Shown piece by piece: positions 1 through 31,508 of a stretch of DNA of 31,508 bases (position 1 is its first letter; every line of letters starts with the position of its first letter). The stretch comes from a virus. The position numbers and the translations under genes were made by a program. The notes beneath the pieces are model-generated. The model was not told where the DNA came from and searched no databases. It worked only from the letters and a program-made list of their open reading frames with translations. Location: IMG/VR virus record IMGVR_UViG_3300039018_000304, positions 1-31,508 of that record, one strand, 5' to 3'.

Positions 1-146
1 GGATTGCACTCTTTTGCATGGCTTTTATTTTAATCAGCATGTTGCTATGACGTGCCTAGCCAAATACCGCACTAACGTCATTTTTGGCCATACCCACCGG
101 CTACAGTATGTCTTTGACGGTGTCCATTATGCAGCGAGCCTTGGTC
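1..146. repeat. Terminal overlap, left copy
   Basis: Bases 1-146 repeat bases 31363-31508 with 144 of 146 matches. Differences are T34 against C31396 and T145 against C31507; both are synonymous third positions (Asn and Gly) in the metallophosphoesterase gene. This shows the sequence is circular or circularly permuted, with a unit of about 31,362 bp. Confidence 0.9.
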
Positions 147-307
147 ACTGTAGCGCCGAAAACGAAACGGCTCATCAGCCTACCCCTACAGGCTGGCAAC
201 AAGCTATCGGGCTTCTTCACGTGCTTGACAAGGGAAAGACAAAACTTGACATTGTACCAATTTATGACGGGAAGGCGGTTCTTCATGGCAAGCAAATCTC
301 CGTTTAA
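1..307 (+). CDS. Metallophosphoesterase, 3' part (gene continues from window end)
   Basis: This is the C-terminal part of a calcineurin-like metallophosphoesterase whose 5' part lies at the right end of the window. The reading frame starts at base 2 and includes the late metal-binding motifs LHG and FGHTH that are typical of the family. It ends at a stop at 305-307. Joined through the 146-bp end overlap, the whole gene would encode 245 residues. The last 23 nt overlap the start of the next gene, so the two are probably translationally coupled. The family hydrolyses phosphomono- or phosphodiesters with a two-metal centre; the substrate here is unknown. The identification is firm and the role in infection is not. 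Confidence 0.85.
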   Translation, partial: DCTLLHGFYFNQHVAMTCLAKYRTNVIFGHTHRLQYVFDGVHYAASLGHCSAENETAHQPTPTGWQQAIGLLHVLDKGKTKLDIVPIYDGKAVLHGKQISV

Positions 308-590
308 TCGGCCAAGGCCACCAAGAGTTGTTCACATTTGCGGCCAAAAAGTCATCGTGCGCGTTGTTTCCCACCTTGAGGCAGACAATTGCGAATTGAT
401 TGGAGCCTTTAATTCTGAAACTAAAACTATTTTTCTTACCAAGGGCTGTGACTGGAAGTCTGTGCTTTTACACGAGTTAGTCCACGCTTTACTGTATTTC
501 ACAGGGGCTAGTGAGGGGCTCGGGCATTCTAAAGAAGAAAGTATTGTTTTAGCCATTGAACATGGCCTAACCCCTTTGTTTCTTAAGTAA
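285..590 (+). CDS. Small HExxH metallopeptidase-like protein
   Basis: A 101-residue protein with a zinc-binding HELVH motif at residues 63-67 in a helix, preceded by a strand-rich segment (GQKVIVRVV, then IFLTKG). Small phage HExxH proteins of this layout are usually annotated as ImmA/IrrE-like or SprT-like metallopeptidases. An acidic stretch (SKEES, about residues 81-85) could supply the third zinc ligand. The start at 285 is preferred because of the upstream AAGGCGG and because upstream codons in this frame lie inside the metallophosphoesterase gene, which it overlaps by 23 nt. No signal peptide or membrane segment is visible, so it should be cytoplasmic. Targets such as a host regulator or antitoxin are speculation. 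Confidence 0.7.
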   Translation: MASKSPFNRPRPPRVVHICGQKVIVRVVSHLEADNCELIGAFNSETKTIFLTKGCDWKSVLLHELVHALLYFTGASEGLGHSKEESIVLAIEHGLTPLFLK

Positions 591-606
591 TTGTTTTCTG
601 CCTATT

Positions 607-837
607 TCATAAAATTATTCTCTTTGGCGCCCATGGCTCGCCTCTTTTATTGCTCTCAATTTGTTGCTGTTGCCCAAGAGTAGGGCAGTCTTTGCATCTT
701 TTGACGTCAATAGCCCCATTTCTTTGCGGTTCCCCATAACGAGAATTGCATTGGGGACAAAGATACCCGTAAAAATTAGGATCCTGTGGACGCAATTGCA
801 GTTTTGTAGAATCAGCTGGCCGAAATGCATTACCCAT
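607..837 (-). CDS. Zinc-ribbon hypothetical protein
   Basis: A 76-residue leftward protein with a CPQC ... CKDC arrangement (residues about 28-31 and 48-51), a probable four-cysteine zinc ribbon. The start is supported by AGAGGAGATTAGTA just upstream. It is the last gene of the short leftward unit that begins with the replication initiator, 23 nt away, and it faces the rightward HExxH gene tail to tail. The C-terminal half is rich in Gln, Lys and Arg, consistent with nucleic-acid contact, but no function can be assigned. It is one of three tiny Zn-ribbon proteins in this genome. Confidence 0.6.
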   Translation of the reverse strand: MGNAFRPADSTKLQLRPQDPNFYGYLCPQCNSRYGEPQRNGAIDVKRCKDCPTLGQQQQIESNKRGEPWAPKRIIL

Positions 838-860
838 TACTAATCTCCTCTGTTTAAAAA

Positions 861-1601
861 TTAATCACACATGTGCAAAATAGCCAAGTCCGCTAACATA
901 ACGTCTAGGCTGTGCATTCTCTTGACATAATATTCGCGATTAGAAGCGCAGAAATGGCCCGCCAAGGCGATAGAACGGGCTGCCCCTACCTCGGCTATGA
1001 TCTCTCCTGCCAAATCGATTAGCTTTGAGGTTTTCAATGGCGCCTTGCCATAGTGCTTTTCCATCGCTGTGCAATAAACCTCCAAAAAGTTATCCACATC
1101 CCTTTCCACAGGGGTCGCGCTTGCGCGTGCGTTACCCCTTTTTACATTGTTTAAATTCTTTCCCTTAATTACCTTATTTCTTATGTTGCTCAGCGTTTGC
1201 TCGCCGTTTGCTCGCCGTTTGCTCAGCGTTTGCTCGCCTCTTGTGGATATGTTGGGGATAACCTCATCAATACTTCCTATATTGCGATAATTACAAATGG
1301 TTATGATAGTGCCAGTATTGTGGGCATCCATTGTGCAAAATCCTGACTTTACCAACTTGTCAAGTCGCTTTCTGATCAAACCGCTTGTCCACTTTAAATC
1401 GTTCGCAATCTCTTTGATTGAGGTTGCTATCTGTCCGCGTTTTATCCAAACATTCTCATAACCTGCTCGAACGGGACAAGCACCTTCAGCAAAATTTGCC
1501 CTTAACATTAGCCACGTCATCAAAGCTAAATCAGTGCCATCGCTCATGTGATTAAAAATGTTGCGTTCAATACCAACCCAACCATTTTTACTTCGCATCA
1601 T
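861..1601 (-). CDS. Phage replication initiator (winged-helix, O/DnaD-like)
   Basis: A 246-residue protein. The N-terminal ~105 residues read as a winged-helix domain (GWVGIERNIF ... IKEIANDLKWTSGLIRKRLDKLVKSG broken over two helices). A Lys/Asn/Arg-rich linker with a GEQTLS repeat follows, then a C-terminal helical domain. This layout matches phage replication organisers of the lambda O or DnaD-like type, which bind origin DNA and recruit host or phage replication proteins. The linker is encoded by tandem 11-bp iterons, as lambda O is by its origin. I chose 1601 because AAGGAGTAAAC lies directly upstream of ATGATG; a longer version from 1640 has no ribosome site. No helicase or primase gene accompanies it, so host DnaB is probably recruited. 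The name is by architecture, not by clear homology. Confidence 0.6.
   Translation of the reverse strand: MMRSKNGWVGIERNIFNHMSDGTDLALMTWLMLRANFAEGACPVRAGYENVWIKRGQIATSIKEIANDLKWTSGLIRKRLDKLVKSGFCTMDAHNTGTIITICNYRNIGSIDEVIPNISTRGEQTLSKRRANGEQTLSNIRNKVIKGKNLNNVKRGNARASATPVERDVDNFLEVYCTAMEKHYGKAPLKTSKLIDLAGEIIAEVGAARSIALAGHFCASNREYYVKRMHSLDVMLADLAILHMCD
1090..1261. other. Candidate origin of replication (DnaA boxes, AT-rich stretch, iterons)
   Basis: Within the initiator gene, a perfect DnaA box TTATCCACA lies at 1090-1098. A C+T and A+T-rich stretch (about 1137-1183, with TTTAAATTC and TTAATTACC) follows, then five iterons (1184-1238). Two near-perfect DnaA boxes in the opposite orientation come next: ATATCCACA at 1242-1250 and TTATCCCCA at 1253-1261. 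Each differs from TTATCCACA at one position. Iterons beside an AT-rich unwinding element inside the initiator gene is the lambda-type origin plan; flanking DnaA boxes suggest host DnaA also takes part. Function is inferred from sequence layout only. Confidence 0.65.
1184..1238. repeat. Five tandem 11-bp iterons inside the initiator gene
   Basis: Five adjacent 11-bp direct repeats: TGTTGCTCAGC (1184), GTTTGCTCGCC (1195), GTTTGCTCGCC (1206), GTTTGCTCAGC (1217) and GTTTGCTCGCC (1228). The common core is TTGCTC. The period is not a multiple of three, so the DNA repeat is kept while the reading frame rotates. Three units make 33 bp, which gives the repeated GEQTLS peptide 11 residues apart. One unit is close to one helical turn, placing all sites on the same face of the DNA. 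Most likely these are initiator-binding sites. Confidence 0.75.
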
Positions 1602-1672
1602 GTTTACTCCTTGAGCACTTACTTTTTTGCGGTCACCCATTTACAAAATTAATTCAATATTGTATATCTAAA

Positions 1673-1721
1673 AAAACCCCTCAATTTAGGCAGTGTAGCA
1701 ATTACCTAATAGAGGGGTTTT
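1673..1721. terminator. Two-part hairpin with T-runs on both sides, between divergent units
   Basis: AAAACCCCTC (1673-1682) pairs perfectly with GAGGGGTTTT (1712-1721). An inner stem TTAGG (1686-1690) pairs with CCTAA (1705-1709). The leftward RNA ends with seven U and the rightward RNA with UUUUCUUU, so it has the shape of a bidirectional intrinsic terminator. It lies between the leftward initiator and the rightward early operon, where a terminator is not expected. It may be an attenuator in the leader of one unit, an insulator or a protein-binding site. Confidence 0.55.
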
Positions 1722-1728
1722 CTTTCAC

Positions 1729-1757
1729 TTGCAAAAGAAAATAAAATAGCTTATAAA
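1729..1757 (+). promoter_or_regulatory. Sigma70-like promoter of the rightward early operon
   Basis: TTGCAA at 1729-1734 and TATAAA at 1752-1757 are separated by exactly 17 bp and lie 38 bp upstream of the first rightward start codon. The spacing and hexamers fit a housekeeping promoter. On the other strand, TATAAG (1750-1755) overlaps the same -10 region with a weak -35 (accaag complement, 1772-1777). A divergent leftward promoter is therefore possible. Confidence 0.5.
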
Positions 1758-1794
1758 GTCAATCCACCACAACCAAGGCTACACTGGGGCGGAC

Positions 1795-2049
1795 ATGATT
1801 ACTGACTATCAAAAAATCTCCTTTACTACAGACGTTAGACATATCGTTGCAGCGGACAAGCTTGCAAAAACCCTTCAAATCAGCATTAACAAAGTCTTTG
1901 AACGGGCCTTAACTGGCTACATTCAAAGAAAAGAACGTGAGTTAAATCAAGAACTAAAATTAGGAGGTTTACATGAGTCTAGGAGAATTAGCAGCAGCCC
2001 TTGCGTCAGCGCAGGGCGAGATTCAAGGGGCTCCAAAAACGAGCCTTAA
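1795..2049 (+). CDS. Ribbon-helix-helix-like small protein
   Basis: An 84-residue protein, first gene of the rightward early operon. Residues 7-47 have the ribbon-helix-helix pattern: a short strand (KISFTTD), a first helix (VRHIVAADKLAKTLQ) and a second helix (INKVFERALTGYIQRK). RHH proteins bind DNA as dimers and often repress their own promoter. The 3' 77 nt overlap the erf gene in another frame, and the last ~27 residues look less protein-like; the functional part probably ends near residue 58. Immediate proximity to the promoter at 1729-1757 fits autoregulation, but that is inference. Moderate confidence that it is a real gene. Confidence 0.5.
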   Translation: MITDYQKISFTTDVRHIVAADKLAKTLQISINKVFERALTGYIQRKERELNQELKLGGLHESRRISSSPCVSAGRDSRGSKNEP

Positions 2050-2641
2050 CCCTCACTTTAAAAGCCGTTATAGCGACTTAAGTGAAGTATGGTCTGCATG
2101 TAGGGCAGCATTGTCAAAGCACAAGATAGCCGTCATACAAAGCCCTCAGTTTGATTTAGAAGGTGCTTGGTTAGAGACTCATCTAATTCACGCTAGTGGT
2201 CAAAGCATGATTGGCAGGTTTCCATTGCGCCCGACAAAGCCGGATATGCAAGGGTTTGGTTCAGCTATTTCTTACGCGAAACGCTATAGCCTCGCCTCTA
2301 TGATAGGCGTTGTTTCTGAGGAGGATGATGATGGAAACGAAGCCAGTTCAAAAAATGTTGCAGCAACCAACCAATTCAGGAGTGTTCCTCCTCCAATTGT
2401 GGCGCGCGCTGTGGTTCCGCCCGAAGTTAAAGTTAAGTCGGACGCTCCCGCTGCTTCTAAAGGATTCGATTCAAAAAACAAAGAGCACGTTGACAAACTC
2501 TTTGCCGAATTAAAACGCCTAAACATCAAAGGGCAATGGCAAACTAATGTCATCTCCGCAATGGCAGGCAAATCATTTACAGATCTTGAGAATATAATTA
2601 AAACAAGTAACCCTGAAACACCCGACAAGGAGCCCACATGA
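1973..2641 (+). CDS. erf: ERF-family single-strand annealing recombinase
   Basis: A 222-residue protein with the hallmark ERF core in the N-terminal ~125 residues: NPHFKSRYSDLSEVWSACR (residues about 26-44), then THLIHASG, then GSAISYAKRYSLASMIGV ending in the acidic EEDDDGN. ERF proteins anneal complementary single strands and circularise or recombine phage DNA without RecA. A Ser/Ala/Pro linker (about 130-165) leads to a small C-terminal helical domain. The start has a strong TTAGGAGGTTTAC. The stop overlaps the SSB start by 4 nt (ATGA), so the two are coupled. With terminally redundant ends and a RuvC-like enzyme elsewhere, it probably serves genome circularisation and concatemer formation. 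Confidence 0.9.
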   Translation: MSLGELAAALASAQGEIQGAPKTSLNPHFKSRYSDLSEVWSACRAALSKHKIAVIQSPQFDLEGAWLETHLIHASGQSMIGRFPLRPTKPDMQGFGSAISYAKRYSLASMIGVVSEEDDDGNEASSKNVAATNQFRSVPPPIVARAVVPPEVKVKSDAPAASKGFDSKNKEHVDKLFAELKRLNIKGQWQTNVISAMAGKSFTDLENIIKTSNPETPDKEPT

Positions 2642-3045
2642 ACCAATTAATAATTGAATGTCGCCTAACTAAACCTGTGGACTTTAAACAATCACAAGCT
2701 GGAGATTCTTACGCTGTTTTAAGCCTTGCGCAATCAAGCAAGAATAAAGCCGGAGAATGGGAGTCTCTTTATATTAGCGCCGCTTGCTTTAAATATGTTG
2801 CTCAAAAATGCGAGGGGCTACAAAAAGGTGATCGGGTTTTAGTTAGTGGATCAATAAAGATGAATGTTTTTCAGGACAAAATGGGAGCAAATAGATACAG
2901 CATAAACATGATTGCTCAAAGCTTGCTTCACATTACAAAAACTGCGCAATCAGCGGGAAACCCTGAACCGGAAAATACCTTGGTCAGTCATAACATTCCA
3001 ACCTATGACGACCCGGCATACAATTTTGACAACGTTCCATTCTGA
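2638..3045 (+). CDS. ssb: Single-stranded DNA-binding protein
   Basis: A 135-residue protein with an N-terminal OB-fold typical of SSB (residues about 1-105, with GDRVLVSGSIKMN in the strand 4/5 region). A flexible tail ends in DNVPF, matching the acidic tip with terminal Pro-Phe through which bacterial SSB recruits partner enzymes. It sits directly after erf with a 4-nt overlap; recombinase and SSB pairs are common in phages. It should coat ssDNA during replication and annealing. The length is short for SSB because the tail is short. High confidence. Confidence 0.9.
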   Translation: MNQLIIECRLTKPVDFKQSQAGDSYAVLSLAQSSKNKAGEWESLYISAACFKYVAQKCEGLQKGDRVLVSGSIKMNVFQDKMGANRYSINMIAQSLLHITKTAQSAGNPEPENTLVSHNIPTYDDPAYNFDNVPF

Positions 3046-3052
3046 GGTGAAT

Positions 3053-3184
3053 ATGTATACTCCCGTAAAATGCCCAAATGACGGTTATAAATATGTTTCT
3101 TCAGAAACTGGATTTTATTGCCCGTATTGCGGAGAAATATTTTACCAAAAAATGAATAAGAGCAATTTAGAGGTTAAAGAGTGA
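3053..3184 (+). CDS. 43-residue zinc-ribbon microprotein
   Basis: A 43-residue protein starting at 3053 after a good ribosome site (GAGGTGAAT), 8 nt downstream of ssb. It contains CPND near the start and CPYC near residues 23-26, so up to three cysteines could form a zinc knuckle; the first pair has only one Cys (CPND), which makes the site incomplete. Its stop TGA overlaps the GTG start of the next gene. Small Zn-ribbon proteins are frequent in phage early operons and often bind nucleic acid or host RNA polymerase, but no role can be assigned here. Confidence 0.6.
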   Translation: MYTPVKCPNDGYKYVSSETGFYCPYCGEIFYQKMNKSNLEVKE

Positions 3185-3723
3185 ACGTTAACATTCCATT
3201 AATTTACACCCATGTCCGACTGTCTGAGCTTACTCAAGATGAGCAAACTGGCTTGGTGGAGTGTAGAATCTTTGGAGCATGTTCGTTGCCCGGACGCGCC
3301 ATATTGTTTCATGTGCAATTGAATAATGGGGCTGTCTATTACCGGCTACCTATTTCATCTTTTCGTGAAACAATCTTCTCAGATCCTCAGTTTAAGCTTT
3401 CACAGCTTCAGCCTTGGGATTGCCCTAGTTCTGAAATGGAAGTTATCACTTACCACTGGCTGGCAAATCAACTTGTAGAATGTCTTAAGTTGGATAACGT
3501 GCAAGGAAAATACATTACTACTTTCGACTGGCAGGGCCCCGGGACAACGGCTGAAATAGCTCATGAACATAAATGCTTGCACTTAATCAAATTAAATAAT
3601 GGTCAGTTTGCACTACAGCCAAACAATTATCTTTTGTGGATGGAAAAAAGTAACGTCCAAATTGATGGAAGCCATAATTTATTAAAAACAAATAAACCAT
3701 ATCCGTCTGTAGAAAGTTGGTAA
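3181..3723 (+). CDS. Conserved-looking hypothetical phage protein
   Basis: A 180-residue protein that begins with GTG overlapping the previous stop (GTGA). It is strand-rich with conserved-looking motifs LPISSFR near residues 56-62, FDWQGPGTTAE near 115-125, and a C-terminal HKCLHLIKLNNGQFALQPNN block. The last block looks like a small beta domain that presents a Cys-His pair. No membrane segment or signal is visible. I have the impression of a widely shared phage early protein of unknown function but cannot name a family. It is part of the rightward early operon. Confidence 0.6.
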   Translation: MNVNIPLIYTHVRLSELTQDEQTGLVECRIFGACSLPGRAILFHVQLNNGAVYYRLPISSFRETIFSDPQFKLSQLQPWDCPSSEMEVITYHWLANQLVECLKLDNVQGKYITTFDWQGPGTTAEIAHEHKCLHLIKLNNGQFALQPNNYLLWMEKSNVQIDGSHNLLKTNKPYPSVESW

Positions 3724-3725
3724 AA

Positions 3726-3782
3726 ATGACTTTAAAAGAACTAGACGAAGCGAGGCAGGGATGCGCCAATGGCAACACTTAA
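3726..3782 (+). CDS. Possible 18-residue leader or remnant peptide
   Basis: A very short frame (ATG at 3726, TAA at 3780-3782) begins 2 nt after the previous stop and overlaps the next gene start by 14 nt. Its first residues, MTLKELDEARQG, resemble the start of the following protein (MATLKELMGDL), which suggests either a duplicated gene start or a coupling leader. It may be meaningless; low confidence. Confidence 0.25.
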   Translation: MTLKELDEARQGCANGNT

Positions 3783-4134
3783 AGAATTAATGGGTGATTT
3801 GACTAGAGGCGATGGTAGAAAGTTTATAACTAACAATGCTTGGTTTGAGCCAATTTTTTTAGACCAATATGAGAATTGGTATGGTTTAGATAATAACGAA
3901 CATGGAGTTGACTTTTGTGCTTACTCAATCGACACATGGGAGCCATACATGGAGCCAGAGCTTAATAATTGGAAAGATTTGATTGCGGAAAAAGAGCTTT
4001 CGGCTTTGAGAAAAATTGCTGCGGTTCTTAAAAAGGCGCGAGAAGAAGAATATTGTAATGTGCCGCAATACGTTGACGAAGCTATAAATAATTTTGAGGC
4101 AGTGGCAATTGTCAAATTGTGGTCAGAAAAATAA
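3769..4134 (+). CDS. Hypothetical early protein
   Basis: A 121-residue acidic protein without recognised domain. The N-terminal half is rich in aromatic residues (NNAWFEPIFLDQYENWYGLDN) and the C-terminal half is helical with charged residues (ELSALRKIAAVLKKAREEEY). No membrane segment or signal is visible. A GAGGCAGGG purine-rich stretch precedes the ATG. It lies in the rightward early operon between two other unknown genes. Function unknown; it could be a host-takeover protein because of its position. Confidence 0.55.
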   Translation: MATLKELMGDLTRGDGRKFITNNAWFEPIFLDQYENWYGLDNNEHGVDFCAYSIDTWEPYMEPELNNWKDLIAEKELSALRKIAAVLKKAREEEYCNVPQYVDEAINNFEAVAIVKLWSEK

Positions 4135-4152
4135 TATATTAGGAAATGCTTA

Positions 4153-4419
4153 ATGAATGATTTAAATTCTACACGGTCGCGCCTTGGCTCACTTTCAAAA
4201 ACAAAATTAGCCTTGGTGTCTGCTGCGGCATATAAATTGTTAGATTCTGATTTGCCAAATTTAATTGCCGAAGTTGAAGCAGCAAGAGAAGTCATTAGAG
4301 CTGTAAAGTTAGATGAAAAAAATCTTTCTTTCTTTGTACACGAGCGTTTATTTTATTATAACAAATTGACAAAAATGCAACTATTTGAGAATACCAAAGA
4401 GTTCACAGCCTCGCCTTAA
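4153..4419 (+). CDS. Hypothetical small helical protein
   Basis: An 88-residue, mostly helical protein, last gene of the rightward early operon. It starts after TTAGGAAATGCTTA with AGGA as ribosome site. There is no recognisable domain. Its 3' end overlaps the 3' end of the leftward endolysin gene by 17 nt, and no intrinsic terminator is visible between them. Early transcription may therefore run into the endolysin gene antisense. Function unknown. Confidence 0.55.
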   Translation: MNDLNSTRSRLGSLSKTKLALVSAAAYKLLDSDLPNLIAEVEAAREVIRAVKLDEKNLSFFVHERLFYYNKLTKMQLFENTKEFTASP

Positions 4420-4885
4420 AACGACTTTCTACAGCCTTCCAAACCGCCTCTAAACCACCTTGTTTTTGCAATTCACAAGCCTCGCGCCATGTAAGCCCCT
4501 GCGTTATTTGAAAATGTACCCTTTCAAAATCAATAGGCTCAAACGAGTGCTGTTGCATAATAGAGCTTGGTTTATCGTAGTCCGCATCCCATACCCATCG
4601 GTTTTTAACTTTATAAACTAAATCAACTGCCAGCCCGTACTGATGAAAACTTTGCCAAGGCTTGGCATTAGTAACTTTTTTGCCGGGTATAGAGCGCCCT
4701 TGATTGTAAAGCGCCTGTTGCCTCTCAGGGCTCCTATAAGTCTCAAATGGATACAATGTATACCCGTCTGCGTGAAGCTCCTCTAAAGCACCCCTAAGCA
4801 ACTCTTGGACAAAAGGCGCGAGGCTTTCTATTTTGTCGTCTCGTTTAACTACAGGCTTTTTTGAATAATCATTTGAAGTGCTCAT
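4403..4885 (-). CDS. M15-family peptidase endolysin
   Basis: A 160-residue peptidase of the VanY / L-alanyl-D-glutamate endopeptidase type. Zinc ligands and motif: SFHQYGLAVD gives His81 and Asp88 (the SxHxxGxAxD signature), and His124 lies in VHFQ with Glu121 as probable catalytic acid. The family cuts peptidoglycan stem peptides, so this is the endolysin. No signal peptide, so it needs a holin. I prefer the start at 4885 because the divergent -10 (TATTAT complement of 4913-4918) would start RNA near 4906; longer starts at 4903 and 4936 exist. It stands alone on the minus strand, between two rightward units, and not next to a gene of the same operon. Confidence 0.85.
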   Translation of the reverse strand: MSTSNDYSKKPVVKRDDKIESLAPFVQELLRGALEELHADGYTLYPFETYRSPERQQALYNQGRSIPGKKVTNAKPWQSFHQYGLAVDLVYKVKNRWVWDADYDKPSSIMQQHSFEPIDFERVHFQITQGLTWREACELQKQGGLEAVWKAVESRFKARL

Positions 4886-4888
4886 GTT

Positions 4889-4917
4889 TTGTGCTTTCTG
4901 CATTGACCCCGTATAAT
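4889..4917 (+). promoter_or_regulatory. Promoter of the exported-protease cassette
   Basis: TTGTGC (4889-4894), 17 bp, then a perfect TATAAT (4912-4917), 19 bp upstream of the ATG at 4937. Transcription would begin close to the ribosome site GAAAGGGGGG. The complement reads TATTAT, so a divergent leftward start for the endolysin may share this -10 region. Confidence 0.55.
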
Positions 4918-4936
4918 AAAAAAGAAAGGGGGGCAT

Positions 4937-5125
4937 ATGCCAACATGGATAACGCTAGCAATAACAATTCTAAATGCTGTGATTCAGATTATCAAACTAA
5001 TCATCTCGTTAAATCAGAACGATGTACAGAAAGCCAAAGAAACACCAGCCGCGCTGAAAAGCGCAAGAAAAGAAGGCGACGTAACAAAGATTTTAGAAAT
5101 ATTCTCAACAATGAAAAAGGATTAA
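4937..5125 (+). CDS. Small single-TM protein, holin candidate
   Basis: A 62-residue protein with one hydrophobic segment at residues about 4-24 (WITLAITILNAVIQIIKLII), then a polar, Lys-rich C-terminal tail. A strong GAAAGGGGGG ribosome site lies immediately upstream. Its start codon abuts the longest possible endolysin start head to head (CATATG). Small single-TM proteins beside an endolysin are often holins, but it belongs to the cassette with the exported protein and the papain-like protease, 2 nt from the next gene. It could instead be an accessory membrane protein of that cassette. Confidence 0.6.
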   Translation: MPTWITLAITILNAVIQIIKLIISLNQNDVQKAKETPAALKSARKEGDVTKILEIFSTMKKD

Positions 5126-5127
5126 AA

Positions 5128-5865
5128 ATGTATTATCTAGCTATAATTATTAGTGTTTTGTTGTCAAACTTTGCTTTTGGCCAAGAGCTTCAAGAGCAAG
5201 ATTATAAGGTTGCAAATGAGTTTCATTATTCACGGCTGGCACTTAAGATTGCTCACAAAAGAGCTTTAAGCAGAACTAACCAAGAGGCGATTAAACAACA
5301 AGTCTATGCTGATATTGATAATGGACGCTTTGCTCAAAGAATAGACAGCGCAGTGGACATGATTATAAAACGTACAGACTACGCCTTGAGATCTAAAGGG
5401 TTCTCCGCTGACGCGGATGAAATAATGAGTGAATATCAAGACCACGCTTTTTTTCTAAGTAGCAAAAGAGGCGATATTGGCGATTATGCGGCATGGTCTG
5501 AATTCATGGTCAAAGTGCACGCAAAAGCGCATGAAAAACTTGGGGATACCCTGTGCAAATGGCTTCACGTACATGATTTGTTTATCATTACTTATGGAGT
5601 GCCAGTTGCCTTTGCGCCTGCTGACTTTGATCTTGAAACCTATCAAAATCACTTTACTGGCATTCATATCCTAGGGCCTTTTTGGAAACACTACGGACTT
5701 GCTCCTGTTGTCGTTTATTGGGCTGTAAATATAGTATGCAACGCATCAAGCTCCGGGCTGGCAGCCTTTGCTTGCTCGCCGATTGCAACTGTTGCAGAAC
5801 AAGGATTTGGTATTTACCTATCGCCCCCCCTTGGCGAAAAGATTTGGACAAAAGCACAGAACTGA
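5128..5865 (+). CDS. Exported protein of unknown function
   Basis: A 245-residue protein with an N-terminal signal peptide (MYYLAIIISVLLSNFAFG, probable cleavage after Gly18 by an A-x-G pattern). Start chosen at 5128 after AAAAAGGATTAAAA, 2 nt after the previous gene stop. The mature part is helical and charged to about residue 150. After that come His/Trp/Phe-rich stretches (GPFWKHYGLAPVVVYW) and a hydrophobic Ala/Ser/Cys-rich segment (about 200-225) with Cys residues that could form a disulfide. I do not recognise a family. It is followed 32 nt later by the papain-like protease gene, and both proteins are predicted to leave the cytoplasm; a substrate, activator or inhibitor role is speculation. 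Confidence 0.65.
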   Translation: MYYLAIIISVLLSNFAFGQELQEQDYKVANEFHYSRLALKIAHKRALSRTNQEAIKQQVYADIDNGRFAQRIDSAVDMIIKRTDYALRSKGFSADADEIMSEYQDHAFFLSSKRGDIGDYAAWSEFMVKVHAKAHEKLGDTLCKWLHVHDLFIITYGVPVAFAPADFDLETYQNHFTGIHILGPFWKHYGLAPVVVYWAVNIVCNASSSGLAAFACSPIATVAEQGFGIYLSPPLGEKIWTKAQN

Positions 5866-5897
5866 TATCATGCGGGAAACAATACAGGAGTACCGCT

Positions 5898-6698
5898 ATG
5901 TTAAAAGTAATCTTACTGTCGTTTATTTTTGCTACTCAACTATTTGCTCAAGAGACTATTGAAACGGTTGAAACCGTCGCAGGCATCAAAGGCACCGGCT
6001 ACCTCGGATGGAAGTCTTTAGAAAACAAACTCACAGCAAAAAGAGAACCGCCGCAAGCAGGCCATGTAATTGTGCCCGCGTCATTTGACTGGCGAGTGGC
6101 TGGCGTTACGTCTCCAATCAAAGATCAAAAAGCCTGCGGCTCATGTTGGGCTTTTGGATTCACTGCTAGCCTAGAGTCTGTTGCAGCTATTTTTGGCGAA
6201 AAATCTGGATTAGATTTGTCTGAGCAAGAATTAGTTAGCTGTGATTATGATGCCCTTGGATGCAATGGCGGATATATGGAGTCGGCTAGTTACGTGGTTG
6301 AAAAAGGCCAAGGGCTTGAAAAAGACTTTCCATACACCGCAAGAGGCAGCGCACGCTGTCGCAAAATAGACAATGCAGTAAAGCCGCAAAGCTATACTTT
6401 GCTCGGAACATCCCGCAAATCACCAACAACTGACGAAATAAAACAAGCTCTTATTGAGCATGGCCCTTTATTTGTTACCGTAGCAGCTGGCGGATCCGGT
6501 TGGTCTGGAGCAACTGGAGAAGTTAAAGGTTGCCGCAACCGTGGAACAAATCACATTGTAAACATTGTTGGTTATACTGAAGATGGGAAATGGATTATGA
6601 GAAATAGTTGGGGAAGCACTTGGGGAGACAAGGGCTATTCGCTTATTAAGTTTGGCTGTGATAAAATTGGCGAGGAGGCTGGATATTTCAGCCTTTAA
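5898..6698 (+). CDS. Secreted papain-family (C1A) cysteine protease
   Basis: A 266-residue protein with all papain hallmarks. Oxyanion Gln77 and nucleophile Cys83 lie in KDQKACGSCWAF, His219 in TNHIV, and Asn236 in RNSWGSTWGDKGY. LSEQELVSC and GCNGG are also present. Cys80, 115, 122 and 154 match the two conserved papain disulfides (80-122 and 115-154). A signal peptide (residues 1-18, ending LFA before QE) sends it to the periplasm or beyond, consistent with disulfides. Only about 42 residues separate it from the mature domain, too short for a full inhibitory propeptide. Start at 5898 follows CAGGAG. It is the last gene of the cassette and is followed by a strong terminator. C1A enzymes are rare in phages; its target is unknown. 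Confidence 0.92.
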   Translation: MLKVILLSFIFATQLFAQETIETVETVAGIKGTGYLGWKSLENKLTAKREPPQAGHVIVPASFDWRVAGVTSPIKDQKACGSCWAFGFTASLESVAAIFGEKSGLDLSEQELVSCDYDALGCNGGYMESASYVVEKGQGLEKDFPYTARGSARCRKIDNAVKPQSYTLLGTSRKSPTTDEIKQALIEHGPLFVTVAAGGSGWSGATGEVKGCRNRGTNHIVNIVGYTEDGKWIMRNSWGSTWGDKGYSLIKFGCDKIGEEAGYFSL

Positions 6699-6732
6699 TG
6701 ATTCTCCGAAAATCATGTGAAATTCCTCTTTG

Positions 6733-6767
6733 TAACCTCTGGTAATTACACCGGGGGTTATTTTTTT
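6733..6767 (+). terminator. Intrinsic terminator of the protease cassette
   Basis: TAACCTCTGGT (6733-6743) pairs over 11 bp with ACCGGGGGTTA (6750-6760), with two G-U pairs in the rightward RNA, a short loop and seven T at 6761-6767. It ends the rightward cassette 35 nt after the protease stop. Confidence 0.85.
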
Positions 6768-6771
6768 ACAG

Positions 6772-6793
6772 AAAAACCCCCTGTTATGGGGGC
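6772..6793 (-). terminator. Intrinsic terminator of the late operon
   Basis: In the leftward direction, CCCCC (complement of 6788-6792), loop of six, GGGGG (complement of 6777-6781), then five T. It lies 33 nt after the stop of the last late gene and directly beside the rightward terminator, so the two units are insulated from each other. Confidence 0.8.
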
Positions 6794-6825
6794 CTTCCTA
6801 GGCTCGAAAGCTCACTAGGCTAGTG

Positions 6826-7086
6826 TTATTGTACTTTACTAGCCGCTTTCAAAGCAACTTCGACAAGGGCAGCGACCAATAGCTTTACTTCATCAGAATC
6901 AAGCTCAGAAAGCTCATCTTTAACCATTTGCAAACTGCTTACGCAAAGTTTCAAATCAGCAACTACGCTAGGCAATACTTTCATATCTGACAGCGTAACT
7001 TGTCCATCTTCTAAAACTTTTTCAACACAATCAACTATGTCTGCTAGTGCTTTTACTACTGCTAAACTTTTTTCTACTCCGGCCAT
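6826..7086 (-). CDS. Small helical protein at the end of the late operon
   Basis: An 86-residue protein, almost entirely predicted helix, rich in Val, Ala, Leu, Asp and Ser (for example SLAVVKALADIVDCVEKVL). There is no obvious membrane segment because charges recur every few residues. The ribosome site AAAGGAG lies inside the stop region of the preceding holin-like gene, only 3 nt away, so they are coupled. Position after a holin-like gene suggests a lysis accessory or a minor structural role; neither can be shown. Confidence 0.55.
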   Translation of the reverse strand: MAGVEKSLAVVKALADIVDCVEKVLEDGQVTLSDMKVLPSVVADLKLCVSSLQMVKDELSELDSDEVKLLVAALVEVALKAASKVQ

Positions 7087-7089
7087 AAC

Positions 7090-7278
7090 TTAACTCCTTT
7101 TTTTTTTATTCTCAACCACTCGCAACCGTTGCTCATGATCCTTTACCTGTTCAATAATAACACCAATTTTAATATTTAATTCCTGCAAACTGCTGAGAGA
7201 ACTATATAAAATTTTAGCACAAAAACCGAGTGCACCAGCAATTGAAGCAAGCAATACTTGGCTTATTTGAACCTCCAT
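7090..7278 (-). CDS. Holin-like membrane protein with coiled coil
   Basis: A 62-residue protein with a hydrophobic segment at residues about 5-26 (ISQVLLASIAGALGFCAKIL), then a heptad-like stretch (LQELNIKIGVIIEQVKDHEQ) and a basic tail KKKR. One TM plus a coiled coil and charged C-terminus fits a small late holin or a holin-associated protein. It follows the preceding gene with no intergenic base and precedes the helical 86-residue protein by 3 nt. The 3' end contains an A10 run on its coding strand (7098-7107 complement), which also forms part of the next gene's ribosome site. Holin identity is by size and topology only. Confidence 0.6.
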   Translation of the reverse strand: MEVQISQVLLASIAGALGFCAKILYSSLSSLQELNIKIGVIIEQVKDHEQRLRVVENKKKRS

Positions 7279-7626
7279 TTAAGCACCCTTGCCATTGATA
7301 CGTAAAGTTACGCCAGCAACTCCAGTTGTGTTTGCCACAACAGCCCGGATGAATGGATAAGAAACATCGGCATAAGCCCAATTTAGAGTTGTCGCTCCTG
7401 TCCACGCTTGAGAGCTTGATGCAATATCAAACCAAGTTTTACTTGCAACGCTGGCAGGATCATTACTTTTTTGAAGCTTAATTGTTCCACTTGGAGAGCC
7501 TGAAACTACAGTAACAACAGCCGTAAGATCTAAACCATACATGTGCTGTACATCTTGCTGAGAACTTGTAAGGCCGGCACTTGTAACGCTTGCCGTGTCA
7601 ATTATTAGATCATTCAAAATACGCAT
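7279..7626 (-). CDS. Beta-rich minor structural protein
   Basis: A 115-residue strand-rich protein (VTVVSGSPSGTIKLQKSNDP, then TWFDI, then FIRAVVANTTGVAGVTLRINGKG split across strands). The pattern resembles small beta-sandwich decoration or tail-associated proteins of phages and the 122-residue protein encoded at 11963-12331. The start at 7626 is chosen because GGGAGGCTGATT precedes it; a longer version at 7656 would overlap the lipoprotein gene. It starts 2 nt after the lipoprotein stop. Exact role unknown. Confidence 0.6.
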   Translation of the reverse strand: MRILNDLIIDTASVTSAGLTSSQQDVQHMYGLDLTAVVTVVSGSPSGTIKLQKSNDPASVASKTWFDIASSSQAWTGATTLNWAYADVSYPFIRAVVANTTGVAGVTLRINGKGA

Positions 7627-7628
7627 AA

Positions 7629-8501
7629 TCAGCCTCCCTGCTGTCCGGCAATCCATGCCGTGATTAATAAGTCACTGCCGTCGTGTGTTTGATCTTTGTC
7701 GCAAGGCTCCCAATCCGAGCCGTAGTCTCTTTGCCATAGATATTCTTCGCAGCGATCTTTAGCAGTTGGCAGCCTGTCAGATGGAAACCATTTTTCTGTT
7801 AACAAAATGTCTATTGCTGGCTGTTGATTGCCATCCTTAAATTTATGATATAAGGCTTGAAATAAAGCGTTATTAGGACTTTCGTCTTTGTACTTTCTGA
7901 GCATTTCGTAATCAACAGAATCAATAGAATCATTAATCATTGATCGCGTTAAAAGTGACATGGCATCAAGATGCTTCTCAAATCCGGCTTTACCTGTAAT
8001 TTCAGCAAAGGGGGCTGTTGATTTTACAGGTATCATGCCTAGCAATTTTTGAAGCAAAAGTACCATAGAGGGTGTTAAAAACGTTCGAGATAGTGGCCCG
8101 CGTCCCATGACGTTGCCGTGTTCTTTGCCGTAATTGTAAATGTCTTTTAATTCTTGTTTTTCCCCGGATTGATATAGAAATGGCCACAGCATCATAAACA
8201 TGTCTTTAGAGATATCACTTGCGGACTTGCCTAAATCATAACAAGTGTGGCTTGGGTTCCTGTACCACCTTCCCGGCTCGCCTTCGGCTTGTTTGATATC
8301 AGCGTCAACACAGCCGCCACCAAGCTTACATAAAGCTGTGAACCCAAGAGAGTCGCATCCCTCTTGGTGAGCCCAACCTTTATGTAGGGATTTGTACAGG
8401 CTTACTTTTGCCGCAACTTCAGAAGACCGTTGTTTAGTCTCCTTTGCCTTTTGTTTTCCACAAGAGGCGATCAACAAAATTGTAAGAATGAAGTGCAACA
8501 T
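7629..8501 (-). CDS. Large phage-encoded lipoprotein
   Basis: A 290-residue protein with a lipoprotein signal: LTILLIASC puts the lipidated cysteine at residue 14 with I-A-S before it. The residue after Cys is Gly, not Asp, so by the usual enterobacterial rule it would go to the outer membrane. The mature part is globular, with six or more cysteines that may form disulfides and a C-terminal DGSDLLITAWIAGQQGG. No domain is recognised. It lies in the late operon right after the tail-fibre genes, preceded by AGAGGTAACT. It is far too large for a normal outer-membrane spanin; receptor masking, lysis or envelope remodelling are possibilities, none proven. Confidence 0.7.
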   Translation of the reverse strand: MLHFILTILLIASCGKQKAKETKQRSSEVAAKVSLYKSLHKGWAHQEGCDSLGFTALCKLGGGCVDADIKQAEGEPGRWYRNPSHTCYDLGKSASDISKDMFMMLWPFLYQSGEKQELKDIYNYGKEHGNVMGRGPLSRTFLTPSMVLLLQKLLGMIPVKSTAPFAEITGKAGFEKHLDAMSLLTRSMINDSIDSVDYEMLRKYKDESPNNALFQALYHKFKDGNQQPAIDILLTEKWFPSDRLPTAKDRCEEYLWQRDYGSDWEPCDKDQTHDGSDLLITAWIAGQQGG

Positions 8502-8504
8502 AGT

Positions 8505-8559
8505 TACCTCTTAGGCAATTCTAATTGAGACATGTGTACCTCTTAAGCAATTCGTATTG
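8505..8559 (-). repeat. Imperfect direct repeat, scar of a deleted gene end
   Basis: Two 23-nt copies at 8505-8527 and 8537-8559 match at 20 positions. On the minus strand both read ...I-R-I-A-stop followed by AAGAGGTA and an ATG. The second copy is the true C-terminus and ribosome site of the 677-residue fibre gene. The first lies between genes with synonymous codon changes (ATT AGA ATT GCC against ATA CGA ATT GCT). This looks like the remnant of a fibre gene 3' end. Confidence 0.55.
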
Positions 8560-10576
8560 CAGATAAAGCGCCCCAAACTTTGCTTGTCGCACCAATAGAT
8601 TGAGCATAAAGAGAAACCGTTTTATCAGAATCAGTAGAGGCAATAACCACAACTCTTGGAAGAAAAGTTGCAGCAGCACTACTGCCAGCCGGCAAAACCG
8701 CTAGATAAATAAAATCTTTTGCCCGAACCGAACCGGCAACACCCTTTGTGTAAAACTTTGATGATATTCCGGTACAAGACGCCGTTCCATCCATCTCGTT
8801 TGTTCCTGACACCGACCACACTCCCGTCGTCAATGTCAACGAAACAACTTGCGCATAAGATCCTGTTGTCACGCTTGCATTAGAAGATTGAGCTTCCAAA
8901 ACTTCCCCAATCATCCCCACTGGCACCGAAGTACCCGAGGTATCCCCAACTATATTTCTAGCTGACACAGGAAACCCTACGGCTGAGCCGCCTTGCACTT
9001 TTCTAACTCGCCATTTTGCATTTAAACTTGTAAATGAACCATTCCAGCCAGATGAAAAGCTTGTTTCAAATGTTGTGTAACGCCCAAAATAGACATCAAC
9101 GTCAGTACTATTTACAACTCTATAGCCAATTCCCTGACTTTCTGTTGTTAAATTTGAGTTATATCCCGGACGAATTGTGCCTATTGAAAATTTATTTCCA
9201 TCAGTGTGGACAAATGACTCCATGGGTCGCCAGCCAAATCCGTCAAATATTTCAATACTAATTCTATCTGTTTGTAAAATAGGCGTGGTAAATCTTACTC
9301 TCTTTTTTCTTAAATCAGTTAATGCCGTCGTTTGCAATATTCCAGTTGAACCAGAAACCCCGTATTCAAAGCTCGTAGTATCATCAGCATTTGTTGCACT
9401 TGAGTTACTTGCAAATTCCTCAATAGCACGATCAGCCGTTGTAGTTGTTCCAGATGCCCATTCTGATATTTCTACGCTTGCAAAAAAAGTTTCTTTTGTT
9501 GAGGATGCAAATCCGGTTCCTAATATTTTAGTTAGACCATTACTTGCGGAAGCCTGAACTCCGAAAGTAAAATATTGAACGCTTGGCTCTGTTAATACAT
9601 AATCGGCAAAGAATGTTGCACTTGAACCGGCCCGTATAGCATTTCCTGCTATTCTAATAGATGGAAATGCAACAGCAGTTAATCCTGATGGAAAACTTAC
9701 TCTTGCCTCAACAGCTGTGGTTGTTCCGGTTGTAAAGTTTCCGCGAACTTCAAGGTTATTACCAACGCGTCTATAATAAACTTCGCTTGATGTTACTGTG
9801 CCTAATCCCGTGTATGTGGGTGTATAGCTTTGCCATGCTGTTACAGCTGCGGCAGTTGCTAAAGACTGCGGCCCGACAACAAAGCTATCAAGGCGCAGCG
9901 AAGTGTTTGTAGCGTTTCGCAACCACCTTAAAGCGTATTTGTCTGTTGAAGTTGAGCCAGAAACAAAGAACCCGCGAAATGAAGCTGTAGAAGTTGGTAG
10001 CTGCGCTGAAAAAGGAGTAGTTGCCGAAGCAGTTCCTGCTACTAGAATACGCTCTTGAAGAACGTTACTAGTATTATATCGAACCACATAGCATTGAACG
10101 TCGTCAGCAGTAGAAACGCCGCTAAGATCAAATTGAACTAGCAAAGGCTTTCCAAGATCAGAGCCATCAAGAGTAAATAAAGGACTTTCTACATATTGAG
10201 CATTTGCTGTATATGCCACTAGGTAGTTAGTAGTTCCGCGCAATGTGCTGTTAGTGGATTGCGTAATAAGCGCAGTGCCGGTTGAAGTTGCCCATTTTGT
10301 TGGATCAGACCTTGTACTAGATGCAAGAGTATCTCCCGCAGCAGTAGTTGAAACAGTGCCTAGCAAATCAGCGGCAAATTGAGACGCCAAATAATTGACG
10401 CCAGCACTACCGTTTGATCCAAGAGGTGATTCTAAACCAGCCGAATCTTGAACCCAAAGTTTACCACTCCTGTTGATAACTCTGTTGGTTCCGGCTACAG
10501 TGGCAGCAATTGCCGTAACGCCTTGATCAACTAAAATCTCTGTTTCATTTCTTGGATTTTTACTTGTATAACTCAT
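8543..10576 (-). CDS. Tail fibre / receptor-binding protein
   Basis: A 677-residue protein, rich in Ser, Thr, Ala and Gly, almost all beta strand, no signal peptide. The first ~50 residues (MSYTSKNPRNETEILVDQ, RSGKLWVQDSAG) look like a virion-attachment region. Two internal parts look like jelly-roll carbohydrate-binding modules: residues about 85-235 (LDSFVVGP at the end) and about 245-375 (SYTPTYTGLG to VEISEW). This is typical of host-recognition fibres in which modules are swapped between phages. A GAGGAG ribosome site precedes it, and it lies in the late operon after another fibre gene. No enzymatic motif was seen. Confidence 0.75.
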   Translation of the reverse strand: MSYTSKNPRNETEILVDQGVTAIAATVAGTNRVINRSGKLWVQDSAGLESPLGSNGSAGVNYLASQFAADLLGTVSTTAAGDTLASSTRSDPTKWATSTGTALITQSTNSTLRGTTNYLVAYTANAQYVESPLFTLDGSDLGKPLLVQFDLSGVSTADDVQCYVVRYNTSNVLQERILVAGTASATTPFSAQLPTSTASFRGFFVSGSTSTDKYALRWLRNATNTSLRLDSFVVGPQSLATAAAVTAWQSYTPTYTGLGTVTSSEVYYRRVGNNLEVRGNFTTGTTTAVEARVSFPSGLTAVAFPSIRIAGNAIRAGSSATFFADYVLTEPSVQYFTFGVQASASNGLTKILGTGFASSTKETFFASVEISEWASGTTTTADRAIEEFASNSSATNADDTTSFEYGVSGSTGILQTTALTDLRKKRVRFTTPILQTDRISIEIFDGFGWRPMESFVHTDGNKFSIGTIRPGYNSNLTTESQGIGYRVVNSTDVDVYFGRYTTFETSFSSGWNGSFTSLNAKWRVRKVQGGSAVGFPVSARNIVGDTSGTSVPVGMIGEVLEAQSSNASVTTGSYAQVVSLTLTTGVWSVSGTNEMDGTASCTGISSKFYTKGVAGSVRAKDFIYLAVLPAGSSAAATFLPRVVVIASTDSDKTVSLYAQSIGATSKVWGALSAIRIA

Positions 10577-10593
10577 GTTCTCTCCTCGAGAAT

Positions 10594-10609
10594 GTGCCTT
10601 TCGGCATGT
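10594..10609 (-). other. Short GAAA-loop hairpin ahead of the fibre gene
   Basis: On the minus strand TGCC-GAAA-GGCA forms a 4-bp stem with a GNRA tetraloop just upstream of the ribosome site GAGGAG of the 677-residue fibre gene. It could stabilise or process late mRNA. It is short and may be chance. Confidence 0.25.
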
Positions 10610-10622
10610 AAATTAAAACAAC

Positions 10623-11966
10623 TTAACAAATATACCAGTCTGTTCCGTCCGTTACAAAACTCCACGAGCCTAAATCTTCTCGTAATAGATAACTTGCTGC
10701 GACAGTTTCTATCTTTTCAGACCCGGCTCTTAAAATTGTTATATTGTTTGCAGTCGATGTTCCTGTCTTGTCTTTGACAGTAATCAAAGCGCCAGCCACT
10801 GGACTTGGCAGCTGTAAAGACCTTGCGGCAGTTGTATCAACTAAATAAATACCGTAATTTGCTAAAGTAATGTTAGAGGAAACGCTGACAACGGTTTGCA
10901 CCGATGCTTTGCCAGTTATTTGCGTCTGGATTGCACTAGTCACGCCTGAGACATAGCCTAATTCTGTACTAGTCACAGTCGACGCTACAGGAATGCCGCT
11001 GGCGTCAGAAGCCAAGGCCCGGCTTGCTGTAATTGCCGTTGTTTCTACAATAGCGCCTGCACTTGAAATTATTACTCTGTTATTAGACAGAGCCGTCCCG
11101 CTATTAGTTCCACCTTTGGCAACGCTTAAAGTTGTAATAGTGGGCTCTTTACCGCTTATTTGCGTCTGGATTGCACTAGTCACGCCTGAGACATAGCCTA
11201 ATTCTGTACTAGTGACAGTTGAGGCTATCGGAATGCCAGATGCATTACTTTCTAATGCTCGGCTTGCTGTAATTGCTGCGGCTTCAACAATAGCCCCTGT
11301 GTTTGACACTATTACTCTATTATTAGACAGAGCCGTCCCGCTATTAGTCCCGCCTTTAGCAACAGACAAGGTAGTAATAGTAGGCTCTTTACCGCTTATT
11401 TGCGTCTGGATTGCGCTGGTTACACCCGAGACATAACCAAGCTCTGTATTAGTAACGGTTGAAGCTACAGGAATGCCAGATGCATCGCTTTCTAATGCTC
11501 GGCTGGCAGTAATTGCCGCAGCTTCAACGAGAGATCCTCCTAAGCTCTTTATTACACGCCCGTTTGACAATGCCGTACTACTATTTGTGCCGCCATTTGC
11601 AACGGGCAATATTCCAGACACCTGCGAAGTTAAAACAATTGGAACCCCAATTGCGACCCAAGCCGATCCACTCCAACGATATAAAGCATTTTCTGCAATT
11701 GCTAATCTAACTTCGCCGCTAACAACGCCGGAAGCTGGCAAAGCCGCTACACTTGCAACGGCATCTCCCCAATAAACAGAGCCGCCAGTCAAAACCCAAC
11801 TGGCACCATTCCACTCATAGAATTTATTTAAATCTAAAACGAGTCGAACCTCGCCAATAACAGCCCCGGAAGCTGGCAAAGACGCAACATTTGCAACGGC
11901 ATCGGCCCAATATGCTGACCCGCCCGTACCAGAGCCCCCTAAAACCGGATATTTAAAACTGCTCAT
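10623..11966 (-). CDS. Repetitive tail-fibre protein
   Basis: A 447-residue fibre built of modules. Residues 18-62 and 64-107 are two copies of a YWxDAVAxVAxLPASG ... W unit. Residues 120-199, 200-279 and 280-359 are three 80-residue repeats containing GGTNSxTALSN, ITASRALxSxASGIP and TELGYVSGVTSAIQTQI. Residues 360-447 are a C-terminal domain ending TDGTDWYIC. The GGTNSG / TELGYVSGVTSAIQTQ repeats are common in phage tail fibres. The start overlaps the preceding stop by 4 nt (ATGA). The C-terminal domain resembles that of the 215-residue protein at 20597-21244. Probably a trimeric fibre shaft plus tip, in the late operon. Confidence 0.8.
   Translation of the reverse strand: MSSFKYPVLGGSGTGGSAYWADAVANVASLPASGAVIGEVRLVLDLNKFYEWNGASWVLTGGSVYWGDAVASVAALPASGVVSGEVRLAIAENALYRWSGSAWVAIGVPIVLTSQVSGILPVANGGTNSSTALSNGRVIKSLGGSLVEAAAITASRALESDASGIPVASTVTNTELGYVSGVTSAIQTQISGKEPTITTLSVAKGGTNSGTALSNNRVIVSNTGAIVEAAAITASRALESNASGIPIASTVTSTELGYVSGVTSAIQTQISGKEPTITTLSVAKGGTNSGTALSNNRVIISSAGAIVETTAITASRALASDASGIPVASTVTSTELGYVSGVTSAIQTQITGKASVQTVVSVSSNITLANYGIYLVDTTAARSLQLPSPVAGALITVKDKTGTSTANNITILRAGSEKIETVAASYLLREDLGSWSFVTDGTDWYIC
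10890..11609 (-). repeat. Three tandem 240-bp repeats in the fibre gene
   Basis: Units at 11370-11609, 11130-11369 and 10890-11129, each exactly 80 codons. Parts of neighbouring units are almost identical at DNA level, for example the stretch after TTTGCGTCTGGATTGCACTA at about 10919 and 11159. Other parts have drifted synonymously, so the array is a mosaic shaped by recombination. Copy number could change between relatives. Confidence 0.85.
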
Positions 11967-12331
11967 ATTTGGTCACCAGACACCCATACCGTCACGTTGC
12001 CGTCAGTTGTGCCTACGCTTTTAGTAAAGAACATTCGTACTTGACCCGGCGGAAGCGTTACGTCCATTAAAAATTGTAAGTTAGTATTAGCGAGAGTTGG
12101 GACAGAGCTAAGAGTTAAAGTTGTCCAATCACTAAAATTATTTGCGTCTTTATAAGTACGAAATTGCACGCCAAAAATACCAGCGTTTGCTGTTACCGCC
12201 GCAGTTGAGCAATTAAAGCCAATATGTGTTGCAGTGGTAAGTGTTACGGGATCGCTGTTAAAAGAAGCGGAAAGCGCCTGCGCTGTTGCAAGTTTAAATG
12301 GCGGTATAACATTCTTACGTGATCCGGACAT
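11963..12331 (-). CDS. Beta-sandwich minor structural protein
   Basis: A 122-residue strand-rich protein (VTLTTATHIGFNCS, FGVQFRTYKDANNFSDW, GNVTVWVSGDQI). The layout fits small head-decoration or fibre-associated proteins and looks similar to the 115-residue protein at 7279-7626. A good AGAGGTAAGT ribosome site precedes it, and the stop overlaps the next fibre gene start. No signal or enzyme motif. It may be a chaperone or collar protein of the adjacent fibre. Confidence 0.6.
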   Translation of the reverse strand: MSGSRKNVIPPFKLATAQALSASFNSDPVTLTTATHIGFNCSTAAVTANAGIFGVQFRTYKDANNFSDWTTLTLSSVPTLANTNLQFLMDVTLPPGQVRMFFTKSVGTTDGNVTVWVSGDQI

Positions 12332-12369
12332 ACTTACCTCTTTGTAGATTTGGGATTATTGCCCCTAGT

Positions 12370-14943
12370 TTATGCCTGTTGAAACTTGTCTGTTTTTAAA
12401 ATTGATTGACTAGCGATATCTATTTCTGCTTGCTTTTCTTTGGAGCCATCTTCAGGAGCTATAAAACTATTTTGCAAATCAAGCAATTTGCCGGGTTGCA
12501 AACTAGAGTCTAAAGCTGAACCAAACAAAGTACCTAAAGTAATGCGCTTTTGATAACTTAAGGGAACTGGACTAGTAGCTGCGGCATGTTCAATATGAAT
12601 TTTCATATAATTATACAGCGCCGGGTAGTTTGCTTGCAAGCTATCGACATGAGCCGGGCTAAGTGTTCCGTTTTTTACGTGAGCCATGACAGTCCAAGGA
12701 TCGGCTAACACCTCCATTTTGTTCTTAAAATCATAAATTTGCGATGCTGTTGGCTTTACTTTTATTTTTGGAGCAAATGGACTTTGTGCTAGCGTTTCCT
12801 TTGGTACATTTTCTAAAACATATTTTACGCTTTTTTGAATTGACAAATTTAATTGCTCGGCAACTTTAGTTGCCCCTGCGTCCATTAAAGGAGTTGTATA
12901 TTGATTAATTCTTTCTTGAAGCAAATTAGGATTTGCAACAAGCTCAGACGCTTTCGAGCGTATGTTTTCCATGGCCTCATCATCATTTTTATAAGAATCT
13001 TTGACACCAAAGAGTTGATGTAATGGCATTCTTGCCGCAGCTTTAAGTTTGCCGGATTCTTGTAAATCAATAAGCCACGGTTTAAATTCTTGTAGTTTTC
13101 CTGTGGATAAATTTACATGCTCATCAGCAAGCCTTAAAACATCAAGAGCCTTTTTTGCCCATGCTGTGCCAAACTTGTCTGAAGCCATGCCGGTGGCAGC
13201 ACCAATAGCGCCACCAACTAATGCGCCTGCTGGCCCTGCAATACCGCCACCAACAGAGGCTCCCGCCGCAGCATAACCAAGAGTTTTTCTGCTACCTTGA
13301 GTAGTTTCTTTTTCAAAAGCATCTTTTGCTACAGAGTTTTTCAAATCATTTAAAAATGATGTACCAAATTCATCGTCGAAAGATTGTAGTTTTGATTCTG
13401 CAAAGCGATCTTTACCATTCATTATTCTTTTTAAAAGGTTCTCAGCCCCTTTAGGAGTTCTAAACTGAGAGGCAATATCCTTAAGAGTGGTAACCATTTC
13501 TCTTTGAGCCGTCATGTGCTCAGCATATTCTGGAACCGCTTCTTTTATAAGAGAGTCTAGTCCGCGCCTAACCTGTTTAATTTGAGATTCGACAAGTTTA
13601 TCAGCTCCAAATAATTTGCTATTTTCATAAGAAACAAGATTATCAAGATATTGAGTTGCTTCTTTAACCTGTACACCCAAAATTTTTCCGCCTTGGGACG
13701 CGGCCAAACTCTCTAGCTTTGAGCCGTAATTAGTAATTAAATCAAGACCCTTTGCAACGTCTGGATTTACTTTGGCAGTTCCACCAAGCTTGTCCATTGT
13801 GTTAGTAAATGCTTTATAGATTTGCGGGGCTTCAAATGAAACTCCAGATTTTTCTAAAATTTCACGACCTTTGTAAAAGCCAGCAGTTGTTTCTTCTCTT
13901 AATTCTTGAGTTTTTGCTAAAAAGTCATCAGTAACTTGCGACAATGGTTTAGCCGCTTCAACTGCTTTAGGATTTTCAATATAACGATCTAATGCAGACC
14001 TTCTAATGCCAGTGCTAACTTCCAAAGCAGCTTTGCCTGTTTCTTTTATAGCTTGCCCTACAGTCTCTATTTTCTCAGGAGATATTAGCTTTTGGCCTTC
14101 TTTTATAAGCCTTGAACCAAGCATTGAAGTGCCGCCAAAAATTCCTCCAACTAGTCCGCCTGTAATAAGAGACTCCGCCGCAGCTTGAGGGTCTCCTAAA
14201 ACAGCCTCAGTTGCCGCTTGTGGAGCCATGAATGTAGCGCCTTCAACAGCAGCCCCACCTAACTTTGCTACAATTTCTTTAGCCGCCTGCGTTGCTGTAC
14301 GCGAACCAACTTGCTCGACAGCAGTTGCACCAATAATTTTTGACAAACCGCGCTCTGCAATACCACCAGTCGCGGACGCAGCTCTTGCCACTACACTTGC
14401 CGGGCCACCAAGTAAAGAACCTACAAACCCTGTAACCCCACCAGCTAATGCTGCGCCCGGTTGAATTTCATGTAATGCTTCCCATTCTTCCATGGTCAAA
14501 GTGTTTTTGTTTACAAAATCAGGCAACCAACGAGAAACACCCAATTTAGCAGCAACTTCAGGAATGCCAATTAAAGCTTGATTTGCAGCACTAGCCGCGA
14601 ATGCTTTAGTTCCGCCTAAAACGCCTTGGTTGTCGCGTTTATAAGCTCTAATTGCTTTTGCTTCAGGAGTGTCAAAGGTAAAGCCACCCTTCAAAGCCTT
14701 TACAAGGTCAACACCTTTAATCTTATAAGAATTACCGCCTAATTCGCCTGAGTCTTTTAAAACATCGTAATCAGACGCAGCTGGAACATCGTATTGACCC
14801 ATAATCAAGCCTTGATACGCTTGCTCTTGTGGAACGGTTAATTTCTCCTTTGTTATAGGATGATAAACCTCCATCAGAGCCTTTGGAGGCTCTGGCTGAG
14901 CGACGTTTGGCATTAGCGGCTCTGTAGGTATCGCTTGATCCAT
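12370..14943 (-). CDS. Internal virion / DNA-ejection protein
   Basis: An 857-residue, mostly helical protein with two Ala/Gly-rich hydrophobic stretches that could insert in membranes: residues about 158-190 (PGAALAGGVTGFVGSLLGGP) and about 554-590 (GGGIAGPAGALVGGAIGAA). Long helical regions follow and precede them. This is the usual picture of podovirus ejection proteins, which leave the capsid to form a channel across the cell envelope. Start chosen at 14943 (TTGGAGCGAAAA before ATG); an upstream TTG at 14955 is less likely. It follows another internal-protein gene with a 12-nt gap. No lytic transglycosylase motif was found. Confidence 0.65.
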   Translation of the reverse strand: MDQAIPTEPLMPNVAQPEPPKALMEVYHPITKEKLTVPQEQAYQGLIMGQYDVPAASDYDVLKDSGELGGNSYKIKGVDLVKALKGGFTFDTPEAKAIRAYKRDNQGVLGGTKAFAASAANQALIGIPEVAAKLGVSRWLPDFVNKNTLTMEEWEALHEIQPGAALAGGVTGFVGSLLGGPASVVARAASATGGIAERGLSKIIGATAVEQVGSRTATQAAKEIVAKLGGAAVEGATFMAPQAATEAVLGDPQAAAESLITGGLVGGIFGGTSMLGSRLIKEGQKLISPEKIETVGQAIKETGKAALEVSTGIRRSALDRYIENPKAVEAAKPLSQVTDDFLAKTQELREETTAGFYKGREILEKSGVSFEAPQIYKAFTNTMDKLGGTAKVNPDVAKGLDLITNYGSKLESLAASQGGKILGVQVKEATQYLDNLVSYENSKLFGADKLVESQIKQVRRGLDSLIKEAVPEYAEHMTAQREMVTTLKDIASQFRTPKGAENLLKRIMNGKDRFAESKLQSFDDEFGTSFLNDLKNSVAKDAFEKETTQGSRKTLGYAAAGASVGGGIAGPAGALVGGAIGAATGMASDKFGTAWAKKALDVLRLADEHVNLSTGKLQEFKPWLIDLQESGKLKAAARMPLHQLFGVKDSYKNDDEAMENIRSKASELVANPNLLQERINQYTTPLMDAGATKVAEQLNLSIQKSVKYVLENVPKETLAQSPFAPKIKVKPTASQIYDFKNKMEVLADPWTVMAHVKNGTLSPAHVDSLQANYPALYNYMKIHIEHAAATSPVPLSYQKRITLGTLFGSALDSSLQPGKLLDLQNSFIAPEDGSKEKQAEIDIASQSILKTDKFQQA

Positions 14944-14955
14944 TTTTCGCTCCAA

Positions 14956-16446
14956 TTATTTATTAGGTCTAGCAGTTGGCAGTTCTTCAGGGCTTATAGA
15001 ACTTCCCTGTATTTTGCTCACTGGATTAATCCCAAATCTATCTAACACAATGCTCTGTTGAAATTTAGCTTTTAGAAAATTAGCTAATCCTTCTCGTTTC
15101 ATGTTTTGCGTTTTATTGTCATCCATATACTTAGGAAGAAATGATTTTGCTTCCTCTTTGTCGGATTCAGACAAGTTACCAAATATTTGCTTTATGTTTG
15201 GCAGCATTTGAGCGAAAGCTGCATCCATTCTTTGGTTGTATTGAATTGGATTAGCAATAATCCCCTCTGCTTTAACTTTTGAAGCGGTATCAAATACCCG
15301 GAGAGCGTTTTTATAATTCTCAACATCTCCAGTAGCTTTATCGTATTCAGCGATAGCCTTTTCTTGTAATTTTTGAGGCACTTGCGACATAATAACTCCA
15401 AGATCGCCTTGGTGCTGGTTAAATGCCGGGGACGACATAAAAGTCTGAGCAAGCCCCATTTTATTTTGAGCAATTTGTTGATCAATTTTAGCCACCGCTT
15501 CCGCAGCTCTGGCTTTTACTTCTAAATTATTAGAAGTTCCGGCCATTGCTTCCATTTGCATCCTTGCGGCTTGCAAACCCATTGTTTGAGCCAATTGCGC
15601 AGCCGATCTTTTGTCATTTGTATATTGCAACGCGCGTGAATAACTTCCTTGGGCCATTCCAGCTAATTCTTTTTTAGACTCTATAGTTGCTTTTTGAGCT
15701 TCAACATCTCTCGATATTGCGTTATTCATAACATCCAAGGCAGCATTACCGCCGCGCCCTGTCATGCCTCCGCCTATACCGCCAAGAACTAAAGCAATAG
15801 CAGTCATTATTTTTTCGCCGGTACTTTTGTCATTCCAATATTTATTGGGATCAATTTTTGTTGATCTTACATCATTTAAAGCTGTGTCAACATCATCCTG
15901 CTTTCTTTGAAGATATTGAGCTTGAGAATCTTCGGATGCTTGAAATGCTTTTGCTCTATCAGCCTCTTTTTGAACAAGATCGTTAAGAAGTGCTCCCCTT
16001 TTTTGCTCAATTGCGGCTTGCTCTTTTACCGTTTGAGCAATAACGGCTTTTTGAGCTTCTAAAGCGCCGGTTTGTTGCTCAAAACCTTGCATATATGATT
16101 GCATACCAAGTCTTTGAGCCTCACTTGGTCGCTGGCCTTGGCTTTTATTAACGTCACCAGCTAATACTGGCTTGGCTTCAGGTTGCTCTATCGGCGGTTG
16201 TGCCATTGGTAGCTGTGCCATTGGCGGTTGTGCCATTGGTGGCTGTGCCATTGGTATTACTGGAGCCTCAACTATTGGTGCCGGTGTAACAACTGGAGTT
16301 ATTGGTGCCATAGGCGCAACAGGTGCCGCGGATAGATTAGGAGGAATTCGACCCGGCGGAGTAAAATCCGGTGATAAATATCCTTTGCTTTGCAAAGCCG
16401 CCCATTGGTCTGGATTTAAGCCACCTGCCAAATTTTCCTCATCCAT
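14956..16446 (-). CDS. Internal virion protein with Pro-rich repeats
   Basis: A 496-residue protein. The N-terminus is disordered and Pro/Ala-rich, with tandem MAQPP / MAQLP repeats at about residues 66-86. The middle is a long helical, Gln/Ala/Lys-rich region and contains a Gly-rich hydrophobic segment at about 210-233 (IMTAIALVLGGIGGG). The rest is helical. Together with the 857-residue neighbour it looks like an ejection protein. Its start overlaps the S74-domain gene end by 8 nt. The repeats are encoded by imperfect 18-bp DNA units at about 16198-16256. Confidence 0.6.
   Translation of the reverse strand: MDEENLAGGLNPDQWAALQSKGYLSPDFTPPGRIPPNLSAAPVAPMAPITPVVTPAPIVEAPVIPMAQPPMAQPPMAQLPMAQPPIEQPEAKPVLAGDVNKSQGQRPSEAQRLGMQSYMQGFEQQTGALEAQKAVIAQTVKEQAAIEQKRGALLNDLVQKEADRAKAFQASEDSQAQYLQRKQDDVDTALNDVRSTKIDPNKYWNDKSTGEKIMTAIALVLGGIGGGMTGRGGNAALDVMNNAISRDVEAQKATIESKKELAGMAQGSYSRALQYTNDKRSAAQLAQTMGLQAARMQMEAMAGTSNNLEVKARAAEAVAKIDQQIAQNKMGLAQTFMSSPAFNQHQGDLGVIMSQVPQKLQEKAIAEYDKATGDVENYKNALRVFDTASKVKAEGIIANPIQYNQRMDAAFAQMLPNIKQIFGNLSESDKEEAKSFLPKYMDDNKTQNMKREGLANFLKAKFQQSIVLDRFGINPVSKIQGSSISPEELPTARPNK
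16198..16256 (-). repeat. Imperfect 18-bp tandem repeats
   Basis: Four copies of a unit like TGTGCCATTGGTGGC on the plus strand, which encode MAQPP/MAQLP on the minus strand. Unit number is likely to vary by slippage; the encoded segment is a flexible linker in a probable ejection protein. Confidence 0.6.
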
Positions 16447-17581
16447 TACCGGCCCCCTTGCCTTTTCTTGCTTTTAAAGCCATTTCTAAATCCGAAACTT
16501 TGTCACTTAAAACCTTTTGGTGCGCAAGCATCGGTGCCATGAGCTTGCCGTAATCAACCATTTTTCCTTCCGGCGTTTCAATTACAGCTGTGCTACCAAG
16601 ATCTGATTTTTCAAGATCTTGAGCCATGACAGAGGAATGCTTGCCCTCGCCGTGTTTTTCGTCTTTGTACTCATATTGATATGCTTTTAGTTTATCAATA
16701 AAGTCTTTTAATTTACCCTCATCAGCGGGGTTTATATTTTTCTTCATGTTTTCATCAGACGCCGCTATAGCCGCAGCACCAAGGCCGCTTGCCAAGCCCC
16801 CAATGGCCTGCATCTGTCCCGCCGATCTTGCAGCATTGGCTTGTAGTTTAGCCGCTTCTATTTGACTTGCCGCCGCAATCTTTGCTCTTTCCTGCTCTGC
16901 CATTAACTGTTCTAAGCCTTGTCGGGATTTCATAGCCGTTTCAATTTGAGATCCCTGCGCTCCTGTGTAATATTGAGCCATTTGATCCATCAGGCTTTGA
17001 GTTTGAATGTCAGCGCCTCTCGTTTGACTGGTCACTCCAGCTAACTGCTGCTGCGCAGACATTTGCTCTTGAGAGCGTATATCCGCGCTTTGTGCCGCAG
17101 CTTGTTGTCCGGCACTAGCCGCAGCTTGTGCTACGTTTCTCTGCGCCAGAAATGGATTTGAGCCCCTTTGCTGCGACATCGCCATAGCCTGCTGTATATT
17201 TCTATCTGTAGCCTGTTTTAACTGGCTTTGTGCAAGGCTTGGCCCTTGGCCTGCCATTTGCGCCTGAAGGGCTTGAGCAAGCCCCATTTGCTGAGATCTA
17301 ACGTCTGACCCAACACTTAATCCCTGCCTAGCCGTTGCCGCCGCCGCAGTGCTTTTTCTTAGCGCATCAATATCAGCGGTGTTAAAATTGGCTTTGTCTA
17401 TCGTTTCACCGCCGCCGGGGCCAATGTAACCTGTGCCGCCGCCCGGGCCTCCAATGCCGGCTAATTGATTGCCAAGATCCTTGCCAGCGCCACTAACATC
17501 GCGCCCAAAATCCTTTGCCGCATTGCTTACCTGCTTACCAATATCGCCCACAACACCGCCCACGCGTGGCTTTGTAAACAT
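16439..17581 (-). CDS. Virion protein with S74 intramolecular chaperone domain
   Basis: A 380-residue protein. The first ~75 residues are Gly-rich, and residues about 85-265 are Gln/Ala-rich and probably coiled coil (AAAASQIEAAKLQANAARSA and similar). The C-terminal 106 residues form a peptidase S74 / intramolecular chaperone domain: SDENMKKNI carries the expected Ser275-Lys280 dyad, followed by YEYKDE, VMAQDLEK and the terminal coiled coil. S74 domains guide trimer folding and then cut themselves off before the Ser. The start at 17581 follows GGAGG; an earlier in-frame start would lie in the upstream gene. Here the domain sits on a coiled-coil protein beside the ejection proteins rather than on a tail spike, so it may be a needle or core fibre. 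Confidence 0.8.
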   Translation of the reverse strand: MFTKPRVGGVVGDIGKQVSNAAKDFGRDVSGAGKDLGNQLAGIGGPGGGTGYIGPGGGETIDKANFNTADIDALRKSTAAAATARQGLSVGSDVRSQQMGLAQALQAQMAGQGPSLAQSQLKQATDRNIQQAMAMSQQRGSNPFLAQRNVAQAAASAGQQAAAQSADIRSQEQMSAQQQLAGVTSQTRGADIQTQSLMDQMAQYYTGAQGSQIETAMKSRQGLEQLMAEQERAKIAAASQIEAAKLQANAARSAGQMQAIGGLASGLGAAAIAASDENMKKNINPADEGKLKDFIDKLKAYQYEYKDEKHGEGKHSSVMAQDLEKSDLGSTAVIETPEGKMVDYGKLMAPMLAHQKVLSDKVSDLEMALKARKGKGAGNG

Positions 17582-17582
17582 T

Positions 17583-20500
17583 CTAGACCTCCGTTCCAAT
17601 AGATTGTTGTCCCCGGAACCGTTGTAAACCGCCTTTAATACCAAAAAGCAAAGAAAGTGCGGTCATAACAAAGCCCTCCTGAGTTCCTGTTGTCGATGAA
17701 GTTGTTAATTCTTCAACTTGTAATTTTAAGGATGTACATTTTTGCTGAGCTAATGAAGCTTTAAATTGATAACTTGAATTGACGCCCCCGTAAGGGGTTC
17801 CCGATCCATAAGTAACATCTTCGCCGTAAGTCGTTATATTTAAACCGTCATCAGGAGAGAATATAATCTTATTTAACCAAGCGTCTGCAAAATCATAAGA
17901 TATTTGCATTAATAGTATATGCGAGCTTTTATATTCAGCCAACATTGCAATGTCATAAACCCTTTTAAACCCTGAAATACCGGCCAAAGACAGCCAAGAA
18001 GTGGTAAATTTCATTCTATAAGCGGTATCGACATCTCTATAAAATCCGTCAACCTCTTTTAAAACCTCTCCGCTTGTTTTTAAATAAACATATTGAGATT
18101 TCCAAATAGTAGAACTCATTCCGGAATGACTTGTAAATGTTGACCATTGGTTAAAATAGTAATCATAAATAAGACAGCTGCCAGACTGAGTTAAAAATCT
18201 AACTTGATTTCTATCAGCCTCCAATGTCCCCTGCGTAATTGTCTGGCTATTAAAAGCCTCAACAGGAGCCCCAATATATTCATTTTGCAAAGCAGAATTT
18301 AATTTATAAATGCCTTTTTCAGTCATGCGAATCAATCCGTCCGGAAGATAAGCAATAGACTTTGGAACCGTACACCCCGAATCAGTAGAAACCAATTGAG
18401 GCTCATTATAACCGCCAGAGGTGCCGGCTGCATTTGGCCCATCACCCGTCGTTAGCAAAATCCTATCGGTTTTAAAAAATACCATGTTGTCATCAAGGGC
18501 CGCCATTGCGGTTACATCTCCGCCTTGCGGATCAACCTCCAGAACAAACTCCGCAGCAAACTCAACAGGTACGCCGTAAATTTTAGGCTTGCTGTAAAAT
18601 ATTTCGTTTTTATTTTCTGTGCCACCAACAAATAAAGAGCCTTTATAAATTGCTGGAATACTACCGTTTAAAGTAACAGCGTTATTGAGAATGCCGCCAG
18701 TCGTATATAAAAGCTCATTAGAAATTATTGTACTGTCTGCGTTGGTATCTATAAACGTAACAGAATCTACTGTTTTATCGTTATAGGTTAAAGTGGTCGC
18801 GCTACTAGTACGGTAATAAACAGACCCGTTACCCTCGGTTCTGTAAATTGTAATAATTGGAGGCGTCCGAGTTCCAGTCTTTTCCGTTTGGCGCAAAGTC
18901 GAAACGCCCAAAGTAACCTTGGTATTTGAACTTGTTAAATGTATTGAGACTGGATCACTTGGAGGGCTTAAATGCCTTTGGCCTTGATTGTCAGTCCATT
19001 CATACAAAGCTATATAGCTATAAGTATCACCGTTTGTAAGTGAGCCACCAGTAGTTTGACTGTTGGAAACAATTACAGGAGCATAATGAAAGCCATGCTC
19101 AACTACGCCTTGGCCATCGTAAGCCGCCAAAATACCGCCACCAATGTGCGTATTTTTACCAAGCTGAATGTTGATAAATGAATTTAAACTTTTAAAATTG
19201 CAGTTTGTTTTTGCTACGCCAAAAAGAGAGAAAAAACCGCCATTTTCAACGGTTAACTGAATTTTATTAATTATGGAAAAGCTGTAAATATCAGTTAAGT
19301 TTGTCCATACATTTTGAAGAAACGAATCCGAAGTAGTTCCATAAGCCAAATTAGGTTGCATTTTTGCTACTAAAAAACCGTCAGACCTCATTATAAAATA
19401 AGTTTGTTGCCCCTTTTGAAGACCAACAATACCGACATAACCGCGCTCTGGTACGGTAGCAAGCGAAAGATCAGAATCTAGCCATTTAGTCCACGCTTTA
19501 GACCATAGGCCCGCGCCTCTTTGTATTACAGTAAGAGTGCCGCTCGGGGCTGAACTGGTAACCGTAGTTGTTTTAATAAAATTGAGGTCAGCAGTGGCCC
19601 CGGCGACTTCATAATAAATTTGAACCGTTGACCCATTGTATTGCAAATGAGCCGTTACGTTTCGGATTACAGTTGAGGTGTAACTATCAACCGTAGTCGG
19701 TACTTTAATTGTAGCAAATCCGTTATTATAAACAGCATAACGCAAGCCGCTAGCATTGTGCCAAAAAACATAGATCTTTTGCAAATCACCAACAAAAAGA
19801 CTCAAGCAATTTGTAGCCGCTTCGGCAATTAAAATGCTTGCGGGGCTAGCTGGAATTGTCCCATCGTAGTACATCCCACCAAGTTTTATTTTAGCGCCAC
19901 TAGAATCATTGTGCGCCCACGCAACGGTAAGCGGATTTAAAACTAAAACATCATAATGAGGGTTTGAGGTGTTTACTGTTGAGCTAATAGTTACAGCTGT
20001 ATCAAATGCTGTTGCTTGCGCTGGGTTAACTTTTCTTACTTTTAAAGCGCCGCTAATGTAATAAAATACGTATAAAAAGCTGTTAAACGACAAGCATCTT
20101 ACTCTTGTGGCCCCGGTCTCTATTAGTTGATCAACAAGAATAGGTGTTTGACTTTTTTCGTCATACACGCTTGCATATACTCCGCCGCGACTATCTTCCC
20201 AAGCGTATACACTTATTCCATTTAAACAAGCTGAGTCGCATTGCGTTTGAGACTGGGTATTCTTAATGATTTGCGTTGTGCTAACGTCAAAGCTTGAGCA
20301 TGATCCTTTGTCAACCCATTTACCCATAGATTCAGCGTAACTAAATATTTTATTCGCGCCAAAAAGCAAAAGCTCTTGGTCAAAATTGCCAAGAGCATCG
20401 GCAATAGGTACCGAATCACCGTTAACTAATAACGGGCTTACTTTTTGATAGCCATTTCTTTTTGATAAACTTCCACCTTTTTTAAAAACAGCGTTTTCAA

Positions 20501-20600
20501 GTTCTAATAGTTTTCCGGGAACTATTAATTTTGGGTCTGTCTTTGTATCAAGACCTTGACCAAATATAACATTAAAATTCTGTTTTTGAAGTCCGCTCAT
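17583..20600 (-). CDS. Large tail nozzle/hub protein
   Basis: A 1005-residue strand-rich protein, with no signal peptide or coil. The N-terminus has the pattern GLDTKTDPKLIVPGKLLELENAVFK followed by GGSLSKRNGYQ, which is common to podovirus tail nozzle proteins (T7 gp12-like and related hub proteins). Many W/Y/F beta-propeller-like strands follow. It starts at 20600, overlapping the previous stop (TGA inside ATGA), and ends 1 nt before the S74-domain gene. It would form the tube below the portal/adaptor through which DNA leaves. Length and position fit; exact family not certain. Confidence 0.7.
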   Translation of the reverse strand: MSGLQKQNFNVIFGQGLDTKTDPKLIVPGKLLELENAVFKKGGSLSKRNGYQKVSPLLVNGDSVPIADALGNFDQELLLFGANKIFSYAESMGKWVDKGSCSSFDVSTTQIIKNTQSQTQCDSACLNGISVYAWEDSRGGVYASVYDEKSQTPILVDQLIETGATRVRCLSFNSFLYVFYYISGALKVRKVNPAQATAFDTAVTISSTVNTSNPHYDVLVLNPLTVAWAHNDSSGAKIKLGGMYYDGTIPASPASILIAEAATNCLSLFVGDLQKIYVFWHNASGLRYAVYNNGFATIKVPTTVDSYTSTVIRNVTAHLQYNGSTVQIYYEVAGATADLNFIKTTTVTSSAPSGTLTVIQRGAGLWSKAWTKWLDSDLSLATVPERGYVGIVGLQKGQQTYFIMRSDGFLVAKMQPNLAYGTTSDSFLQNVWTNLTDIYSFSIINKIQLTVENGGFFSLFGVAKTNCNFKSLNSFINIQLGKNTHIGGGILAAYDGQGVVEHGFHYAPVIVSNSQTTGGSLTNGDTYSYIALYEWTDNQGQRHLSPPSDPVSIHLTSSNTKVTLGVSTLRQTEKTGTRTPPIITIYRTEGNGSVYYRTSSATTLTYNDKTVDSVTFIDTNADSTIISNELLYTTGGILNNAVTLNGSIPAIYKGSLFVGGTENKNEIFYSKPKIYGVPVEFAAEFVLEVDPQGGDVTAMAALDDNMVFFKTDRILLTTGDGPNAAGTSGGYNEPQLVSTDSGCTVPKSIAYLPDGLIRMTEKGIYKLNSALQNEYIGAPVEAFNSQTITQGTLEADRNQVRFLTQSGSCLIYDYYFNQWSTFTSHSGMSSTIWKSQYVYLKTSGEVLKEVDGFYRDVDTAYRMKFTTSWLSLAGISGFKRVYDIAMLAEYKSSHILLMQISYDFADAWLNKIIFSPDDGLNITTYGEDVTYGSGTPYGGVNSSYQFKASLAQQKCTSLKLQVEELTTSSTTGTQEGFVMTALSLLFGIKGGLQRFRGQQSIGTEV

Positions 20601-21244
20601 ACTGCATACCACGCCGAAATGCCGTCAGAGATAAACACCACGGCTTTATAATCCTCTTGAATTGTATAACTCCCGACTACTCCGTCAATAGAGTCTAAAC
20701 CGGCTGGTGTAACAGTAATCGGATACGCACTACACGAGCCAGACGCGCATTTGATAGTGACATAGACGGAAGTAGTAGCAGCTGGAAAATTAATTGTTCG
20801 GGCTACAGTTGTATCAACTGCAATTACCTTTTGAGTGTCGGCAGCAACTACAGTGTAAGGATATGACGCCGGTACGTTTACAGACCACAAAGACGAAAGG
20901 GACGCATTTACCGCGTTCCCTGATGTTATTTGAACTGCAAACCCTACGCTATTGACGTAATAAAGAGACCCATTTACCGATTGCAATGATTCTAAATATG
21001 TTGCTGATGTTACGGCTGCGCTTTTACTGGTAAATCCAACTGCGCCAATGGCATACGTAAATTGTCCGCCAAACGACATATCAGCGTTAATATTTATTCC
21101 TGCAGGCGTAATCTTTGTACCGCTTCCAGTAGAATGATCATGACTGTCTATTGTGGTAAGCGCGGCATTTACCTTTGTCGCCCATTCGGGCCCAAGAGTA
21201 GTTAAAACAACCGGTAAATCTAAATTCATAAATGTAGTAGCCAT
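20597..21244 (-). CDS. Tail-associated fibre-like protein
   Basis: A 215-residue protein. The N-terminal part has the WATKVNAALTTIDSHDHSTG motif followed by ITPAGININADMSFGG, a well-known phage fibre/collar signature (HDHSTGxG). The C-terminal ~85 residues (from VDTTVARTINFP to SDGISAWYAV) match the C-terminal domain of the 447-residue fibre at 10623-11966. It lies between the 103-residue protein and the nozzle gene, with ribosome site TTAGGAGCAAATAG. It is probably a small adhesin or fibre base attached to the tail. Confidence 0.7.
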   Translation of the reverse strand: MATTFMNLDLPVVLTTLGPEWATKVNAALTTIDSHDHSTGSGTKITPAGININADMSFGGQFTYAIGAVGFTSKSAAVTSATYLESLQSVNGSLYYVNSVGFAVQITSGNAVNASLSSLWSVNVPASYPYTVVAADTQKVIAVDTTVARTINFPAATTSVYVTIKCASGSCSAYPITVTPAGLDSIDGVVGSYTIQEDYKAVVFISDGISAWYAV

Positions 21245-21254
21245 CTATTTGCTC

Positions 21255-21566
21255 CTAAAAAAACCACAAGCTGACTGTTACCGCACCACTTGATTCTAAA
21301 TCAATATTTCTCTTTGGTACTATTTTGGTGCTAGTCCCATTCCAAACCTGCTGATTTGCATTTCTTGCTACTATTATAAAGCCTTTTGGGGCCCGATCCA
21401 AAGTATGATCTACAATATTTGATCCGGAAACTAATGAAACGTTTTCAACTAAAATTCCGTCAAGTATTCCCCTTCTAATGATTTGATTTAATACAAGCTC
21501 TAAAGAGTCTTGAACGTTCTTTAAATCAGCGTCACTAGTCCGGATTTTCTTTAAAGAAGGGATCAT
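21255..21566 (-). CDS. Small virion protein next to the tail adaptor
   Basis: A 103-residue protein with a helical N-terminal half (DADLKNVQDSLELVLNQII) and a strand-rich C-terminal half including VDHTLDRAPKGFIIVAR. That pattern (HxLxRxPxGFxxV) is common in small podovirus proteins found between connector and nozzle genes. It starts directly at the stop of the adaptor gene with GGGGGGATAA as ribosome site. It is probably part of the tail or fibre base. No family name assigned. Confidence 0.6.
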   Translation of the reverse strand: MIPSLKKIRTSDADLKNVQDSLELVLNQIIRRGILDGILVENVSLVSGSNIVDHTLDRAPKGFIIVARNANQQVWNGTSTKIVPKRNIDLESSGAVTVSLWFF

Positions 21567-22247
21567 TTATCCCCCCATATAAAAACTAGAATCAAAATTA
21601 TGCATAGAAATATCTGTTACTCGCTCGGGCTCGCCTACGTCCCTGTTAGCGGCCATAGTTTCGATTCTTCTAATTAAATCAGCTTTCATTGCCATTAGAA
21701 CAGATACGTCTGATTCTTCTTTTTGCAGTGCTTTGATACTTGCGTCAACAACGATATAAACTTCCCAACCTACAACATTTTGAACGGTGTCAGTTTCTAA
21801 TGTCAAAGTATTATAGGTTGGGATGTACCACATTCTGTAAGAGCCGGTAGCTTGGTCATCTGGACTAAAGTAGATCTTGTTTCCAAAGATACGGTAGCGG
21901 ATAGCTGGATACATGCCTCTAAAACGGGTTGCTGACCGCCTAGCGTTGCGTTCTTCAAATGTATAAGGACGTAAAGTATAATATTCTTCATTGCCGCTTA
22001 GCGCCCTGTCTAGGCCCTTTAGTTTATAAAAGTCTGTAGGCAAGTCGTAAGTGTTGCCGCTTGTCACAGAAAAAATTAAAGGAGCCGCAACATAGTAATC
22101 TTCAAACTTTGACACCAGCAAATCATAGAGTTCCGCATAACTGTCGTTAATATACTGATTAAATTCTGCATCTGAAACAAATTTAGAATTTTGCATATCA
22201 GCTCGCAGCCGAGCTTGATCCCTAAGACTTGCTAGCGTCGCAGCCAT
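21567..22247 (-). CDS. Head-to-tail adaptor (connector) protein
   Basis: A 226-residue protein. The N-terminal helices LRDQARLRADMQNSKFV then DAEFNQYINDSYAELYDLLV, the LPTDFYKLKGLD segment, and a middle strand region (KIYFSPDDQATGSYRMWYIP) match the podovirus adaptor that sits under the portal (gp4/gp11-like). Start at 22247 is chosen after GAGGAC in the preceding gene's stop region; a version from 22367 would overlap that gene wholly. It comes directly before the small virion protein. It should link portal to nozzle. Confidence 0.75.
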   Translation of the reverse strand: MAATLASLRDQARLRADMQNSKFVSDAEFNQYINDSYAELYDLLVSKFEDYYVAAPLIFSVTSGNTYDLPTDFYKLKGLDRALSGNEEYYTLRPYTFEERNARRSATRFRGMYPAIRYRIFGNKIYFSPDDQATGSYRMWYIPTYNTLTLETDTVQNVVGWEVYIVVDASIKALQKEESDVSVLMAMKADLIRRIETMAANRDVGEPERVTDISMHNFDSSFYMGG

Positions 22248-22248
22248 T

Positions 22249-22569
22249 TTAGTAGTCCTCGCCTTCTTCTTCTTCGCCTTGCTCAGATTGCTCGCCTTCT
22301 TCATGCGGCATATCCATGCAAATACCAACAAAAGCGTGCAAGGCTCCAGACAATCCTTTAGCGTCACCGCGTTTAACAGCAGATAACACCGCTTCAGCGG
22401 CAGTAAGGAGAGCAGGATCAGAATCTACTTTTGTACCGTCAGATACTTTTTCTTCAGCGCCAGCATATGGCTCATCTCCAATTTTTTGGACAAAATCACC
22501 GCTTTTGCTTGGCTTCATAGAGCCAACAATGATTGTTGCCACTCGTTTTTTAGGTGAAGTTAATAGCAT
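22249..22569 (-). CDS. Acidic-tailed small protein
   Basis: A 106-residue protein with a helical centre (LLTAAEAVLSAVKRG, LSGALHAFVGICMD) and a strongly acidic tail (EEGEQSEQGEEEEGEDY). AAGGTGG precedes the start. It lies between the 133-residue capsid-associated protein and the adaptor, 1 nt from the latter. It may be a small head-completion or assembly factor; unknown. The acidic tail suggests interaction with a basic partner or DNA mimicry. Confidence 0.55.
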   Translation of the reverse strand: MLLTSPKKRVATIIVGSMKPSKSGDFVQKIGDEPYAGAEEKVSDGTKVDSDPALLTAAEAVLSAVKRGDAKGLSGALHAFVGICMDMPHEEGEQSEQGEEEEGEDY

Positions 22570-22581
22570 ATGACCACCTTT

Positions 22582-22983
22582 TTAGTATGCGCTCGAGTTT
22601 TTCAAAGTTACTTCTATTAAAAAGGACGCCGCGTCTGGAAGTTCAGCATCAGCAGGAGTTGCAACAACAGTAGTAAATTGAACATCAAATGTTCCTGCGC
22701 TACTTACATCAACATTTCGCAAAAAGCTCATTAAGCCTTTTGATCCGGTATATGCCGCGTCAGCAGCTCCAACTACAGAGACCCTAACACTAAGAAGAGA
22801 CGTGTATTTGTCCGCAAGAGTAATAGTATAGCGGCCAGTTTCGGAAGCGGTTTTTGTAATAGTAAAGCCTTTGCCTGTTTTACTAGCAATGGTTCCACTC
22901 GTTGATGTAACAACAGAGCCGTATAGCATAACTACGCCAGCTTCTAATGTGCCTTGAAATTGCTTATATAGACGATTAGCCAT
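22582..22983 (-). CDS. Probable capsid-associated (decoration) protein
   Basis: A 133-residue protein, strand-rich, starting MANRLYKQFQGTLEAGVVMLYG and containing GKGFTITKTASETGRYTITLAD split across two strands. Similar small proteins commonly follow the capsid gene in podoviruses. A strong AAAGGAGTTTTAAA ribosome site precedes it, which fits high expression. It lies after the major capsid gene and a terminator-like hairpin, so its amount relative to capsid may be tuned by read-through. Decoration role inferred from position and size. Confidence 0.65.
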   Translation of the reverse strand: MANRLYKQFQGTLEAGVVMLYGSVVTSTSGTIASKTGKGFTITKTASETGRYTITLADKYTSLLSVRVSVVGAADAAYTGSKGLMSFLRNVDVSSAGTFDVQFTTVVATPADAELPDAASFLIEVTLKNSSAY

Positions 22984-23017
22984 TTTAAAACTCCTTTTGC
23001 GCTATGCGCATGGTATG

Positions 23018-23055
23018 GAAAATAAAAGGGAGAGGATCGCCCCCGATCCCCCCCC
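23018..23055 (-). terminator. Terminator-like hairpin right after the capsid gene
   Basis: In the leftward RNA, a 12-bp stem pairs the complement of 23044-23055 (8 G then ATCG) with the complement of 23028-23039 (CGATCC then TCTCCC), including two G-U pairs, with a GGGG loop. TTTTATTTT follows. It begins 10 nt after the capsid stop. G-U pairs form only in this direction, so it is directional. It probably attenuates read-through from capsid into the tail genes. Confidence 0.65.
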
Positions 23056-23065
23056 TAACACAAAA

Positions 23066-24313
23066 TTAAAGCTGAACGTTGACGTTAAATCCGGGAGCAT
23101 TACAACCAATTTGGAGGTAACCACCGTAACGAACTTCGACGCCATCAGCAGAGCTTTGACGAAGCATTTGCAGCCCGTCAGTATCAAGTACGCGAACCAT
23201 TTTGCCAAGGCTGTAAACTTTCCAAGTATCAAGTTGCAACATGAATGCGCGGCCTGCTGGGCAGTTTTGATCCGGGATGATCTTAATCGGGCCATTTGGG
23301 CCTTGGATAATGATCGAACGGAACATAACTTGAGCATCAACTTTCAAATCAATGTATTGAACTTTTGATCCAAGTGCCTTCTCAAGAGAAGCATATTTGG
23401 AGTAGTTCATGAAACAATGATCAGGGTGTCCGCCTTCACGAGCCGCAAGTGTTGCGCCGTCAATCAAAGCTTCTTCGATAGGCAATGCAGTTCCATCAAA
23501 GCGTTGGCCAGCCAAACGAGTAGGGTCAAGAGTCCTGTCAACCGAGAAAAATGCCGCGGACGCAGGTGTGCTAGATGGAACCCAAGATTCCATACCGCTG
23601 ATTTTAAGACGGCTAGGAGTTGCTGAGTCTTCACGGTCACCGCGAACAAAGATATAATCGCCAGCAGCTGCGGTTGGAATACCATTTGTTGAGTCAGTAA
23701 CGTTGTATCCAAAAGTCAAGACACCAGTAGAGCGGTTAACTCCGGTGATAATCAAACCATTGGTTGAAGTTCCAAGAGCACGAAGTACAGCAGAACCTTG
23801 AGTGGTAGAAAGCACAAGCTCTTGCCCAACTTCAAAGTTTGTAACGTCGTCAACAGTGGCAAGTACGATCGTGGCGCTAGAAATAGAGCCAATGACGCCT
23901 TTATCACCGAAGCCGGAACGGTACATATCAATTGCAAAGTCACGAGAAATTGAGTTGATTGCTCCGTCAATTTCAATAGTTGCCGCTTCCATGAAGGCGT
24001 TAGCATTGCCTTTTGAAGCTTCAAGCGTTTCATTGTCAATTGTTGCGATTGAGTAGTTTTTTACGCGAGTAAGTACAAAGTCTTCAATCTTAGAAGCAGT
24101 CAAGCCGCCTCGTGTTTGCGCTCTTGCAAAGCTTGCAGAACGGCCTTGTGGATTGCCGTAGATCAAAGGCAAGCGGTAGTTTCTGCCTCCGAAATCTTCA
24201 AACTTAGGAATAAGAGCCAGTAGAGGGTTATTTTTGTAAACCATATTGATTACGCGCTGGTCGTTGTAATGTTCTTTCAACGCAGCGTCAAACGACGTCA
24301 TATCTAGAGCCAT
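23066..24313 (-). CDS. Major capsid protein (HK97-fold type)
   Basis: A 415-residue protein, next after the scaffold gene. The N-terminal region (FDAALKEHYNDQRVINMVYK, NPLLALIPK) is the start of the shell domain; the middle has beta-rich inserts (SGMESWVPSS, VDRTLDPTRLAGQRFDG); the C-terminal part contains HCFMNYSKYASLEKALGSK and strand-rich segments typical of the A domain. This pattern is seen in podovirus capsid proteins. A strong AGGAGATCCTC ribosome site fits abundant expression. No protease domain is visible nearby, so maturation is likely scaffold-dependent without cleavage. Confidence 0.85.
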   Translation of the reverse strand: MALDMTSFDAALKEHYNDQRVINMVYKNNPLLALIPKFEDFGGRNYRLPLIYGNPQGRSASFARAQTRGGLTASKIEDFVLTRVKNYSIATIDNETLEASKGNANAFMEAATIEIDGAINSISRDFAIDMYRSGFGDKGVIGSISSATIVLATVDDVTNFEVGQELVLSTTQGSAVLRALGTSTNGLIITGVNRSTGVLTFGYNVTDSTNGIPTAAAGDYIFVRGDREDSATPSRLKISGMESWVPSSTPASAAFFSVDRTLDPTRLAGQRFDGTALPIEEALIDGATLAAREGGHPDHCFMNYSKYASLEKALGSKVQYIDLKVDAQVMFRSIIIQGPNGPIKIIPDQNCPAGRAFMLQLDTWKVYSLGKMVRVLDTDGLQMLRQSSADGVEVRYGGYLQIGCNAPGFNVNVQL

Positions 24314-24393
24314 GAGGATCTCCTAATTTATAAATTAAATTGTTGTTATTAATGTTCTTTTTGGCTTTTGTTATCGTTTAGCCCAAGGTCTCG

Positions 24394-25275
24394 TTATTTA
24401 TACCGCAGCATTGCCGCAGCCCGTTTAATAGATTCTTCTCGGGTTAATAACCCAAGATTCTCCCTAGCAGGCTGAGAAGAAACAGCATTATTTGTCAGTG
24501 TCATACCAATTTTAGGCCGAATGTCTGGCTGTGGCGGTCTCGATTGTGCCACTGGCTCGCTTGGTGTAACGCTTTGCTCTGAAGTTTGAGTTTGAAACTT
24601 TTTGAGCTTAAACAAAGAACGCGCTCTTTCGGTTAACCAGTCTTCTACTTTTTGGCTCGCTTCTTCAATGCCTATAAGCTTGTCAAATTTGTTATAGTAT
24701 TCTTCTATAACCTCATAAACAGTATCTTGGGCATCATTAGCGGCAATTAACTCATATTTGTCAGAATTAGATTGTATATATTTTCCTATTTCTGCCTTGT
24801 GGTTGTCAATAGTCTGTTGAATATAATCTTCTTTAGCCTTTTGTTCCCGAGAAGTTCTATCTTCTTCCTGCTTTGCTATTTGCGCTTTTAATTCCTTAAT
24901 TTGATCCTCAACCGTAGGCTCCGGATGCTTTTGATCATTTAAAACAAATTGAGCAGCATCTTGAAATGACATGCCAAGAGACTGCAATGCCTGAATAGGG
25001 TTACGTGACTGTTTAGCCGCTAAATAAGCTTTATAATCGTCGTTTTCTTGAGCAAACTTCAATTCTTTGGTTTTCTTTTGCAGCTCGCGCTCCCGCTTGC
25101 TGAGAACGGCAAACCTTTGCGCCCACTTACCTTCATCTTCTTCTTTTTCCGGCTCTTTAACCGGTTCAGGAGCTTCTTCAACATCTTCGACAACATGAGA
25201 CAACGCCTCAGGGCTTGTCATATTCATCATTGGAGCTGACTGGCTCCCAACCTCAAGAATTGAAACGTCTGACAT
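24394..25275 (-). CDS. Scaffold protein
   Basis: A 293-residue, highly charged, helical protein with an acidic disordered N-terminus (EDVEEAPEPVKEPEKEEDE), long coiled coil (about residues 60-190, with KRERELQKKTKELKF and IKELKAQIAKQEEDRTSREQ) and a basic C-terminal helix ending SIKRAAAMLRYK. It sits between portal and capsid genes, the usual place for the assembly scaffold, which directs capsid shape and leaves before packaging. The start codon overlaps the portal stop (TAATG) with GGAGGTG as ribosome site. The 80-nt gap after it is AT-rich and precedes the capsid gene. Confidence 0.8.
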   Translation of the reverse strand: MSDVSILEVGSQSAPMMNMTSPEALSHVVEDVEEAPEPVKEPEKEEDEGKWAQRFAVLSKRERELQKKTKELKFAQENDDYKAYLAAKQSRNPIQALQSLGMSFQDAAQFVLNDQKHPEPTVEDQIKELKAQIAKQEEDRTSREQKAKEDYIQQTIDNHKAEIGKYIQSNSDKYELIAANDAQDTVYEVIEEYYNKFDKLIGIEEASQKVEDWLTERARSLFKLKKFQTQTSEQSVTPSEPVAQSRPPQPDIRPKIGMTLTNNAVSSQPARENLGLLTREESIKRAAAMLRYK

Positions 25276-27161
25276 TATACACCTCCTGTTGGAATATCGG
25301 TTGCTGTTGGAAATGGAAGTAACTCACTTTGTGGCGCGGCTTGTGGCGTAGCAATTGGCGGAGGTGGTGGCATTGCTGCAGCCGTTGCAATACCAAGTTG
25401 ATCTTGGCACATATCAATAAACCGCCTTAACAATTCAAGGCGATCTTCAGGAGAATTTTGGTTTTTGTACTTCAAATAAGCAGACTGAGCTATATCTTTA
25501 GCCATTTTAAGATTCATATAGGGCTCTGGAGCCATATACTCGCCATCTTCGACCATTCGCTCAATCATCAACATAATATTTTCAATATTTGAATTCTTAA
25601 GACTAAAAAATCTATCAGTGTCTGGAAAGTCTAGCAGTTCCATGCCTTCCTCTTTGCTAAGAAAGCCGGCTTGTATAAGCTCCTGAACCGTTTGCAACTT
25701 GCCCTCTGGCTTTGTTGGAAGCATGTTAGTCGGGAACACGCGCATTACATATTGATCTTCATCAAGATCAACATCTTTCCATTTAATTGAGCTAATAAAT
25801 TTTCCGCCTTTAGCCTTGACGTTTAAATTAGGAACGGCTTCAGAAAGATCGCGTGTAAAGTCTATGCACATCTTAGCAATGTCCATATAAAACTTTTCAT
25901 AAGACTGCGCAATGACAGCAAAGCGTTCTGTTTCAATGTCTGACATCTCGCGCATTGCAACAGCTGCAGTTACACCAGCCGGCTTTTGCGATTGCGCACT
26001 CATCTGACTGACGCCAGTAATTTCATAAGCCTTGCGGTATAAATTTTCTAAATGGTTGTATATTTCAGGAGGCATTGCGCCAGCTACCATTGCCTGTGGT
26101 GGAGTGCCTGTATAACGGACAATCGCGCCAACATCGTTATTTAAATGCGCTGAAACTACTTTAGAAGAATTTTCAACAAGGAATCTCGGTACGCTCATTA
26201 AATGCTGCGCCATTTGAATAGTGCGTAAGATCTTATTAATTTCAAGCTGTATACCAAGCAGCTCTTCAGCCAAGCCTTGACCATAGAACCCGACAATCCT
26301 AGGAAGCCAGCGGAAAAACACAAAAGGAAAATAGTCTTTTTCCCAAGGCTCAGAGAATAGCGTGCAATTTTCTACGCAAATTGTATGTAAGCCGTCTTTG
26401 GCTGTGCTTGAGGTTGGCAAGTGCCAAGATTCTACTACTTCCACAACATCAGCAATCGACATAGAGTAAGTTGTTTGGTTGTAATCTACATGCGCCGCTC
26501 TTATTGCTTGCTCATGTTGAGGAAACATGTCCAAGAGTTTTTCACGTGGAACATCTCTTTTTTGATGCAGCTGGCGAGGCTGGCCGTAGCGGCCTTCCGC
26601 TTCATCAACTATAATTTCATCGGGCAATGTTCTCTCAAGTCTAACCTGCTTTTTATCGCTATCCACGTACATCTTTAGAGCGCCAAAGCCAAAGATACAG
26701 CCGTCTCTAAATGCTTGAGTACCGTAGTCGTATACATCAGCGGCATCAAACCAGCCGTCTAGGTATTTAGTTAGCTTCTTTGCTTTAAACTGCAGCGTTG
26801 CGTTACCGTCTATAGTCAAAAACAAAGGGCGAGGGCGAGTCTTTGCTATTTTGCTAGTAGCAGAATCAATACAACTCTTAACTACGTTTAGTGTAACGCG
26901 GTTAGTCATGTAGTTGTCAGCACTCGAGGCGCGAGCAAACTGCCCTGCCTGTAATCCCATAATCTCCATGTTTGCATAAAGCCTAGCGTGCCTAAGATTC
27001 ATAATTTGCCTATAGTTTTGATTAGAAACTATACGCTTTACGATACCAAAGACATGGCGACAAATGTTTGATTCAGGTTGTTCCCACCATTTTACTTTCA
27101 GCTCAAATTCTGCGGCTGAAGTGGTGCTGTAATGTTGAACTGGAATAGTCGGATTAGCCAT
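25275..27161 (-). CDS. Portal protein
   Basis: A 628-residue protein. It fits podovirus portals by length, by position between TerL and scaffold, and by motifs such as FRDGCIFGFGALKMYVDS, FVFFRWLPRIVGFYGQGLAEEL and the long helix LGIQLEINKILRTIQ near the channel region. The C-terminus is Pro-rich (AAAMPPPPPIATPQ), unlike the long barrel of P22. The start at 27161 follows GAGGTGAAAA. It forms the dodecameric ring for DNA entry and docks TerL. Confidence 0.85.
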   Translation of the reverse strand: MANPTIPVQHYSTTSAAEFELKVKWWEQPESNICRHVFGIVKRIVSNQNYRQIMNLRHARLYANMEIMGLQAGQFARASSADNYMTNRVTLNVVKSCIDSATSKIAKTRPRPLFLTIDGNATLQFKAKKLTKYLDGWFDAADVYDYGTQAFRDGCIFGFGALKMYVDSDKKQVRLERTLPDEIIVDEAEGRYGQPRQLHQKRDVPREKLLDMFPQHEQAIRAAHVDYNQTTYSMSIADVVEVVESWHLPTSSTAKDGLHTICVENCTLFSEPWEKDYFPFVFFRWLPRIVGFYGQGLAEELLGIQLEINKILRTIQMAQHLMSVPRFLVENSSKVVSAHLNNDVGAIVRYTGTPPQAMVAGAMPPEIYNHLENLYRKAYEITGVSQMSAQSQKPAGVTAAVAMREMSDIETERFAVIAQSYEKFYMDIAKMCIDFTRDLSEAVPNLNVKAKGGKFISSIKWKDVDLDEDQYVMRVFPTNMLPTKPEGKLQTVQELIQAGFLSKEEGMELLDFPDTDRFFSLKNSNIENIMLMIERMVEDGEYMAPEPYMNLKMAKDIAQSAYLKYKNQNSPEDRLELLRRFIDMCQDQLGIATAAAMPPPPPIATPQAAPQSELLPFPTATDIPTGGV

Positions 27162-27169
27162 TTTTCACC

Positions 27170-27379
27170 TCAATATAGTTCTGGAAAGGTTGTTTGATTG
27201 CCCGGAAGCGGTGGCGCGTCTGTAAACGTCTCAAAGAATGCTGAGGGCGAAAGATCAATTTCCATATTGCTCATCTTTAAATGAGCAACCTTGTGCTTTT
27301 TCATTGTCTCAAACAAACTATCTAGCAATTCAACTGTCACGATATTACCTTGGAGAGTCGGGGATTCTTGCGTGCTCAT
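27170..27379 (-). CDS. Small protein between TerL and portal
   Basis: A 69-residue acidic protein (VELLDSLFETMKKHKVAHLK, then a Pro-rich tail DAPPLPGNQTTF). Start overlaps the TerL stop (ATGA) after AAGGACAACAGC, and it ends 8 nt before the portal start. No recognisable domain. Its coupling to TerL and portal suggests a packaging or portal-assembly accessory. Confidence 0.55.
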   Translation of the reverse strand: MSTQESPTLQGNIVTVELLDSLFETMKKHKVAHLKMSNMEIDLSPSAFFETFTDAPPLPGNQTTFPELY

Positions 27380-28773
27380 GCTGTTGTCCTTTCAAAGAAT
27401 GGTTTATTTCTTTCTACTTCTAATTTGTCTGCTTCATCGTCCCAAAAATCATCTATAAGTTCTTCAACTGGTTTTTGTTTCTTAATATTTGACACATATA
27501 AATACTGTCTGCACAATCGCCAGCCATATAATGCAGAATCAGCGGCATCATTCTTACAACTAGGATGCTCAAGCCTCCGAGCTGCAATCTTGTCCCAAAT
27601 TAAACCGTGATATTCCTCTTGAAGCGTTTTAGTGTCCCCATCAACAAGCTTAATTAAGCTTTGACGAAAATCACTATTCATCATTTCAATGTATCTGTCT
27701 TTTTCACTTTTTTCGGCTGAAGTTAGGGGAATACCGTAGCGCTGTTTTAGTTCTTCCACAACCTGTTTACTCGCAGGATCGCATGGAAAGTAGCTGATTT
27801 GATACTTATCTCTGTAGTTTTTTATGATTTGTGCAACTTCCGCAACAATCAATCCTGCGTACTTTGTATTCTCAACAATATACAAACAAGGGTCTTTGTC
27901 ACTATAGGCAAAGAGAGTGAAAGCGCTGGCATCATTAAAGCCCAAATCTATACCGAGAACATAAGTATATTCTTGGTCAGGCAGCTTGGAAACAGTGTTT
28001 AAAGTGCTATTAAACTTGTAAACAAGAGCATCACTATCAGTAACCCATTGCCCAAGATACATACGCTGAAACCATGGCAGCTCGTGAGCCATTGGATGTT
28101 CTAATTCAATCTCTTTTATCTCATCAGCCCAAGCGTTTTTCATGTAAGGGTTATCATCAGCAGACCATTCATGCACTGACCAACCATTAAGCCTGCGGCC
28201 ATCTTGCCTAGTAATGTCATAGAATAGGCCATGCGTCAGGTCATCAGGCGTACCAGTCAGGCAAATTGTGCCCCTTAAATCAGACAGCGCGGCCCGAAGG
28301 ACTTGATTGACTAGCTTATGCATATCAATCCTAAATGATTGTGCCTCATCAATAACCACGAGTTTATACTTGCCGCCTAAAAGCTTTTGCATTTCTTGCT
28401 CATCAGCATCGGCCCCAAGGCAATAAATGTGCGACGTTTCACTAAGCTTCAAACTCATAGTTGTCTCATTTGGTTCCGCATTGATACCAAGAGAGCGATT
28501 GAGAGGCTTTAGGATAGGCTCCCACATGAGCCTGCGAACAGTATTCTTGGTCAGACCAAGATAAAGCACGTCACCACTAGGAGCCTCATGTAGCGCCTTA
28601 AGCATCATGCGTGCAACGCCATTAGTTTTTCCAGCACGCCGTGTACATATAGCGGCCTTTTTCCTAGCAGTGTCTGCAATAAAGTTAGCTTGAGCTTGAA
28701 AAGCCTTGTCAACAAAAACAGGATATAGAGCTTTGCGTTTTTGCGCGGCTTCTAATACCTGCTTTGCCCACAT
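27376..28773 (-). CDS. terL: Terminase large subunit
   Basis: A 465-residue packaging motor. ATPase part: Walker A RRAGKT (45-50) and Walker B VVIDEAQ with Asp142/Glu143, then the coupling motif TGTP (173-176). Nuclease part (RNase H-like): Asp276 in LGIDLGF, Asp332 in FPCDP, and Asp409/Asp412 in KNDAAD. All key acidic residues are present, so the enzyme should be active. Start chosen at ATG 28773 with GATGAG upstream; a TTG at 28800 would overlap the previous gene. It translocates DNA through the portal and cuts concatemers. End type (headful or fixed) cannot be told from sequence alone. Confidence 0.93.
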   Translation of the reverse strand: MWAKQVLEAAQKRKALYPVFVDKAFQAQANFIADTARKKAAICTRRAGKTNGVARMMLKALHEAPSGDVLYLGLTKNTVRRLMWEPILKPLNRSLGINAEPNETTMSLKLSETSHIYCLGADADEQEMQKLLGGKYKLVVIDEAQSFRIDMHKLVNQVLRAALSDLRGTICLTGTPDDLTHGLFYDITRQDGRRLNGWSVHEWSADDNPYMKNAWADEIKEIELEHPMAHELPWFQRMYLGQWVTDSDALVYKFNSTLNTVSKLPDQEYTYVLGIDLGFNDASAFTLFAYSDKDPCLYIVENTKYAGLIVAEVAQIIKNYRDKYQISYFPCDPASKQVVEELKQRYGIPLTSAEKSEKDRYIEMMNSDFRQSLIKLVDGDTKTLQEEYHGLIWDKIAARRLEHPSCKNDAADSALYGWRLCRQYLYVSNIKKQKPVEELIDDFWDDEADKLEVERNKPFFERTTA

Positions 28774-28783
28774 AATTTTCTCA

Positions 28784-29050
28784 TCAGAGTGTTGCAGCAA
28801 GCTTTTGAGCCTCCGCTTTAGATTTTACAATTAAGCGCTCTGTTTCAGCGGCTCTTTGGTAATAGATTACGTTATAAAGCGTGGTGTATGTAGTTGTCCC
28901 CATACGCAAATGCTTGATTGAAATAGTCAGCTTGTCTTCAAGCATTTCAATTTCAAATCTTCCGAGACCTGCGCCTGTGCTTGTGACAGTTACCATGTCA
29001 TCGGTTCCTACTCGAACTGCGTTAGCCATCTTTAAAATTGAAATTCTCAT
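28784..29050 (-). CDS. Small hypothetical protein upstream of TerL
   Basis: An 88-residue protein with a strand-rich N-terminal part (VRVGTDDMVTVTSTGAG, FEIEMLEDKLTISI) and a helical, Lys/Glu-rich C-terminus (AAETERLIVKSKAEAQKL). The start overlaps the GNAT gene stop (ATGA) after TGGAG. No known domain. It lies between TerS-GNAT and TerL; it might help packaging. Confidence 0.55.
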   Translation of the reverse strand: MRISILKMANAVRVGTDDMVTVTSTGAGLGRFEIEMLEDKLTISIKHLRMGTTTYTTLYNVIYYQRAAETERLIVKSKAEAQKLAATL

Positions 29051-29493
29051 GCTCTTTTTCTCCATACAAAATAAGGGTTATAAATAATCCTGAACTTCTT
29101 TTCTAATGGTGGAAACAGCTCATTGGCGTGAGTCGCTATTGTGACTGAACTTGACGCGCTGTCTTGTATTAATGAGATTAATTTGCTTGCGAGTCCAAGC
29201 TTTCTGTAAAGCTCTTTGACATAGCAATAATGGATTACTAAGACATCACCACAAAGCTCAAAGCAAATGTAAGCATAGATATGCGTTTCATCTTCGGGAT
29301 CGCAGGCAAGTAAAGTTGAAGTTTTTGGAAGCAAATCATTTACTAATTCACTGTGCTCGGAATAATAAACTTGCGGCGTCATGTAGCGCCTAAAGTTGCT
29401 CAAAGCGTAACTTTTTAGCCATGAGTTTCTAATAAAGTTTAGATCGCCTTCGGTCATTGGCCTGACGAAATGCGGAATTTTAGTTATCGTCAT
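29047..29493 (-). CDS. GNAT-family acetyltransferase
   Basis: A 148-residue protein with a GNAT fold: RPMTEGDLNFIRNSWLKSY at the N-terminus, AYICFELCGDVLVIHYCYV as strands 3-4, then VKELYRKLGLASKLISLI, which carries the acetyl-CoA binding motif A (R-x-x-G-L-A variant of Q/R-x-x-G-x-G/A). The substrate is unknown. It lies between TerS and the small TerL-proximal gene in the packaging module, with overlaps of 14 nt and 4 nt. Such GNATs occur beside terminases in other podoviruses. Confidence 0.75.
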   Translation of the reverse strand: MTITKIPHFVRPMTEGDLNFIRNSWLKSYALSNFRRYMTPQVYYSEHSELVNDLLPKTSTLLACDPEDETHIYAYICFELCGDVLVIHYCYVKELYRKLGLASKLISLIQDSASSSVTIATHANELFPPLEKKFRIIYNPYFVWRKRA

Positions 29494-29959
29494 TTAAGAC
29501 CTCAGCTTCAAGCAGCATCAACGGTTTGTCTTTTTCAGCTTCTTTAAGAATTTCAATAGCCTCTTGGGCCATCAGGATCAGCCTTTCATTTGGTATATTG
29601 TCAAATGTGTGCTTGATATCGATTGATTCGCGGACTTTGCCGATAGACCGGTCAAGTAGAAATTGCGCTCTAATGACATCTTGATCCTTTGCCGCACGCG
29701 CAACCATTGATCCGACCATAAGGTCAATCATCGTCAGCTCAGGATCTTTAAGTTTTTCGGTGATTTCGTCTCGTTTGAGATAGAAGAATTTATTAACAGC
29801 GCGAGTAAATTCATGCGACGTTAATTGCTTAGCCTCCTTGACATCTGCGGGAAGCTTTTTCCAGCCTCCGGGATTACCATTGGAGGCTAGCCAGTCTTTG
29901 CCTTTTTTAAAGCTGCCACTGTGAGGCTTTTTTGGCCCGGGCTTTGAACCTTTTGGCAT
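29480..29959 (-). CDS. terS: Probable terminase small subunit
   Basis: A 159-residue protein (169 if the ATG at 29989 is used). The N-terminus is Lys/Gly/Pro-rich (MPKGSKPGPKKPHSGSFKKG, then WLASNGNPGGW), a pattern of phage TerS and DUF5681-like proteins. The middle is helical (LTSHEFTRAVNKFFYLKRDE, IDLMVGSMVARAAKDQDVI) and the C-terminus is acidic helix. It recognises the packaging site and activates TerL. The start is uncertain: no clear ribosome site precedes either ATG. It lies in front of GNAT and TerL in the late operon. Confidence 0.6.
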   Translation of the reverse strand: MPKGSKPGPKKPHSGSFKKGKDWLASNGNPGGWKKLPADVKEAKQLTSHEFTRAVNKFFYLKRDEITEKLKDPELTMIDLMVGSMVARAAKDQDVIRAQFLLDRSIGKVRESIDIKHTFDNIPNERLILMAQEAIEILKEAEKDKPLMLLEAEVLNDDN

Positions 29960-30004
29960 TATATCGATTGCCTGTTTTCTTTTGCACATTACTGTATCTT
30001 AAAA

Positions 30005-30018
30005 GTTACACTTGTAAC
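30005..30018. promoter_or_regulatory. Perfect palindrome GTTACA-CT-TGTAAC
   Basis: A 14-bp inverted repeat lies in the 41-nt gap between the RuvC-like gene and TerS, next to a possible leftward -10 (TAAGAT, complement of 29996-30001). A 13-of-14 match (GTCACAAGTGTAAC) lies at 30733-30746. It may be an operator. Confidence 0.35.
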
Positions 30019-30030
30019 CTAAAGTCCACA

Positions 30031-30504
30031 CTAATTGCTTTGTCCCTTCATGTCAAGCCTGCGGCCATATTCAGCAATAAGCGCGGCATCAATCATGCCA
30101 GTATCCGGCTTCTTACATCTTGGAGTCTTTAACCATGTCATCAATGGCCATAACTCCGTAGCAGCTAATAACGCCCGTCTTTTTGGGCACTTATCACCAA
30201 ATTGGCTTGTCATTACTTTTTGCCAAGTGCGAGGAGGCACTAAAATAGCCTTGGGAAATATCAAGTGCAGCTGGCCAATGTGCTTTGCAAAGCTCCAAGC
30301 GGATTTTATATGCCAGCCGCGATCGGGCTGGACATCTTCAATAAAAACCTTTATATGCTTGTCTGTAGCCCATTGGGCAACCCGGCAAAGAGAGTCAAGA
30401 TCAGGCATAGCGCAGGCTTCAAAGATTGCTCCTTGATTAGTTAAGACAACAAGGCCCCCTGAAGTTGCCCCGGGATCAATACCCATGTATTGTTGCGGGC
30501 TCAT
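30031..30504 (-). CDS. RuvC-like Holliday junction resolvase
   Basis: A 157-residue nuclease with the RuvC fold. Acidic residues: Asp10 in [10 protein letters not shown], Glu56 in VFIEDVQ, and Asp134/Asp139 in [15 protein letters not shown]. The last two fit the usual DxxxxD end motif. It should resolve branched DNA made by Erf recombination and replication before packaging. The start overlaps the stop of the 46-residue gene (ATGA). It is second in the late operon, just before TerS, an arrangement that links junction clean-up to packaging. Confidence 0.85.
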
Positions 30505-30641
30505 TTTTTCTTGGCTGGCTTTGATTTTCCGGCTTTGCTAATAGCAATAGCAACTGCTTGCTTTTGAGGCTTGCCTTCTTCTTTGAGTGTTTTAATGTTT
30601 TTAGACACTGTTTTTTTGCTTGAGCCTTTTTTAAGCGGCAT
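30501..30641 (-). CDS. 46-residue basic protein, first gene of the late operon
   Basis: A Lys-rich protein ([20 protein letters not shown], then [16 protein letters not shown] and a KPAKKK tail). Strong TTAGGAGCTGACT ribosome site. The [13 protein letters not shown] motif is widespread in small basic phage and bacterial proteins of unknown function (DUF6496-like in my recollection, not certain). Being basic and first in the operon, it could bind DNA or RNA. It overlaps the RuvC start by 4 nt. Confidence 0.7.
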
Positions 30642-30661
30642 AGTCAGCTCCTAAGTTAGCT

Positions 30662-30689
30662 GTAATATTTAACGCTAAACCGTTTTAAA
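30662..30689 (-). promoter_or_regulatory. Weak candidate late promoter
   Basis: On the minus strand, TTTAAA (complement of 30684-30689), 16 bp, TATTAC (complement of 30662-30667), upstream of the first late gene. Neither hexamer is close to consensus, as expected if an activator is needed. A half-site ACCGTTTTAAA at 30679-30689 overlaps the -35. Confidence 0.3.
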
Positions 30690-30710
30690 TTTTGTGTAAA
30701 GGTAAATAAA

Positions 30711-30839
30711 ATGGCTTGTATGGAACATTGGTGTCACAAGTGTAACAAACCTGTCTTTGACAACGAATCTTCTCCGCCTCATGAGTGCCCTGAGTGCGGT
30801 GAAAAGAATCCCGGCTGGTCAACTTATTGCGACGAATAA
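30711..30839 (+). CDS. 42-residue zinc-ribbon microprotein
   Basis: A 42-residue protein with CHKC (residues 8-11) and CPEC (residues about 25-28), a four-cysteine zinc ribbon typical of small transcription-factor-like proteins. AAAGGTAAATAAA precedes the ATG. It is divergent from the late operon, and a terminator-like hairpin follows it at 30858. Its coding DNA contains the near-palindrome GTCACAAGTGTAAC. It may act as a regulator, but this is inference. Confidence 0.65.
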   Translation: MACMEHWCHKCNKPVFDNESSPPHECPECGEKNPGWSTYCDE

Positions 30840-30857
30840 TAATTTGATAGACAAATT

Positions 30858-30884
30858 ACCAACTTTGGTTGGTTTTTGTTTTGT
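30858..30884 (+). terminator. Terminator-like hairpin after the microprotein gene
   Basis: ACCAAC (30858-30863), loop TTTG, GTTGGT (30868-30873), then TTTTGTTTTG. A 6-bp stem with a T-rich tail; moderate strength. It separates the 42-residue gene from the metallophosphoesterase. Confidence 0.55.
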
Positions 30885-30902
30885 TTCTTCGAATGCTACA
30901 AT
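30874..30902 (+). promoter_or_regulatory. Candidate promoter of the metallophosphoesterase
   Basis: TTTTGT (30874-30879), 17 bp, TACAAT (30897-30902), 29 bp upstream of the GTG start. The -10 is good, the -35 is poor and lies in the T-rich tail of the terminator-like hairpin. Confidence 0.35.
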
Positions 30903-30931
30903 GAGTAAACTTATAGCAATCGGAGGTGCCC

Positions 30932-31508
30932 GTGAAAGTTCACTTGGTCATTCCAGATTTACATGTACCATTTCACGATGTAAAGTGTACGAAGCTAATA
31001 ACAAAAATTATTAAAGAAGTCAACCCTGACGGTATTGTGCAATTAGGAGACGCTCTTGATGCTTTCCAAATTAGCACTTACAGCAAAGACCCATCTCGCC
31101 GCAATCTTTTAGCGGACGACATTGAAGACTACAAAGGCATTTTAAACGAGTGGACGCGACATCTCAAGTCAGGGGCAACAATCCATTTGCTAGAGGGTAA
31201 CCACGAATACCGTTTAAAACGGTTTATAGCGTCACAGGCGCGTGATCTTCACGGGTTGATACCAGACTGGCCTACGCTATTTCAAATAGCCCTAAGAAAC
31301 AAATCAGGGCGACACAAATGGATTTGGCATGATTACCAAAAATGGGATAGCTGTAAAATTGGGGATTGCACTCTTTTGCATGGCTTTTATTTTAACCAGC
31401 ATGTTGCTATGACGTGCCTAGCCAAATACCGCACTAACGTCATTTTTGGCCATACCCACCGGCTACAGTATGTCTTTGACGGTGTCCATTATGCAGCGAG
31501 CCTTGGCC
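30932..31508 (+). CDS. Metallophosphoesterase, 5' part (continues at window start)
   Basis: The GTG start at 30932 is preceded by CGGAGGTGCCC. Metal-binding motifs occur in order: PDLH (Asp9, His11), GD (Asp40), GNHE (Asn90, His91); then HG and GHTH in the overlapping end region. This is the calcineurin-like metallophosphoesterase fold. The gene runs off the window end but continues seamlessly at base 2 of the window in the same frame, giving 245 residues in a circular molecule. No signal peptide. Substrate unknown; such enzymes in phages may process nucleotides or RNA ends. Confidence 0.9.
   Translation, partial: MKVHLVIPDLHVPFHDVKCTKLITKIIKEVNPDGIVQLGDALDAFQISTYSKDPSRRNLLADDIEDYKGILNEWTRHLKSGATIHLLEGNHEYRLKRFIASQARDLHGLIPDWPTLFQIALRNKSGRHKWIWHDYQKWDSCKIGDCTLLHGFYFNQHVAMTCLAKYRTNVIFGHTHRLQYVFDGVHYAASLG
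31209..31223. promoter_or_regulatory. 15-bp palindrome in the metallophosphoesterase gene
   Basis: ACCGTTT-A-AAACGGT is a perfect inverted repeat. The reverse strand begins ACCGTTTTAAA, which is the same 11 bases as 30679-30689 in the divergent promoter region. It could be an operator, or chance within coding DNA (it encodes Tyr-Arg-Leu-Lys-Arg-Phe). Confidence 0.25.
31363..31508. repeat. Terminal overlap, right copy
   Basis: Second copy of the end overlap; see the left copy. It lies inside the metallophosphoesterase gene, so it is an assembly overlap of a circular map rather than a dedicated terminal repeat, although a true direct repeat cannot be excluded. Confidence 0.9.

What the first reader, a model, noticed from the sequence alone, without database searches (positions are those of the whole stretch)
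5898..6698. Phage-encoded, exported papain-family cysteine protease
The sequence shows a full C1A active site (Gln77, Cys83, His219, Asn236), the four cysteines of the two standard papain disulfides, and a signal peptide, but only ~42 residues of pro-region. C1A proteases are very unusual in tailed phages. A disulfide-bonded protease sent outside the cytoplasm suggests action on envelope proteins: lysis without a spanin, removal of receptors, or inactivation of host or competitor proteins. Its origin by transfer from the host lineage is possible.
Basis: partly seen in the sequence, partly recalled or inferred. Interest (0 to 1): 0.82.

Follow-up and report, generated by a model that had tools for sequence, protein, structure and literature searches.

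The report
Exported papain-type protease in phage lysis
A virus of bacteria carries an intact, exported papain-like protein-cutting enzyme beside its cell-bursting genes; dozens of related viruses carry it too, mostly linked to the Bdellovibrio phylum (predatory bacteria and relatives) and often with a second exported protein of unknown function, which suggests it helps take the host's envelope apart.

Summary
Window 5898-6698 (+) encodes an intact C1A (papain) peptidase: Pfam PF00112 E=1e-45, AlphaFold pLDDT 91.8, Z=31 to procathepsin K, catalytic Gln77/Cys83/His219/Asn236 invariant in 33 relatives, a signal peptide and a short ~41-residue pro-region. The window is a terminally redundant ~31.4 kb phage genome. 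The gene is no freak: IMG/VR holds at least 45 further contigs with such genes. They interleave with compact chromosomal C1A proteases of Bdellovibrionota (plus one Elusimicrobia-like pair), and a Bdellovibrionota prophage carries one beside its recombinase. No close relative exists among 50,697 deposited phages. In the window it ends a three-gene operon (1-TM protein, exported 245-aa protein 'c2', C1A, terminator) beside the M15 endolysin. Across relatives, peptidoglycan hydrolases are enriched next to C1A (11/131 genes against 1/122 farther away). c2 is a family without any Pfam, PHROG or PDB match; 16 of 24 c2-bearing viral records also hold C1A, and on Bdellovibrionota chromosomes c2 often lies beside an exported subtilase. 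Best reading: an exported lysis or egress protease acquired from Bdellovibrionota, with c2 as partner. Substrate, activity and the window phage's own host are inferred, not shown.

The parts
4403..4936 (-). VanY/M15 peptidoglycan peptidase, putative endolysin, divergent from the operon (true start probably 4903 or 4885)
   Evidence: Pfam VanY 2.2e-8; PHROG endolysin 4.5e-16
4937..5125 (+). 62-aa protein with one N-terminal transmembrane segment and a charged tail ('TM75'), holin-like in size; similar genes precede C1A or c2 in L007, L008 and L138
   Evidence: strong Shine-Dalgarno AAGGGGGG; no meaningful PHROG match
5128..5865 (+). 'c2': 245-aa exported helical protein with a signal peptide and a hydrophobic C-terminal pair of helices with two conserved Cys; family without known relatives
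5898..6698 (+). C1A (papain family) cysteine protease, 266 aa
   Evidence: Pfam 1e-45; AF2 and VIA Z=31
5898..5948 (+). signal peptide, residues 1-17 (by inspection)
   Evidence: sequence
5949..6071 (+). short pro-region, residues 18-58, with the clade-wide TG(L/Y) motif (Gly34 invariant)
6072..6695 (+). mature catalytic domain, residues 59-266
6144..6146 (+). catalytic Cys83 codon
6552..6554 (+). catalytic His219 codon
6732..6767 (+). intrinsic terminator (12-bp stem plus T run) closing the TM75-c2-C1A operon
6826..7086 (-). 'c12': 86-aa helical protein without TM, found near C1A in L005-L008, L138, L023, L028 and near c2 in L142/L147
7090..7278 (-). 62-aa protein with one TM segment and a likely coiled coil; candidate holin or inner-membrane lysis protein
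   Evidence: by inspection; no PHROG match

Best explanation
It is a genuine exported C1A protease that this phage lineage took from Bdellovibrionota and uses late in infection to cut envelope proteins so that virions can leave. Proposed steps: (1) TM75, c2 and C1A are transcribed together up to the terminator at 6732 [shown as gene order; co-transcription inferred]. (2) C1A and c2 go through Sec into the periplasm, or in relatives to a membrane as lipoproteins [signal sequences and lipobox cysteines seen; export inferred]. (3) Disulfides form there, and the short pro-region, lying in the cleft like the C-terminal part of a cathepsin pro-peptide, keeps the enzyme latent until cleaved [structural model; activation inferred]. 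(4) While the endolysin opens the peptidoglycan, the protease cuts proteins that tie the outer membrane or cover the cell, removing the last barrier [inferred from neighbourhood]. (5) c2 is a dedicated partner of exported proteases: a targeting factor, inhibitor or membrane adapter [association shown, role inferred].
For: Intact active site under selection in a diverse family and a confident zymogen-like model. Operon with terminator beside the endolysin. C1A neighbours (131 genes, 35 phages) include Amidase_2 x7, M15 x2-3, phage lysozyme and GH108, against one NlpC/P60 in 122 more distant genes of the same contigs (Fisher P about 0.006 counting 11 against 1). The endolysin type changes while the location stays: M15 in the window, amidase in its sister L005, M15 in L032, GH108 in L139. 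In L026/L030/L033/L044/L045: amidase, then C1A, then an exported HExxH protein. The distant C1 peptidase of phage THSA-485A lies 15 nt after its GH25 endolysin. c2: 16 of 24 c2-bearing IMG/VR records also hold C1A; chromosomal c2 adjoins an S8 subtilase in L172, L183 and L186-L190. Host link: c2 in 26/291 Bdellovibrionota, 0/398 in the phylum of Candidatus Contendobacter (Pseudomonadota), 0/195 in a third phylum; phage and Bdellovibrionota C1As interleave with strong support; prophage-like region with C1A in G076.
Against: No activity, timing or location is shown. The near/far test is modest: six of the amidase cases are one phage group, and many C1A genes have no recognisable endolysin within two genes. 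In the L009-L016 group C1A lies among head and terminase genes and c2 elsewhere. Eight c2-bearing records lack C1A, and none of them has an S8 peptidase, so c2 is not strictly tied to a protease. The window's own host is not shown: its portal gives only weak, non-discriminating hits in both phyla tested.
Confidence: 0.52

Rival explanations
1. Surface-protein removal: the exported protease strips receptors or surface proteins from the infected cell, blocking superinfection or stopping progeny from binding debris.
For: Exported, lipoprotein-anchored in several relatives, some with Ig-like C-terminal domains that could bind surfaces.
Against: Placement in an operon beside the endolysin and repeated association with different endolysins point to the end of infection.
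Confidence: 0.18
2. Cargo gene for the predator's way of life: in a Bdellovibrio-like host feeding inside a prey cell, the protease digests prey protein or helps open the prey ghost around the predator.
For: The closest cellular relatives are chromosomal exported C1As of Bdellovibrionota, a phylum that includes intraperiplasmic predators; one prophage-like region carries C1A at its edge by the recombinase, a typical cargo site.
Against: The window has no recognised integrase among its ORFs and its gene is in a lysis-type operon; whether the hosts are predators is unknown.
Confidence: 0.15
3. Entry or virion function: the protease is packaged and acts on the envelope during infection.
For: In the L009-L016 group the gene lies among head and terminase genes.
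Against: Signal peptides or lipoboxes in nearly all relatives and a zymogen-type pro-region fit secretion from the infected cell, not packaging.
Confidence: 0.06
4. Counter-defence or inter-phage warfare: the protease destroys a periplasmic or surface defence protein.
For: Not excluded; the substrate is unknown.
Against: No defence locus was recognised near it and the neighbourhood is lysis-type.
Confidence: 0.06

Closest known systems
Peptidase family C1A (papain, cathepsins K/L)
   Same: Same fold (Z about 28-31, 1.4-2.3 A), catalytic residues, two standard disulfides plus a third co-varying pair, pro-segment in the cleft.
   Different: Pro-region only about 41 aa, matching the C-terminal part of the usual pro-peptide; encoded by a tailed phage.
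Compact chromosomal C1A proteases of Bdellovibrionota (e.g. L056, L058, L195-L197)
   Same: Same exported layout, TGL pro-region motif (L056, L058) and branch of the tree.
   Different: Chromosomal, without lysis genes or c2 next to them in the loci examined.
Baculovirus v-cath with chitinase chiA
   Same: A virus-coded cathepsin working with a wall-degrading enzyme in host liquefaction and virus spread (PMC9965964).
   Different: Eukaryotic virus acting on a whole insect; functional parallel only.
Phage C1 peptidases of PHROG 16701 type (Thermoanaerobacterium phage THSA-485A, Tsac_2838)
   Same: Papain-like catalytic residues; gene 15 nt after the endolysin.
   Different: No signal peptide, no GSCWAF motif, very distant sequence, Gram-positive-type host.
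Spanins of phages of Gram-negative bacteria
   Same: Proposed to deal with the same barrier, the outer membrane, after the endolysin.
   Different: Spanins act by fusion or disruption and have no protease; no homology.

Membership tests
Peptidase family C1A (papain) | Papain-fold domain above the Pfam gathering score | tested here: met
   PF00112 156.9 bits, cut-off 20.7; Z=31 to procathepsin K
Peptidase family C1A (papain) | Catalytic Gln, Cys, His, Asn | tested here: met
   Gln77, Cys83, His219, Asn236 invariant in 33 rows
Peptidase family C1A (papain) | Secretory signal and pro-region with papain disulfides | tested here: met
   Signal peptide by inspection; pro-region 18-58 modelled against the pro-peptide of procathepsin K; Cys pairs 80/122, 115/154, 212/254
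Cathepsin L-type C1A with full Inhibitor_I29 (ERFNIN) pro-domain | Full-length Inhibitor_I29 pro-domain | tested here: not met
   No I29 hit in Pfam; only about 41 residues before the mature domain, superposing from 59P of procathepsin K
Peptidase family C1A (papain) | Proteolytic activity, inhibition by E-64 | not testable with these tools
   needs expressed protein
Phage lysis cassette | Gene next to a peptidoglycan hydrolase, conserved across phages | tested here: met
   11/131 near genes against 1/122 far genes; not in every member
Phage lysis cassette | Needed for, or speeds, host lysis | not testable with these tools
   needs genetics
Spanin (i-spanin/o-spanin or unimolecular) | TM or lipoprotein anchors linking inner and outer membrane, no enzyme | tested here: not met
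   C1A is an enzyme without a TM anchor beyond its signal peptide; the small TM proteins nearby have no PHROG spanin match, which leaves a spanin elsewhere in the genome open
c2 as a member of any described family | Match to Pfam, PHROG, a PDB sequence or a PDB fold | tested here: inconclusive
   No significant match by sequence; fold list has no hit above background; one uncharacterised phage homologue in BFVD

The most novel reading that the evidence does not exclude
A protease-based way out of the cell: an exported papain-type zymogen plus the undescribed partner c2 (and a 1-TM protein) dissolves the protein part of the Gram-negative envelope in place of spanins, in phages of Bdellovibrio-like bacteria, possibly because these phages must also escape the prey cell around the predator. 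c2 would be a general partner of exported proteases, paired with subtilases on host chromosomes and with C1A in phages.
Probability: 0.25. Interest if true: 0.85.

Novelty: new variant of a known kind. Interest (0 to 1): 0.68.

Why it matters
Phages of Bdellovibrionota are poorly known, and proteolysis is not an accepted step of phage lysis. A family of exported, apparently intact papain-type proteases in lysis neighbourhoods, with a co-occurring partner family that has no known relatives, gives a concrete and testable candidate for a different way through the outer envelope. It parallels the baculovirus cathepsin/chitinase pair, shows repeated gene exchange of a protease between phages and host chromosomes, and gives markers (C1A plus c2) for recognising phages of this host group in metagenomes.

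Tried and rejected
(1) Single-protein scan of IMG/VR for C1A found nothing; it had to be repeated with an alignment including plant papains. (2) Two of the 'phage' hits in INPHARED (MT838937, MT837935) look like Firmicutes chromosome pieces (rRNA methyltransferase, XTP pyrophosphatase, YfcE-type phosphatase neighbours) and were discarded. (3) Chimeric contig: rejected (and relatives). (4) A single viral C1A clade: the first tree suggested it; with more Bdellovibrionota genes phage and host sequences interleave, so the claim was dropped. (5) Host of the window by portal homology: one weak hit in each phylum, not informative. (6) c2 always with a protease: rejected, eight c2-bearing records have no C1A and none has S8. 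(7) Fold of c2: no significant PDB sequence match; the structural list shows only weak helical matches at background level, so the fold stays unassigned. (8) L038, L041, L043, L047 and L049-L051 were not used as phage evidence: they fall outside the main group or were not shown to be viral. (9) Literature searches for phage C1A or papain proteases, phage proteases in lysis, and Bdellovibrio phages gave no prior description in the held library. (10) No Rfam RNA or tRNA in the window.

Full report
What is there. The window is an IMG/VR virus record of 31,508 bp whose ends overlap by 146 nt with two mismatches: a closed, terminally redundant genome of about 31.4 kb. It encodes a terminase (PHROG 8.6e-38), a portal and a major capsid protein (SU10_MCP 6.5e-9); no integrase was recognised among its ORFs (by inspection). 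The ORF at 5898-6698 is a real C1A peptidase: Pfam 1e-45, plant papains as best PDB sequences, AF2 pLDDT 91.8, VIA-align Z=31 to procathepsin K.

Active site and zymogen. Gln77, Cys83, His219, Asn236 and pro-region Gly34 are identical in all 33 aligned relatives. Cys80/122 and Cys115/154 are the papain disulfide positions; Cys212/254 come and go together (24 both, 8 neither, 1 mixed; P=6e-7 ignoring kinship). The pro-region is about 41 residues and overlays only the C-terminal part of the procathepsin K pro-peptide, so the cleft-filling strand is kept and the globular I29 part is missing. Members have a signal peptide or a lipobox (e.g. L010, L026, L030, L034, L035, L044), and several carry C-terminal extensions that look Ig-like (L018, L020, L025, L026).

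Not a freak. In INPHARED the window protein hits only two records, which look like bacterial chromosome fragments. An alignment query found 47 IMG/VR contigs, and the c2 search added six more that pattern scanning had missed. The closest, L005, is 53% identical; the best bacterial protein of the genome scan is 39%. Viral hallmark genes related to the window's (portal, terminase) occur in many of these contigs. A few of the 47 (L038, L041, L043, L047, L049-L051) are not counted as phages here.

Neighbourhood. On the + strand lie three genes with good ribosome-binding sites, ended by a 12-bp terminator: TM75 (4937-5125), c2 (5128-5865) and C1A (5898-6698). The M15 endolysin lies divergently at 4403-4936. 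L008 and L138 have the same TM75-c2-C1A order and also c12; L006 has c2-C1A-c12; L007 has TM75-C1A-c12. To test the lysis link, up to four neighbours of C1A from each of 35 phages and up to four genes more than 5 kb away were scanned with Pfam: 11-12 of 131 neighbours are peptidoglycan hydrolases against 1 of 122 distant genes (P about 0.006). Six of them belong to one phage group, so the true strength is less. Different endolysins fill the place: M15 in the window and L032, amidase in L005 and the L026 group, GH108 in L139. The unrelated phage THSA-485A has a distant, non-exported C1 peptidase 15 nt after its GH25 endolysin.

The partner c2. It has a signal sequence (a lipoprotein type in L017, L019-L024), is helical in the model (pLDDT 80.6), with a hydrophobic C-terminal helix pair carrying two conserved cysteines. 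It has no significant Pfam, PHROG or PDB sequence match, no INPHARED match and no fold match above background. A scan of IMG/VR gave 24 c2 loci; 16 of their records hold C1A, far above the tens of C1A contigs found in 2.9 million, even if scanning misses most. c2 is also on Bdellovibrionota chromosomes, 26 of 291 genomes, but in none of 398 genomes of the phylum of Candidatus Contendobacter (Pseudomonadota) or 195 of a third phylum. There it is often next to an exported S8 subtilase: L172, L183 and the syntenic L186-L190. Eight c2 records lack C1A and none of those has S8, so the tie is strong but not absolute.

Origin and host. Of 282 Bdellovibrionota genomes, 57 have a C1A at E<=1e-20 (phylum taken from the named loci L056 and L058). 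In a careful tree of 43 rows, phage and Bdellovibrionota sequences (with one Elusimicrobia-like pair) stand apart from the other bacteria (98/89) and interleave: phage L142 with L211 inside a chromosomal group (100/99), L144 with L206/L209/L212 (100/100), L031 with L056/L058 (97/92). The window is with L005 and L138 (98/93). So transfer between host and phage happened several times; direction is clearest for L142, nested among chromosomal genes. One Bdellovibrionota genome (G076) carries a prophage-like region with a portal 42% identical to that of c2 phage L147, a terminase 47% identical to that of L159, a c12 homologue, and a C1A beside a serine recombinase at the edge. That ties this phage world to Bdellovibrionota. 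The window phage itself has no direct host evidence.

Mechanism. Shown: intact exported-type zymogen, operon structure, partner co-occurrence, endolysin neighbourhood, phylum link. Inferred: late expression, activation, substrate, and that its purpose is to clear the protein part of the envelope for release. Rivals kept open: receptor removal, cargo for the predatory life cycle, entry, counter-defence.

Novelty. C1A peptidases are an old family and distant phage C1 peptidases exist, so this is a new variant of a known kind. The exported form, its association with lysis genes, the c2 family and the Bdellovibrionota link were not found in the literature searched.

Noticed in passing
window 1-146 and 31363-31508: The contig ends overlap by 146 nt with two mismatches, so the linear record cuts a metallophosphatase gene (30926-31508 continuing at 1-307) and holds two population variants of the same stretch.
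   Followed up: yes
window 7629-8501 (-): 290-aa lipoprotein of unknown function, 62% identical in L005 and distantly present in L017, among the tail-side genes; unusually well conserved for this phage group.
   Followed up: partly
window 10623-11966 (-): Tail-fibre-like protein with about 2.6 tandem copies of a 240-nt unit.
   Followed up: no
window 16193-16256: Short in-frame 15/30-nt tandem repeat encoding PPMAQ units in the 496-aa protein 14956-16446.
   Followed up: no
L026 6337-7158, L030 5346-6176, L033 9027-9833, L044 9063-9863, L045 9051-9812: Exported HExxH protein without a Pfam match, directly downstream of amidase and C1A: a possible second, metallo-type protease in the same cassette.
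   Followed up: partly
L032 9427-9900: Thioredoxin/AhpC-like protein two genes from the phage C1A; could serve disulfide formation or reduction for an exported cysteine protease.
   Followed up: no
L002 (MT838937) and L003 (MT837935), INPHARED, from faeces: Records labelled 'Bacteriophage sp.' that look like Firmicutes chromosome fragments.
   Followed up: yes
G022 (record of L029), 152 kb; C1A at L029 7737-8639, c2 at G022:C1:36511-37203: A large phage contig carries both C1A and c2, far apart from each other.
   Followed up: no
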